A DNA stretch of 64,000 bases from an uncultured Neglectibacter sp. (lineage in GTDB: Bacteria; Bacillota; Clostridia; Oscillospirales; Acutalibacteraceae), in the NCBI GenBank assembly GCA_946554335.1, contig CAMNSA010000003.1:1-64000 (forward strand). Direction: 5' to 3'. Both the position numbers and the translations under genes were made by a program. Below, one piece after another: positions 1-64,000 of this stretch. The notes beneath the pieces are model-generated. The model saw only the letters and a list, made by a program, of their open reading frames with translations. It made no database searches and was not told where the DNA came from. The first letter of the stretch is position 1. Every line of letters starts with the position of its first letter.

Positions 1-128
1 CAATTATTTATATAAATATTTTTTTTTTTATTTTTTTTTTTTTATTTAATTTTCCTTTTTTCGGCCGGGTGGCGCTCAACAATTTTTTTTTCGCCCCCCC
101 CCCCACGCCCTCTTTTCGCAAGCTTGTC
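1..128. other. Low-complexity poly-T/poly-A and poly-C stretch at window edge
   Basis: Long T runs at about 20-58, T8 followed by a C run at about 83-103; no coding content. Confidence 0.7.
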
Positions 129-512
129 TTACAGATACTGATTGAACTCGATCTTTTCCTTGTTGGGACCCTCAATGGTGAAGAACTTGACGCCGTTGTC
201 CCAGAAGGGCAGGGTCTCCAGACCCTTGCTTACCACCTTGTAGCCCTTATCCAGAGCGATCTGATAGGCGGCTTCCGCGTCGGTGACCTCCAGGGCCAGA
301 TGGTCTATGGCGCCATAGGCCATTGCGGCCCGGTCGCCCACCTCAAAGGTCTCAAACATCACATTCTTCAGCTTCAGGAAAACGCACCTTCCGTTTGCCG
401 ACTGCCAGGCCACCTCAAACCCCAGGCCCTTGTAGAAGTCCAAAGTCTCCTGCAGATTCTTGGCGGGCAAGCCTACATGCTGATGCCCCAATACATACTC
501 CTTCAATTCCAT
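129..512 (-). CDS. VOC family protein (glyoxalase/dioxygenase superfamily)
   Basis: MELKEYVLGHQHVGLPAKNLQETLDFYKGLGFEV...IDHLALEVTD...IEGPNKEKIEF; start moved to internal Met at 512. Confidence 0.85.
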   Translation of the reverse strand: MELKEYVLGHQHVGLPAKNLQETLDFYKGLGFEVAWQSANGRCVFLKLKNVMFETFEVGDRAAMAYGAIDHLALEVTDAEAAYQIALDKGYKVVSKGLETLPFWDNGVKFFTIEGPNKEKIEFNQYL

Positions 513-544
513 TTTTCTTTCTTCCTTTCTTTTTTCTATTACGG

Positions 545-1900
545 TCACGCTTCCGCCTTCAGGCTGGAGACGATCTCGTCAGTTTTCATGCCCCGGGAGC
601 CCTTGACCAGTACTGCGTCTCCCGAAGAAAGTGCCAAGCGCAAAAATGACACGGCCTCCTCATTGGTGGAAAACCATTTCGCGCCTTCTCCGTAGCCCTT
701 TGCGGCCTCCCGCATCAGGGGACCAATGCAAAGGAGCAAATCGATGCCCTTCTCCTTCGCGTACTCGCCAATCTCCCAATGGCTTCTGAGGGCTTCCTCC
801 CCCAACTCCAGCATATCCGCCAAAACAGCTACTTTTTTACCCGAGGTCTTGCGGGAAACGAGAATATCCAGCGCGCCCTTCATGGAGTCGGGGCTGGCGT
901 TATAGCTGTCGTCAATAATGGTGATGCCGCCGCTCTCCAGGATTTCCTGGCGCATGGCGGGAGGCTTGTAGGCGGCAAGGGCCCTGGAGGTCTCCTCCAG
1001 AGGGATCCCCAGATACTTCGCTGCCGCCGCGGCGGCCAAAGCGTTTCTCACATGGTGCAGCCCGGGGGTGGGCACAAACATTTCAAGCTTTTCTCCGCCC
1101 TGGCCCCAGCAGGTGAAAAAGGTTCCCTTGTCAGCCTGCCTGAGCTCGGTGGCCTTCCAGTCGCAATGGGGCCCTAAACCAAAGGTGACCACCCTTTTCC
1201 CGCGGTACTCCTTTAAGGTGCAGAGAAGGTCGTCGTCTCCGTTCACAAAGAGAACGCCCTGCTCCGGCAGATGATCCGCAATATGCAGCTTTTCCGCCAT
1301 GATATTTTCCCGGCTCTTCAAATACTCGATATGGGAAATGCCGATATTGGTCACCACCGCGCAGGTGGGCTTTGACACCGCCGCAATGCGGGCCATTTCC
1401 CCGGGCATACTGACGCCCATTTCCACCACCGCGGCGGTATGCTCCTTTTTCAGCCCGCACACCGTAAGGGGAACACCCACCTGGCTGTTCTGATTCCCCG
1501 CTGTCTTCAGCACACGGAACCGAGCCTCCAGCGCCTGGGCGATCATCTCCTTCGAGGTGGTTTTTCCCACGCTGCCGGTGACGCCCACCACCGGTATGGA
1601 AAACTGGCTGCGGTAGTAGGCGGCCGCCTTTTGCAGCGCCTCCCGGCAGTCCTTCACCAGCACCAGCGGCCCCCTTGGGGAAGGCAGCTCGTGGTCTGTA
1701 AAGGAAGCCGCCGCCCCCTGTTCAAACACGGAATCAATGTAGATATGGGCGTCTGTCTTTTCTCCGCGGATAGGCACGAACATCATGCCCGGCCTGCTTT
1801 CCCGGCTGTCCGTGGAAAAGGAGGTCACCACTGCGTCTCCCTCCGAAGCGAGGAGCTTTCCCCCCGCGGCCTTTGCGATTTCTGAAAGCTTTAGTCTCAT
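545..1900 (-). CDS. murF: UDP-N-acetylmuramoyl-tripeptide--D-alanyl-D-alanine ligase
   Basis: GVTGSVGKTTSKEMIAQ P-loop, VVEMGVSMPGEM, IIDDSYNASPDSM; Mur ligase family. Confidence 0.95.
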   Translation of the reverse strand: MRLKLSEIAKAAGGKLLASEGDAVVTSFSTDSRESRPGMMFVPIRGEKTDAHIYIDSVFEQGAAASFTDHELPSPRGPLVLVKDCREALQKAAAYYRSQFSIPVVGVTGSVGKTTSKEMIAQALEARFRVLKTAGNQNSQVGVPLTVCGLKKEHTAAVVEMGVSMPGEMARIAAVSKPTCAVVTNIGISHIEYLKSRENIMAEKLHIADHLPEQGVLFVNGDDDLLCTLKEYRGKRVVTFGLGPHCDWKATELRQADKGTFFTCWGQGGEKLEMFVPTPGLHHVRNALAAAAAAKYLGIPLEETSRALAAYKPPAMRQEILESGGITIIDDSYNASPDSMKGALDILVSRKTSGKKVAVLADMLELGEEALRSHWEIGEYAKEKGIDLLLCIGPLMREAAKGYGEGAKWFSTNEEAVSFLRLALSSGDAVLVKGSRGMKTDEIVSSLKAEA

Positions 1901-1931
1901 GAAAGGCGCTTCCTTTCTTCAAGGAATCTCT

Positions 1932-3260
1932 TTAAGCCAGCGACCCCATGGGATCCCAGGGCTCCAGGACAATGGGATCCTGCTCCCACTCCTGCCGCTG
2001 CTTTTCTGTGAGATATTTCTTATGTACCACGACCTGATAGGCGTACTCCGAGAACCAATCGTCGCTCATCACATAATAGCCCTCGTTGCCGGCGTCTTTT
2101 CCCCAGCTGTTTTCCACTCTCCAGCGGGTGGGCTTGCCGTTTTCGTCCAGGTTCACGCCCTGGAACACCATGGCGTGGGTCATCAGGCTGTCGCCGTAAT
2201 CCAGACGCTGGGCCTTCGTAAGGGTAAACTCTGTTCCGAACAGCTCGCCGGCCTGAAGCACTTTGAGGTCCATCACGCCGGTGTCCCGAACGGAGCACTG
2301 CCCCACATCGCAGCCGAACCAGACGGGGCTTCCGTCCTGGAGCTGGGCGATGGCCGCCTGCTTGAGCTCTTCCACGGGGAGGTTCAGGTACTTCACGATC
2401 CTTCCCTCCTTTACATTCCCCAGCATCTTTACCGTGTAGGTCCTGTGATAGGGCTTGTCGGCGGTAGGGGCGTTGATAAGGCTGATATAGTTTTCCAGAT
2501 CCCAGCCCACATACTTTTGGAAAAACTCCTTGCCGGTGAGGTTCTCATCCCGGTGGAACCCGCTCTTTTGAGAGCGCACCTCAAAGGTGAAGGTCTCGGG
2601 AGGAGTGCCTAAAGCGATGCACAGCATATTGTAAATGGTGCGAAGCATCTCTTCCTTCTTCCCCCGCAGATCGGTTTCTCCCTTTGCCTTGGCCTCTCTG
2701 AGCACGCAGGCAAACTCCCGAAGCTTCTTGGTCATATAGCGGTCGATCTCCCGGGTGGCGGAGGAGGCGGCTGTCTCGGGCATCGCGTCCTTGGGCACCA
2801 CTCCGTATTTCTCCACCAGGCAGCAGAGCATATCCCACTGCCCGCCGTCTCCCAGCGGATCCTTCAGAAGGTGGGCGATCAGCCGGCCTTCTGTGGGTTC
2901 GTCCAGCGTTTCCAGAATATTTTCCAGGAAATAGTTGGACTTCTCCAGCTTGTCGTAAAAGAGAAGATAGTTCTGAGAAAGCTCGAAGGTATCCAGATCC
3001 AGCTTCTTCATCACCTCAAAGCGCATGGTGTTCAAGGCGGCAAACATCCAGCACCGTCCGGACTGCTTCTGATTGGTGATTTTCCCCGGCTTCAGGGAAA
3101 CGGAGAACTCATGCCGGTTCTCCCGCACGGCCTCCTGATCTACGGCGGATTTGTTGACTCCGTTTTCGGAGACCGCCCGCTGGGCGATCCGCTTGGCAGG
3201 ATCCTTTGCGAACGCCGTTTCATACTCCTCCAAAAGCTCTTTGGTCACATACTGTTCCAT
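1932..3260 (-). CDS. pepC: Aminopeptidase C (bleomycin hydrolase family, C1)
   Basis: QKQSGRCWMFAALNTMR active-site Cys, LMTHAMVFQGVN His, WRVENSWGKDAG Asn motif. Confidence 0.93.
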   Translation of the reverse strand: MEQYVTKELLEEYETAFAKDPAKRIAQRAVSENGVNKSAVDQEAVRENRHEFSVSLKPGKITNQKQSGRCWMFAALNTMRFEVMKKLDLDTFELSQNYLLFYDKLEKSNYFLENILETLDEPTEGRLIAHLLKDPLGDGGQWDMLCCLVEKYGVVPKDAMPETAASSATREIDRYMTKKLREFACVLREAKAKGETDLRGKKEEMLRTIYNMLCIALGTPPETFTFEVRSQKSGFHRDENLTGKEFFQKYVGWDLENYISLINAPTADKPYHRTYTVKMLGNVKEGRIVKYLNLPVEELKQAAIAQLQDGSPVWFGCDVGQCSVRDTGVMDLKVLQAGELFGTEFTLTKAQRLDYGDSLMTHAMVFQGVNLDENGKPTRWRVENSWGKDAGNEGYYVMSDDWFSEYAYQVVVHKKYLTEKQRQEWEQDPIVLEPWDPMGSLA

Positions 3261-3307
3261 TTTCCTTCACCCATTCCTTTCCATGGTTTTTTCTATAGCT
3301 CGAAAAA

Positions 3308-4771
3308 TCAGTTTGTTTTTTCCAGCTCCTCGATCAGCTCCCGGATGACCACCCGCTCGTCAAAAGGATATTTCTTTCCCTCGATCTCCTGATAATCCTC
3401 ATGCCCCTTCCCGGCCAGCACCACGATATCGCCTTTTTCGGCGTTTGTAAGGCACCAGCGGATGGCTTCCCGCCGGTCCGGAATCTCCAGATATTTTCCA
3501 TTCGTCTTTCTCATGCCGGTCTTGATGTCCTCTATGATATCCAGCACATTTTCAAACCGGGAATTGTCCGCCGTAATCACGGACAGATCCGCAAGCCTTC
3601 CGCTGACCTCACCCATTTCATACCGGCGCACCTTGGGCCGGTTCCCGCCCGCGCCGAACAGACAGATGAGCCTTTTGGGATGATACTCCCGAAGGGTAGT
3701 GAGCAGGCTTTCCATGCTCAGGGCGTTGTGGGCGTAATCCAGCAGCAGAGAGAATTCTCCCGGCGCCGGTACCGGCTCCATCCGTCCCCTGACCTTTGCG
3801 GAGTAAAGGCCCTTCAGCATCGCTTCTTTCTCGATTCCAAGCACCTGACAGCAGGCCATGGCCGCCAGGGCGTTATAGGCGTTGAATTTTCCGGGGATCC
3901 CCACCTTCACTTGGGCTTTCACCGCGCCCTTCGTCTCAAACTCCACTCCCAGGACTCCCGGCTCGGAGAGGCGGCGGCAGTTTTCCCCCATGACCCAGGC
4001 GTCCTTTTCAAAGCCATAGGTGAGCACCTCGCAGGTGTGCCCCTCTAAAAGCGCCTGTACGCTGGGGTCGTCACGATTGACCACACCCACTTTGCACAGG
4101 GAGAAAAGCTTTGCTTTGCTTTCCAGATACTCCTGCATATCCTTGTGCTCGACGCCGCCGATATGATCCTCCGAAAAATTGGTGAACACGCCTACCTCAA
4201 AGGAAAATCCGTAGACCCGGTAATCCTTCAGGCCGATGGAGGAGGCCTCCATCACGCAGTATTCGCAGCCCTCATCAGCCATTTTCCTGAGGTACTTCTG
4301 CACCTCATAGCTGATGGGCGTGGTATTGTCCGTAGGAATGAGCGTGCCGCCGATCAGCACGCCGATGGTGCCGATCACTCCGGTTTTATGGCCCGCGCTC
4401 TGTAAAATGGAGCGCACCATATAGGCAGTGGTAGTTTTTCCTTTCGTGCCGGTGATCCCGATCACCTTGATGTCTTTTTGGGCAGGCTCGCCGAAAAAGG
4501 CCGCGCTTAAAAGAGCCAGGGCCTTTTTGGTATCCTCTGTCAAGAATACCTGCGCGCCCCCCGCCTCTACCGGCTTTTGAGCTACCACTGCCGCCGCCCC
4601 GGCCTTTACTGCCTGGGCGGCATACTGATGGCCGTCTGAAGAGGCGCCTGCAATACACACAAAAAGGCACCCGGGCTTTGCCTTGCGGGAATCGTAGACC
4701 ACATCGGTGATCTCTGCCTCCGAAAAGCCCTCCCGGATGTCCAGCGAGCCGAGCAAGACTGACAGCTTCAT
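3308..4771 (-). CDS. murE: UDP-N-acetylmuramyl-tripeptide synthetase MurE
   Basis: GITGTKGKTTTAYMVRSIL, DYAHNALSMESLL, ADNSRFENVLDIIEDI; start at internal Met 4771. Confidence 0.92.
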   Translation of the reverse strand: MKLSVLLGSLDIREGFSEAEITDVVYDSRKAKPGCLFVCIAGASSDGHQYAAQAVKAGAAAVVAQKPVEAGGAQVFLTEDTKKALALLSAAFFGEPAQKDIKVIGITGTKGKTTTAYMVRSILQSAGHKTGVIGTIGVLIGGTLIPTDNTTPISYEVQKYLRKMADEGCEYCVMEASSIGLKDYRVYGFSFEVGVFTNFSEDHIGGVEHKDMQEYLESKAKLFSLCKVGVVNRDDPSVQALLEGHTCEVLTYGFEKDAWVMGENCRRLSEPGVLGVEFETKGAVKAQVKVGIPGKFNAYNALAAMACCQVLGIEKEAMLKGLYSAKVRGRMEPVPAPGEFSLLLDYAHNALSMESLLTTLREYHPKRLICLFGAGGNRPKVRRYEMGEVSGRLADLSVITADNSRFENVLDIIEDIKTGMRKTNGKYLEIPDRREAIRWCLTNAEKGDIVVLAGKGHEDYQEIEGKKYPFDERVVIRELIEELEKTN

Positions 4772-4858
4772 TCCTTGTAAACCACCTTTCCAAAGGGCCG
4801 AATCAGTGTCTTTCATAATACTCTTTTCCGCTCCCGTTGTCAAACGGGAGAAAGCCTT

Positions 4859-5509
4859 CTAAAGGAACCACACCCCGGCGGAAAGCAGATACAGAGCGCC
4901 CCAGTAAAGAAGCATGATCGGCTTCTGGATGTGGGAGTATCCGCCGGAAAGCTGATCCTTTGCCACCATCAGGTCGGAGATAAAGAAGCACAGCGCCCCC
5001 AACGCCACCGGCACATAGCTCCAGCCCAGCATAAAGGGGAGCGGAAGGGCGATCGCCAGCGTGGCGCACAGGATGGCAGGATAGAGTAAAAAGGGCAGCA
5101 GCAAACCCCTGAGCCCGGGCAGCTCCCGGCGAAACAGCAGGGCTGTCAGGGCGTAGGAAACCACCCACAGTACGAGGCTCCACACCGTAGGGGAAGCCAT
5201 ACCGAACAGCCAGACAAGAAGGCAGATATGCCCCGCCCCGAACAGCAGCATCCCCAAGATAAACTGGATCTCCAAAAGGGCGTCCGCCGCTGTACACAGC
5301 AGGAAGAACCAGAACACCGGCTGGAGGAAGGGGGGCTGGCCGCAAAGGTGCAGCGCAATACCACAGCTGCCTGCCGCCAGAAAGCTTCCCGCGCATTTGG
5401 CGATCAGGCTTTGCCTCATCAGCTCCCGCTTTCCTCTGAGAATAAAATAGAGCGCATAGCAGCATACCCACAAAGGCAGCGCGACACAAGAATAGACACC
5501 CAGGCTCAT
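4859..5509 (-). CDS. Lysoplasmalogenase/YhhN-like membrane protein
   Basis: About 8 hydrophobic segments with ALGALCFFISDLMVA near the C-terminus, typical of the YhhN family. Confidence 0.7.
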   Translation of the reverse strand: MSLGVYSCVALPLWVCCYALYFILRGKRELMRQSLIAKCAGSFLAAGSCGIALHLCGQPPFLQPVFWFFLLCTAADALLEIQFILGMLLFGAGHICLLVWLFGMASPTVWSLVLWVVSYALTALLFRRELPGLRGLLLPFLLYPAILCATLAIALPLPFMLGWSYVPVALGALCFFISDLMVAKDQLSGGYSHIQKPIMLLYWGALYLLSAGVWFL

Positions 5510-5772
5510 GTTCCCTTCCTCCTTTTCTCCATTATAACAGATAGGAGAAAAAAACATACCGTTTTGGGAAAATTCCCTTCCTCTTTTTTCGCCGCGCTTT
5601 CGCCGCGGAGAAAAGAGATTCTTCCCCTTTCCCGAAAAAACGCTCTTTTCCCCGGAAAAAAATTGTGCTATACTGTCGCTGGAACTATCATTTGGTCAGG
5701 AGCGGCCAGAAAGGGGACCCTTTCAGTTCCTCCTTTTGGCAGAGGCTCCTTTTTCATAGGAGGCACGCAAAG

Positions 5773-6885
5773 ATGAAGGTGCTGATTTTATCCTGCAACA
5801 CCGGCCAGGGCCACAATTCCGCAGCGCTGGCTGTGGAAGAGGCTCTCCGGCTTCAGGGGGCGGAGTGTACCGTCCGGGACGCCCTCACCCTTTCCGGGAA
5901 AAACACCTCAAAATATGCGGAAAACATCTATGTTTCCATCACCACTCATATCCCTGCCGCTTTCGGCGGCATCTACCATTTGGGGTCTTTTATCAGCAAC
6001 AGCCGGGTAAAATCTCCCGTCTATTGGGCAAACACCCGCTATGCCCAGATCCTGGGGGACTATGTGAAAAACGGCGGCTTTGACGCGGTGGTCTGCTCCC
6101 ACCTTTTCCCGGCGGAAGCCCTCACCTGTCTGCGCAGGAAAGGGCTGCTTTCCGTTAAGACCTACGCCGTGGCGACGGACTATACCTGCATTCCCTTCTG
6201 GGAGGAAACGGAGCTGGACTACTATTTCCTTCCCCACAGGGATCTGAAAGGGGAATTCGTGAAAAAGAAGATCCCGGAGAAAAAACTGCTCTGTACCGGG
6301 ATCCCGGTTTCCCAGCGCAGTATGCACCCCAGCTCCAGGGAGGAGGCCCGCAGCCGCCTGGGACTGCCTTCGGAAAAGACGATCTTTCTGGTTATGACCG
6401 GCAGCATGGGATTCGGAGATATTTCCTCCTTTACGCTGGATCTGCTTTTAAACTGCCCCATGGGCTCTCTCATTTTGATCCTCACCGGGCGAAACACACC
6501 CCTGAAAAACAGGATCGACCACGACTTCTCCGGGGAAAGCCGGGTACGCACCATCCCATTTACCACGGACGCTCCCCTCTATATCGACGCCTGTGATGTG
6601 CTGCTCACAAAGCCGGGCGGGCTGACCAGCACGGAAGCGGCCGTGCAGAACGCCCCTCTGGTGCACACCAGGCCCATCCCCGGATGTGAGACGGCCAACG
6701 CGCTGTTTTTCGCCTCCCACGGCCTGTCCCTCTTTGAGCGAGATCCCAAAAAGGCCGCGCAGGCGGCGGCGAGGCTCGCACAGGACACGGAGCTTCGAAG
6801 AAAGATGAAGCTCTGCCAGAGAAATGAGATCAATCCCCGGGCCGCGGACGATATTGCCTCCTTCCTTCTGGAAGCGTCCCGCTGA
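5773..6885 (+). CDS. MGD synthase/diacylglycerol glucosyltransferase family glycosyltransferase
   Basis: MKVLILSCNTGQGHNSAALAVEEAL start; C-terminal DVLLTKPGGLTSTEAAVQNAPLV; RBS AGGAGG at 5758-5763. Confidence 0.9.
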   Translation: MKVLILSCNTGQGHNSAALAVEEALRLQGAECTVRDALTLSGKNTSKYAENIYVSITTHIPAAFGGIYHLGSFISNSRVKSPVYWANTRYAQILGDYVKNGGFDAVVCSHLFPAEALTCLRRKGLLSVKTYAVATDYTCIPFWEETELDYYFLPHRDLKGEFVKKKIPEKKLLCTGIPVSQRSMHPSSREEARSRLGLPSEKTIFLVMTGSMGFGDISSFTLDLLLNCPMGSLILILTGRNTPLKNRIDHDFSGESRVRTIPFTTDAPLYIDACDVLLTKPGGLTSTEAAVQNAPLVHTRPIPGCETANALFFASHGLSLFERDPKKAAQAAARLAQDTELRRKMKLCQRNEINPRAADDIASFLLEASR

Positions 6886-6919
6886 CCCAATCTTTACTTG
6901 AAACCGGGAGGGTTTCACC

Positions 6920-7570
6920 ATGATCTATCCCTATCTGCTCTTTTCTCTCGTCGGCTTTCTGCTGGGCGGAATTTTTTTCAGCTACTATCTGCCTCTGTTC
7001 CTGAAGGGCGTGGATATCTGCGCCCTGAGCCGCGACCATAACCCAGGCGCCATGAACGCCTTTCACTACGGCGGCGTCCCGGTGGGGATCCTCTGCCTGG
7101 CGTGCGATCTGCTCAAGGGCTTTCTCCCCGTGTTTTTTGCCATGCGCGCTCTGAATGTGCGAAGCTCCTGGTTTGCTCTGGTCATTGCCGCTCCCGCCGC
7201 CGGACATGCTTTTGCCCCCTTTTCCCGTCGCGGCGGATCCCGCCACAGCGGGGGGAAAGCCATTGCCGTCTCCTTTGGCGCTCTTCTGGGGCTGCTTCCC
7301 GCAAGCTTTCTGGTTTTCCTGCTGGCGGCCTTCTACCTTTTCTTCTCCCTTGTCTGGATCATCCGCCCCCACGAGCGCCGCACCGTTGTGACCTTCTCTC
7401 TGTTCGCCGCCTGTGCTCTGGGCGCGGCCTTTTACACCGGAGGCTGGTCCTTCTCTTTAGGGGCCCTTCTGCTGTCCTTTGTGGTGGTGTGCAAAAACCT
7501 GCGGGACGCCCAGCTTCCCGGCCTTTGGCCCAGAAAAGAAAAAGAGGAATTACAGCCTGAGCACCGCTGA
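6920..7570 (+). CDS. PlsY-like glycerol-3-phosphate acyltransferase (divergent)
   Basis: Multi-TM protein with SRDHNPGAMNAFHYGGVPVGILCLACDLLKG and SGGKAIAVSFGALLG resembling PlsY motifs. Confidence 0.75.
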   Translation: MIYPYLLFSLVGFLLGGIFFSYYLPLFLKGVDICALSRDHNPGAMNAFHYGGVPVGILCLACDLLKGFLPVFFAMRALNVRSSWFALVIAAPAAGHAFAPFSRRGGSRHSGGKAIAVSFGALLGLLPASFLVFLLAAFYLFFSLVWIIRPHERRTVVTFSLFAACALGAAFYTGGWSFSLGALLLSFVVVCKNLRDAQLPGLWPRKEKEELQPEHR

Positions 7571-7615
7571 CCAAACATTTATTTTACCGCTCTTACCTGT
7601 TTCCTCACCACAGAT

Positions 7616-7650
7616 AAAGGGGACTGATGCAAGGCATCAGTCCCTTTCTT
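7616..7650. terminator. Bidirectional terminator between plsY-like gene and PNP
   Basis: GGGACTGATGC(7620-7630)/GCATCAGTCCC(7634-7644), 3-nt loop, then TTTCTT. Confidence 0.75.
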
Positions 7651-8476
7651 CCTTTCCCAACTTTTTCAAAAGCGCGCAAAGCAGGCTTTGAAAGCTCTGG
7701 GCCGTTTTTCGGGCAGTTTCTCCCACCTCTTCATGAGAAAGAGGCTTTTTACTGAGCCCTGCTGCCAGATTGGTGATACAGCTGACGCCGCAGACCTCCA
7801 TCCCCAGGTGTCCGGCGGCGATGGCCTCGCAGGCCGTGCTCATCCCCACCGCGTCTGCCCCCAGAGCGGCAAAAGCCCGGATCTCCGCCGGCGTTTCGTA
7901 CTGCGGCCCCTTGACCTGTAAATACACACCCTCCCGAAGGGGGACTCCCGCTTCCAGGGCTGCTTCCCGGCAAAGAGCACGAAGGCGCTTGGAATACGCC
8001 TCGCTCATATCGGGGAACCGGGGGCCAAACCGAGGCTCGTTGGGGCCGATGAGCGGAGAGGACACGAGAAAGCTCAGATGATCTGTGAGCAGCATCAGGT
8101 CTCCCGGAGAAAGGGCGGGGGAGATCCCGCCCGCCGCATTGGTGAGGATCAGACGCTTCGCCCCCAGAGCGTGCATGACCCTCACCGGCAGCACCACCTG
8201 TTCCATGGAATAGCCCTCATAAAAATGGACTCTGCCCTGCATCACGATCACGGGCTCTCCCTCCAGAAAGCCCAGCACAAACCGGCCCTCATGTCCGCTT
8301 ACCGTGGAGACGGGAAACCCGGGAAGCTCCTGATAGCTGACGGCTTGCGGGGAAGTTACCCGCCTTGCGAGCTCTCCCAGCCCTGACCCCAAGATCAGCG
8401 CTGTGCGGGGGGTCAGGTCCGTCCTCTCCCGAATTTTCTCCACGCATTGATTTGCTGTTTCCCAGCCGCTTTCCAT
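7637..8476 (-). CDS. Purine-nucleoside phosphorylase
   Basis: ALILGSGLGELA, QGRVHFYEGY, LILTNAAGGI, GADAVGMSTACEAIAAGH; start at internal Met 8476. Confidence 0.93.
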   Translation of the reverse strand: MESGWETANQCVEKIRERTDLTPRTALILGSGLGELARRVTSPQAVSYQELPGFPVSTVSGHEGRFVLGFLEGEPVIVMQGRVHFYEGYSMEQVVLPVRVMHALGAKRLILTNAAGGISPALSPGDLMLLTDHLSFLVSSPLIGPNEPRFGPRFPDMSEAYSKRLRALCREAALEAGVPLREGVYLQVKGPQYETPAEIRAFAALGADAVGMSTACEAIAAGHLGMEVCGVSCITNLAAGLSKKPLSHEEVGETARKTAQSFQSLLCALLKKLGKEERD

Positions 8477-8532
8477 AAGGCTTGCCCCTTTCCCATGGTT
8501 TTGCTTTATTTTATCGGGAAAGGGAATGGCTG

Positions 8533-9759
8533 TCAACACTCTTCTATGCGCAGAAGCCGGTTATACTTTGCCACCCGTTCCGACCGGCAGGGGGCTCCCG
8601 TCTTGATCTGCCCGGCGTTGACCGCCACACTGAGGTCGGCGATGAAGGTGTCCTCCGTCTCGCCGGAACGGTGAGAGATGATAGTTTTGTAGCCGTTTTT
8701 CTTCGCAAGCTCGATAGCGTCCAGTGTCTCGCTGAGGGTGCCGATCTGATTGGGCTTGATCAAAATGGCGTTTCCGGCCTTTTCCCGGATCCCCTTCTTC
8801 AGGCGCTCCGTGTTGGTGACAAACAGGTCGTCTCCTACGATCTGGAGCTTGTCTCCCAGACGCTGGGTCATCAGGGTCCAGGCGGGGAAATCCTCCTCCC
8901 CCAGGGGATCCTCAATGGAGAAAATGGGATATTTCTCCACAAGCTCCTCCCAGTAGGCAATGAGCTCTTCGGAGGTAAACCGCTTTTCCCGTTTGGGAAG
9001 CACATATCCCTCTTCCGCTGCCCACTCGCTTCCCGCCGCGTCTAAGGCAAGCTTTACCTTTCCGGAATACCCGGCCTTTTCCACGGCGTTCAGGATCTCC
9101 TCGATGGCCTCCTCGTCACAGGAGAGATCCGGCGCAAAGCCGCCCTCGTCTCCCACCGCGGTGGAGAGGCACTCCTTTTTCAGCTGGCTTTTTAAGGTAT
9201 GATAGATCTCCGCGCACCACTCCAGCCCCTCCCGGAAGCTTTTCGCCTCCACCGGGGCGATCATAAATTCCTGAATGTCGATGTTGTTGTCCGCGTGGGC
9301 GCCCCCGTTTAAAATATTCATCATGGGTACGGGCAGCTCACAGGCGGCCGCCCCGCCCAAAAATCGGAACAGAGGCATCCGATAGTGAGCCGCCATGGCT
9401 CTGGCTGCGGCCAGGGACACCGAGAGGGTGGCGTTGGCGCCCAAATGAGCCTTATTGGGGGTGCTGTCCAGCTTTTGCAGCACCTTGTCGATCTCCCGTA
9501 CAGTGAGAGTGGGAACCTTTTCCAGGGCGGGAGAGATGATCTCATTGATGTTTTTCACCGCCTTCAACACGCCTTTCCCACCGTACCGCCGCTCATCCCC
9601 GTCTCTCAGCTCCACCGCCTCGAATTTACCGGTGGACGCGCCGGAGGGCGCGGCCGCCGTACCCACAGTGCCGTCTGTCAGCTGGACCGTGGCGCTGACG
9701 GTGGGATTCCCGCGGGAATCCAGGATCTCGCTTCCGTATACCTTTTGAATCTTTACCAT
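8533..9759 (-). CDS. eno: Enolase
   Basis: [59 protein letters not shown]; start at internal Met 9759. Confidence 0.98.
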
Positions 9760-9917
9760 ATTATCTCCTGCCTTTCGAAGGTTTTCTGTCTTTCTTCTAG
9801 TATCTCTCATTGCAGGGACTTTTAAACTGTGCTAAAATAACAATAGCAAAGCTATTGTTATTCGGAAGAAGCCCTCAACCCGCGAAACAAATCGTTTTCA
9901 TCAGAAAGGAGTACAAA

Positions 9918-11447
9918 ATGGAGTTTGAACGCGTTACCCCGGAAAGCGTAGGGATCCCCTCACAGGCTGTTACCGACCTTTTAAACGAGCTTTACCGCTG
10001 TGGAATCGAGATGCACAGCCTGATGCTGCTGCGCCATGGAAAGGTATGCGCGGAGGGCTGGTGGAAACCCTATAATCCGGAGTCTCCCCACGCCATGTTT
10101 TCCTTCAGCAAAAGCCTGACCTCCACCGCCATCGGCTTTGCCGTACAGGAAGGCCTGATCTCCCTGGACGACCGCTTAGTGGACATCTTTCCGGACAAGC
10201 TGCCGGACAATCCCAGCGAAAACCTGAAAAAGGCCACAGTCCGCCACCTTCTCATGATGGGCTGCGGCCATGAGACGGAAATCGAATGGGGCCCGGATCA
10301 GCCGGGAGACTGGATCTCCACCTTCTTAAGCCATCCCTTTGTCTACGAGCCCGGCACCCATTTTCTGTACAACACAGCGGGCACCAATCTGCTGTGCGCT
10401 ATCCTAAAGCGGAAAACGGGACAGCACCTTACAGAGTTTCTGCGGTCACGGCTCATCAAGCCTCTCGGAATGACCGATATCCGCTGCCACGCTCTGCCCG
10501 ACGGCACGGAAATGGGAGGAGCAGGCTACGCCCTGACCACGGAGGACATGGCCCGGTTCGTACAGTTTGTGGCCAACAAGGGACGCTGGGACGGCAAGCA
10601 GCTTTTAAACGAGGACTGGTTCCGGATGGCCACCGGAAAGCAAATCGAAAACCGGGGTCCTGGCTGGGACGGCGACCCTGACTGGTATCAGGGCTACGGC
10701 TTCCAGTTCTGGCGCTGCCAGCCGAAAGATGTTTTCCGGGGCGACGGCGCTTTCGGACAGTACGGCATCGTGTTCCCCGATCAGGACGCCGTGCTGGTAA
10801 TCACCTCTTCCTCGTTACAGCTGCAGGCGGTGCTCACCGCAATCTGGGAAAAGCTTCTGCCCAATATGCAGGACGCGCCTCTTGCGGAAAACGCCAGGCA
10901 GTATCATGTGCTTTCCCATCGTTTGAAAAACCTGGAGCTGGTCCCCATGCTGGGGATGCGCAATCCCGGCGCAGAGGAATCTCTGAACGGCGCTCGTTAT
11001 CTTCCGGACGCTTCCACGCCCTGCCTTTCCGATCTGATCGGCGGCACAGGGAGATTTGTGCAGGAGGGCGGCGTCCTGAAAGGCCTTTCTCTCCGGTTTG
11101 CCAAATACGGAAATATGGTCCTGTGCTGTGAGGAGGATCACGGAAGCTTCGAGATGGAGGTTGGGATGCAGGGACATCATGTCCTGACGGAGCACGAAGG
11201 TGTGATCTATGGAGCCGTGGGCAGATGGCGTTCCGGCAACACGCTGGAAATGGAGCTGCGCAACACCCGCGCTGTCAGCGGCGCCCGCTTCCTGTTCCGT
11301 TTCTCCGGCGAAAAGCTCACCGTCACGGCGGATTCCACCATCCCCCAGTCAGGGGGACTGGCAGGAGACGCCTTCCCGGGCTATACCTTCACCCTTTCAG
11401 AGGGAGAGGCCAGTATGAAGACAAAAATGTATTGGGAAGTCAATTAA
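9918..11447 (+). CDS. Serine hydrolase, beta-lactamase/penicillin-binding-protein-like
   Basis: MFSFSKSLTSTAIGFAVQEG (SxxK), YNTAGTNLLCAIL (YxN). Confidence 0.88.
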   Translation: MEFERVTPESVGIPSQAVTDLLNELYRCGIEMHSLMLLRHGKVCAEGWWKPYNPESPHAMFSFSKSLTSTAIGFAVQEGLISLDDRLVDIFPDKLPDNPSENLKKATVRHLLMMGCGHETEIEWGPDQPGDWISTFLSHPFVYEPGTHFLYNTAGTNLLCAILKRKTGQHLTEFLRSRLIKPLGMTDIRCHALPDGTEMGGAGYALTTEDMARFVQFVANKGRWDGKQLLNEDWFRMATGKQIENRGPGWDGDPDWYQGYGFQFWRCQPKDVFRGDGAFGQYGIVFPDQDAVLVITSSSLQLQAVLTAIWEKLLPNMQDAPLAENARQYHVLSHRLKNLELVPMLGMRNPGAEESLNGARYLPDASTPCLSDLIGGTGRFVQEGGVLKGLSLRFAKYGNMVLCCEEDHGSFEMEVGMQGHHVLTEHEGVIYGAVGRWRSGNTLEMELRNTRAVSGARFLFRFSGEKLTVTADSTIPQSGGLAGDAFPGYTFTLSEGEASMKTKMYWEVN

Positions 11448-11480
11448 TTCAACCTTTCTTACCTGCTCTGACAGAGCGAA

Positions 11481-11513
11481 AGACAGCATAGAAATTCTAT
11501 GCTGTCTTTTTTT
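11481..11513 (+). terminator. Intrinsic terminator of serine hydrolase gene
   Basis: AGACAGCATAGAA/TTCTATGCTGTCT followed by T7. Confidence 0.85.
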
Positions 11514-11521
11514 ATACCAAT

Positions 11522-11556
11522 AAAAAAAACAGACCCTCAATAGAGGGTCCGTTTTT
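11522..11556 (-). terminator. Intrinsic terminator of the ribosomal superoperon (after rplQ)
   Basis: Minus-strand GACCCTC/GAGGGTC hairpin followed by a T-run. Confidence 0.8.
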
Positions 11557-11563
11557 CGTTTCG

Positions 11564-11905
11564 TTAAACCAGCTCCAGGACCGCCATTTCGGCGGCGTCG
11601 CCTCTGCGGGGCCCGAGCTTTGTGATGCGGGTATAGCCGCCGTTGCGATCGGCATACTTGGGCGCGATGTCGGTGAACAGCTTGTTGGTCACGGACTCCT
11701 TGGTAATGAAGCTCATTACCATACGCTTGTTATGCAGATTGTCTTCCTTGGCAATGGTGATCATCTTCTCCGCCAAAGAGCGCACTTCCTTCGCGCGCGT
11801 AGCGGTGGTTTCGATCTTGCCGTTCTCAAAGAAGAAGGTGACCAGACCCCGCAGCATAGCGGTTCTATGGGCAGTATCTCTTCCGAGTTTTCTGGTTCCC
11901 GGCAT
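11564..11905 (-). CDS. rplQ: 50S ribosomal protein L17
   Basis: [34 protein letters not shown]. Confidence 0.98.
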
Positions 11906-11938
11906 AGATATTCACTCCTTACATTTCAAAGTAGATTA

Positions 11939-12892
11939 TTATTCGTCGTCCTTGCGCAGACTAAAGCCCAGAGAAGCCAGCTTCCACACAACTTCCTCCA
12001 GGGACTTGCGCCCCAGGTTCCGGACCTTCATCATATCCTCTTCCGACTTATTGATCAAGTCTTCCACCGTGTTGATCCCGGCGCGCTTGAGGCAGTTAAA
12101 GGAACGCACGGAGAGATCCAGCTCTTCGATGGTCATCTCCAGAACCTTTTCCTTACCGCCCTCGTCCTTCTCCACCATGATCTCCGTGCTCTTGCCCTTA
12201 TCGGAAAGATCCACAAAGAGGTTGAGATGGTCCGTGAGCACCTTCGCCGCAAGAGAAACAGCTTCCTGCGCGTTGATTACCCCGTTGGTCCAGACCTCTA
12301 AGGTGAGCTTGTCATAATCGATGCTCTGGCCCACACGGGTGTTTTCCACGTTGAAATTGACTTTGAGTACCGGTGTGTAAATGGAATCGACCGCGATCTC
12401 CCCGATCACGCCCTCCGTCATATTCTGCTTATTGCGCTCGTTGGAGACATAGCCTCTGCCCTTGTCCAGAGTGAGCTCCATATAGAGCTTCGCGCCCTCT
12501 CCCAGGGTGGCGATATGCAGCTCGGGATTCAAAACTTCTACCTCGCTGTCGCCCTTGATCGAGTCCGCCGTCACCTCGCAGGGACCCTCCGCAGAGATCT
12601 CAACGGTCTTGGCGCCGTCGCAGTGAAGCTTCGCCACCAGACCCTTAATGTTGAGTATGATCTCGGTAACATCTTCCTTGACACCGGGAATGGTAGAAAA
12701 CTCGTGGAGCACGCCGTCAATCTTGACAGATTTCACCGCGGTTCCGGGAAGGCTGGAAAGCAATACCCTGCGCAGGCTGTTTCCCAGCGTAGTGCCGAAG
12801 CCTCTTTCCAAAGGCTCGACTACGAATTTTCCATAAGTGCCGTTTTCGGAAATTTCCTCGATTTCTATTTTGGGCCTTTCGATCTCAATCAT
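11939..12892 (-). CDS. rpoA: DNA-directed RNA polymerase subunit alpha
   Basis: [28 protein letters not shown]; alpha-[18 protein letters not shown]. Confidence 0.99.
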
Positions 12893-12974
12893 CCGCGATC
12901 CTCCTTTGCATGACTGCCGCTTTACACTAGTACAAAGCTTGTCGAAATACCTTTCACCCTAAAAAACGGTGGGA

Positions 12975-13601
12975 TTACTTGGAGTACAATTCGACGATCA
13001 GCGTCTCGTCGACCTCCAGATCAATCTCCTCACGGGTGGGCATTTGAGCTACCTTTGCCTGTGCATTGGCAGCGTCAACATCCAGCCACTTGGGAATGGG
13101 ACGGGCGGAATTGGCCTCCAGCACAGCCTTAAACTTATCGCTCTGACGGCTCCCATCCTTAATGGCGACGGTATCTCCTACAGTCAGCAGATAAGAGGGA
13201 ATATCCACTTTCTTGCCGTTTACGGTAAAGTGGCCGTGTACCACCAGCTGACGGGCTTCCGCTCTGGAGCTGGCCCAGCCGCAGCGGTAAACCACATTGT
13301 CCAAACGGGTCTCCAGCAAAATCAAAAGATTGTCGCCGGCCTTACCGGGCATCTTGGTTCCCATCTCATAATAATGGCGGAACTGGTTCTCCAAAACACC
13401 GTAAAAGCGTCTGGTCATCTGCTTCGCGCGAAGCTGCATACCGTACTCGGAAGTCTTCTTGCGGCCCTGGCCATGCTGGCCGGGGGCGTACGCTCTGCGG
13501 GTGATCGCGCACTTATCTGTGTAACATCTCTCTCCCTTGAGGAACAGTTTCTGGCCCTCCCGGCGGCAAAGCTTGCACACAGCCTCAGTATATCTTGCCA
13601 T
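12975..13601 (-). CDS. rpsD: 30S ribosomal protein S4
   Basis: [27 protein letters not shown]4 RNA-binding domain [22 protein letters not shown]. Confidence 0.98.
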
Positions 13602-13630
13602 TTTTGAAACCTCCTAGTTATCGGTATCCG

Positions 13631-14032
13631 TTATACGCGTCTTCTCTTGGGCGGGCGGCATCCGTTGTGGGGGATGGGCGTCACATCCTTGATCATGCTT
13701 ACATCCAGTCCCGCGGCCTGCAGGGCGCGGATCGCTGCCTCACGGCCGGCGCCGGGACCCTTTACATAGACCTCCACGCTCTTCATGCCGTGCTCCATTG
13801 CCAGGCGGGCTGCCGTCTCAGCAGCGGTCTGAGCAGCGAAGGGAGTGGATTTTCTGGAGCCGCGGAAGCCCAGTTCTCCGGAACTGGCCCAGGAGATTGC
13901 GTTGCCCTGGGTATCGGTGATCGTTACGATGGTATTGTTAAATGTAGACTGAATATGGGCGGCTCCGCGTTCGATATTCTTGCGCTCGCGGCGTCTGCGT
14001 ACAGTGCCCTTTGTAGCCTTTTGTGCTGCCAT
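13631..14032 (-). CDS. rpsK: 30S ribosomal protein S11
   Basis: [29 protein letters not shown]-terminal [12 protein letters not shown]. Confidence 0.98.
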
Positions 14033-14047
14033 TTAAAAAGTCCCTCC

Positions 14048-14416
14048 TTACTTCTTCTTGTTGGCCATCGTCTTACGGGGGCCCTTACGGGTCCTGGCGT
14101 TGGTCTTGGTGCGCTGGCCTCTTACCGGAAGGCCCTTGCGGTGGCGGACGCCACGATAACAACCGATCTCAATCAATCTCTTGATGTCAAAGGCCACATC
14201 GCGGCGAAGATCGCCTTCCACATGGCAGTTCCTGTCGATATAATCTCTCAGTTTCGCTGTGTCGTCCTCGGAAAGATCTCTCACCCGGATATCGGGATCC
14301 ACACCGGTCTCGGCGCAGATGGTGGACGCGGTCTTGCGTCCGATCCCGAAAATATAGGTAAGTGCGATCTCGATTCGCTTGTCTCTGGGTAAATCAATAC
14401 CTGAAATACGAGCCAT
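14048..14416 (-). CDS. rpsM: 30S ribosomal protein S13
   Basis: [55 protein letters not shown]. Confidence 0.98.
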
Positions 14417-14448
14417 TCTTACACCTCCAAATAACTTAGGCGAGAGCC

Positions 14449-14562
14449 TTAGCCCTGACGCTGCTTATGCTTGGGATTGTCACAGATGACCATGACCTTT
14501 CCCTTGCGCTTGATGATCTTGCACTTTTCACACATCTTCTTGACAGAAGGTCTTACTTTCAT
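14449..14562 (-). CDS. rpmJ: 50S ribosomal protein L36 (absent from ORF track, short)
   Basis: Hand translation [37 protein letters not shown], zinc-type L36. Confidence 0.97.
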
Positions 14563-14648
14563 GGATGACCCTTCCTTTCTTGCGTTGGGATAGCGTGTCT
14601 CTTTTGACGGACATCGGCCTTTTTAGGGAGGAAACCGCCCTTTAAGGG

Positions 14649-14867
14649 TTATTTTGATCTCCAGGTGATGCGGCCCTTGGTGAGATCATAGGGAGACATC
14701 TCCATGGTCACCTTGTCTCCGGGCAGGATCCGGATGAAATTCATCCGAAGCTTTCCGGAAATATGAGCCAGCACCGTATGGCCGTTGGGAAGTTCGACCT
14801 GAAAAGTAGCGTTCGGGAGCGCTTCCTTGACCACTCCTTGCACCTCAATGACATCCTGCTTTGACAT
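14649..14867 (-). CDS. infA: Translation initiation factor IF-1
   Basis: [53 protein letters not shown]. Confidence 0.98.
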
Positions 14868-14887
14868 ACAAACGAAACCTCCGTGCG

Positions 14888-15139
14888 TTATCTCTTAGCC
14901 CCGTCCCCGAAAGACGCGAGGGCTCTTCGAATTTGTCGATTGGTTTTGAGACTTTCCTCAGAAAGCACTGCAGCTGCGGGCGCTAAGTGCTTAAGCTTCT
15001 TCCGTTTGGGCCGCTCCAGCCGCCTTCGCTTTCCGTCACAGACGAAAGCATAGGGTGAAAGCACCTGAAGCACCGTTTGGAAATCGCCCTTATCGTGCCC
15101 TGCCAAAGACCTGACCACCTGACCTCTTTTGATCTCCAT
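14888..15139 (-). CDS. KOW domain-containing (L14e/L6e/L27e-like) RNA-binding protein
   Basis: [29 protein letters not shown]-like; sits between infA and map. Confidence 0.85.
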
Positions 15140-15164
15140 GGCGCTTCCATCTTCCCTTTCTCTC

Positions 15165-15917
15165 TTAATCCAGCCTGGTCAGAATGACCGGCCCGTCCGG
15201 GGTGATGGCTACCGTGTGTTCAAAATGGGCGGAAAGGCTTCCGTCCTGTGTGACCGTGGTCCAGCCGTCCTGCAGGATCCGGACACCGCATTTCCCCGCG
15301 TTTACCATGGGTTCAATGGCGATGACCATTCCCGGCTGCAGCCGTACGCCCCTGCCTGGGGTGCCGTAATTGGGAACGCTTGGGTCTTCGTGCAGCTTCG
15401 CACCTACTCCGTGGCCGACAAACTCTCGTACCACCGAGTAACTGCGCGCTTCGACATACTCCTGCACAGCATGGCCTATGTCGCCCAGACGGTTTCCGGG
15501 CTTGGCCTGCTCGATCCCGAGCCAAAGGCTTTTTTCCGTGGCCTCCAGGAGAGACTTCGCCTCGCCGCTTATTTCCCCGCAGGGGAAGGTCCAGGCGTTG
15601 TCTCCGTGGAAGCCCTCGAAACAGGCGCCTACATCAACACTGACGATATCGCCTTTCTTTAAAACCTGGCTCTTGGAAGGTATGCCGTGGATGACCACAT
15701 GGTTGACCGAGATACATGCGCTTCCCGGAAATCCTCCGTATCCGAGAAAACTGGGAGTTGCTCCCATCTTCTCGATATACTGGCGGACGATCTTGTCGAT
15801 CTCCCAGGTTGAGACCCCGGGTTCGACCGCCTCTCCGGCAAGCTTCAGTGCTGCCTGCGAGATCTTCCCGGCCTTCCGCATCGCGGAAAGCTCTCGACTC
15901 GTCTTCAGCACGATCAT
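15165..15917 (-). CDS. map: Type I methionyl aminopeptidase
   Basis: [63 protein letters not shown]. Confidence 0.97.
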
Positions 15918-16552
15918 ACAAACGCCTCCAGAGCTTCCTCTACCAGGCGGCTGGTATCCTCCAGCTTCTCCTGGCCATGAACCACAAGCAGCTTGCCCTG
16001 CTTGCTGTAGAACTCTTTGAGAGGCTCCGTCTGGGTGTGATAAACCTCCAGACGCTCTCTGACGGTATCCGGGTGATCATCCTTGCGCTGAACGAGGGTG
16101 CCGCCGCAAAGGTCGCACTTTCCCTCTTCCTTGGGCTGCTTATACAGCACATGGTAGGAGGAACCGCACTTTTCGCAGACACGGCGTCCGGACATCCGGG
16201 TGATGATAGCCTCATCCGCCACCTCGATATCGAGGACGGCGTCAATGCTGACACCCATGGCGTCCAGAGCCTCGGCCTGAGGAATGGTTCTGGGGAACCC
16301 ATCCAGGATAAAGCCGTTTTCGCAATCCGGCTGAGCAAGACGATCCTTGATGATCCCAATGAGGATCTCATCGGGCACAAGCTGTCCGCTTTCCATATAG
16401 GTCTTCGCCTTCAGTCCCATTTCTGTGCCGCTCTTCAGCGCCTCACGGAGAATATTCCCCGTTGAGATGGTGGGGATCTTGTTCTTCTGACAGATGAGCT
16501 CCGCCTGCGTGCCTTTCCCGGCGCCAGGGGCTCCTAAAAGGATAAGCTTCAT
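15914..16552 (-). CDS. adk: Adenylate kinase
   Basis: [33 protein letters not shown]; zinc-type LID CxxC; start at internal Met 16552. Confidence 0.98.
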
Positions 16553-16584
16553 AACAAAATCTTCCTTTCTGTCCTCTTCCCCGA

Positions 16585-17901
16585 TCAATCGAGGAAGCCC
16601 TTGTAGTGGCGCATCATCATCTGAGATTCCAGCTGCTTCACGGTCTCAAGCGCCACACCTACGATAATGATGATGGATGTTCCGCCCATGGACAGGCCCG
16701 CAAGGCCGGTCAGGTTGGTGTAAACGATGGGGACCAGCGCTACAAAAGCCAGGAACAGCGCGCCGATCAGCGTAATTTTGGAAAGGATCTTTGCGATGAA
16801 GTCCGCCGAAGGCTTGCCCGGACGGATGCCCGGGATGGTGCCGTTGCTCTGGCGGAGATTATTGGCCATTTCCAGCGGATTATACTGAATGGACATATAG
16901 AAGAAAGCGAACATGATAATCAGCAGGAAATAAAGCAGTGTGTAAAGCCAACCGGTCTGGGAGAAGGCTTCGAAAAAGCCCTTCCAGAAGCCACCTTCAG
17001 GATTTACAAAAAACTTGATAAACTGAGGGATAGACAGGATCGCGCTGGCAAAAATCACCGGCATAACGCCGCTCATTGCCACCTTGACCGGCAGGAAGGA
17101 GCTCTGCCCGCCGTACATTTTTCTGCCTACGACCTTCTTTGCGTACTGTACCGGGATCCTGCGCTCCGCCTCGTTCATAAACACGATGACCCAGATCACT
17201 ACCAGGAACAAAGCGACGAACAGAATGCTGAAGATCACATAGCTATACTGGCCGCCGGTCCAGCCTGCGGAAATGTAGTTCCACAGATTTCCCACCATGG
17301 AGGGAAGCCGGGCTACGATACCGGCCAGCAGGATCATGGAAATACCGTTTCCGATTCCCTTTTCATTGATCTGCTCGCCCATCCACATGACCAGCGCGGT
17401 GCCGGCGGTGAAGGTGAGCACGATCACGAGGCCCACAAAGATATTTGTGACTACTCCGGAGCCCATGTAGTTCACGATGTTGGAATTGCGCAGATAGAAG
17501 TAATAAGCCACACCCTGGATCAGGCCCAGCACCACAGTTACATACCGGGTAATGGTAGCGATCTTCTTCCGACCGCTCTCTCCTTCCTTGGAGATCCTCT
17601 CCAAAGCGGGGATGGCAATGGTCAAAAGCTGCATGATGATCGAGCTGTTGATATAGGGCGTGATACCCATGGCAAACAGAGAAGCGTAAGAGAACGCGCC
17701 GCCGGTCAGCATATTGATGTAGCCCAGCGCGGCGTTTCCGCTGGCCTCTGCGGAAGCCATCATCTGAGACAGGGCGGACACATCCAGGAAAGGCACCGGG
17801 ATCACGGAGCCAAACCGGAACACGACGATGATGAGAAGAGTATAAAGGATCTTCTTTCTCAGATCGGGGATCCGCCATGCGTTCCTAATGGTGTTAAACA
17901 A
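16585..17901 (-). CDS. secY: Preprotein translocase subunit SecY
   Basis: [38 protein letters not shown]; 10-TM SecY motifs. Confidence 0.98.
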
Positions 17902-17902
17902 C

Positions 17903-18343
17903 TCAGATCACCTCGGCCTTTCCGCCTGCAGCCTCTATCTTGGCCTTTGCGGCTTCCGAGAAAGCGGTGGCCTTGACCGTGAGCTTTTTCTTCATTTCCC
18001 CGCTTCCGAGAATCTTCACACCGTCTCCAATGTTTTTCAGAATACCGGATTCCATCAAAGCCGCAGCGTCTACCACCGCGCCGTCCTCAAAGCGATTGAG
18101 AACCCCTACATTGAGGGAAACGATCTCCTTGGCAAAAATATTGTTGAATCCTCTTTTAGGGATCCGTCTCTGCAAGGGCATCTGGCCTCCTTCAAAGCCG
18201 GGACGCTGGCCGCGGCCTGCTCTGGCCTTCTGGCCCTTATGGCCCTTTCCGGCGGTCTTACCCGTTCCGGAGCCATAACCTCTGCCGATGCGCTTCGGCT
18301 CTCTGGTAGAGCCGGGTACAGCTTTCAGCTGGTTGAGCTTCAT
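17903..18343 (-). CDS. rplO: 50S ribosomal protein L15
   Basis: [41 protein letters not shown]. Confidence 0.98.
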
Positions 18344-18364
18344 TGATACGCACCTCCTTAAGCT

Positions 18365-18532
18365 TTACTTGCCTACCTCGACGAGATGGCTGATTTTCTT
18401 CACTTTGCCCTGAGTCTGGGCATTGTCAGGCTGTTCGGTGGTGTCTCCGATCTTCTTCAGTCCCAGAGACCATGCGGTTGCAATCTGGTCTTTTTTACTG
18501 CCGATCAGGCTCTTTTTTAAAGTAATTTTCAC
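18365..18532 (-). CDS. rpmD: 50S ribosomal protein L30 (GTG start; absent from ORF track)
   Basis: Hand translation (V)[54 protein letters not shown], between rplO and rpsE. Confidence 0.95.
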
Positions 18533-18547
18533 AGCTGCAGCCTCCCC

Positions 18548-19048
18548 TTACAGAATTTCCTTCGTTGTCTTTCCGCGCAAGGCGGCTACTTCCTCGGCCG
18601 TGCGCAGCTGAGAAAGACCGGCGATGGTAGCTCTCACCACATTGCACGGATTGTTGGAGCGCAGAGCTTTGGTACGAATGTCCTTGATGCCCGCGCTTTC
18701 CACCACCGCGCGCACAGGACCGCCGGCAATAACGCCGGTACCGGGAGCGGCAGGCTTCAGAAGCACCTTGCCGGCTCCGAACTCGCCCATGATCTCGTGG
18801 GGGATCGTAGAGCCGCGCAGGGAGACCTTTAAGAGGTTCTTCTTGGCGTCTTCGATCCCTTTGCGGATCGCATCGGGAACTTCGGCGGCCTTGCCGATGC
18901 CGAAGCCCACAGTGCCGTTTCCGTCACCCACTACCACAAGCGCGGAAAATTTCATGACGCGGCCGCCCTTTACGGTTTTGGAAACCCGGTTGATGGCGAC
19001 TACGCGTTCCTGCATATCCAGTGTCGTTGCGTCAATATTACTAGCCAA
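18548..19048 (-). CDS. rpsE: 30S ribosomal protein S5
   Basis: [42 protein letters not shown]. Confidence 0.98.
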
Positions 19049-19065
19049 ATCCTTTTTCCTCCTTC

Positions 19066-19425
19066 TTAGAAGTTGAGGCCGCCCTCACGGGCGCCGTCGG
19101 CCAGCTCTTTGACGCGGCCGTGGAAAATGTAGCCTCCGCGATCGAACACTACAGTGGTGATCCCTTTTTCAGCTGCCCTTTTAGCGATCATCTTGCCTAC
19201 CTCTTTGGCAGCTTCTTTGTTTCCGCCCTTGCCCTCAAAGCTCTTGTCCAGGGTAGAGGCCGCGCACAGGGTCACGCCCTTTACATCGTCGATGATCTGG
19301 GCATAGATGTTTGCGCTGGAGCGGAAAACGTTCAGGCGGGGGCGTTCAGCCGTGCCCGAAATCTTGCCGCGCACTCTCTTGTGACGGCGAAGGCGTGCTT
19401 TATTGGTATCTGCCTTATTGACCAT
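19066..19425 (-). CDS. rplR: 50S ribosomal protein L18
   Basis: [37 protein letters not shown]. Confidence 0.98.
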
Positions 19426-19438
19426 TTATCTCACTCCT

Positions 19439-19987
19439 TTAACCTTTTGCGCCCTTACCGGCTTTGCCTTCCTTATGGCGTACATACTCGCCCAGATAGC
19501 GAATACCCTTGCCCTTATAAGGCTCCGGCGGTCTCTTCTCGCGGACTTCCGCCGCAAACTGGCCTACCTTCTGCTTGTCGATCCCGGAAATGATGATGGA
19601 GTTGGGATTGGGAGCATCGATCTTGATCTCATCCGTCTCGGAAACGATCACCTGATGGGAAAAGCCCAGGTTCATCACCAGGTTCTTCCCCTGCTTCTGC
19701 ACACGATAGCCCACGCCCTGTACCTCCAGCTCCTTCTTGAAGCCTTCGGTGACGCCGATCACCATGTTGTCCACCAGCGTGCGGGTGAGGCCGTGGAGAG
19801 CGCGGGACTCCTTTTCGTCATCGGGTCGGGTAACAATGATCTCAGAACCCTCAACCTTCACAGTGATCTTCGGGTTGACAGACTGGGTAAGGCTGCCCTT
19901 GGGGCCCTTTACCGAAACGACGCTGCCGTCGACCTTTACCTCGACGCCGGCGGGAATATTTATGGGTTTTCTTCCAATTCTCGACAT
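19439..19987 (-). CDS. rplF: 50S ribosomal protein L6
   Basis: MSRIGRKPINIPAGVEVKVDG; PEPYKGKGIRYLGEYVRHKEGKAGK; start at internal Met 19987. Confidence 0.98.
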   Translation of the reverse strand: MSRIGRKPINIPAGVEVKVDGSVVSVKGPKGSLTQSVNPKITVKVEGSEIIVTRPDDEKESRALHGLTRTLVDNMVIGVTEGFKKELEVQGVGYRVQKQGKNLVMNLGFSHQVIVSETDEIKIDAPNPNSIIISGIDKQKVGQFAAEVREKRPPEPYKGKGIRYLGEYVRHKEGKAGKGAKG

Positions 19988-20006
19988 GTTATCGCACCCT
20001 CCTCTC

Positions 20007-20405
20007 TTACCAGATGAATGCCAGCACTTCGCCGCCGACATTTGCTTTGCGGGCATCTCTGTCCGTCATGATCCCCTTTGAGGTGGAGACCACGGCAATC
20101 CCTAAGCCCTTCATGACGCGGGGAAGCTCCTGCGCGTTGGAATAGATGCGCAGACCGGGCTTTGACACTCTCTTCAGGCCCTTGATCACAGGGGTCTTGC
20201 CCTCGCCGTACTTCAGGGTGATATGGATCATGCCCTGCTTGCCGTCCTCCGTCACGGTGAAGCTCTTCACATAGCCCTCATCGCAGAGAATCTGGCAGAT
20301 CGCCTTCTTCATGTTGGAGGCGGGGACCTCTACCGTATCGTGCTTCGCGGACTGAGCGTTGCGGATACGGGTCAACAGATCGGCAATGGTATCTGTAACT
20401 TGCAT
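20007..20405 (-). CDS. rpsH: 30S ribosomal protein S8
   Basis: [64 protein letters not shown]. Confidence 0.98.
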
Positions 20406-20541
20406 GACTTAATAACCTCCTTATGGTATCAGTATCATGTGTTTCGGCCCTTCCCACTGAACGAACCAGGGGAGAAGCCTTTCTTTCGTCAGGGCCGCCG
20501 GTTTGGGGCGGGCCTGCAGAAAAGCCGGAAACCGCTTTCGC

Positions 20542-20727
20542 TTACCAGCTGGCCTTCTTTACTCCGGGGATCTCGCCCTTGTAGGCGAGCTCGCGGAAGC
20601 AAATACGGCAAATGCCGAATTTCCGAAGGTAGGCATGCGGCCTGCCGCAGATCTTGCAGCGGTTGTATTCACGGGTGGAATACTTCTGGGTTCTCTTCTG
20701 CTTGATTTTCATAGAAGTTTTGGCCAC
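20542..20727 (-). CDS. rpsN: 30S ribosomal protein S14, zinc-binding type Z
   Basis: [47 protein letters not shown]; two CxxC. Confidence 0.97.
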
Positions 20728-20739
20728 AATGATCCCTCC

Positions 20740-21279
20740 TTATCTTGTAAATGGAGCGCCCATCAAGCTGAGAAACTCACGGGCCTCTTCGTCGGTTTTT
20801 GCGGTGGTGACAAAGCAGATATCCATGCCCCGCACCTTATCGACCTTATCGTAGTCGATCTCAGGGAAAATCAGCTGCTCGCGGATCCCCATATTGTAGT
20901 TGCCGCGGCCGTCAAAGGAATTGGGGTTGATGCCGCGGAAGTCACGGACACGGGGAAGGGCTATATTGAACAGCCTGTCGAGGAACTCGTACATTCTGTC
21001 CCCTCTGAGCGTCACCTTCACGCCGATGGGCATCCCCTCACGCAGCTTGAAGTTCGCAACGGACTTCTTGGCCTTGCAGACCACGGGCTTCTGGCCGGTG
21101 ATCTTCATCAGGTCGCCGCTGATGGAATCGATTGCCTTGGCGTTGTCCTTCGCTTCGCCTGCGCCTACATTCACTACAATTTTATCCAGCTTCGGGATCT
21201 CCATCACGCTCTTGTAAGAAAACTTCTTCATCAGCGCGGGGGCCACTTCCGCCTTATAAAAATCCTTCATTCTTGCCAT
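20740..21279 (-). CDS. rplE: 50S ribosomal protein L5
   Basis: [54 protein letters not shown]. Confidence 0.98.
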
Positions 21280-21296
21280 CTCAGTCTATTCCTCCC

Positions 21297-21614
21297 TTAC
21301 AGCGACTCGCCGCATTTTCTGCAAATGCGTTCCTTCGTGCCGTCGTTCAAAACCTTATGACCGACACGGGTGGGCTTTCCGCAGCGCGGGCAAACGACTT
21401 GTACCTTGCAGGCATAGATCGCGGATTCGGCCTTGATGATCCCGCCGGCTTCTCCCATTCTCCGAGGCTTTACATGCTTCTGCACAAAGTTCGCGTTCTC
21501 CACGATCACTTTGCCCTCCTTGGGGGAAACCTGCATGACCTTTCCCTTCTTGCCGCGGTCTTTTCCGCTGAGGATCATTACGGTGTCACCGGTTTTTACA
21601 TGAAGCTTATTCAT
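21297..21614 (-). CDS. rplX: 50S ribosomal protein L24
   Basis: MNKLHVKTGDTVMILSGKDRGKKGKVMQVSPKEGKVIVENAN. Confidence 0.98.
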   Translation of the reverse strand: MNKLHVKTGDTVMILSGKDRGKKGKVMQVSPKEGKVIVENANFVQKHVKPRRMGEAGGIIKAESAIYACKVQVVCPRCGKPTRVGHKVLNDGTKERICRKCGESL

Positions 21615-21631
21615 CTTTCAGTGCACCTCCA

Positions 21632-22000
21632 TCAAAGTACTTCCGGGGCAAGCGACAGGATCTTCAGATATTCCTTGTCGCGCAGTTCTCTCGCGACAGG
21701 CCCAAAGATACGCGTTCCCCTGGGGTTCTTGTCATCACGGATAATGACGGCGGCATTCTCGTCGAAACGGATGTAAGTGCCGTCCTCCCGGCGAACGCCG
21801 GAAGCGGATCTCACGATGACCGCCTTTACTACATCGCCCTTTTTCACAACGCCGCCGGGCGCCGCTTTCTTCACTGAAGCTACCACAATGTCGCCGATAT
21901 TGGCATACCTCCTGCCGGTGCCTCCCAACACACGGATGCACATGAGCTCCTTTGCGCCGGTGTTGTCGGCTACCTTGAGGTAAGACTGCTGCTGTATCAC
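21632..22000 (-). CDS. rplN: 50S ribosomal protein L14
   Basis: [37 protein letters not shown]. Confidence 0.98.
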
Positions 22001-22057
22001 AGTTCGTTCCTCCTTTGCTTAAAAGCCAAACAGATTTTCAAAACGCTCGCGCCAAAA

Positions 22058-22324
22058 TTATTTGGCTTTCTCAATGATTTCCACCAGACGCCATCTCTTG
22101 TCCTTGGAAAGGGGCCGGGTCTCCATGATACGCACACGATCCCCCACTCTGCACTGGTTCTCCTCGTCGTGGGCTTTGCGCTTCACGGTACGCTTGATGA
22201 CCTTTCCGTAAATCGGATGCTTTACGCTGTCCTGAATGGCCACCACAATAGTCTTGTCCATCTTGTCGCTTACAACGCGGCCAATGATGGTCTTTCTCAT
22301 GTTTCTCTCTGCATTGCTGCTCAC
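22058..22324 (-). CDS. rpsQ: 30S ribosomal protein S17
   Basis: [38 protein letters not shown]. Confidence 0.97.
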
Positions 22325-22341
22325 AATAAATCCCCCTTCCC

Positions 22342-22545
22342 TTAAGCGTTACCGGCGCCGAGCTCATTTTCACGAATGATCGTTTTGACTCGGGCAATGT
22401 CTTTTTTCACAGCCGGGATACGCATGGGGTTCTCAAGCTGATTGATCGCAAGCTGAAAACGCAGGTTAAAAAGCTCGGCCTTGAGGTCGGCGAGTTTCTG
22501 GTTCAGCTCTTCAGCTGTCAATTCTCTGATTTCTGAAGCTTTCAT
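22342..22545 (-). CDS. rpmC: 50S ribosomal protein L29
   Basis: [33 protein letters not shown]. Confidence 0.97.
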
Positions 22546-22970
22546 GACTCACTGGCCTCCGTTTCTTCCTTAGTGACGAATTTGCACTTGATGGGGAGCT
22601 TGGCGCCGGCCAGACGGAGAGCCTCTCTTGCGGTGGCCTCCGGAACGCCGCCCAGCTCAAACATTACGCGGCCGGGCTTTACCACGGCTACCCAATACTC
22701 GGGAGAACCTTTACCGGAACCCATTCGGGTCTCAGCAGGCTTCTGCGTAACAGGCTTATCGGGGAAAATCTTGATCCAGACCTTACCGAAACGCTTGCAG
22801 TAACGGGTCATGGCCACACGGGCGGCCTCGATCTGGTTGGAGGTGATCCATGCGGGCTCCAGAGCCTGGAGGCCATAATCACCGTAAGTTACCTTGTTTC
22901 CGCGAGTGGCTTTGCCCTTCATACGGCCCCGCTGCACTCTGCGGTATTTTACACGCTTGGGGAGTAACAT
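22542..22970 (-). CDS. rplP: 50S ribosomal protein L16
   Basis: [39 protein letters not shown]. Confidence 0.98.
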
Positions 22971-23692
22971 TATCTGCGTCCTCCTTCCCTTTTCTCTGCG
23001 AACCCGCGGCGATCCGGACGCTCACGCCGGTCCTCCCGTCTCTCGGGACGGCCGCTGCGGTTGTCGTTTAGCACTTCGCCCTTATACAGCCACACCTTGA
23101 CGCCGATGCGTCCATAGGTGGTGTTGGCCTCGGCAAAGCCGTAGTCGATGTCGGCACGGATGGTCTGCAGCGGAATGGTACCGTCATGGTACTGCTCGCT
23201 TCTGGCGATCTCAGCGCCGCCCAGACGGCCGGACACCTGAGTTTTGATTCCTTTGGCGCCCAGCTTCATGCTGCGGCCGATGCAGCCCTTCATCGCGCGG
23301 CGGAAAGAAATTCTTCTCTCCAGCTGAGAGGCGATGTTCTCGGCTACCAGCTGCGCATTGAGGTCAGGCTGACGAACCTCAATGATGTTGATGACCACCG
23401 GCTTGTGCAGCAGCTTCTCGCACTGCTGACGGAGCTTTTCGATCTCAGTTCCGCCCTTGCCGATCACCATGCCGGGCTTTGCACAATGGATGTGAATGCG
23501 CACCTTAGAGGCGTCGCGCTCGATTTCGATTTTCGGGATACCTGCGGAATACAGCTGCTTTTTCAGCGCTTTGCGGAGGTTATAGTCTTCAACCAGCGTA
23601 TCGCCAAACACATTGTCTTTCGCAAACCAGCGGGAATCCCAATCTTTGATCACGCCCACGCGAAGGCCGTGGGGATTAACTTTCTGACCCAT
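22970..23692 (-). CDS. rpsC: 30S ribosomal protein S3
   Basis: [26 protein letters not shown] domain [15 protein letters not shown]. Confidence 0.98.
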
Positions 23693-23707
23693 AATTACCC
23701 TCCTCGC

Positions 23708-24043
23708 TTACTCTTTTTCCTTCACCACAATCGTGATGTGGGAAGTTCTCTTCAACACACGGAACGCTCTGCCGTGGGGGCCAGGCCTGACTCTCTTCAA
23801 AGTGGGGCCGGGCGTCACATAGCACTGGGAAACATAAAGGCTGTTTTTGTCCATGTTAAAGTTGTTCTCAGCATTGGCAACAGCAGACTTCAAAAGCTTC
23901 TCCAGATCTTCACAGGCAGCCTTGGGCGTATGCCGGAGAATAGCGGAGGCAAGGTCCACCGGCTTGTTGCGGATGAGATCCAGCACGAGTCCAACCTTGC
24001 GGGGAGAGATTCGGGTATAATTGAGTGTTGCTTTCGCTTCCAT
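23708..24043 (-). CDS. rplV: 50S ribosomal protein L22
   Basis: [51 protein letters not shown]. Confidence 0.98.
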
Positions 24044-24063
24044 ACTTATCTCTTCTCCTTTCT

Positions 24064-24336
24064 TTACTTGGTTGTCTTCGAACCGGCGTGGCCCTTAAAG
24101 GTACGCGTGGGGGCAAACTCGCCCAGCTTGTGTCCTACCATGTCCTCGGTGATATAGACCGGAACATGCTTGCGGCCGTCGTGCACCGCGATGGTATGAC
24201 CCACAAAATCCGGGAAAATCATAGAGGCTCTGCTCCATGTCTTCACGATCTTCTTTTCACCGGCCTCATTCATAGCCTGAATCCTTTTCAGCAGCACAGG
24301 CTGTACAAAAGGCCCTTTTTTCAAGCTTCTACTCAT
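24064..24336 (-). CDS. rpsS: 30S ribosomal protein S19
   Basis: [51 protein letters not shown]. Confidence 0.98.
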
Positions 24337-24362
24337 TTTCTCTAAGCTCCTTTCCGTACGCC

Positions 24363-25196
24363 TTATTTACCGTTTCTGCGCTTGACGATAAACTTATCGC
24401 TGCGATGATGGGTCTTGCGGGTCTTATATCCCAGAGCAGGCTTGCCCCAGGGAGTAACAGGGCCCGGACGGCCTACAGGGCTCTTGCCCTCGCCGCCGCC
24501 GTGGGGGTGGTCGTTGGGGTTCATGACCGAGCCGCGAACGGTGGGCCGCCAGCCCATATGGCGCTTACGGCCGGCTTTGCCGATCTTCATGTTCTCATGG
24601 TCGATGTTGGAGACCTGGCCGATGGAGGCCATGCAGTTTTCCGGCACATTGCGAAGCTCTCCGGAAGGCAGCCGCAAAAGGGCCATGCCGTTCTCCTTCG
24701 CCATCAGCTGAGCCATGATGCCCGCAGCTCTGGCCAGCTGAGCACCCTTTCCGGGGTACAGCTCCACATTGTGGATGAAGGTACCTACCGGGATGCTCTT
24801 CAGAGGCAGCGCGTTGCCGGGCTTGATGTCGGCTTCCTCTCCGGAGATCACCTTGTCTCCCGCCTTCAGTCCGTAGGGGGCGATGATGTACTTCTTCTCG
24901 CCGTCCTCATACTGCAAAAGGGCAATGAAAGCAGAGCGGTTGGGATCATACTCGATGCTCTGTACGGTGGCCTCTACGCCGTGCTTCTGGCGCTTAAAAT
25001 CGATGATACGGTACTTTTTCCGGTTCCCGCCGCCTCTGTGGCGAACGGTGATCCGGCCATAGCTGTTGCGGCCCGCTTTCTTATCCAAGGGAGCCAACAG
25101 GCTCTTCTCCGGGCCGTTCTTGGAAAGGCCGGTATAGTCTGTTACAGACATATTCCGCCTTGCCGCGGTGGTCGGCTTGTAATTCTTGATTGCCAT
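24363..25196 (-). CDS. rplB: 50S ribosomal protein L2
   Basis: [48 protein letters not shown]. Confidence 0.98.
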
Positions 25197-25283
25197 GTCA
25201 GTTTCACTCTCCTATTTTGGCTTTGCGGGAAGCGCGCTTCCCATTCCTGCCGGTTCTTTCTCTTACTTTTAAACTATCCAGAA

Positions 25284-25574
25284 TTAAACCATGCTCTCGA
25301 AGAACTCGATGGTCTTGCTGCCCTCGGTTAAAGTCACAACGGCTTTTTTCCAGCTTCTGGTATAGCCTTCAAACCTGCCCTGGCGGCGCATACGGCCCCT
25401 GACATGGAGGGTGTTCACTTTGTCTACCTTGACGCCGAACAGCTCTTCCACAGCCTTTGCGATGTCAATTTTGGTAGCGTCCTTCTGAACCTCAAAGGTG
25501 TACTTCTTCTGGGCGGTGCCGTCCATCGTTTTTTCCGTGATGATGGGGCGGATGATGATGTCCTGTGCTGCCAT
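25284..25574 (-). CDS. rplW: 50S ribosomal protein L23
   Basis: IIIRPIITEKTMDGTAQKKYTFEVQKDATKIDIAKAVEELFGVKV. Confidence 0.97.
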   Translation of the reverse strand: MAAQDIIIRPIITEKTMDGTAQKKYTFEVQKDATKIDIAKAVEELFGVKVDKVNTLHVRGRMRRQGRFEGYTRSWKKAVVTLTEGSKTIEFFESMV

Positions 25575-26197
25575 TATGCATACACCTCCTCGATTTTGGC
25601 TACCGCATCCTTGACAACGATAAACTTATCGGCGTTGAGGATATCGTACACATTCAGGGTGTTGACCTGAGCGGTCTTCACTCCGGGGATATTTCTGGCG
25701 GAAGCGATCACCTTTTCGTCCACGGCGTCGAGAACGATGAGGGCCTTCTTCTCGCTGCCCACTGCCTTGAGCATCTGGGCAATGGTCTTGGTCTTGTAGT
25801 CCTCAGCGGTGAGGGCGTCCAGCACGATCATCTCGTTGTCCTGTACCTTGGAGGACAGGGCGGACTTCATGGCGAGACGCTTCACCTTCTTATTGAGGGT
25901 GTAGCGATAGCTCCGGGGCTTCGGGGCAAACACGATGCCGCCGTGGGTCCACTGGGGAGCCCTGGTAGAGCCCTGGCGCGCTCTGCCGGTGCCCTTCTGT
26001 CTCCAGGGCTTCTTTCCGCCGCCGGAAACCTCTGCGCGGGTCAGAGCGGACTGAGTGCCCTGGCGCTGATTGGCAAGATAATTTTTTACCATATCGTTCA
26101 TCACAGGGACATTGGGCTCAATGCCGAATACGGCCTCGGAAAGCTCCTGCTTCCCAACCTCTTTGCCCTGCATATTCAAAACTGCTACTGTAGGCAT
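25574..26197 (-). CDS. rplD: 50S ribosomal protein L4
   Basis: [51 protein letters not shown]. Confidence 0.98.
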
Positions 26198-26214
26198 TCT
26201 GATTCCTCCTTCCC

Positions 26215-26847
26215 TTACGCTTTCACGCTGTCGCGAACAATCACGATACCGCCGTTGGGACCGGGCACAGCGCCCTTGACGGCCAGCAGATTATTCTCTG
26301 CGTCTACTTTTACCACGGTGAGATTCTGTACGGTAACGGTCTCAGCGCCCAAGTGTCCGGCCATCTTCAGGCCCTTCCAAACTCTGGAGGGGCTGGAGCA
26401 CGCGCCGTTGGAGCCGCCGTGACGGGCCACAGGTCCGGAACCGTGGCTTTCCTTTAAGCGGTGGAAGTTCCAGCGCTTGATCACGCCGGCGTAACCCTTG
26501 CCCTTGCTGACTCCGGTCACATCCACTTTTTCACCGGCCTCAAAGGTGTCGGCCTTGATGAGGTCGCCCACATTGATCGCCGAGATATCGGAAAGACGAA
26601 GCTCCCTGAGAACCTTCTTCGGGGCCACGTCCCCCTTCTTAAAATGTCCGGCAAGGGGTTTCGTCACGCGCTGGGGCTTCTGATCTCCAAAGCCCACCTG
26701 CACGGCCTCATAGCCGTCGTTTTCCAAGGTCTTCTTCTGCGTTACCACGCAGGGGCCCGCTTCCACTACGGTGACGGGGATGACCTTGCCCTTGTCGTCG
26801 AAGATCTGCGTCATGCCGATCTTCTTGCCGATAATTCCTTTGTTCAT
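26215..26847 (-). CDS. rplC: 50S ribosomal protein L3
   Basis: [33 protein letters not shown]. Confidence 0.98.
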
Positions 26848-26926
26848 TTTTCTGTTCCTCCTAACAGGTTATTGGTTGGGGTTCTCCCAACATGACCCTC
26901 CGTGCGGGGCAAAGGGTGAGAAAGCC

Positions 26927-27238
26927 TTACAGCTTGATCTCGATCTCTACGCCGGCGGGGAGTTCCAGACCCATCAAGGCTTCCACAGTCTTGTTGCTGG
27001 GCCTGAGAATGTCGATCAGTCTCTTGTGGGTGCGCATCTCGAACTGCTCACGGCTGTCCTTGTATTTATGAACGGCCCGCAGAATGGTGATGATCTGCTT
27101 CTCGGTGGGCAGCGGAACAGGGCCGGAAACCCGTGCGCCTGTGCGCTTTGCCGTAGCCACGATCTTCTCCGCAGACTGGTCTACCAGCTGATGATCGTAC
27201 CCTTTGATTCTGATTCTGATCTTTTCCTTGACTGCCAC
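26927..27238 (-). CDS. rpsJ: 30S ribosomal protein S10
   Basis: [42 protein letters not shown]. Confidence 0.98.
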
Positions 27239-27374
27239 ATGAATCGCCTCCTTAAAAATTCGTCAGGCGGGCTGGATCCTCCAAGCTTTACTTCCCCGGC
27301 GGGACCTGCCGGACAAGCCGGAGATCCTACCGATGTTTTTTAACACTGTTCCGGGTGTTTCCACCCTGGGCATC

Positions 27375-27408
27375 AAAAAACCGAAATCCACGCAGACGTG
27401 GATTCCGG
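27375..27408 (-). terminator. Intrinsic terminator/attenuator inside the S10-operon leader
   Basis: Minus strand CCGGAATCCACG-TCTG-CGTGGATTTCGG-TTTTTT: 12-bp stem (one G.U), 4-nt loop, U6; lies between the rpsJ promoter and rpsJ. Confidence 0.8.
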
Positions 27409-27654
27409 GGCAAGGAAAAACCCATATCATCCTTTGAAAGACATTCCTGGCCTGCCGGGGGCCTCCCGGTGGTTCCTGCCTTCAAATTCCTTCGCCCGGT
27501 TTAAAATCGGACATACTCCACGGAAAAACCGGCCGTTAAGCCGCAACCTCCCGCTTCATCGCATATCTGGCGCTCTCTCTTCGCTCCCCGAAAGCCCTGA
27601 ACAAAGGCCTCCGAAAGGTCTCCAAAAAAGCGTCTTGTGCAGTCACGCTTCATT

Positions 27655-27683
27655 ATAGTACCACAGGCGTTCTGGGATTGCAA
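27655..27683 (-). promoter_or_regulatory. Predicted sigma-A promoter of the S10 superoperon
   Basis: Minus strand TTGCAA-N17-TACTAT with extended TG (TGgTACTAT). Confidence 0.7.
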
Positions 27684-27741
27684 GTAATATTTTCAAAAAA
27701 ATTATAAATTTTTTCTTCTCAAAAAAACTGCTCCAAACAGG

Positions 27742-27788
27742 AAAAAAAACAGGGGGCCGGACCGAAAAGGTACATCCCCCTGTTTTTG
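27742..27788 (-). terminator. Intrinsic terminator of RCC1-repeat gene
   Basis: Minus strand ACAGGGGG ... CCCCCTGT followed by a T7-8 tract. Confidence 0.8.
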
Positions 27789-27794
27789 AAATGT

Positions 27795-30359
27795 CTACCG
27801 CTTCCTTCTCTGCGTTCCCCTGGAGGCGGAGAGGCGTTCATTCTCCGCCTGAAGCCGCTGGGCCTCCTGCATGGCCACCGACGCCGCCTTGCGCAGGCGG
27901 CGGACCTTCCTCAGGGTGAAGAGCAGCGCGAAAAGCAATACCATGGCGACGAGCGCCGACGCGGAGAGGATCCACCCCGCGGTGGGAATGCTTTTGAAAA
28001 ACCTTGCGGGAGTCATTTTCAGGTTCTCTTCTATAAATTTCCTGGAATCCTCTGACAGGCGCACCTTGCTGAAGATCTTCACCGGCTGATAGATGTTGGC
28101 GTTTTGCACCTCTTCCCCCTCGCCGGACAGGAAGCCCATCTGACCTAAGGTGTTCAGGCCCACTCCCCACAGGGAGCCATCCGCTTTCTGGAACAGGGTG
28201 TGCATCCCCCCGCCGGACATAGCCACCACCTGTTCGGCAAGCTCTACCGGCTCCTTGGAAAGCTCCACTCCGCTCTTTCCCAGCTGGCCGCCGGTATTTC
28301 TTCCCCAGGTGAGCAGGGTGCCGTCCGCCTCCAGGGCGAGGGTGTGAAACAGCCCCAAAGAGACCTTCTGCACCTTATTCCTCACCTTGGTGGGAGAATA
28401 GCGGCAGCTCTCCTGGATGGCCTCCTCCGTATCTCCCTCCACTGTGATCTGATTTTCCGTACCGGAGGTCTCCTGAAACTCTCCTTCAAAATCCCCGATC
28501 TGGCCGTAGGTATTGTCCCCCCACATCCAAAGCTCTCCGTTCTCTCTGAGAACGCCGGAGGTCTCCGCACTGGCAAGAGCGCACTTCCCTCCGCTTTCAC
28601 TGAGCTTTACGGGAATATAGCTTGCGCTGTCCGTGGCAAGACCCAGCTGACCGTATCTGCTGTTTCCCCAGACCCAGACAGAGCCGTCCTGCCGGACGGC
28701 GAGAGACTGCGTGGAGCCCGCGGCCGCATATACCACGCTGTCCATCACCTGCACAGGCTCTGAACGCTGCCCGGTATCTCCCGTCCCCAGCTGGCCGGCA
28801 GTGTTATTGCCGAAGGCCCACAGCGTTCCGTCCTCCTTCAAAACCAGGGCGTGATAGCTTCCGGCCGCGAGAAACACCGTGTTTTCCAGCACCTTCTGGG
28901 GCTCCAGAACGCTTTCCTCCGTCCCGTTGCCCAACTGGCCGTACTCGTTTCCTCCCCAGGCCCAGAGTCCGCCCTCTTCATCGATGGCATAAGAGCTTTC
29001 CTCGCTGGCAAACACCGCCTTCGCTCCCTCCAGGACCACTCCCGGCATGACATTGTCGCTTTCCGCTCCTACTCCTGCCTGTCCGTTCTTATTGTAACCC
29101 CAGGCCTGGACCTCTCCGTTTTCCATAATTGCCAGGTTATGGGCAGAGCCCGCGGCAAAGGTGGGGAGCTCTCCGGTAAATTCTCCCTTCTCCTCCAAGG
29201 ACTCCGGCGTCTGGAAGGGCTTGCCGGTAAAAACAGAGGTGGAGAAGGAATCCAGCCCGGTGCCGTTGCCGAACTGACCGTAATAGTTGTTTCCCCACAT
29301 GAGGATGGTGCCGTCGGCACAGAAGGCAAAGCTGTGCTCATCGTGAGAGGAGACGGAAAGCACCCCCTCCGAAATGGCGTCAAGCTCAGAGGAATCCACT
29401 CCGCTGGCGTCGCCCAGCTGACCGTAAATATTTTTTCCCGTCGTTTTCAGCTCTCCCGACCGGGTCACCACCGCCAGGTGATTTCTGCCCACCGCCGCGG
29501 TGGAGATCTTGTCCGCCACCTTTACCGGCTCCCGCACGGGCTCCGTGTCCCCTGTGCCCAGCTCGCCGTAGGAATTCTCTCCCCAGGTGTAAAGCTCTCC
29601 GCTCTCTGTGACAGCGACGGAGAAGGTCTCGCTGAGAGCCGCCTCTTTGACCCCCGGCATCAGCCTGGTGGGGATGGTTATCGGCTCCTCTCCGGCCTGA
29701 GAGAGTCCCAGCTGGCCGTTCTCCCCCTTACCCCAGATCCACAGCACTCCTTCCTCATCGATGGCCGCGCTGTGAAAGCACCCGGCCGCCGCGGAAACCA
29801 CATGGTCCATCACCTTTTGAGGCTTCACATATTCCTTGGTATCTCCCACGCCCAGCTGGCCGGTGGAATTGTCTCCAAAGGCCCACAGGCTACCGTCCGT
29901 TTTAATGACAAGGGAATGGGTATAATTGGTATAGGCCGCCTTGACCCCGTCCATGAGCTTGACGGGCTTGTTTTCCGCCTCTGTCCCCTCAAGCCCCAGC
30001 TGATGCAGGTCGTTGGAGCCCCAGACCCACAGGCTGCCGTCAGACTTCACCGCCAGGGAAACGCTTTCTCCCGCGTCGCAGGAGACCACATCCTCCAGGA
30101 TCTTCTGAGGCAGAAAATAGGAATTCTCATCGCCGGTCCCCAGCTGATGATAGTTATTGGTCCCGAAGGCCCAAAGGGTGCCGTCCGCCTTGAGCCCCAG
30201 GGAATGGCTCCAGCCGGCCGAAAGCATGACCCAATCGTTTTTTTCTTCTCCAGCCGCCGTCGGGACGGCCGCAACAAGAAGCAGGGCAGAAAGCAAAGCC
30301 GCAAATATCTTACTTTTTCTCTTCACCGTCTGTTCCTCCTGAGATTTCTTTTCCCGCAC
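27795..30359 (-). CDS. RCC1-repeat beta-propeller protein, signal peptide plus C-terminal TM anchor
   Basis: Repeated LWAFGxNxxxQLGxGD motifs across 854 aa; N-terminal IFAALLSALLLVAAVPTAAG; C-terminal ILSASALVAMVLLFALLFTL then basic/coiled tail. Confidence 0.9.
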   Translation of the reverse strand: MREKKSQEEQTVKRKSKIFAALLSALLLVAAVPTAAGEEKNDWVMLSAGWSHSLGLKADGTLWAFGTNNYHQLGTGDENSYFLPQKILEDVVSCDAGESVSLAVKSDGSLWVWGSNDLHQLGLEGTEAENKPVKLMDGVKAAYTNYTHSLVIKTDGSLWAFGDNSTGQLGVGDTKEYVKPQKVMDHVVSAAAGCFHSAAIDEEGVLWIWGKGENGQLGLSQAGEEPITIPTRLMPGVKEAALSETFSVAVTESGELYTWGENSYGELGTGDTEPVREPVKVADKISTAAVGRNHLAVVTRSGELKTTGKNIYGQLGDASGVDSSELDAISEGVLSVSSHDEHSFAFCADGTILMWGNNYYGQFGNGTGLDSFSTSVFTGKPFQTPESLEEKGEFTGELPTFAAGSAHNLAIMENGEVQAWGYNKNGQAGVGAESDNVMPGVVLEGAKAVFASEESSYAIDEEGGLWAWGGNEYGQLGNGTEESVLEPQKVLENTVFLAAGSYHALVLKEDGTLWAFGNNTAGQLGTGDTGQRSEPVQVMDSVVYAAAGSTQSLAVRQDGSVWVWGNSRYGQLGLATDSASYIPVKLSESGGKCALASAETSGVLRENGELWMWGDNTYGQIGDFEGEFQETSGTENQITVEGDTEEAIQESCRYSPTKVRNKVQKVSLGLFHTLALEADGTLLTWGRNTGGQLGKSGVELSKEPVELAEQVVAMSGGGMHTLFQKADGSLWGVGLNTLGQMGFLSGEGEEVQNANIYQPVKIFSKVRLSEDSRKFIEENLKMTPARFFKSIPTAGWILSASALVAMVLLFALLFTLRKVRRLRKAASVAMQEAQRLQAENERLSASRGTQRRKR

Positions 30360-30412
30360 GGAAAGACCCTCTCGCCGAACGGTCGGACAAGGATCCTTTT
30401 CTTCGCTTTTTC

Positions 30413-30441
30413 AGTTTAATCCAGATACCGGTAAAATTCAA
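30413..30441 (-). promoter_or_regulatory. Predicted promoter of minus-strand RCC1 gene
   Basis: Minus strand TTGAAT-N17-TAAACT. Confidence 0.55.
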
Positions 30442-30481
30442 TCATTTCTTTTGAAAAAGGTGTTTTCCGCCCCTGAAAACC

Positions 30482-30510
30482 TTGCAAAGGAAAGGCTCAT
30501 CGCCTATAAT
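30482..30510 (+). promoter_or_regulatory. Predicted promoter of plus-strand RCC1 gene
   Basis: TTGCAA-N17-TATAAT. Confidence 0.7.
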
Positions 30511-30572
30511 AGGAAAGGTAATTTTTGGGTTCGGCTCTTGATTTCAGAGCTTTTTGCAAAGGAGGTCCTCCC

Positions 30573-31943
30573 ATGAAAAAGCACTTAAAAACAGCCTTTG
30601 CGCTTCTGTTCAGCTGTATGCTGCTGAGCGCGGCTTTTCCCGTAAACGCCCAGGAGGTTCCTGTAAAGACCGTTCCCCTGGCGGCAGGGTATCTCCACTC
30701 CCTGATCCTCTCAGAGGACGGCACGCTTCTGGCCGCCGGATACAACTCCTACGGCCAGCTGGGCCTGGGAGACAGCTCCATCTCCCAGGACGGCGGGAAT
30801 GTCAGCCTTAACTTTACAGAGGTCAGGGAGGGGATCCAGGCGGTGTACGCGGGCTATCTCAATTCCTTCGCCATTGACCGGCAGGGCACTCTTTACGGCT
30901 GGGGGCAGAACGAGGGCTCCCTTTTGGGGATCGGCGACACGGAAAACCGCGCCTCCCCCACCCCCATCCTGCCGGATATCGCCTGTGCCGCGCCGGGCGA
31001 CTTTCACAGCGCCGCTGTGGGAAAAGACGGGACCCTGTGGACCTGGGGCTGGAATGATTCCGGGCAGCTGGGAAACGGCACCACCACAGACCTTAACGCC
31101 CCCAAGGAGGCCCTTGCCGGAGTGCGCAGCGTCTCGGTGGGCATGAAGCACACCCTGGCCGTCAAGACAGACGGCTCCCTTTGGGCCTGCGGGGACAACC
31201 AGTACGGCCAGCTGGGAAACGGCGGCACGGAAGGCTCTCCGGAATTTCTGAAGGTGATGGACGGGGTGAAGGAGGCGGGGGCCACCCCCTTCGGCACCCT
31301 GATCTTAAAGACAGACGGCACCCTTTGGGCCTGTGGCTATAACGCGGACGGATCCCTGGGAAACGGCACGAAGGAGGATATTCCGGAGCCTGTCAAAATT
31401 CTGGACCGGGTGTCCTCCATCTCCTGCGGCCGGGACTTTGCCGCCGCCATTCGGCAGGACGGCACTCTTTGGGCCTGGGGCAACAACGACTTTAGACAGT
31501 ACGCGGGAGAGCAGAGCGATTCTCCCGTCCAGACGGCGGAACACGCCGTGTTTGTCAGCGCGGGAGGCGGCCATCTGCTGTACCTCTCCGAGGAAGGCGT
31601 GCTCCTGGGCCGCGGAAACAACGAAAAGGGCCAGTTGGGTACGGGAGACCAGGACAACCGCTCGGAGGAGACGGAGCTTTCCACCGGCGTCCTTCTGCCG
31701 GAAAGCCAATCCTCTCATCCCTGGATCCTGATCGTGGCATGCGCCGCCGCGCTGGCGATCATAGGCGTTCTGATCTTCGGGATCCGGCGGGCTCTGAAGG
31801 GCGCTCCTTCTAAGGAAAAGTCCGAAAATGAGCTGTCTGACAAAGAGCTGTTCCGCCTGGAAAAATCCATGCGCAAGCAGGTGAGCGAGCGGGAAAAAGC
31901 CTCTCGGGAAGAGGAAGAAAGCCCCCCAAAGGAGGATCCCTGA
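30573..31943 (+). CDS. RCC1-repeat protein, signal peptide plus C-terminal TM anchor
   Basis: MKKHLKTAFALLFSCMLLSAAFPVNA; LWTWGWNDSGQLGNGT, LWACGDNQYGQLGNGG repeats; WILIVACAAALAIIGVLIFGI TM; charged cytoplasmic tail. Confidence 0.9.
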   Translation: MKKHLKTAFALLFSCMLLSAAFPVNAQEVPVKTVPLAAGYLHSLILSEDGTLLAAGYNSYGQLGLGDSSISQDGGNVSLNFTEVREGIQAVYAGYLNSFAIDRQGTLYGWGQNEGSLLGIGDTENRASPTPILPDIACAAPGDFHSAAVGKDGTLWTWGWNDSGQLGNGTTTDLNAPKEALAGVRSVSVGMKHTLAVKTDGSLWACGDNQYGQLGNGGTEGSPEFLKVMDGVKEAGATPFGTLILKTDGTLWACGYNADGSLGNGTKEDIPEPVKILDRVSSISCGRDFAAAIRQDGTLWAWGNNDFRQYAGEQSDSPVQTAEHAVFVSAGGGHLLYLSEEGVLLGRGNNEKGQLGTGDQDNRSEETELSTGVLLPESQSSHPWILIVACAAALAIIGVLIFGIRRALKGAPSKEKSENELSDKELFRLEKSMRKQVSEREKASREEEESPPKEDP

Positions 31944-32016
31944 GTTTCCTTCGCACCGTTTTGCAAGGTTGTATCTTTTCTTTATTTCTATTTTTCAGAA
32001 AGGTCCTGATGGTATC

Positions 32017-33084
32017 ATGAAAAAGCTTCTTGCCCTTTTGCTTTCCTGTTCTCTGATTTTCTGCCTGTTTGGCTGTGACCCGATTGATCCCTCCTCTTCC
32101 CAGGAGAGCTCTTCCGCTCCGGCTGTGTCCTCCTCTCCTGAGGAGAGCTCCTCTGCGGAAAGCCTCTCCCCCTCCAGCGCTTCTCCCACGGGAGAAGCCC
32201 GTATCGCCGCGTTAAAGGGGCCCACCGCCATGGGATTGATCAAACTGATGGAGGATTCCGCTTCCTCCGGATCCCCCTTCCAGTTCTCCATTTCCGCCTC
32301 GGCGGATGAGATCACTCCTAAGCTGGTGCAGGGCGAGCTGGATCTGGCGGCTGTGCCCGCCAACCTGGCAAGCGTTCTCTACAACCAGACCGGCGGCGCC
32401 ATTCAGGTGCTGATGGTGAACACCCTGGGGGTGCTGTACCTGGTAGAAAACGGGGACACGATCCATTCCCCGGAAGACCTGAGAGGAAAGACCATTTTCG
32501 CAAGCGGAAAGGGCGCAACCCCGGAATACGCCTTAAACTATATGCTTTCAGAAAACGGGATCGACCCCGAAAAGGATGTGACCATCGAGTGGAAGTCTGA
32601 ACACACGGAGTGCGCGGCCGCTCTCGCCTCCACAGAAAACGCCATCGCCATGCTTCCCCAGCCCTTTGTCACCACAGCCCAGATGAAAAACGAGGGCCTG
32701 CGGGTGGCGCTGGACCTTACGGCGGAATGGGAAAAGCTCTCCTCGAAAAAGGATTCCCCCGCCATACTGATCACCGGCGTGATGGTGGGAAGACGGGAGT
32801 TCCTGGAGGAAAACAGGGAGCTGGTCTCCGAATTCCTGAAGGAATACCGGGCCTCTGTTTCCTTTGTGCAGGAAAACACGGAAGAGGCGGCCGAGCTCAT
32901 CGGGAAATACGACATCGTTCCCGCCCCGGTGGCAAAGCAGGCCCTTCCCCATTGCAGCATCACCTATCTGGACGGCGGGGAGATGGAAGAGCGGCTTTCC
33001 GGGTATCTCAGCGTGCTTTTTGAGCAGAATCCCAAGGCGGTGGGTGGAGCGCTTCCCGCCGGCGACTTCTATTATCTGCCGTAA
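32017..33084 (+). CDS. ABC transporter substrate-binding lipoprotein (NitT/TauT-like)
   Basis: MKKLLALLLSCSLIFCLFGCDP lipobox; IAALKGPTAMGLIKLMED; ELDLAAVPANLASVLYNQTGGAIQVL. Confidence 0.88.
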   Translation: MKKLLALLLSCSLIFCLFGCDPIDPSSSQESSSAPAVSSSPEESSSAESLSPSSASPTGEARIAALKGPTAMGLIKLMEDSASSGSPFQFSISASADEITPKLVQGELDLAAVPANLASVLYNQTGGAIQVLMVNTLGVLYLVENGDTIHSPEDLRGKTIFASGKGATPEYALNYMLSENGIDPEKDVTIEWKSEHTECAAALASTENAIAMLPQPFVTTAQMKNEGLRVALDLTAEWEKLSSKKDSPAILITGVMVGRREFLEENRELVSEFLKEYRASVSFVQENTEEAAELIGKYDIVPAPVAKQALPHCSITYLDGGEMEERLSGYLSVLFEQNPKAVGGALPAGDFYYLP

Positions 33085-33852
33085 ATGAAAGGCCTTTCCC
33101 CCTCTCAGAAAAAGAGGCTTTCCACCCTGGCGGCGGCTGTCTTCTGGCTGCTGCTCTGGCAGGCAGCCTCCATGGCGATCGGCCATGAGATCCTGTTGGC
33201 CTCTCCGGTTTCCGTTGTATACAGGCTTTTTACCCTACTGCCTGAGGGCGAATTCTGGAAGGCCCTGCTCTTTTCCGTTTCCCGCATCACTTTGGGATTC
33301 TTCCTGGCCTTTCTCAGCGGCACTCTGCTTTCCATGCTCTCCTCCCGCTTTTCCCTGATGAAAGCGCTGATCTCCCCCTTTGTGGGAGTGATCCGGGCGA
33401 CGCCGGTAGCCTCCTTCATCATCCTGGTGCTTCTCTGGCTCCCTTCCAGAAGGCTTTCCCTGTTCATCTCCTTTTTGATGGCCACCCCCATCTTCTATTC
33501 CAATGTGCTCACGGGTTTAGAAAATCTGGACCGGCGGCTGTTGGAGATGGCGCAGGTCTTTGAGGTTTCCCCCAGGAGAAGATTCCGTTTTCTCTATCTG
33601 CCTCAGCTTTTGCCCTACTTTCGTTCCGCCAGCGCTATCGCCCTGGGCCTCTGTTGGAAGTCCGGCGTGGCGGCGGAGGTCATCGGGCTGCCCCAGGGCT
33701 CCATCGGCGAGCGGCTCTACCAGGCGAAGATCTATCTGGAAACGCCGGAGCTGCTGGCCTGGACCCTTTTGATCATTCTCATCAGTATTCTCTCGGAAAA
33801 GCTCTTTTTAAAGCTTTTCGATCTCATCATCCGCCGCGTTGTCAGCTGCTGA
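33085..33852 (+). CDS. ABC transporter permease (NitT/TauT type)
   Basis: Multi-TM; VIRATPVASFIILVLLWL; EMAQVFEVSPRRRFRFLYLPQL coupling-helix region. Confidence 0.88.
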   Translation: MKGLSPSQKKRLSTLAAAVFWLLLWQAASMAIGHEILLASPVSVVYRLFTLLPEGEFWKALLFSVSRITLGFFLAFLSGTLLSMLSSRFSLMKALISPFVGVIRATPVASFIILVLLWLPSRRLSLFISFLMATPIFYSNVLTGLENLDRRLLEMAQVFEVSPRRRFRFLYLPQLLPYFRSASAIALGLCWKSGVAAEVIGLPQGSIGERLYQAKIYLETPELLAWTLLIILISILSEKLFLKLFDLIIRRVVSC

Positions 33853-33892
33853 AGGACGGCCTGTAAATTTTCGGAAGGGGGAGAGATTCGAT

Positions 33893-34486
33893 ATGATCCA
33901 AATAGAAGGACTTTTCAAAAGCTTCGGGGAAAAAGCAGTGCTTCAAAACTTTTCCTGTTCTCTCCCCGCCGGAAAAACCACCTGTCTGATGGGGCCCTCC
34001 GGCTGTGGAAAAACCACTTTATTTCGGATCCTCTTGGGTCTGGAGACGCCGGATCACGGTGTGATCTTAGGGCTGGAAGGGAAACGGAAAAGTGCAGTGT
34101 TTCAGGAAGACCGGCTCTGTGAGACCTTGGGGCCTGTCCCCAATCTTCAGCTCTGTTCCCCGGGCCTTTCCCGGGAGAGGGCCCTTTCCCTGCTGAAGGA
34201 TCTGGGATTAGAGGACAGCGCCTTATCTCCCATAAGTACCTTTTCCGGAGGGATGAAACGCCGGGTCGCCCTGCTGCGCGCCCTCTCGGCTCCTTATGAT
34301 ATTCTGTTTCTGGACGAGCCCTTTCAGGGGCTGGACAAGGAAACCAAACAGCTCACCATGGATTATGTGAAAAAACACACCCAGGGGAAAACCGTATTTT
34401 TTATCACCCACGATCCCGGGGAGGCCGACGAGCTTTCCCAACACCTGATCCTGCTTCCATCAACATTCCCTGCCATTGATCAATAA
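33893..34486 (+). CDS. ABC transporter ATP-binding protein
   Basis: GPSGCGKTTLFRILLG Walker A; FSGGMKRRVALLRAL signature; ILFLDEPFQGLD Walker B. Confidence 0.92.
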   Translation: MIQIEGLFKSFGEKAVLQNFSCSLPAGKTTCLMGPSGCGKTTLFRILLGLETPDHGVILGLEGKRKSAVFQEDRLCETLGPVPNLQLCSPGLSRERALSLLKDLGLEDSALSPISTFSGGMKRRVALLRALSAPYDILFLDEPFQGLDKETKQLTMDYVKKHTQGKTVFFITHDPGEADELSQHLILLPSTFPAIDQ

Positions 34487-34521
34487 GAAGGACATGAATC
34501 AACAGAAAGGCTGGAATTTTT

Positions 34522-35607
34522 ATGAGCGACAAGCGACTCTCCTTTCACTTTGAACCGGAAAAGGGCTGGATAAACGATCCAAACGGCCTGTGCTTCTTCG
34601 GCGGGAAATATCACGCCTTTTTCCAGCACAATCCCCACGAGGCTAAGTGGGGACCCATGCACTGGGGCCACGCGGTCAGCGAGGACCTGATCCACTGGGA
34701 AGAGCTTCCCATCGCCCTGTTTCCCGATATGCCCTATGAGGACGACGGCGGCTGCTTCTCCGGCTCCGCCCTCGCAAAGGACGGCGTTCTGTACCTGATG
34801 TACACCTCCGTTTCCAAGGCCCATGGTCAGACCCAGTCTCTGGCGCTGAGTAAGGACGGCCTGCATTTTGAAAAGTATGAGAAAAACCCGGTGATTTCCT
34901 ATTGCCCCATTGATCCGGAGAACCGGGATTTCCGGGATCCCAAAATCTTCTCCTTCGACGGGGAATACCGCATGGTGTGCGGCTCTGCCGCAGACGGCGT
35001 GGGAGCCGTTTTGCTCTACCGCTCCAGAGATCTTATTTCCTGGGAATACCTGGGAAAGCTCTTTGAAAGCCAAGACTTCGGAGCTGTGCCGGAATGTCCT
35101 GATCTTTTCCCCTTAGATGACCAGTGGGTCCTGATGTTTTCCCGCATGGACACGCAGTCCGCTCAGTTTATTCTGGGGGATTTTGACGGCTTTTCCTTTA
35201 CTCCCCACTCCTTCCAGCAGCCGGAAAAGGGCACGGACTTTTACGCCCCGCAGACCTTCCTGGACGGGGAGGGCAGAAGGATCATGATCGGCTGGCTTTA
35301 CGGCTGGAAAAGGAAGGTCCCGGAAAACGCCCTGAGGGCCGGCGCTTTAGCCATTCCCAGAGAACTCTCTCTAAAGGAGGGGAAGCTTTTTCAGTATCCC
35401 GTCCGGGAGGCTGCCTCCCTGCTGGTATCTGAGGACAGCTGTCTGCAAAGGGATCGGGATATTTTCCGGATCACCAATGGAAAGCAGACGCTTTTGGAGC
35501 TTTCCTCCGAAAAGGTGACAGACGCGGCGGTGCTGAAGGACAGGGAAGCCCGGGAGGTCTTCCTCAACCGGGGCGAATGGACCTGTTCCTTCTATCTGGA
35601 GCATTAA
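34522..35607 (+). CDS. Glycoside hydrolase family 32 (sucrose-6-phosphate hydrolase/beta-fructosidase), short C-terminus
   Basis: FEPEKGWINDPNGLCFFGGKYHAFFQ (WINDPNG nucleophile), FRDPKIF, VPECPDLFPL (EC motif). Confidence 0.9.
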   Translation: MSDKRLSFHFEPEKGWINDPNGLCFFGGKYHAFFQHNPHEAKWGPMHWGHAVSEDLIHWEELPIALFPDMPYEDDGGCFSGSALAKDGVLYLMYTSVSKAHGQTQSLALSKDGLHFEKYEKNPVISYCPIDPENRDFRDPKIFSFDGEYRMVCGSAADGVGAVLLYRSRDLISWEYLGKLFESQDFGAVPECPDLFPLDDQWVLMFSRMDTQSAQFILGDFDGFSFTPHSFQQPEKGTDFYAPQTFLDGEGRRIMIGWLYGWKRKVPENALRAGALAIPRELSLKEGKLFQYPVREAASLLVSEDSCLQRDRDIFRITNGKQTLLELSSEKVTDAAVLKDREAREVFLNRGEWTCSFYLEH

Positions 35608-35620
35608 ATATTATTTTGTA

Positions 35621-35680
35621 AAAAGAAAGGTTCCCATCCTCTCCCTCTTTCAGGGAGGTTGGATGGGAACCTTATTTTTT
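35621..35680. terminator. Bidirectional terminator between GH32 and accA
   Basis: AAGGTTCCCATCC/GGATGGGAACCTT with inner CTCCCT/AGGGAG, then ATTTTTT. Confidence 0.85.
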
Positions 35681-35690
35681 GAAAGAACAC

Positions 35691-36455
35691 TCAGAATTTC
35701 CGAAACCGGTCGTATCTTGCCTGCAGAAGCTCCTCTAAGGACAATTTGCCAAGAGTGTCCAGCTCCTGTGAAAGATCCTCCCGCAGCTGCTCATAGACCT
35801 TCCCGAAATCTTTTTCCTCCGGGATGACCTTCTCCACCACGCCCAGGCGTTCCATATCCTGAGCCGTGAGGGACAGGCACTCTGCCGCTTCCTTCACCTT
35901 TTTCGGGTCCTTCCACAAAATGCTTGCGCAGCCCTCCGGGGAGATCACGGAATAGACGGCGTTTTCCAGGATCCATACCCGGTCTGCCACTGCCAGCGCC
36001 AAAGCGCCGCCGCTTCCCCCCTCGCCGATCAGAACAGAGATCACCGGCGTTTTCAGGTCTATCATTTCCGAGAGATTTTCCGCGATGGCCTGAGCCTGGC
36101 CTCGCTCCTCCGCCCCCATGCCGCAAAAGGCGCCGGCAGTGTCTACGAAGCACACCACAGGGCGGTGGAACTTCTCCGCCTGCTTCATCAAGCGCAGCGC
36201 TTTCCGGTAGCCCTCCGGATTGGGAGAGCCGAAATTCCGGCGAAGCTTTTCTTTCACCTCTACGCCCTTTTCCATGGCGATCACTGTCACGGGCTTGCCT
36301 CTCAGGGTGGCCAATCCGCCTACGATGGCGGGGTCGTCCCCGAAGCGGCGGTCTCCGTGAAGCTCGATGAAGTCTTCAAAAATCGTTTCGATATAGGAAA
36401 GTCCTGTGGCCCGGCCCTTGCTTCTGGCCAGCTGCACCTTGTCGTAGGCGCTCAT
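35691..36455 (-). CDS. accA: Acetyl-CoA carboxylase carboxyltransferase subunit alpha
   Basis: [59 protein letters not shown]. Confidence 0.95.
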
Positions 36456-37309
36456 TGCACACTCCCCCTTTTGTGAAGCTTCAGAAGCTTTGCAATGGTC
36501 TCCTTCTGCTCGCTTCTGGGAACGATCAGGTCAATAAATCCGTGCTCCAGCAAAAATTCCGCCTTCTGAAAGCCCTGGGGCAGCTTTTTCCGGATGGTCT
36601 GCTCGATCACTCTGGCTCCCGCGAAGCCGATGGTGGCCCCCGGTTCTGACATAATCACATCTCCGTCCATGGCAAAGCTGGCGGTCACCCCTCCGGTGGT
36701 GGGATCCGTCAGAACGGTGAGATAAAAATTCCCCGCGTCGCTGTGTTTGCGCAGCGCTCCGCTGGTTTTCGCCATCTGCATCAGGGAGAGGATGCCCTCC
36801 TGCATTCTGGCCCCGCCGGAAACGGTGAAACCCACCACAGGAAGGGAATGTTCCAACGCGTACTCAAACAGCCGGGTGATCTTCTCTCCCACCACGGTGC
36901 CCATACTGCCGATCATAAAATTGGGGTCCATGAAGAAGAGGGCGCATTTCTCCGAGCAGATCTCCGCCGTACCGCACACCACGCCCTCCTTTTCCCGGGA
37001 GGCAAGCTTGGCGTTTCTCAGCTTCTGATCATATCCCGGGAAGCCCAATACATCCCGGCTCTTCAATTCGCCGAACAGCTCTTCAAAGGTGTCTTCATCC
37101 GCAAGATACGCGATCCGCTCTCTGGGGCTCATCCGAAAATGATAGCCGCAAGCTGTGCAGACATTCAGGTTTTCCAGCTGCTCGCTTAAAGGCAGAAGCG
37201 CGCCGCAGTGAGGACAGGTGTTGTTGATGCCCGTCTCCTCCCGGTCCTGCTTTCTGCCGCCCTTTTCCAGCTCGTTCTGGGGAGAGCGGAACAGTCCCAT
37301 CAAATTCAT
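36452..37309 (-). CDS. accD: Acetyl-CoA carboxylase carboxyltransferase subunit beta
   Basis: Zn finger [49 protein letters not shown]. Confidence 0.96.
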
Positions 37310-37355
37310 AAGATCCCTCGTTTCTCAAGTGAAATCCGCTGCGAGCTTTTTCCTC

Positions 37356-38693
37356 TCAGCTCTGCTGCTTTTTCTCTCTGCGTTTTTCAAATTCTTCCAT
37401 GAAATTGGTGTAATAGTCTCCCTTTTTAAAGGCCTCGTCCCGCACGATCTCGATCTGGCTCTCGATATTGTTCCCCGCGCCGTCCACGATCAGCTCGCAC
37501 AGCGCGGACTGCATCTTGCGGATGGCTTCCTCTCTGGTGGAGGAGTAGACGATCATCTTCCCCAGCATGGAGTCATAGTAGGGCGGAATCTCATAGCCCT
37601 GATACAGGAAGGTGTCAAACCGCACCCAGGGCCCGCCGGGAGTATGGAAAAAGTTGATCTTTCCCGCCCCCTGGGCATTGATACGGCACTCTATGGCGGA
37701 GCCCTTTACTTCAATGTCCTCCTGAGTAAAGTCCAAAAGCACTCCGGCCGCGATGCGGATCTGCCACTTGACAATGTCCACCCCGGTAACCAGCTCGGAA
37801 ACCGGATGCTCCACCTGCAAGCGGGTATTCATTTCCATGAAGTAGAAGTTCCCCTCCCGGTCCATCAGGAATTCCACGGTCCCGGCGTTCAGATATCCCG
37901 CCGCCTTGGCCGCCTTGGCCGCCATTTCCATCAGCTTACTCCGGGTCTCCTCCGACACCGCCGGAGAGGGAGATTCCTCAATGAGCTTCTGGTTATTCTT
38001 CTGGATGGAACATTCCCGCTCCCCCAGGCAGACGATATTTCCCTTTTCATCCGCCAGAAGCTGTACCTCGATATGCTTGACAGGGCTCAGGTATTTTTCC
38101 AGATACATCCGTCCGTCTCCAAAGGCCTTCTGCGCCTCGCTGGAGGCCGTCTGAAAGGCCCGTTCCATGTCCTCCGGCCTTTCCACCAGTCGGATCCCTT
38201 TTCCGCCGCCGCCGGCGCTTGCCTTGATCAGCACCGGATAGCCGATCTTCCCAGCCTGTTCTACCGCTTCCTTGACTCCCGGCAAAATATCGGTGCCCGG
38301 TGTGACGGGAACGCCGTTTTCCTTCATCAGCCTGCGGGCCGCGTCCTTATCTCCCATGCGGGCGATGATCTCATCAGAGGGGCCGATAAACACCAGCCCG
38401 TGCTTCTTGCAAAGCGCGGCAAACCCGGCGTTTTCCGAAAGGAAACCGTAGCCCGGGTGGATGGCTTCCGCCCCGGTAGCCAGAGCCGCCGCGACGATAC
38501 GCTCGCCGTTTAAATAGCTTTCCTCCGCCTTTGCCCCGCCGATACAGATCGCCTCATCGGCCAGCGCGGCGTGAAGAGATTCCCGGTCCGCCTCGGAATA
38601 GACCGCCACCGTGAGAATCCCCATCTCTTTACAGGCCCGGATCACCCGCACCGCGATCTCTCCCCGGTTGGCGATCAGGATCTTTTTAAACAT
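37356..38693 (-). CDS. accC: Acetyl-CoA carboxylase biotin carboxylase subunit
   Basis: MFKKILIANRGEIAVRVIRACKEMGI; KASAGGGGKGIR; FMEMNTRLQVEHPVSE. Confidence 0.97.
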   Translation of the reverse strand: MFKKILIANRGEIAVRVIRACKEMGILTVAVYSEADRESLHAALADEAICIGGAKAEESYLNGERIVAAALATGAEAIHPGYGFLSENAGFAALCKKHGLVFIGPSDEIIARMGDKDAARRLMKENGVPVTPGTDILPGVKEAVEQAGKIGYPVLIKASAGGGGKGIRLVERPEDMERAFQTASSEAQKAFGDGRMYLEKYLSPVKHIEVQLLADEKGNIVCLGERECSIQKNNQKLIEESPSPAVSEETRSKLMEMAAKAAKAAGYLNAGTVEFLMDREGNFYFMEMNTRLQVEHPVSELVTGVDIVKWQIRIAAGVLLDFTQEDIEVKGSAIECRINAQGAGKINFFHTPGGPWVRFDTFLYQGYEIPPYYDSMLGKMIVYSSTREEAIRKMQSALCELIVDGAGNNIESQIEIVRDEAFKKGDYYTNFMEEFEKRREKKQQS

Positions 38694-38732
38694 GTGGCTT
38701 TCCTCCTTGCAGGGTCAAAATGCACAGCGCCG

Positions 38733-39155
38733 TCAGGCCTTCACAAGAGCAAAGGAGAACTCCGCCGAAACGCACAGCTTCCCATTCACTCTACCCTCGC
38801 CCTTGGCGAAATAAAAGCTTCCCCGGCTGCGGGTGATCTCGCACTGGGTCTCCAGCGTGTCGCCTGGCTTCACCTGATTTTTGAACTTCACCTTATCCAG
38901 GCTGGTAAACAGGGGCGTCATTCCCTGAGAGGCTCCCTCAGAGAGCAGCACGCAGGCGGACTGCGCCATCATCTCGCACAGGATCACACCGGGCACCACC
39001 GGGTTTCCCGGAAAATGGCCGGAGAGAAAATACTCGTCTCCCCTGATATGGCATTTCCCGAAAGCCTTTCCATCTATCAGCTCCACCTCGTCCACCAGAA
39101 GCATGGGCTCCCGGTGGGGAAGTATTTTCTTGATCTCTTCCTTATTCATCTGCAA
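38733..39155 (-). CDS. fabZ: 3-hydroxyacyl-ACP dehydratase
   Basis: IKKILPHREPMLLVDEV; LSGHFPGNPVVPGVILCEMMAQ. Confidence 0.96.
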   Translation of the reverse strand: MQMNKEEIKKILPHREPMLLVDEVELIDGKAFGKCHIRGDEYFLSGHFPGNPVVPGVILCEMMAQSACVLLSEGASQGMTPLFTSLDKVKFKNQVKPGDTLETQCEITRSRGSFYFAKGEGRVNGKLCVSAEFSFALVKA

Positions 39156-39217
39156 AAAGGCCTCCTTTATAAGCTTCGCTCCCGTTTTCGCCTGTGAAGC
39201 GCCGCCGGAACAAATCC

Positions 39218-39667
39218 TCAGCCGTTCACGATCCGAAACAGCGGCTGGCCGAACTCTATCACCTGTCCGTTTGTCACGCAGATCTCCGCGATCACGCCGT
39301 CCGTCTCCGCGGGGATCTCATTCATCAGCTTCATGGCCTCGATCACACAGAGGATGTCCCCCTTCTTCACCCGGTCACCCACCGAGACATAGGGCTTTGC
39401 CTCCGGGGATGGAGAAGAATAGAACACGCCCACCGTGGGGGAAAGCACCAGATTTCCCTCCTTCTGGGGAAGCTGCTGGCTGAGCCCCTCTGCAGGGGCG
39501 GCAGTGAAGGGAAACGCCGCAGCCGCCGCAGCGGGCGCCGCCGGGGCGGGATCCTCCTTTATGCCTCGTTCCAGCTTCACAGAGGTATCTCCCTGGGCAT
39601 ATTCCAGGCTGCTGAGTCCATAGTCCTTCATCAAGCGGGCGAGTTCCTCCAATTCCTTTACATTCAT
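39218..39667 (-). CDS. accB: Acetyl-CoA carboxylase biotin carboxyl carrier protein
   Basis: KEGNLVLSPTVGVFYSSPSPEAKPYVSVGDRVKKGDILCVIEAMKLMNEI. Confidence 0.95.
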   Translation of the reverse strand: MNVKELEELARLMKDYGLSSLEYAQGDTSVKLERGIKEDPAPAAPAAAAAAFPFTAAPAEGLSQQLPQKEGNLVLSPTVGVFYSSPSPEAKPYVSVGDRVKKGDILCVIEAMKLMNEIPAETDGVIAEICVTNGQVIEFGQPLFRIVNG

Positions 39668-39748
39668 CAGCTGTTCCTTTCCCTTCTCCCCACCGGGGCG
39701 GGGAGAAGCAGTTCCATGAGATAAAATGAAATGATCCTTTTCCGGAGA

Positions 39749-40984
39749 TCAGGCCTTCCGGAAGGCCAGATAGGCGTTGTGTCCGCCAAAGCCCAGGGAG
39801 GCGGAAAGCGCCAGCTCTACCGGAGCTTTCCGCGCCTTCCCGGGCACATAATCCAAGTCGCACTGAGGGTCCGGCTCCTCATACCCGATGGTGGGGGGAA
39901 CCAGATCCTCCTTCAAAGCCAGGAGGGAGGCGATGGCCTCTACCGCCCCGGCCGCACCCAGCATATGGCCTGTCATGGACTTGGTAGAGCTTACCATGCA
40001 CTGCCTTGCCGCCTCTTCTCCCAGGCCCTTCTTGATGGCCAGCGTCTCGCTGGAATCGTTTAAGGGCGTGCTGGTGCCGTGGGCGTTGATATAGATCTTT
40101 TTGGGATCCATCTTGTCTCCCCCGGCCTCGTCATAGGCCATTTTCAGGGCCTTGGAGCCGCCGATGGCCTCAGGATGGGGGGCTGTGATATGGTGGGCGT
40201 CGCAGGTGACGCCGTAGCCGCAGATCTCCCCATAGATCTTTGCGCCCCGCTTCTTTGCGTGCTCATACTCCTCCAGCATCAGCGCTCCCGCGCCCTCGCC
40301 CATCACAAAGCCGTTGCGCCGGGCGTCAAAGGGCATACAGGCCGCTTTGGGATCCTCAGAGGTGGAAAGGGCCTTCATGTTGGAAAAGCCCGCCACACCG
40401 ATGGGGATAATGGCCGCCTCCGCCCCGCCTGCCAGAACGGCGTCCAGATAGCCGTGGCGGATGGCGCGATAAGCTTCCCCGATGGCGTTGTTGCCTGTGG
40501 CGCAGGCGGTCACGGAAGGCAGGGAAGCTCCCTGAAAATCATATTTGATGGCAATCAGCCCGCCCGCCATATTGATGATCAGGGCAGGGATAAAGAAGGG
40601 GGAAACTCTCCTGGGGCCCTTTTCCAAAAGGGACTGCTGCTCCTGGGCAAAGGTGCCGATCCCACCGATGCCGGACCCGAAATAGGTCCCGATGCGCTCC
40701 GGCGGCAGGGTGCCGCGAATGCCGCTTTCCTCCACAGCCTGTGTGGCCGCGGCCAGGGCGTACTGGCAGAACACATCATATTTTCTCACATCGGAATGCT
40801 CCATATATTGCAGAGGGTCGAAGTCCTTGACCTCGGCGGCCACCTTCACCTTGTAATCCGTGGTGTCGAATTTGGTGATGGGCCCGATGCCGCACACACC
40901 GGCCTTCAGGCTTTCCCAGAAGGTGGGCACATCATTTCCGATAGGGGTCACCGCCCCCATTCCCGTTACCACGACCCGGTTCAT
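39749..40984 (-). CDS. fabF: Beta-ketoacyl-ACP synthase II
   Basis: MNRVVVTGMGAVTPIGNDVPTFWESLKAGVCGI; VTACATGNNAIGEAYRAI; KSMTGHMLGAAGAVEAI. Confidence 0.97.
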   Translation of the reverse strand: MNRVVVTGMGAVTPIGNDVPTFWESLKAGVCGIGPITKFDTTDYKVKVAAEVKDFDPLQYMEHSDVRKYDVFCQYALAAATQAVEESGIRGTLPPERIGTYFGSGIGGIGTFAQEQQSLLEKGPRRVSPFFIPALIINMAGGLIAIKYDFQGASLPSVTACATGNNAIGEAYRAIRHGYLDAVLAGGAEAAIIPIGVAGFSNMKALSTSEDPKAACMPFDARRNGFVMGEGAGALMLEEYEHAKKRGAKIYGEICGYGVTCDAHHITAPHPEAIGGSKALKMAYDEAGGDKMDPKKIYINAHGTSTPLNDSSETLAIKKGLGEEAARQCMVSSTKSMTGHMLGAAGAVEAIASLLALKEDLVPPTIGYEEPDPQCDLDYVPGKARKAPVELALSASLGFGGHNAYLAFRKA

Positions 40985-41718
40985 ATGGCAAGCCCCCCGT
41001 CCACGCGGATGGTCTCACCCGTGATATAGTCTGACTCCGGCAGCGCAAGGAACAGCGCCACATTGGCCACATCCTCGGCCTTTCCCATCCGCTTCATGGG
41101 CACCTGCTTCAAAAGGGGATTGTCCTCTCCGATATCCTTGGTCATGGCGGTTTCGATAAAGCCGGGGGCGATGCAGTTGCAGCACACATTTCTCCCCGCC
41201 AGCTCTCTGGCCACGGATTTTGACATGCCGATGAGTCCCGCCTTGGAGGCGGCGTAATTCACCTGCCCCGCGTTGCCGATGAGCCCGGCGATAGAGCTGA
41301 TATTGATGATCTTTCCGTAGCGCTTGCGCATAAAGTCACGATAGCAGGCCCGGATCATATGGAAAGCGCCCTTCAGATTGATGTCCAGCACCATGTCATA
41401 GTCCTCGTCCTTCATGGACACCATCAGGGTATCCCGGGTGATTCCGGCGTTGTTCACCAGAATGTCCACCTTCCCCAGGTCGGCCCTCACCGCCTCCACG
41501 GTGGCCTCCACCGCCTGTTCGTCCCGGACATCACAGACATAGGCCTTCGCCTTTCTTCCCATAGCCTCGATCTCCCTGCAGGTCTCCTGGGCGGGCTCCG
41601 GGGGGCCCACATACACCACCGCGATATCCGCCCCGTTTTCCGCCAGCTTCAGGGCGATGGCCTTGCCCAGACCCTGAGAGCCTCCTGTCACCAAAGCGAT
41701 CTTTCCCAACAATTTCAT
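40981..41718 (-). CDS. fabG: 3-oxoacyl-ACP reductase
   Basis: KIALVTGGSQGLGKAIALKLAENGA; NINSISG-like ININSSIAG region; YAASKAGLIGMSKS. Confidence 0.95.
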   Translation of the reverse strand: MKLLGKIALVTGGSQGLGKAIALKLAENGADIAVVYVGPPEPAQETCREIEAMGRKAKAYVCDVRDEQAVEATVEAVRADLGKVDILVNNAGITRDTLMVSMKDEDYDMVLDINLKGAFHMIRACYRDFMRKRYGKIINISSIAGLIGNAGQVNYAASKAGLIGMSKSVARELAGRNVCCNCIAPGFIETAMTKDIGEDNPLLKQVPMKRMGKAEDVANVALFLALPESDYITGETIRVDGGLAI

Positions 41719-41736
41719 GGTAAGCTTCCTTCCTTT

Positions 41737-42651
41737 TCAGCCCTTCAAAGCGGCCACTGTGGCCTTGAGCGTCTCTTCGTCCTCCACCCGGAGGATCGTG
41801 ACATCCTTAAGCGTCTTTTTCACCAGCCCGGACAGGGTTTTTCCCGGCCCGCACTCAATAAAGGTATCCGCGCCCTGTGCCTTCAGCGCCTCTAAAGTCT
41901 CCTGCCAGCGCACCGGGCTTTTCACCTGGGCGCAAAGCAGCTTTTCCGCTTCTTCCCCATAGGGCTTCCCGGTAAAATTGGCGTAAACGGGAAGCCGGGG
42001 GGCGTGGAGAGAAAGCTTTTTCAGCTCCTCCTCCAAAGTCTTCGCGGCGCTTTCCATAAAGGGGGAGTGAAAGGCTCCGCTCACCGCCAGGGGCACCGCT
42101 CTTCCTCCCACTTCGCTCACCCGGGCGCAAAATCGGGAAAGCTCTTCCTTTTCCCCAGCGACCACCAGCTGGCCGGGGCAGTTATAGTTCACAGGCCAAA
42201 CCTGAGAAAACTCCCTGCACAGCGCCTCTACCTCCTCGTTGGAAAGCTTCAGCACGGCGGCCATGGCGCCGGGATTTTCCCCGGCCGCCGCCTCCATGGC
42301 TTGGGCCCGTTTGCACACAAAGGAAAAGCCCTCTTCCTGGGAAAACACGCCTCCAAAGGTCAAGGCCGCCACCTCTCCCAGAGAGAATCCGGCGGCAAAC
42401 TGAGCGGTGACGCCCTTTTCCTCCAGCGCTCTGGCAGCGGCCAGATCCACGCAGTAAAGGCAGGGCTGGGTATTTTTCGTAATGGAAAGCTCCTCTGCGC
42501 TTCCCGCAAAGCACTGCTCCCGGGTCCCGGGACGGATGGAATCCGCCGTGTCAAACACCTGACGGGCCGCGGGGCTTATCTCATACAAGGCCTTTCCCAT
42601 GCCGGAGTATTGCGAACCCTGGCCGGAAAAGAGAAAGGCGGTCTTTCCCAT
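41737..42651 (-). CDS. fabD: Malonyl-CoA:ACP transacylase
   Basis: TAFLFSGQGSQYSGMGKALYE; AAGFSLGEVAAL; VSGAFHSPFM. Confidence 0.96.
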   Translation of the reverse strand: MGKTAFLFSGQGSQYSGMGKALYEISPAARQVFDTADSIRPGTREQCFAGSAEELSITKNTQPCLYCVDLAAARALEEKGVTAQFAAGFSLGEVAALTFGGVFSQEEGFSFVCKRAQAMEAAAGENPGAMAAVLKLSNEEVEALCREFSQVWPVNYNCPGQLVVAGEKEELSRFCARVSEVGGRAVPLAVSGAFHSPFMESAAKTLEEELKKLSLHAPRLPVYANFTGKPYGEEAEKLLCAQVKSPVRWQETLEALKAQGADTFIECGPGKTLSGLVKKTLKDVTILRVEDEETLKATVAALKG

Positions 42652-42719
42652 TTATTTTTCCTCCTGCTTACCGAAAATTTCGATTGGATCGTTCCCGTTC
42701 TCCGCGATGGAAAACAAGA

Positions 42720-43664
42720 TCATTTCACCCATTTCCCGGCGGTGCGCAGCACCTGCTCCGCCTCCTGGAACATCTCGCGGATGATCTCGGCGGCAGGCTG
42801 CTCCCGGTTTACCATACCGGCGACCTGTCCCGCCAGAAAATCTCCCGTGAGCTCGTCGCCCTCCACCGCCGCGCGGTAAAGAGCGCCTGAGCCCAGCTTT
42901 TCCAGCTCCTCGTCGGAGATCTGGCTGTACTCCGCCTTAAAATAATCCTTCGCAAATTGGTTTTTGATCTGCCGCACGGGATGGCCCAGGCGCTTGCCAG
43001 TCACCATGGTGGAAATATCGTTGGCCTTCAAGACTTTTTTCTTATAATTGGGATGTACCCCGCACTCCTGAGCTACCAGAAAGCGGGTGCCTACCTGTAC
43101 GCCCACCGCCCCCAACTGGAAGGCTGCCGCGATCCCTCTGCCGTCTCCGATGCCTCCGGCTGCCAGAACAGGCAGATCCGTGGCGTCGCACACCTGGGGG
43201 GTCAACACCATGGTGGTGAGGTCCCCCACATGCCCGCCGGACTCTCCTCCCTCGGCGATCACGGCGCTGGCTCCGGCCTTGGTCACCAGCTTGGCCATTC
43301 CCACAGAGGCTACCACCGGGATCACCTTCACTCCGGCCTCCTGCCACATGGGCATGTAGCGGGAGGGATTTCCCGCGCCGGTGGTGACTACGGCCACCTT
43401 CTCCTCTGCCGCCAGCTTTGCCACCTCGTCGGCAAAGGGGGACATGAGCATGATATTCACGCCGAAGGGCCTATCCGTCAGGCTGCGGGCGATATCGATC
43501 TCCTGCTTCAAATGCTCCGCGTTGGCGTTCATGGCGGAGATAATGCCCAGGCCGCCGCCGTTGGATACTGCGGCCGCCAGCTTCCCGTCTGAGATCCAGG
43601 CCATGCCGCCCTGGAAAATGGGGTACTCGATCCCCAAAAGATCGCACAGGGGTGTTCTGATCAT
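42720..43664 (-). CDS. fabK: Enoyl-ACP reductase II (FMN-dependent)
   Basis: LLGIEYPIFQGGMAWISDGKLAAAVSNGGGLGIISA; AEGGESGGHVGDLTTMVLTPQV. Confidence 0.93.
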   Translation of the reverse strand: MIRTPLCDLLGIEYPIFQGGMAWISDGKLAAAVSNGGGLGIISAMNANAEHLKQEIDIARSLTDRPFGVNIMLMSPFADEVAKLAAEEKVAVVTTGAGNPSRYMPMWQEAGVKVIPVVASVGMAKLVTKAGASAVIAEGGESGGHVGDLTTMVLTPQVCDATDLPVLAAGGIGDGRGIAAAFQLGAVGVQVGTRFLVAQECGVHPNYKKKVLKANDISTMVTGKRLGHPVRQIKNQFAKDYFKAEYSQISDEELEKLGSGALYRAAVEGDELTGDFLAGQVAGMVNREQPAAEIIREMFQEAEQVLRTAGKWVK

Positions 43665-43755
43665 ACTGAAAGGCTCCTTTTTTCAAATCTATCAGTTATT
43701 CTCCGGTGGTAACCTCCACGCGGAAAATTTTTCAGCTTTTTCGGCCCCGGGGCAT

Positions 43756-44712
43756 TTACCACCGGATAACACAGGCGGCGCTGGAGAGCCCTCCTCCGAA
43801 AGCGGAAAGCACCACATAATCTCCGGGCTGCAAAGCGCCCGCGCGGTTGAGCTCGTCTAACAGAATGGGCTCGCTGGCGGAGGAGGTATTCCCCACCCGG
43901 TCGATGTTCACGAAAAACTTCTCCGGGCCGATCTCCGGCAATCTCCTGCGGGCCTCCTGGATAATGCGGTAGTTGGCCTGATGGGGGATCACCGCCTTCA
44001 CCTGTTCGCCGGAAATACCGGCCTTTGAAAGCACAGAACGGATATCGTTCACCATAGAGGTAACGGCAAATTTATAGGTCTCCTGCCCCTGCATATGGAT
44101 AAAGGACTCCTGTGGGGGCCTTTCGTAAAAGGGGGAATTGTTCCAGGCGGTGGGAATAGAGATGATGTCGTCTCCACCCTTGGTGTGCAGCTCGCTTGCA
44201 AGGTATCCGTCCCCCTCGCCCAGCACTGCCGCGCCCGCACCGTCTCCGAAAATGCAGCAGGTCCCTCTGTCCTGCCAGTTGAGAAGCCCGCTGATGCGTT
44301 CACTGCTTACCACCAGCGCCTTTTTCACCGCTTTCCTGGCGAAAAAGCCCGCGGCCACCTCCAGCCCGAACAAAAAACCCGGACAGGCCACATTCATATC
44401 AAAAGCAGGACAGGAGGCTCCCAGACGGTTCTGCACCATACCTCCCAGGCCGGGAGAAATGGTATCCGCGCTGATAGTGGGCGCGATGATCAGGTCCAGC
44501 TCCTCCGCTCTTACCCCGGCGTTCTCCAGGGCAGCTTTGGCGGCGGCCGCTCCCAGGTCTGTCACCGTCTCCGTGGTACAAACCCGGCGTTCCTTCACGC
44601 CGACCCGCTTTGTGATCCATTCGTCAGAGGTCTCCACCATCCGGGAAAGATCATCGTTGGTGACCACTTTTTCCGGCAGGGCACTGCCCGTGCCTAAAAT
44701 TCGAAAGCTCAT
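43756..44712 (-). CDS. fabH: Beta-ketoacyl-ACP synthase III
   Basis: GTGSALPEKVVTNDDLSRMVETSDEWITKRVGVKERR; FDMNVACPGFLFGLEVA; VIPHQANYRII. Confidence 0.97.
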   Translation of the reverse strand: MSFRILGTGSALPEKVVTNDDLSRMVETSDEWITKRVGVKERRVCTTETVTDLGAAAAKAALENAGVRAEELDLIIAPTISADTISPGLGGMVQNRLGASCPAFDMNVACPGFLFGLEVAAGFFARKAVKKALVVSSERISGLLNWQDRGTCCIFGDGAGAAVLGEGDGYLASELHTKGGDDIISIPTAWNNSPFYERPPQESFIHMQGQETYKFAVTSMVNDIRSVLSKAGISGEQVKAVIPHQANYRIIQEARRRLPEIGPEKFFVNIDRVGNTSSASEPILLDELNRAGALQPGDYVVLSAFGGGLSSAACVIRW

Positions 44713-44798
44713 GCTCCGCTCTCCTCATGATTCTTCAAAAATTTCCCCGGTTTGACAGGCTTTTCACCGGTTTTTCCCGAGGGAATCCTAACCTCTTA

Positions 44799-44827
44799 AT
44801 TTTACCGGAAAATGGGGGATTTGTCAA
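44799..44827 (-). promoter_or_regulatory. Predicted promoter of FAS II operon with palindrome over -35
   Basis: Minus strand TTGACA-N17-TAAAAT; -35 is inside TGTCAAATGACA (44822-44833). Confidence 0.7.
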
Positions 44828-44852
44828 ATGACAGGAATGGTTTTCCTACCGT

Positions 44853-44878
44853 AAAAAGGAGAGTCTGAAAGGCTCTCG
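44853..44878 (-). terminator. Weak intrinsic terminator after erm
   Basis: Minus strand GAGAGCC-TTTCA-GACTCTC-CTTTTT. Confidence 0.55.
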
Positions 44879-44893
44879 CAAATGATGAAGCAT

Positions 44894-45676
44894 CTAAGAG
44901 CAAAATTTTTTCCAGCATCGGAAAAGGCAGAGCCATTGCACATACTCCATGTTCCCGTCCTTGGGAATAGGCGGCAGGCCCGCAAGGCGCAGAGCAGTGG
45001 AAATCTGCTTTCCTGTCAGCAGACTTCTAAGCCCGTCTTTCCAGGCGTGCTCCAGAAAAAAACGATACTCTCTCTGCTGCTCCCAGGGCAGGTCCGGCGG
45101 GTCTTTTCGCCTGAGCTCCAGCAGCGCCGCGTCCACTCTGGGGGCAGGATGAAACTGGTCCCTGGGTATTTTGGCCGCCGTCCGGGCTTCAAAATAGGGG
45201 CAAAGCGTATACGCGGCGAGTCCATTGCCCGTGAACCGCTTGGCAGCGCCCCACTCCACAATCAGCCACGCCGCCCGTGGAGGCCTCCCGCACTGGGTGA
45301 GTCGCCGGAGCATGGCGGTCGTCTGGGAAAAGGGCAGGTTTGCAAACACCTTATAGGATCCCTTGGGGAGGGGCGTTTTGAGAAAATCTCCCTCTATGAG
45401 CGTGAGCCTGTCCTCACCGGCAAAGCGCTCCCTTAACCGCGCGCACAGCATAGAGTCCAGCTCCACGGCGGTCACCCGGCCGCAGCGCTTTACAAGCTCC
45501 CGGATGATATGCCCCTTTCCGGGGCCTATTTCCAGCACATGATCGCTCTTTCTTATATTTGTAAGGCCTATCAGCCGCTGTATTTCCTTTCTGCTTGTAA
45601 GAAAATTCTGCGAGGCCCACAAGGGGGCCTTTGCCCATAAAGGGGTCCCTTGGGTATGACAAATATTTTTAGGCAT
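44894..45676 (-). CDS. Erm-type 23S rRNA (adenine-N6)-methyltransferase
   Basis: SQNFLTSRKEIQRLIGLTNIRKSDHVLEIGPGKGHIIREL; FANLPFSQTTAMLRRL; VEWGAAKRF; FHPAPRVDAALL; EYRFFLEHAWK. Closer to Erm than to KsgA/RsmA at the motif IV and VEWG-AKR positions. Confidence 0.85.
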   Translation of the reverse strand: MPKNICHTQGTPLWAKAPLWASQNFLTSRKEIQRLIGLTNIRKSDHVLEIGPGKGHIIRELVKRCGRVTAVELDSMLCARLRERFAGEDRLTLIEGDFLKTPLPKGSYKVFANLPFSQTTAMLRRLTQCGRPPRAAWLIVEWGAAKRFTGNGLAAYTLCPYFEARTAAKIPRDQFHPAPRVDAALLELRRKDPPDLPWEQQREYRFFLEHAWKDGLRSLLTGKQISTALRLAGLPPIPKDGNMEYVQWLCLFRCWKKFCS

Positions 45677-45710
45677 GAAAAAAGCACCTCTTTCGCAAAG
45701 CTGAGTAATG

Positions 45711-45764
45711 CAAAAAGAGACACAGCAAAGCAGTCCGCCTGCTGGCGGAGACTCTGCTATGTCC
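45711..45764 (-). terminator. Intrinsic terminator/attenuator between erm leader ORF and erm (near-symmetric, could work on + strand too)
   Basis: Minus strand GGACATAGCAGAGTCTCCGCC-AGCA-GGCGGACTGCTTTGCTGTGTC-TCTTTTTG. Confidence 0.85.
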
Positions 45765-45767
45765 TTT

Positions 45768-45806
45768 TTATTTCCTCAAACGAAAGACGGCGCAGAAAAT
45801 TCCCAT
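45768..45806 (-). CDS. Putative Erm leader peptide MGIFCAVFRLRK (in-frame alternative ATG at 45821)
   Basis: Hand translation ATG GGA ATT TTC TGC GCC GTC TTT CGT TTG AGG AAA TAA; AGGAGG at 45822-45827 (15-nt spacer to this ATG); RLR motif; stop 3 nt before terminator arm. Confidence 0.75.
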   Translation of the reverse strand: MGIFCAVFRLRK

Positions 45807-45859
45807 GCCTGTTGTCTTCATCCTCCTGTCTCACCGGGATCCCGGCTATTGTGAACTTC

Positions 45860-45888
45860 ATTATAACGAACGGCGGCGGATCTGTCAA
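45860..45888 (-). promoter_or_regulatory. Consensus sigma-A promoter for erm leader
   Basis: Minus strand TTGACA-N17-TATAAT, exact consensus hexamers, 19 bp after the upstream SDR stop. Confidence 0.9.
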
Positions 45889-45906
45889 ACAGCAGCCGCC
45901 TCGCCC

Positions 45907-46653
45907 TCAAATGACAAATCCTCCGTTGACCCCCAAAACCTGACCGGTGATAAAGGAATTCTCCGCAAGGAAAACAGCTGCGTGGGCCACCTGCCGGGGC
46001 GTGCCCAGACACTCTAAGGGGGTCTCCTCTTTCAGGGCTTCCAGATCCTCTCTGGAAAGCTCCCGGTTCATTTTGGTCTCAATAACTCCCGGCGCAATGC
46101 AGTTGACCCGGATCCCGGAAGGTCCCTCTTCCTTGGCAAGAGCCTTCGTGAGACCGATGACCGCCGCTTTGGAGGCGGAATAGGCCGCCTCGCAGGAAGC
46201 GCCTGTCTGGCCCCACATGGAGCTGATATTGATGACAGAGCCCCTCTTTTCCCGGATCATGGGAACAAGGGCCCGGCGGGAACAGAGAAACACGCCGGTG
46301 CAGTTTACCGCGAAGATCCTTTCCCACTCAGGGAGAGAAAGCTCCGTAAAAAGTCCTTTTTGGGAGATGGCGGCATTGTTCACAAGCACCTCGAAAAATC
46401 CCATGCGCTCTTCCGCCTGGGAAAACATTCTCTCTACCTCGTCCTCCCTGGAAAGATTCGCCCCAAAGGCGTGGGCCTCTCCTCCCTGCTCCCGGATCTC
46501 AGAAACCGTACGCAAAGCGGACTCCTCGTTCTGAAAAAAGTGAAGGGCTACGCCAAAGCCCTTTTGCGCAAAGGCCAGGGCAAGGGCTCTTCCGATGTCG
46601 CCGGAAGCTCCGGTGATCAGCACATTTTTCACAGCGGGTTCTCCTCCTTCCAA
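45907..46653 (-). CDS. SDR family oxidoreductase (FabG/YmfI-like)
   Basis: KNVLITGASGDIGRALALAFAQKGFG; VLVNNAAIS; YSASKAAVIGLTKALAKE; PGVIETKMN. Confidence 0.9.
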   Translation of the reverse strand: MEGGEPAVKNVLITGASGDIGRALALAFAQKGFGVALHFFQNEESALRTVSEIREQGGEAHAFGANLSREDEVERMFSQAEERMGFFEVLVNNAAISQKGLFTELSLPEWERIFAVNCTGVFLCSRRALVPMIREKRGSVINISSMWGQTGASCEAAYSASKAAVIGLTKALAKEEGPSGIRVNCIAPGVIETKMNRELSREDLEALKEETPLECLGTPRQVAHAAVFLAENSFITGQVLGVNGGFVI

Positions 46654-47387
46654 CCGGCGGGGAGCTCCATCTCCCCTTTTTCATACAGCAGGGCGGAAAG
46701 AGCCGCCAGAGGGGCCGTTTCCGTGCGCAGGATCCTGGGACCCAGGCTTAAAAGCTTCGCGCCGAGGCTCTCGGCAAATTCCGCCTCCTCCGGGGAGAAT
46801 CCCCCCTCCGGGCCGATGAAAAGAAACACCCGATCCCCCGTCTCCCGCAGCGCTTCCTTCAGGGAGGCGGTCCCCTTCTCGTAAAAGAAAAGGATCTCCC
46901 CTTTTTCCTTCGCCTGCCGGAGCGCTTCCTTCAGGGAAAGAAGGGAACGCACCTTGGGCACTCTTCCCCTGCCGCTCTGCTTTGCCGCTTCCAGGGCGAT
47001 CTTTTGCAGCCGGGCGGTTCTTTTCTCCCCGCTCTTCTGATCCAGCTTTACGATGCAGCGCTCACTTTGAACCGGCCAGATCTCCTGTGCCCCCAGCTCC
47101 ACCGACTTCTGAACCACAGTTTCCAGTTTGTCCCCCTTGGGAAAGCATTGGCAGATCACCGCTTTTACCCGAGGCTCACAGACGCTTTCCCGCACTTCCT
47201 TTACCAGAACCCAGGCGCCCTCCTCTTCCAGGCGCTCCACTACGCAAAGATAATCCTTTCCGGCTCCGTCGCAGAGGGTCACCTCCTCCCCCGGACGGAT
47301 CCGGAGAGAGCGGACCATATGCCTTCCGTTTTCCCCGTCTACAAAGCAGTAGGCCTTCGGAGGCTCCTCCACAAAAAAGCGCGGCAT
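46629..47387 (-). CDS. rsmE: 16S rRNA (uracil-1498-N3)-methyltransferase
   Basis: MPRFFVEEP...HMVRSLRIRPGEEV; FIGPEGGFSPEEAEFAESLGAKLLSLGPRILRTETAPLAAL. Confidence 0.95.
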   Translation of the reverse strand: MPRFFVEEPPKAYCFVDGENGRHMVRSLRIRPGEEVTLCDGAGKDYLCVVERLEEEGAWVLVKEVRESVCEPRVKAVICQCFPKGDKLETVVQKSVELGAQEIWPVQSERCIVKLDQKSGEKRTARLQKIALEAAKQSGRGRVPKVRSLLSLKEALRQAKEKGEILFFYEKGTASLKEALRETGDRVFLFIGPEGGFSPEEAEFAESLGAKLLSLGPRILRTETAPLAALSALLYEKGEMELPAGWKEENPL

Positions 47388-47665
47388 TTCATCCCTTCTC
47401 CTCTCCTGCTTTTCTGCTGGTATTGTAATCTGTGCGGAAAGCCTTGTCAAGAAACGAGAACATAAGTTGTTGATGATTTTTTTGCCGGGTTATGCTATAC
47501 TAGAAGTTGGATACCAGATACCGGACGCCGGAAGACAGATCGTCAATTCATCGTGAACATTTGACCGTCAGAGGTTCTCTTTGTGAGGGCGGCTTTATGG
47601 CGGCAGCAGGAGGCCGGTTCCGGATCCGTATCCTTCACGACCTGAGGAAAGGCGGGTGAACAGCT

Positions 47666-49036
47666 TTGAAAAGATTGTGCTGCGTCCTGATGGCGCTTTG
47701 CATTGCTCTCTCTTTTTCCGGCTGTAATTTTGCGGGAATCGACCCCCAGACCCTCATGTCCCCCCCTCAGGCCAACGCCGACCAGCAGAGTATTCACGAG
47801 CTGCTTCGGGGCGGCCGCCCCGATATCACCTTTATTTATCCCAAAAACGGAGAATACCGTTCCGCCATTATCATGCGGGATCTTACGGGAGACGGTGTTG
47901 AGGACGCCCTCGGCTTTTTCGCCCTGGAGGACGGCAGCGTACAGGTACAGTTCCTGATAAAGCAGGCGGACGGCCATTGGAGCACCGCCTCAAGCTTTCA
48001 GAATACCGCCACCCAAGTGGACCGCGTCCTGTTCGGGGACCTGGACGCGGACGGGGTAGAGGACGCCATCATCGGCTGGGGAAACGCCTCCGGGCGCACC
48101 GCCTATGTGTGCGCCTACCTGTGGAGCAACTATGAACAGCTGAATGAATACAGTCTGGGTGCTTACGGAGAGATGACCGTCACCGACTTTGACGGAAACG
48201 GGGTCAAGGAGCTGTTTACCGCCGAGAAATTTGTAGCCGCCGAAGAGGAGGAGGAGGGAAGCGAGGTTCCTCCCGCCAAAGCCCGGGTGTTCGCCTACCG
48301 GGATCGGGAACTCAAGGAAGTGTTTTCCACCGATGTGGACAACAATATCATCAATTATTCCTCCATCTCCTTCGGACCTGTCGCTTCCCAGAAAAGCGGG
48401 GTCATCCTGGACGGCTCCAAGGCCGACGGGAGCCTTACTACCCAGCTGTTTCTGATCCATCCGGACACGGGGCTGCTCTATAACAGTCCGGCGGGAGTCA
48501 ACACAAAGGAATACTTAAACCCCTATTCCCGCCCCCCCACAGCGCCCTTCCTTTCCCGGGATATCAACGGCGACGGGATCATTGAAGTCCCGGTGGTGAC
48601 GCCTCTGCCCGCCCTGGCCGGAGCCATTACGCCGGATTCCACCAGCTATCAGGTGGAGTGGAGCGTTTTTCATGAAGGGGAGTCTCCCCGCACAGTGGCC
48701 TGGACCCTGATGAATCTTACGGAAAATTACTATTTCTCCATTCCCTACAGCCTTCGGGGGAAAATTACTGCCTCCAACGACGCCTTTAACCGCACCGTGA
48801 CCTATACCGCCCTCTCTCCCGGCGAGGAGGGAGAGGAACCTCTTCTGGACACGCCGCTTTTTCAGATCCGGGTGTTTACCCGCTCTGCCTGGCAGAGCCG
48901 GGGCGAGGTGCGGGGATATGAACAGCTGGCGGTCCAAAACGATCTGATCTACGCCTTTCAGGTGTTGACTGCGGAAAATAAATACAACTCCTCCCTTGGC
49001 AGGATCAAGGAGAGCTTTCGGCTGCTTTCAGAATAA
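47666..49036 (+). CDS. Lipoprotein with Dx[DN]x[DN]G (FG-GAP/VCBS-like) repeats; TTG start
   Basis: KRLCCVLMALCIALSFSGCNF lipobox; DLTGDGVED, DLDADGVED, DFDGNGVKE, DINGDGIIE. Confidence 0.8.
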   Translation: MKRLCCVLMALCIALSFSGCNFAGIDPQTLMSPPQANADQQSIHELLRGGRPDITFIYPKNGEYRSAIIMRDLTGDGVEDALGFFALEDGSVQVQFLIKQADGHWSTASSFQNTATQVDRVLFGDLDADGVEDAIIGWGNASGRTAYVCAYLWSNYEQLNEYSLGAYGEMTVTDFDGNGVKELFTAEKFVAAEEEEEGSEVPPAKARVFAYRDRELKEVFSTDVDNNIINYSSISFGPVASQKSGVILDGSKADGSLTTQLFLIHPDTGLLYNSPAGVNTKEYLNPYSRPPTAPFLSRDINGDGIIEVPVVTPLPALAGAITPDSTSYQVEWSVFHEGESPRTVAWTLMNLTENYYFSIPYSLRGKITASNDAFNRTVTYTALSPGEEGEEPLLDTPLFQIRVFTRSAWQSRGEVRGYEQLAVQNDLIYAFQVLTAENKYNSSLGRIKESFRLLSE

Positions 49037-49060
49037 TCACGCAGAAAAGGACAGGTTATT

Positions 49061-49765
49061 ATGAAAAAGATTTTAGTGGCGGAAGATGAACAGAACATCC
49101 GGGAATTTGTGGTGATCAACCTGGAGCGGGCAGGCTACCGCGCCTTTGAGGCCGGAAGCGGAGACGAGGCCATGGCCCTCTACGAGCAGGAGCACGGCGA
49201 TTTTGATGTGGCCGTGCTGGATATCATGATGCCCGGATCCATGGACGGCCTGGCCGTATGTAAGGAATTAAGGCGCCAGAACAGCTCCATCGGCATTATT
49301 CTGCTCAGCGCCAAGGCCCAGGAAATGGACAAGGTGAGCGGCCTGATGATGGGGGCGGACGACTATGTGGTAAAACCCTTCTCCCCCTCCGAGCTGGTGG
49401 CCCGGGTGGACGCCGTCTACCGTCGGGTGGCGCTGGCCGCTGAAAAAAATGAAACCAACCTCAGGGAGGAGCTTCATTCCGGAGAATTTTCCCTGAATCT
49501 GCGCAACCGCTCCTTCCGAAAGGGAGAAAAGCTCATTGAGCTGACTCAGGTGGAATTCCAGATCATAGAGTATTTTTTCTCCAACCCCGGCACGGCGTTA
49601 AGCCGCGGGGATATTCTGAAGCATGTCTGGGGACCCAACTATGTGGGAGAGGAAAAGATCGTGGATGTGAACATCCGCCGTCTGCGCATGAAGGTGGAGG
49701 AGGAGCCCTCCACCCCCCGGCATATCGCCACCGTATGGGGGCTTGGCTACCGGTGGGACGCCTGA
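49061..49765 (+). CDS. Response regulator, OmpR/PhoB family
   Basis: KKILVAEDEQNIREFVVINL; AVLDIMMPG; winged helix LTQVEFQIIEYFFSNPGTALSRGDILKHVWG. Confidence 0.95.
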   Translation: MKKILVAEDEQNIREFVVINLERAGYRAFEAGSGDEAMALYEQEHGDFDVAVLDIMMPGSMDGLAVCKELRRQNSSIGIILLSAKAQEMDKVSGLMMGADDYVVKPFSPSELVARVDAVYRRVALAAEKNETNLREELHSGEFSLNLRNRSFRKGEKLIELTQVEFQIIEYFFSNPGTALSRGDILKHVWGPNYVGEEKIVDVNIRRLRMKVEEEPSTPRHIATVWGLGYRWDA

Positions 49766-49843
49766 ATCAAGAGAGGCCCTGGAGCGTTTGTCCCGCACGG
49801 TCCCTTCTTTTAAGGGGCTGAGATCTCTTTCGGGAGGAACAGC

Positions 49844-51304
49844 ATGAAAGCTAAGAGAAAAGGGATTTCCAGAAAATGGTTTATCAACACCATCGGCGTG
49901 GTGCTGGTCATCCTCACTGTCTCTATCGCCACGCTCTCCCTCATGGTGCAGAACTCCACCTACAGCGGCATCGAGCTGGTGCTCACAGGCCGCGCGGACG
50001 AGCTTCTCAACGTACTGGCTTCTGACACCCGAGGGTACCGGAACTCTTCGGAATTCGCGGCGATTACCCGGGAATACATTGAAAATTTCCCGGACAAAAA
50101 TGATATGGAGATCATGGCCTTAAACAAGGGAGGCAATGTGCTGATCACCTCCTCCGGCTTTGCCCCTGACCAAAGCCAGCCCATGCCGGACTATCAGGCT
50201 GCCCTTTCAAGCGACAGTAATTTCGGCAAGTGGATCGGCGACCTGGACACCGGAGAAAAGGTGATGGCCATCACCCGGGTAGTGCGGGACGAAAACGGCA
50301 GCTTAGTGGGCTCCATTCGCTATATGGTGTCCATGGAGCGGGCGGATCAGCAGACTGGCCTTGTGATCTTCACCCTGGTAGCGGCGGGGCTGTTCATCAT
50401 GCTGCTCATCACGCTTTCCGGCATGTATTTCATTCGTTCCATTCTGGTCCCTATCCGGCAGATGAGCGCCACTTCCCGAAAAATCGCCCAGGGTGATTTC
50501 GGCGTGCGCATCGAAAACCGCAAAAACGACGAGATCGGTGAGCTCTGCGACGCCATCAACGACATGGCCGGGGAGCTGGGCGCCTCTGAACAGCTGAAAA
50601 ACGATTTTATCTCCTCTGTTTCCCACGAGCTGCGCACCCCCCTCACCGCCATCAAGGGCTGGGCGGAGACCCTGCAGGGCGGGGCTGACCGGGAAACCAC
50701 CGAAAAGGGTATGGGCGTCATCATCCGGGAATCTGAACGGCTTTCGGGGCTGGTGGAGGAGCTATTGGACTTTTCCCGGCTGCAAAACGGCCGTTTGGTG
50801 CTGCATATCTCCCGTATCGACCTGCTTTCCGAGCTGGACGAGGCGGTGTATCTGTTTACAGACCGCGCCCGCACGGAAAAGAAGGAGCTGAAATACGAGG
50901 AGACTCCTTCCCTGCCTCCCGTTTACGGCGATGTGGACAGACTCAGGCAGGTGTTCGTCAATATCATTGACAACGCCCTGAAATACACAAAGGAGGGCGG
51001 CGTGATCTCCGTCTCCTCCGAAGAGGAGGAGAACCGGCTGAAGGTAACCATCCGGGATACCGGCTGCGGGATACCGGCACAGCACCTGCCCAATGTGAAG
51101 AAAAAATTCTATAAGGCAAATCAGATGGTGCGGGGCTCCGGCATCGGACTGGCCGTGGCGGATGAGATCATCACCCTGCACGGCGGGACCCTCCAGATAG
51201 AAAGCTGGGAAAACAAGGGCACTACCGTCACCATCCGGCTGCCCACCTGTGAGGCTGTAGAAAAAGATCCAGAGCTCTCCCGAGCGCTGGAGATCAAAAA
51301 ATAA
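49844..51304 (+). CDS. Sensor histidine kinase (HAMP, HisKA, HATPase)
   Basis: FISSVSHELRTPLTAIKGWAETLQ; VNIIDNALKYTKEGG; DTGCGIPAQHLPNV; SGIGLAVADEII. Confidence 0.96.
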   Translation: MKAKRKGISRKWFINTIGVVLVILTVSIATLSLMVQNSTYSGIELVLTGRADELLNVLASDTRGYRNSSEFAAITREYIENFPDKNDMEIMALNKGGNVLITSSGFAPDQSQPMPDYQAALSSDSNFGKWIGDLDTGEKVMAITRVVRDENGSLVGSIRYMVSMERADQQTGLVIFTLVAAGLFIMLLITLSGMYFIRSILVPIRQMSATSRKIAQGDFGVRIENRKNDEIGELCDAINDMAGELGASEQLKNDFISSVSHELRTPLTAIKGWAETLQGGADRETTEKGMGVIIRESERLSGLVEELLDFSRLQNGRLVLHISRIDLLSELDEAVYLFTDRARTEKKELKYEETPSLPPVYGDVDRLRQVFVNIIDNALKYTKEGGVISVSSEEEENRLKVTIRDTGCGIPAQHLPNVKKKFYKANQMVRGSGIGLAVADEIITLHGGTLQIESWENKGTTVTIRLPTCEAVEKDPELSRALEIKK

Positions 51305-51328
51305 GCGAGGAAAGGAACCACGAAGCAC

Positions 51329-52267
51329 ATGAGTAAAAAGATCACGACCATCGGCGGACAAGCCCTGATGGAGGGTATTATGATGGTAGGCCCCAAGCGC
51401 ACGGTGGCCGCCTTTTGCGATGAAAAGGGCACGATTACCACGGAAGAGATCCAAGTGCCCAGGCTCACCCAGAAATATTCCATTCTGGGAAAGCCCTTTA
51501 TCCGGGGGATCTTTGCCCTGATCGACTCCTTCCGCCTGGGCTACAAGGCCCTGTCCCTCTCCGCGGACAAGTTGACAGAGCTGGAGGAAGAGGAGGAGCC
51601 CTCCGGCATTGACAAATGGCTTACCGATCACCTGGGAGATAAGCTGACGGGAATGATTATGGGCGTCGCCTCCGTCTTAGGAGTCGCCCTTGCGATCCTG
51701 CTTTTTTTCTTCCTGCCCACTGTGCTTTTCAATTTGCTGCAAAAGGTCGTTCCCTCCGATATCAGCGGCTTCCGCTCCCTTTTTGAAGGGATCCTGCGGC
51801 TTTTGATCTTCCTTTCCTATCTGCTTCTGGTGTCCCTCCTCCCCGATATCAAGCGCACCTTTCAGTATCACGGGGCGGAGCATAAAACCATTTTCTGCTA
51901 TGAAAACGACCTTCCCCTGACAGTGGAAAATGTGCGGAAACAGGGCCGCTTCCACCCCCGCTGCGGGACCAGCTTTTTGATCCTGATGCTGATTCTGGGC
52001 GTGATCGTGGGATTTTTCATTCCCTTCTCCAATCCCTTCCTGCGCACGGCGGCCAAGCTTCTGTGCATCCCTATTATCATGAACCTGGGCTACGAGCTGC
52101 AAAAGGCTTGCGCGAAGCACGAGGGGATCGTGTCGAGGATCATCACCGCCCCGGGGCTTTGGGTACAGCGCATCACCGTAAAGGAGCCCAGCGACAAGAT
52201 GATCGAGGCGGCCATCGCCGCCATGGAGGCCGTCATTCCGGAAAACGGCGAGGATCTGATCCGGTGA
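51329..52267 (+). CDS. DUF1385 family membrane protein (YqhQ-like)
   Basis: IGGQALMEGIMMVGPKRT; FQYHGAEHKTIFCYEND; HPRCGTSFLILMLILG. Confidence 0.92.
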   Translation: MSKKITTIGGQALMEGIMMVGPKRTVAAFCDEKGTITTEEIQVPRLTQKYSILGKPFIRGIFALIDSFRLGYKALSLSADKLTELEEEEEPSGIDKWLTDHLGDKLTGMIMGVASVLGVALAILLFFFLPTVLFNLLQKVVPSDISGFRSLFEGILRLLIFLSYLLLVSLLPDIKRTFQYHGAEHKTIFCYENDLPLTVENVRKQGRFHPRCGTSFLILMLILGVIVGFFIPFSNPFLRTAAKLLCIPIIMNLGYELQKACAKHEGIVSRIITAPGLWVQRITVKEPSDKMIEAAIAAMEAVIPENGEDLIR

Positions 52268-53118
52268 CGGCACAGAGGCTTTTTTCCTGGGCCCGACAGA
52301 CCCTTTCTCAGTCGGGCGTAGATTCGCCGGACTTTGACGCGAAGGAGCTGTGCGCTCATTTTTTGGGACTCTCCCGCGAAGAGCTCATCTTAAAAAAAGA
52401 ATTCATTCCGCCAAAAGCTGCGCAGGAAGCCTTTCAGGCCGCCGTTGCCCAGCGTGCAGAGGGCAGGCCCCTGCAATACATTTTGGGGGAATGGGAATTT
52501 ATGGGGCTCTCCCTCTTTGTGGGAGAAGGAGTGCTGATCCCAAGGGAGGACACCGCCGTTTTGGTGGAAGAGCTTCACGCCCGCCTGGGAGAGCAGAAGG
52601 CTCCCCGAGGGTTAGACCTGTGCGCGGGCACCGGCGCGGTGGCCCTGGGGCTTTGCAGCCGTCGCCCGGACGCCACTGTTCTCTGCCTGGAGCTTTCGGA
52701 AAGGGCCTTTTCTTATCTCAAGAAAAATCTTTCGGCCTATCCGGAATACCAAATTGCTTCCCGTCAGGAAGATGTTCTGCTCCCTCCCCAGAACTTTGAG
52801 GAAGGGAGCCTTGACTTCCTCGCCTCCAACCCTCCCTATATTGCGAAGGACGAGCTGCCCACCTTGCAGCGGGAGGTGCAGAGGGAACCGCAAATGGCCT
52901 TGGACGGCGGAGAGGACGGCCTTGTTTTCTACCGTGCCATCGCCTCTCTCTGGCTTCCCCTGCTGCGCCCCGGCGGCGTTTTCGCCGTGGAGATCGGCGA
53001 GACCCAGGGGGACGAGGTGTCTCAGCTGTTTTCCAAAGCGGGAGGGAAAAAGCTTTCGGTCAAAAAAGACTGGGCCGGCCTTCCCCGGGTGGTTTCCGGG
53101 GAGTGGCCGGGGAAATAG
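52264..53118 (+). CDS. prmC: Peptide chain release factor N5-glutamine methyltransferase (GTG start, GTGA overlap)
   Basis: VTAQRLFSWARQTLSQSGVDSPDFDAKELCAHF; PREDTAVLVEE; LDLCAGTGAVALGL; ASNPPYIAKDEL. Confidence 0.94.
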   Translation: MTAQRLFSWARQTLSQSGVDSPDFDAKELCAHFLGLSREELILKKEFIPPKAAQEAFQAAVAQRAEGRPLQYILGEWEFMGLSLFVGEGVLIPREDTAVLVEELHARLGEQKAPRGLDLCAGTGAVALGLCSRRPDATVLCLELSERAFSYLKKNLSAYPEYQIASRQEDVLLPPQNFEEGSLDFLASNPPYIAKDELPTLQREVQREPQMALDGGEDGLVFYRAIASLWLPLLRPGGVFAVEIGETQGDEVSQLFSKAGGKKLSVKKDWAGLPRVVSGEWPGK

Positions 53119-53133
53119 AAAGGGGTGTTTTCC

Positions 53134-55914
53134 ATGACCGAAACGGAGCGCAGACAGGCAGCGAAACAGTTTGCTGCTGACTGGACAGGCCGCGGCGATG
53201 AAAAACAGGAAACCCAGCGGTTTTGGATTGACCTGCTCCAAAATGTATTTGGAGTGGAGCGCCCTACGGAGTACATACAATTTGAAGTCCCGGTCAAGCT
53301 GGGGCATACCAGCTTTATCGACGGCTATATTCCCTCCACCCGTGTGCTCATCGAGCAAAAAGGAAAAGATATCGACCTGAAAAAAGGCTATCAGCAGTCA
53401 GACGGCAGTATGCTGACGCCCTTCGGACAGGCAAGAAGATATGCTGGATATTTGCCCTATAATCAGGTTCCCCGCTGGATCGTGGTAAGCAATTTCCAAA
53501 GCTTTGAAATACACGACATGAACCGGCCCAATGAGGAGCCGGAGATCGTGCTGCTGGAGAATCTGGAAAAGGAGTATCACCGCCTGGGCTTTCTGGTGGA
53601 TACGGGAAACGAAAATATCAAAAAGGAAATGGAAATTTCCTTACAGGCCGGAGAGCTGGTGGGGAAGCTCTATGACGCTCTTTTGAAGCAGTACAAGGAC
53701 CCGGACGACCCGGCGACGCTTCAAAGCCTGAACAAGCTGTGTGTCCGGCTGGTATTTTGTCTGTACGCAGAGGACGCCGGGATTTTCGGGAAAAGAAATC
53801 TCTTTCATGACTATCTGCAAGCGCATAGCAGCGAAGCGCGACAGGCACTAATCAATTTATTCCACATTCTTGACCAGAAGGAAGAAGAGCGAGACCCCTA
53901 TCTGGATGACGACCTGCTGGCCTTTCCCTATGTAAACGGAGGCCTGTTCGCGGATGAAAGCATTGAAATTCCCCGTCTGACGGAAGAGATCGTGGAGATC
54001 ATTTTGCAGAAAGCCAGCGAGGACTTTGACTGGAGTGAAATCAGCCCTACCATTTTCGGGGCGGTGTTTGAAAGCACCCTGAACCCGGAAACCCGACGCT
54101 CAGGAGGTATGCACTACACCAGCATTGAGAACATCCACAAGGTGATAGACCCGCTGTTTCTGGACGAGCTGAAAGCAGAGCTTGCGGAAATCCTTTCTGA
54201 GACCGTGGAGAAGACCCGGAAAGCCAGACTGGAAGCCTACCAAAAGAAGCTGTCAAGCCTGACATTTTTAGACCCGGCCTGCGGGTCAGGAAACTTTTTG
54301 ACGGAAACCTACCTCTCTCTGCGCAGGCTGGAAAACCAAGTCATTTCTGAGCTCCGGCACGGGCAAACATCTTTTGGAGAAGTGCAGAAGGAAAACCCCA
54401 TTCAGGTTTCTATCGGGCAGTTTTACGGCATTGAGATCAACGACTTTGCCGTGACGGTGGCGAAAACTGCCCTCTGGATCGCGGAAAGCCAGATGATGAA
54501 GGAGACGGAGGATGTGGTTCATATGAGCCTTGACTTCCTTCCTCTGAAAAGCTACGCCAATATCATAGAGGGCAACGCGCTCCGCATGGACTGGAATGAG
54601 GTCGTTCCCAAGGAAAAGCTCCATTATATCATGGGGAATCCTCCGTTTGTGGGATATTCCTTACAAAGCAAAGCCCAAAAGGAGGATATTCTTTCCGTCT
54701 ATGTGGACGAAAAAGGAAAGTCCTACAAGACGGCAGGAAAGATAGATTATGTGGCGGGGTGGTATTTCAAAGCGGCGCAGTTTATACAGAACACAGAGAT
54801 ACGCACCGCCTTTGTGTCTACCAATTCCATTACACAGGGGGAGCAGGTGGCGGGCGTTTGGAAGCCGCTTTATGACCGTTTTGGGATACATATTGACTTT
54901 GCTCACCGTACCTTCCGCTGGGACAGCGAGGCCAGCCTAAAAGCTCATGTGCATTGCGTCATTGTGGGGTTCAGCGCTGCCCTGAACAACAAACCGAAAA
55001 TGATTTACTCGTCTGATAGGCCGCAGGAAGCACAGAACATCAATGCCTATTTGTTGGACGCTCCTAATGTTTTTATTGACAGCAGAAAGAGGCCCTTATG
55101 CCCTGTGGCAGAAGTGCTAACTGGAAATCGTCCTGCTGATGGTGGCGCTTTAATTATTGAAGATGACGAGCTTCTTAGCTTTATTGGAAATAAACCAGAT
55201 GTTTCTAAGTTTATTCGCCCCTTTATGCAAGCAACAGATTTTATAAATAACAGAAAAAAGTGGTGTTTGTGGCTCGTTGGAGCTTCACCCAAAGAAGTTC
55301 GTGATTATCCGCAAATTGTTGAGCGTATATCCGCTTGCAAAAATGATCGGTTAAACGCCCCCGATGAGGGACGCAGAAAATTAGCAGATACACCTACATT
55401 ATTTCGTGAACAAATAACGGCAACTGCTGATTACATTATTATTCCTCGCCACTCCTCTGAAAACAGGCGATATGTCCCGATTGGCTATGTAGATAAGTCA
55501 GTTATCTGCGGCGATGCAAACTTGATGATTATCGATACCTCGCTTTATCACTTCGGCATATTGACTTCCAATGTCCATATGGCTTGGACTAGAGCAGTAT
55601 GCGGCAGAATAAAAAGTGACTACCGTTACTCTAAAGACGTGGTTTACAACAATTTCCCCTGGCCCACGCCCACGGACGAGCAAAAGGCCAAGATAGAAGA
55701 AACAGCACAGGCCATTCTGGACGCACGCGCCCTTTATCCCGATTCCAGCCTTGCCGATCTTTACGACGAAACCACTATGCCGCCTGAGCTCCGCAAGGCC
55801 CACCAAAACAATGATAAAGCCGTTATGCAGGCTTACGGCTTTGATGTGAAAACCATGACGGAATCAAGCTGTGTTGCGGAGCTGATGAAGCTTTACCAAA
55901 AGCTGACGAAGTGA
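53134..55914 (+). CDS. MmeI-like (Type IIL/IIG) fused restriction endonuclease-DNA methyltransferase
   Basis: N-terminal FIDGYIPSTRVLIEQKGKD (D-x10-ExK), LDPACGSGNFLTETY motif I, YIMGNPPFVGYSL motif IV, C-terminal TRD-like region; 926 aa. Confidence 0.88.
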   Translation: MTETERRQAAKQFAADWTGRGDEKQETQRFWIDLLQNVFGVERPTEYIQFEVPVKLGHTSFIDGYIPSTRVLIEQKGKDIDLKKGYQQSDGSMLTPFGQARRYAGYLPYNQVPRWIVVSNFQSFEIHDMNRPNEEPEIVLLENLEKEYHRLGFLVDTGNENIKKEMEISLQAGELVGKLYDALLKQYKDPDDPATLQSLNKLCVRLVFCLYAEDAGIFGKRNLFHDYLQAHSSEARQALINLFHILDQKEEERDPYLDDDLLAFPYVNGGLFADESIEIPRLTEEIVEIILQKASEDFDWSEISPTIFGAVFESTLNPETRRSGGMHYTSIENIHKVIDPLFLDELKAELAEILSETVEKTRKARLEAYQKKLSSLTFLDPACGSGNFLTETYLSLRRLENQVISELRHGQTSFGEVQKENPIQVSIGQFYGIEINDFAVTVAKTALWIAESQMMKETEDVVHMSLDFLPLKSYANIIEGNALRMDWNEVVPKEKLHYIMGNPPFVGYSLQSKAQKEDILSVYVDEKGKSYKTAGKIDYVAGWYFKAAQFIQNTEIRTAFVSTNSITQGEQVAGVWKPLYDRFGIHIDFAHRTFRWDSEASLKAHVHCVIVGFSAALNNKPKMIYSSDRPQEAQNINAYLLDAPNVFIDSRKRPLCPVAEVLTGNRPADGGALIIEDDELLSFIGNKPDVSKFIRPFMQATDFINNRKKWCLWLVGASPKEVRDYPQIVERISACKNDRLNAPDEGRRKLADTPTLFREQITATADYIIIPRHSSENRRYVPIGYVDKSVICGDANLMIIDTSLYHFGILTSNVHMAWTRAVCGRIKSDYRYSKDVVYNNFPWPTPTDEQKAKIEETAQAILDARALYPDSSLADLYDETTMPPELRKAHQNNDKAVMQAYGFDVKTMTESSCVAELMKLYQKLTK

Positions 55915-55991
55915 CAAAGTTCCATCCCTTCCCCTTCTGGAAACAAAGGAAGCTTTTCTAGAACACGCCCTCTCCGTCGCGGCAGAGCCGC

Positions 55992-56251
55992 GCCACCGTC
56001 TCACCTGCCGGTTCGGTCAGTTCGTGGCAACGCCCCACCGGGGCGTACTCACCCCAGAGGGAGAGGCAAGTCTTGGCTCCCCCTTTGGGGCGCTGGTCGC
56101 CAGTGGCGACCGCTTAGCGCCGCCCGAACCGGCAGGTGAGACCGTTGCTGAACGCATGCCACTGGCATGCAGCAACCGAGCCGGGGAAGATTGCCAGTGG
56201 CAATCGTTCTGACCCGCCCGAGCCGGCAGGCGAGAAAGGCGAGACGGTGGC
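55992..56251. repeat. Non-coding palindromic element: chained 16-17-bp hairpins inside larger inverted repeats
   Basis: Outer IR GCCACCGTCTC/GAGACGGTGGC; inner IR GTCTCACCTGCCGGTTCGG (55998-56016)/CCGAACCGGCAGGTGAGAC (56124-56142); five small perfect hairpins. Confidence 0.85.
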
Positions 56252-56330
56252 ACGGCGTAAGCCGTGGCTGAGGGGGGGGAGAGCCAAGAAGGTCTGACGA
56301 CTCATATCTAAAAACTAACAACTAAACAGC

Positions 56331-56365
56331 AAAAAAGCTCTGCGCAAACGCGCAGAGCTTTTTGA
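56331..56365. terminator. Bidirectional terminator downstream of oadA-like gene
   Basis: AAAAAGCTCTGCGC-AAAC-GCGCAGAGCTTTTT. Confidence 0.9.
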
Positions 56366-56382
56366 TTGACATTAGATGAAAT

Positions 56383-57828
56383 TTAGAAATTGCCGTTTGT
56401 CAGGTCTTCTACCACCAGAGTGCGGGGGGAGTTATCCTGTGCGGGGGCAGCAGGCGCAGTCTGAGCGGCAGCCGGCTCCTCCGTATGAGGGCCGTCTCTC
56501 CACTCCAAAAACTTCTGGGCCACCTGGGGGAACAGCGCAAGGCTCAAAACATCCTCCTCGCACTTGGCAAGGCCGCTTTCCATGGTTTCCTTGCGGAACT
56601 TTTCCATTTCAGGCTCCAACAGGTCGGCGGGGCGGCAGGTGATGACCTCGTCGTTTCCGATGGCTTTCTTCCGCACTTCCTCATTGACCTCGCCGGGAAG
56701 CTGGCCGTATTCGCCGCGAAGCAGACCCTTGGACTCCTTGGTGATCATCTTGTAGCGCTCGCCGGAAAGAATATTGAGCACTGCCTGAGAGCCCACGATC
56801 TGGCTGGTGGGCGTGACCAGAGGCGGATAGCCGAAGTCCTTTCTTACCCGGGGGATCTCCGCCAATACATCGTAATACTTATCCTCAGCGTTGGCCTGTT
56901 TGAGCTGAGAGATCAAATTGGAAAGCATTCCGCCAGGCACCTGATACAGCAGGGTATTGGTGTCTACCTTCAAAACCTTGGGGCTCACGTCCAGCTTTTC
57001 CGCCACGCCCCTGAAGTGGACAGCGGCCTCGGAAAGCTTCTGGAGATCCAGCCCGGTATCCCGGCTGGTGCCCTGCAAGGTGGCCACCATGGACTCGGTG
57101 GCAGGCTGAGAGGTGCCGTTGGCCAGCGGAGAGAGCGCACAGTCTACAATATCCACACCGGCCTGAGCCGCCATCAGGTTGGTCATATCTCCCGTGCCGG
57201 TGGTGTTATGGGTATGCAGGTGAATGGGCACTCCCACATTTTCCTTCAGCTTCTTGACGAGAGAATAGGCGTCATAGGGCAAAAGCAGGTTAGCCATGTC
57301 CTTGATGCAGATGGTGTCCGCGCCCATGCTCTCCAGCTTCATAGCGAGCTTAACAAAATAGTCCTCGCTGTGTACGGGGCTCTTGGTGTAGCTGATGGCC
57401 ACCTCCGCCATGCCGCCGTACTCCTTCACATATTTGACGGCCGCCTCCACGTTTCTCGGGTCGTTAAGGGCGTCAAAAATACGCACGATATCGATGCCGT
57501 TTTCAATGGATTTCTTACAGAAGGCCTCTACCACATCGTCGGCGTAATGGCGGTAGCCCAGAAGATTCTGGCCGCGCAGCAGCATCTGAAGCTTGGTGTT
57601 GGGAAGACCCTTTTTCAGAGTGCGCAGCCGCTCCCAGGGGTCTTCATTCAAAAAGCGCATACACACATCAAAGGTCGCGCCGCCCCAGCACTCCAGGGAC
57701 CAGTAGCCCACACTGTCCAGAAGGGGCAGCACCGGGATCATATCCTCGATCTTCATACGGGTAGCCGCCTGAGACTGATGGGCGTCTCTCAGAATGGTAT
57801 CCGTTATTCTAAGGGGATTTTTTGCCAT
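56383..57828 (-). CDS. Oxaloacetate decarboxylase alpha/pyruvate carboxylase subunit B (carboxyltransferase), no biotin domain
   Basis: ITDTILRDAHQSQAATRM; SLECWGGATFDVCMRFLNEDPWERL; IHLHTHNTTG. Confidence 0.94.
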   Translation of the reverse strand: MAKNPLRITDTILRDAHQSQAATRMKIEDMIPVLPLLDSVGYWSLECWGGATFDVCMRFLNEDPWERLRTLKKGLPNTKLQMLLRGQNLLGYRHYADDVVEAFCKKSIENGIDIVRIFDALNDPRNVEAAVKYVKEYGGMAEVAISYTKSPVHSEDYFVKLAMKLESMGADTICIKDMANLLLPYDAYSLVKKLKENVGVPIHLHTHNTTGTGDMTNLMAAQAGVDIVDCALSPLANGTSQPATESMVATLQGTSRDTGLDLQKLSEAAVHFRGVAEKLDVSPKVLKVDTNTLLYQVPGGMLSNLISQLKQANAEDKYYDVLAEIPRVRKDFGYPPLVTPTSQIVGSQAVLNILSGERYKMITKESKGLLRGEYGQLPGEVNEEVRKKAIGNDEVITCRPADLLEPEMEKFRKETMESGLAKCEEDVLSLALFPQVAQKFLEWRDGPHTEEPAAAQTAPAAPAQDNSPRTLVVEDLTNGNF

Positions 57829-57874
57829 AATTTCAATCCGTTTCCTTTCCCTGTGAAATCTTCACAGAACTCGC

Positions 57875-59104
57875 TTAGCCAAACAGGGCCAGCAGCACGC
57901 CGGCCGCAACAGCGGAACCGATCACGCCTGCCACATTGGGACCCATGGCGTGCATCAAAAGGAAGTTGGAAGGATCCTCCTTCTGGCCCACCACCTGAGA
58001 GACCCGGGCGGCCATGGGAACGGCGGAAACACCGGCGGAGCCGATCAGGGGGTTCACCTTCTCCTTGCTGAACACATTCATCAGCTTGGCGAGCAGCACG
58101 CCTCCGGCAGTACCGAAGCCAAAGGCCACAACGCCCATCACCAGGATTCCAAGGGTCTCAAGGTTCAGGAAGTTGGCCGCAGTAGCGGTAGCGCCCACGG
58201 AAACGCCCAGGAAGATGGTGACAATATTCATCAGCTCATTCTGCACCGTCTTGTTCAGGCGGTCCACAACGCCGCATTCTCTCATTAGGTTGCCCAGCAT
58301 CAGGCAGCCTACCAGCGGAGCCGCAGAGGGCAGCATAAAGGAGACGAAGATCGTCACGATGATGGGGAACAGAATCTTCTCCGTCTTGGAAACGGGACGC
58401 AGCTGACGCATCTTGATCCTTCTCTCCTCCTTGGTGGTGAGAAGCTTCATAATGGGCGGCTGGATCACCGGCACCAAAGCCATATAGGAATAGGCGGCAA
58501 CGGCGATAGGCCCTAACAAGTGAGGAGCCAGCTTCGCGGTGGTGTAAATGGCGGTAGGACCATCCGCACCGCCGATAATGCCGATGGCGCCGGCCTCTGC
58601 GGGCTTAAAGCCCAAAAGCTGAGCGCCCACAAAGGTGATAAAGATACCCAGCTGGGCGGCAGCGCCCAGAAGCAGGGTCTTGGGGTTGGCGATCAGGGGA
58701 GCAAAGTCAGTTCCGGCTCCCACGCCGATAAAGATCAGGCAGGGATAAATCCCCAGCTTAACGCCCAGGTAAAGGACGTCCAGAAGGCCCACAGACTCCG
58801 TTACAAGCTTTCCGGCGGCATCCAGGACCGGCGTGCCCTCCGCTGTCAGCAGAGGGATTCCATCCGCGAACATCTCCCAATGCACATGGCCGCCCTCGTA
58901 CAGCGCCGCGTGGTACATTCCCGCGCCGGGAAGGTTCGTCAGCAGCATGCCGAAAGCGATAGGCAGCAGCAGCAGAGGCTCAAATTTCTTGACAATGGCA
59001 AGATACAGCAGCACACAGGAGATGGCGATCATCACCAAAGAAAGGGGATTCTCGGCCAGCTGGGCAAAGCCTGTGCTCTGCAAAAAGGTCATAATCGCGT
59101 CCAT
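57875..59104 (-). CDS. Na+-translocating decarboxylase beta subunit (OadB/GcdB family)
   Basis: [49 protein letters not shown]. Confidence 0.95.
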
Positions 59105-59144
59105 GAATCAGTTTCACTCCTTTTGTTTATTCTGTGGGAAGAGC

Positions 59145-59516
59145 TTACGCAATGGTGCAAAGGAGTGTACCGCTTTCCACAGCCGCGCCCTTCGATACGG
59201 AAACAGCGGTAACGGTGCCGTCCTTGGGGGCCATGATCTCATTTTCCATCTTCATGGCTTCCAGGATCATCAGCACATCGCCGGACTTCACAGCCTGACC
59301 GGCCGCGACCTTCACATCCAGGATGGTGCCGGGCATGGGAGCGGTGATCTGCTCGCCCGCGCCGGCAGGAGCCGGGGCGGCAGCCGGAGCAGGAGCAGGA
59401 GCGGGTGCGGCGGCCGGGGCCGGAGCAGCGGCAGGAGCGGGAGCCGCGCCAGCCTTTACTTCTTCTACGGTAACTTCATAAGCAGTGCCGTTTACATTGA
59501 CATTGTACTTTCTCAT
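59145..59516 (-). CDS. Biotin/lipoyl carrier subunit of decarboxylase
   Basis: Ala/Pro linker then [40 protein letters not shown]. Confidence 0.95.
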
Positions 59517-59607
59517 AGCGAAATCCCTCTTTCCAGATGTTAAACGATCAGATAATCATGTTCTGCCCGGACCTCTCCGGCTCTGCCGGCCGTCCGATTT
59601 ACAAGAC

Positions 59608-59910
59608 TTACAGCCTGCGGATGGAATGGATCTTCAAATGGCTGACCTCGCAGCCCATATCCTCCGCAATAGCCGCCGCAATGGCCGCCACCAGCTGCTG
59701 GCGGTTGGGCCCAGCCGTCACAGAAGCGGGGGCCGGTGCAGGCGCGGCAGATCCCTGGGGCTTTCCGGAGACCTTCTCCATGATCAGTCCCATCACCTTG
59801 ATGATAACGATCAGGCAAACCAGCACCACAAAGACCGTGACCAGTCCCATCAGCACCACCTGAACTGTAGAAGGTCCGTTTGCGGCGCTTTCGATCGCAT
59901 TACTGGGCAT
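59608..59910 (-). CDS. OadG-family gamma subunit
   Basis: Single N-terminal TM VVLMGLVTVFVVLVCLIVIIKVMGLI; position in operon; start at internal Met 59910. Confidence 0.8.
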   Translation of the reverse strand: MPSNAIESAANGPSTVQVVLMGLVTVFVVLVCLIVIIKVMGLIMEKVSGKPQGSAAPAPAPASVTAGPNRQQLVAAIAAAIAEDMGCEVSHLKIHSIRRL

Positions 59911-60130
59911 CAGAAATTCCCTCCCTTCCCTAGTGGAATTATTAGAAAACAGCATAAAAAGAACAAAACAGTAGCCTCGGATCCTGAAAAAACACCATTC
60001 TTCCGCATTTTATCAAAATCAGGATTATCATACCACGAAAGCAAAGCTTTGACAATGCCCCGCCGCGTTTTTCACTGAAAAATTTTCCTGCCTTCCCATG
60101 AGAAATCACCTGTTTTTCAGGGAGAGGGGC

Positions 60131-60175
60131 AAAAAGGGACGCGTAAAGAAAATTCCTCACGCGTCCCTTCAAAAA
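60131..60175 (-). terminator. Intrinsic terminator after GNAT gene
   Basis: AAGGGACGCGT/ACGCGTCCCTT with U-tract on minus strand. Confidence 0.8.
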
Positions 60176-60182
60176 GACATTT

Positions 60183-60755
60183 CTATTTCTCTTGCAGGAT
60201 CCCCTTCGCCGCCTTTTCTCTCGCGGCCTCATAATCGAGATTCTCGATCAAATAAGGCTTTGTGGGAAGCTGGGCCTCAGGGTCCCGGGGCTTCAGAGAG
60301 AAGCTGAAGCACACAAGCTCTCCGCTGCCTTCCCGCTCCCTGAAAAAACCCATAGCCTCAAAGAAGCGAAGGGCCTCTTCGTTCTCCCGATGAATGTAGG
60401 AAACCACCCTTTTCCGATTTCCCAGCTCCATCATATCCCGCATCAGTTCCCACAAGGCACACCCTACCCGGCGGCGCTGAAACTCTTCTTTGACATACAG
60501 CTCCAGCTCTGTACAAAACAGATCTTTCGGCGCTTCCCGCCACTCTCTCAAATGGCAGAAGCCAGCCGGGGTGGAATCGATCTCGCAGAGGATCCAGCCC
60601 AGGCCGTAGGTATAACGGTCGATCCGCTGAATATAGCTTTGCAGTGAAGGAACCTCCTGCTCCGGCGCATGGCAGGTGCCTGTATAGGGAGCGTAGATCT
60701 TCAGCATCGCGGGCCCGTCCCATTCATTGACCCGCCTGACTGCTGCCTTGTGCAT
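60183..60755 (-). CDS. GNAT family N-acetyltransferase
   Basis: AAVRRVNEWDGPAMLKIYAPYTGTCH; ELYVKEEFQRRRVGCALWELMRDMM; EALRFFEAMGFF. Confidence 0.88.
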   Translation of the reverse strand: MHKAAVRRVNEWDGPAMLKIYAPYTGTCHAPEQEVPSLQSYIQRIDRYTYGLGWILCEIDSTPAGFCHLREWREAPKDLFCTELELYVKEEFQRRRVGCALWELMRDMMELGNRKRVVSYIHRENEEALRFFEAMGFFREREGSGELVCFSFSLKPRDPEAQLPTKPYLIENLDYEAAREKAAKGILQEK

Positions 60756-62847
60756 GATCTATCCCTCCTGTCATCTCCAAAGCATCCACGCCAAGGAAAA
60801 AAGCTTCCCGCCGTTTTCTATCGTCGAAAATATTGTTGTACTGCAAAACTTCATATTCCAGCAGCTCTTTCGTATAAGGGCTTTTCTCCCCTGTCTGATA
60901 CCAGACTCCATCCTGCCCCTGAAAACCCAGCGCATTGATAACCGGAACGCTCTCCCGCAGCCGCTCTAAAAAGCGCTGATAGCCGGTAAGCTCAAGCCCT
61001 GCCGCCCGGGAGAGGTAATTTGACAGATAATTAAGTCCCATCGCCTGTGTCTGCTGCCCCTTCAGAGGGTAATTTGCCCAGATGACAAAGGGCACCTCAT
61101 ACATGCGCTGAGTACTCTCCAGAGAAAGGTTTTCCACATTCTCCCCCAAAATCTCTGTATAGAAGCGGTCTTCCAAACGAGGCCAATGGTCGCCGAACAT
61201 CAAAATCACCACCGGTCTCGGCTCTCCGGAAAAATAGTCGATCAGCTCTCCGAAATCCCGATCGGAATCCTTCAGCAGGGAAAGGTATTGCTCTGCCGTG
61301 GGATACCGACCCGCCGCATTGGTGAGCTTGATCGTACTTTCGTAGTTGGGCGTTGCGTAACCGCCGTGATTGGCTATGGTAACGTTGAACAGGAACAGGC
61401 TTTTCTCCCGGTCACGATGCTCGTATTCATAGATCACCTGATCGTAATTGGTGCGGTCTGTGGTAAAGCCCCGCACATATTCCTGCTCCACCTCAAAGGA
61501 GGCTCCGTCTATGAATCGCTCGAACCCCAGGTTCGGGTAGGCTCTGTCCCTCTGCCAGGCGTTTCTCTCTCCGGGGTGGACCGCCACCGTTTCGTAGCCC
61601 CGCTGAGACAGAACCCGTGCGAGAGAAGGCTGAAGGGAGGTTACATATTGCTGATAGGGCCTGGCGCCCACCGGTAAAAAGGCCGTCGTATTCCCCGTTA
61701 AAAACTCGTACTCGCTGTTACAGGTTCCTCCCCCGTAAATCGAAGCATAGGCATTCCCCCAAATGACCTCGCCGGAAGCCTCCAGCCGATGAAGCACCGG
61801 CAAGGGGTCTTCAGAATAGGTAAGATCCCCGATCCGGGTAAAATCGGCCAGCGATTCGTTCATGATCACGATGATATCGGGAGCCTCGCTGGGATATCCC
61901 AGCATTTCCGCCCCGGGAAGCGCCTGAGATTCCTTTTCCAGCTCTTCCACTCTCTGAGGAGAATAGGCTTCCGGCTTGTCCACTATCAGGTAATTGCAGT
62001 TGGCAAAGAAACCGCCCATCACCCCGCTGACCCGCATACCGCTCGCCTGCCGCCATGGATACACCGTAATGGTCATATGGGAAAGCAGATTACAGGGAAG
62101 CAGCAAAAACAGGAGCAGACCAGACGAAAGGACAGAAACGCCTCTTTCTCCCCATCTCCAGCGCCGGCCGGCCGGCAGAGGCCTTGCCCCGCAGACGGAA
62201 AAAACCAGGCAGAGGAATGTTACCAGCAGGAGCAAAAGGAAAAGCATACGAAAGGTCATCCTCAGCTCATATCCGCGGATCACATCGGCAGCCGTCCCCA
62301 CCGCGGTAAAATCCCAGGGCAAAATGGGGCTGCCCCGAAAGGCCACCGTAAAATAATTGGCAGCGCCGAACAGGAAGAAAGCCGCTTCGCCTGTCAGGCA
62401 GGCAAAAAACACGCTGCGAAACAGACCATACAGCAGCAAGAACAAAAACAGATAGCAAAGATAATTGCCCAAAACCTTTCTGGGACGCAGCGTAGCAAGC
62501 TGAAACCATTTCGGGAAATTGGTTTCGTTTATTAAATCCACTGTCAGAAAAGCCAAAAAAGGCGCAATAAATAAAAACACATAGGAAAACGCCCTGCGCG
62601 TCCGGCTGGATAGCCGGATGCGCAGGAACATAAAAAGCTCAGAAAGGAGAACCAGAAGGAAAACCTTCCAGACGCGTCCCATGAAAAGCGGAACTCTTCC
62701 CTGCGGCGGGTCCTCTATAAACAGATAGGAAGTGACCAGGCAAAGCAACAAGGCCCCCAAAAGTAAGGCGCCCGCTGCCCAGAAATTTTTCGGCTCCAGA
62801 GAAAATGTGACCCAGCGCCGGAGTTTTCCTCGCTTGCGTTCTTTCAT
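60724..62847 (-). CDS. LTA synthase family (sulfatase-fold) membrane protein
   Basis: N-terminal TM domain; PDIIVIMNESLADFTRIG; YGGGTCNSEYEFLTGNTTAFLP; ILMFGDHWPRLEDRFY. Confidence 0.9.
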   Translation of the reverse strand: MKERKRGKLRRWVTFSLEPKNFWAAGALLLGALLLCLVTSYLFIEDPPQGRVPLFMGRVWKVFLLVLLSELFMFLRIRLSSRTRRAFSYVFLFIAPFLAFLTVDLINETNFPKWFQLATLRPRKVLGNYLCYLFLFLLLYGLFRSVFFACLTGEAAFFLFGAANYFTVAFRGSPILPWDFTAVGTAADVIRGYELRMTFRMLFLLLLLVTFLCLVFSVCGARPLPAGRRWRWGERGVSVLSSGLLLFLLLPCNLLSHMTITVYPWRQASGMRVSGVMGGFFANCNYLIVDKPEAYSPQRVEELEKESQALPGAEMLGYPSEAPDIIVIMNESLADFTRIGDLTYSEDPLPVLHRLEASGEVIWGNAYASIYGGGTCNSEYEFLTGNTTAFLPVGARPYQQYVTSLQPSLARVLSQRGYETVAVHPGERNAWQRDRAYPNLGFERFIDGASFEVEQEYVRGFTTDRTNYDQVIYEYEHRDREKSLFLFNVTIANHGGYATPNYESTIKLTNAAGRYPTAEQYLSLLKDSDRDFGELIDYFSGEPRPVVILMFGDHWPRLEDRFYTEILGENVENLSLESTQRMYEVPFVIWANYPLKGQQTQAMGLNYLSNYLSRAAGLELTGYQRFLERLRESVPVINALGFQGQDGVWYQTGEKSPYTKELLEYEVLQYNNIFDDRKRREAFFLGVDALEMTGGIDHAQGSSQAGQ

Positions 62848-64000
62848 GGTAAGAAAATCTCTTCCCTTTTCTCGATTTTTCCAAAGGCGTTATTGTACTG
62901 TAGGATCGCGTAGTCGTTAAGTATCTCGCTATAGGGCGTCTTCTCGCCCGTCTTGTAGAGACAGCCGTCTTTGTCCACCATGCCGTTGGCGGTGATGACC
63001 GGGAAGGTCTCCCGCACATACTCCAAAAATTTCACATAATCCGTATCTTCCAGGTCCGCCGCCCGCAAAAGCAGCCCGGAGAGATAATTTAAGCTGATCT
63101 GGTCGATCTTCTGCGCCTCCAGGGGATAATTGGCCCAGAGGAAGAAGGGCACCTCGTGCTCCCGCATAATGTCCGTCAAACCCAGATTTTCCGCATCCGT
63201 CCCCAGCAGCCTGGAGAGAAATTCGGTTTCCAGATTGGGCCAATGGTCTCCGAAAAACAGGATCACCACCGGATCTGTCTGCTGGGAAAAATAGGAGATC
63301 AGCTTCTCCAAAGCCTCGTCTGATTTTTTGACAAGGCTCAAGTACTGCTCCGTTTCCGGAAACTCTCCGGGAGTGTCCTTCACCCGGACTGTGGTGGGAA
63401 AATCCTCATCCTCATAGCCGCCGTGGTTTTGAATGGTGACATTGAACAGGAACAGCGGATCCTCTCCTCTGTGCTCGTACTCATAGATGACCTGGTCATA
63501 GCAGGAGGCGTCGCTGGTGAGGTTGTGCTCCAGGGTGCGCCTGATGTCAAAGGAGGTCACATCCAGAAACTCGTCAAACCGGAAATAGGGATAGGCCGTG
63601 TTCCTGTGCCAGGCAGTGCGCTGGCCGGGGTGGATAGCGACACACCGGTAGCCCTGGCTTTTCAGAGTGCTCACCAGCGAGGTCTGGTAGCCGTCCACAT
63701 ACTGCTGGTAAGGCTTACTGCCGGTAGGCAAAAAGGACAGGGTGTTCCCGGTCAAAAATTCGTACTCGCTGTTGCAGGTGTTCCCCCCGTAAACGGAGGA
63801 GCTGGCCGTACCCCAGATCAGTTTTCCGGAAGCCTGGAGGGAATGGAGAAAGGGCTGAGGGTCCGGCTCCAGGGCAAGGTCCGGATTCACTGCGGCAAAG
63901 TCCGTCATGGATTCGTTCATCACCGTGATGATCGTGGGCGCCTTGGAGGGAGAGCCCAGAGCGTCCAGCTCGGGCAGGGCTTCGATTTCCTCCTCAAGCG
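62844..64000 (-). CDS. LTA synthase family (sulfatase-fold) protein, N-terminal part outside window
   Basis: MMNESMTDFAAVNPD; YGGNTCNSEYEFLTGNTLSFLP; ILFFGDHWPNLETEFL; open past window edge; ATGA overlap with next gene. Confidence 0.88.
   Translation of the reverse strand, partial: LEEEIEALPELDALGSPSKAPTIITVMNESMTDFAAVNPDLALEPDPQPFLHSLQASGKLIWGTASSSVYGGNTCNSEYEFLTGNTLSFLPTGSKPYQQYVDGYQTSLVSTLKSQGYRCVAIHPGQRTAWHRNTAYPYFRFDEFLDVTSFDIRRTLEHNLTSDASCYDQVIYEYEHRGEDPLFLFNVTIQNHGGYEDEDFPTTVRVKDTPGEFPETEQYLSLVKKSDEALEKLISYFSQQTDPVVILFFGDHWPNLETEFLSRLLGTDAENLGLTDIMREHEVPFFLWANYPLEAQKIDQISLNYLSGLLLRAADLEDTDYVKFLEYVRETFPVITANGMVDKDGCLYKTGEKTPYSEILNDYAILQYNNAFGKIEKREEIFLP

Follow-up and report, generated by a model that had tools for sequence, protein, structure and literature searches.

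What controls the erm gene on the minus strand of the 64,000-nucleotide stretch analysed here (referred to as the window; uncultured Neglectibacter sp., contig CAMNSA010000003.1), and does the short open reading frame (ORF) followed by a GC-rich hairpin in front of it act as a drug-sensing switch? The gene product matched PF00398, scored above the cut-off of NF000499 (218.2 bits; cut-off, 212) and below that of the KsgA model TIGR00755 (121 bits; cut-off, 171), and had ErmC' as its best relative in the PDB. It was 72% identical to the Erm of Acutalibacter sp. 1XD8-36, which marks the genome of the window as Acutalibacter-like, and by family is expected to methylate A2058. A first-pass annotation, made from the letters of the DNA, had placed a promoter, palindrome, Shine-Dalgarno (SD) sequence, ORF, hairpin, and the erm ATG on the minus strand, and all of these positions proved correct. 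The features of the region are as follows.

45860-45888, minus strand: sigma-A-type promoter TTGACA-N17-TATAAT, agreeing with the consensus at 12 of 12 positions
45833-45846, minus strand: 5' hairpin GCCGG-GATC-CCGGT, close to where the transcript is predicted to start (from the fold)
45822-45827, minus strand: SD sequence of the leader, AGGAGG (from the sequence)
45775-45810, minus strand: arm 1, the end of the spacer and the leader ORF, pairing with arm 4 through AGGCATGGGAA, GCGCC, TCTTTCGT, and TTGAG
45768-45806, minus strand: leader ORF, ATG...TAA, 12 codons, encoding MGIFCAVFRLRK, with the predicted RLR stall motif at codons 9-11
45711-45770, minus strand: predicted intrinsic terminator hairpin and T-tract, nested between arms 1 and 4 (from the fold and covariation)
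45671-45705, minus strand: arm 4, the erm ribosome-binding site and start codon, in which CTCAG, GCGAAAGA, GGTGC, and TTTTCATGCCT pair with the leader
45674-45808, minus strand: the only match in the window to the covariance model R1 (27.4 bits, E 2.8e-4)
44894-45676, minus strand: erm, encoding a predicted Erm-family 23S rRNA methyltransferase of 260 aa (NF000499, PF00398), with the ATG at 45676
44857-44885, minus strand: hairpin and T-run directly after erm, GAGAGCCTTTCAGACTCTCCTTTTT, a probable terminator (read from the sequence)

We propose, with a probability of roughly 0.78, that erm is controlled by a macrolide-inducible attenuator of two layers, built like that of tlrB in B. subtilis. 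The ORF, its R-x-R motif, the geometry of the terminator, and the pairing between arms 1 and 4 are read from the sequence, its conservation, and covariation.

Congeners also had near-consensus promoters in the corresponding position (e.g. TTGACA...TATAAT in L031), and the 2.1 kb region scanned contained 3 promoter-like sites versus 0.6 expected. The 12-bp palindrome of the first-pass annotation (45834-45845) was present, and is better described as a short hairpin, in which 45846-45842 is paired with 45837-45833; its counterparts at the equivalent place in congeners differed in sequence (GCCGGGCCTGCCCGGT in L031 and GCCCCATTGGGGC in L005). It lies close to the 5' end predicted for the RNA and is possibly an mRNA stabiliser. 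The folding energy of the leader RNA (45853-45660) was -80.6 kcal/mol (z, -6.4), and none of 200 shuffles was as low. When the attenuator region was scanned against Rfam, no match reached the gathering score and only chance-level matches were obtained; the sole Rfam match in the window was an S10-Clostridia ribosomal protein leader (RF03136; 27492-27567, minus strand).

The peptide MGIFCAVFRLRK corresponds to the short leader with a C-terminal R/K-x-R/K that characterizes the tlrB type. Erm relatives were taken from whole genomes and GTDB contigs, their upstream regions were compared, and a leader was accepted by a strict rule: SD, start codon, 5-17 codons, and RxR within the last codons. Rather than being lost in homologous loci, an R-x-R leader by this rule was kept at 34 of the 42 related erm loci, versus 0.11 expected from dinucleotide shuffles. 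Most of the 8 loci missed by the rule had an R-x-R ORF by eye (e.g. L038, L046, L050, L062, and L070), and none was seen even by eye in L011 and L063. Nearly all upstream regions of Erm relatives contained a tiny ORF ending in RIRK, RLRK, RTRQ, RLRN, or similar, followed by a hairpin and T-tract. As controls, no strict-rule R-x-R leader was found at the ksgA loci of related genomes (0/18), and, among homologues of RlmA, any RxR ORF was detected in only 3 of 48 under a looser rule, with a strong R1 match in none. The codons of the two Arg residues (CGN or AGR) and the start codon (ATG/GTG/TTG) varied among erm loci, indicating that selection acts on the peptide.

Two reservations attached earlier to this ORF were not borne out. 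The upstream in-frame ATG at 45821, which abuts the SD, was not kept in congeners (GGAGGACAGAGGGAACAGGCATG in L031), and the leader therefore most likely starts at 45806. The long spacer between the SD and start codon, regarded as a weak point, was conserved, at 13-16 nt, in most of the homologous loci; outside Acutalibacter, it usually contained ACACCT, complementary to the erm SD (AGGTGT).

The GC-rich hairpin and T-tract occupied 45764-45711 (minus strand), with the stem starting 3 nt past the leader stop codon, and the offset between stop codon and stem across loci had a median of 0 nt. A local terminator scan found 4 candidates versus 3.6 expected, no better than chance, and the case thus rests on conservation: the terminator helix covaried among homologues. 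The arrested ribosome was modelled, after tlrB and ErmDL, with its P site holding the middle residue of RxR. By this computation, 4 nt (median) of the 5' arm of the terminator would be covered, and in 26 of the 32 loci three or more of the final 5 nt of the 3' arm would be freed; the mean computed hairpin stability shifted from -23.9 to -14.9 kcal/mol (~9 kcal/mol; 32 loci). The modelled ribosome covered the terminator base, as in the tlrB type, across most of the family (3 nt or more in 28 of 32 loci); at this locus it would stand over just 2 nt of the GC-rich stem, besides the pairs of the stop codon and A-tract with the T-tract. This geometry and the conservation of the leader strongly support the original proposal of an RLR leader and intrinsic terminator upstream of Erm. 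On the other hand, an alternative pairing of GAGACA with TGTCTC, also proposed there, was absent from the minimum-energy fold, and L005 and L007 keep GAGACAGGAGG without TGTCTC. The T-tract was interrupted in the nearest congeners, L002, L003, and L004 (TCTCTTTC), so that the terminator there may be weak, and no terminator was recognised in L060.

Although the first-pass annotation was right about the RLR leader, terminator, and Erm, its attenuator was incomplete, the pairing of the leader with the erm start having been missed. In the fold, 45810-45775 was paired with 45705-45671, a segment that contains the erm SD and ATG, and the terminator lay nested between the two; this contact between the leader ORF and the SD and start codon suggests a second, translational layer. 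A leader region paired with the SD and start of the methyltransferase gene, again as in the tlrB type, was indicated by both the fold and coevolution: the duplex energy between arms 1 and 4 averaged -25.5 kcal/mol for cognate and -17.7 kcal/mol for swapped arms (0 of 20,000 permutations), and the cognate advantage survived correction for composition. The signal was weaker for the eight Acutalibacter loci alone (547 of 20,000 permutations). In alignment A1, consisting of 17 non-Acutalibacter leaders, 76.8% of cells paired, and double-change cells numbered 73, versus 35 in shuffles and at most 42 in the slid control, which is partly biased because the structure was derived from the A1 sequences themselves. 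RNAalifold on a first mixed alignment had yielded no useful consensus, a problem that was solved by clade grouping. Masking of the ribosome footprint in the thermodynamic fold did not free the erm SD family-wide (mean unpaired, 0.25 to 0.11), since arm 1 is partly upstream of the footprint in many loci. The accessibility of the SD rose modestly at this locus (0.01 to 0.19), and the SD was also modestly freed in the loci closest to it (L001-L004), in which the SD complement is inside the ORF. In this modelling, the translational half of the switch appears less certain than the transcriptional half.

These results bear on whether one layer would suffice. If the terminator alone were regulated and the pairing between arms 1 and 4 were a by-product, a clear terminator and T-tract directly past the stop codon would be expected, as found in most loci; ermK has been described as transcription attenuation (PMC5418344), and the footprint masking did not free the SD in silico. 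However, arms 1 and 4 coevolved strongly, yet arm 4 is transcribed after the terminator and cannot influence it, and the closest congeners keep the pairing while their T-tracts are degraded; we consider this explanation unlikely. Still less probable is a purely translational attenuator of the ermC type, in which transcription is unregulated and the hairpin is a mere spacer. The pairing of the erm SD and start codon in the fold, the weak T-tracts of L002, L003, and L004, and L060 with no recognised terminator are consistent with such a device, but at this locus and most others, a GC-rich hairpin with a T-run and a covarying stem stands precisely at the stop codon.

The covariance model R1 was built from A1, with no Acutalibacter sequence in training. 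A covariance search in related Clostridia had been suggested by the first-pass annotation, and R1 recovered the element at 45674-45808 (minus strand), which was also the best match across the whole genome (E 0.011). R1 matches were found in 8 of 394 genomes of the class and 11 of 400 of the phylum, several weak ones being chance-like and weak matches being lost under strict filters. Strong matches stood before Erm genes. Three weaker matches (L109, L190, and L193) preceded RlmA(II)/TlrB-like genes, with the leaders MSIAFIRLR, MSTHFMRLR, and MGITFIRLR, and two (L188 and L189) preceded a different Erm-like clade, assigned by sequence resemblance only; the nested fold was present in all five. The weak matches L108, L191, L192, and L116, with no leader/Erm context, were treated as chance. 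A weak match in L195 (E 0.004), where a hairpin would occlude the site of ribosome binding on a serine recombinase gene, was probably also due to chance. Realignment of the whole family with R1 was discarded, antisense copies having been picked up because the element is nearly palindromic.

Sensing of arginine supply or general translation stress, instead of macrolides, might be read into two Arg codons near the stop, one of which is AGG. This is very improbable: the leaders have a C-terminal +x+ with mostly Leu/Ile in the middle, their Arg codons are CGN or AGR (once Lys) with no run of Arg, and the controlled gene is Erm, while the non-Erm leader-bearing R1 matches are RlmA(II)-like 23S rRNA methyltransferases. 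An unregulated erm beside a chance hairpin and ORF, as the chance-level terminator scan at the single locus would allow, has a negligible probability in view of the conservation, covariation, and independent covariance-model match.

The two-layer attenuator has its closest counterpart in B. subtilis tlrB (yxjB), reported in mBio in 2019, with the leader MIIQFIRYR (PMC6851288). That study described a terminator and mapped an SD-sequestering hairpin, but found no antiterminator; a tylosin-dependent toeprint was located at RYR, Y occupying the P site and R the A site, and changing R-Y-R to A-Y-A abolished induction (PMC6851288). The drug-stalled ribosome blocks the terminator and SD-sequestering helix, NusG-dependent pausing is needed, and the response is to tylosin, the RYR motif showing no stalling with erythromycin (PMC6851288). 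The erm locus shares with tlrB a short leader ending in R-x-R, a terminator directly downstream, an SD-sequestering helix with the leader, and a 23S rRNA methyltransferase as the target, and differs in the Lys that follows RxR and in the target itself: RlmA(II) (G748) in tlrB, and Erm (A2058, by family) here.

Ribosomes stall at RLR of ErmDL with erythromycin and telithromycin (PMC8298421). The ErmD/ErmK leader (MTHSMRLRFPTLNQ as quoted in the first-pass annotation) resembles the present one in RLR, a stall with Leu in the P site (predicted here), and an erm target (PMC8298421, PMC5418344), and ermK also in transcription attenuation (PMC5418344). To judge from the descriptions, RLR is central in ErmD/ErmK and ermK has an antiterminator, whereas RLR is C-terminal here and the terminator abuts the stop codon. 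Listeria rli80-hflXr similarly has an RLR leader and terminator before a macrolide/lincosamide resistance gene, but uses an antiterminator and anti-antiterminator, and its target is HflXr (PMC6310831). The system of ErmCL and ermC is similar to our proposal in that a sequestered erm SD is freed by a drug-stalled ribosome, but is without a terminator, and the MGIF start common to both leaders, once noted as a resemblance, was not conserved: the leaders of congeners are MLICVSFARLRK, MGICAIFRLRK, and MIICTVAKLRNE, in which only the C-terminal +xR motif is kept. The arrest peptide of ErmCL is of the IFVI type.

Stalling, read-through, translational release, and the identity of the drug are modelled on the published experiments with tlrB and ErmDL. 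In the absence of a drug, the ribosome would translate MGIFCAVFRLRK and depart at the stop codon, the terminator right after it would form, and transcription would usually end; in read-through transcripts, the leader ORF would pair with the erm ribosome-binding site and start, leading to poor translation of erm. Once a macrolide (or ketolide) occupies the exit tunnel, the ribosome would arrest while its P site holds Leu10 and its A site Arg11. With the terminator base under the leading edge of the ribosome, RNA polymerase would continue, and the position of the ribosome on arm 1 would open the erm start. Methylation of A2058 by Erm would then reduce drug binding and close the switch. Since erythromycin causes no stalling on RYR of tlrB, RxR alone does not fix the inducer.

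The erm gene with its promoter and attenuator is located between an SDR gene and fabH (44712-45907), which are adjacent without erm in several congeners (e.g. L168, L173, and L178), suggesting that the unit was probably inserted there. No transposase was found nearby, and no gene neighbours of erm were shared even among relatives of 72-74% identity. Tepidanaerobacter (L044) and Acetivibrio (L071) were alike (90%) only over ~1.1 kb, corresponding to the promoter-leader-erm unit, and plasmid erm genes were less than 60% identical. Separately, the contigs of L048 (Thermoclostridium) and L049 (Syntrophomonas) were ~97% identical over 7.5 kb around erm, which is either recent transfer or contamination. 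Among 29 genomes of the same genus, Erm was found in 12 and a match to RlmA (PF21302) in 10, both occurring only in G007; these counts are uncorrected for phylogeny.

In Intestinibacter (L067, 3835-5100), R-L-R leaders were found in tandem: MNGGIASIRLRR before erm, and MNGGIASIRLRG after erm and before an HflX-family gene, recognised from sequence; the two leaders were 79% identical in DNA. The proteins of L109, L190, and L193 start with MSKN, as do many of the Erm proteins, hinting that gene families have exchanged the leader together with the first codons. We raise tentatively, at somewhat less than even odds, that one attenuator design (RxR leader, nested terminator, and pairing of the leader with the ribosome-binding site) is common to non-homologous macrolide-resistance genes across Bacillota, comprising RlmA(II)/TlrB-like genes and two or more Erm clades, Intestinibacter having a diverged version in tandem ahead of erm and hflX, and that it moves with the gene as a promoter-attenuator-erm cassette of ~1.1 kb. 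If so, the MSKN-type starts of Erm and TlrB-like proteins would mean that the leader and first codons were swapped between families.

No description of this clostridial Erm leader family was found in the open-access literature, and the tlrB-type layout has apparently not been described for Erm before. The design itself is known from tlrB; what is new is its breadth in clostridial Erm and its sharing with TlrB-like genes. In a 2024 survey, the upstream regions of erm showed no pattern that was universally conserved, and independent origins were proposed for them (PMC11264731). The leader logic was the same here in Erm proteins just ~32-75% identical to that of the window, providing an attenuator family with one testable mechanism. 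These results suggest that, across a wide range of Clostridia, gut species among them, chromosomal erm is as a rule controlled inducibly and not constitutively. Phenotypic resistance tests performed without an inducer could miss such erm resistance.
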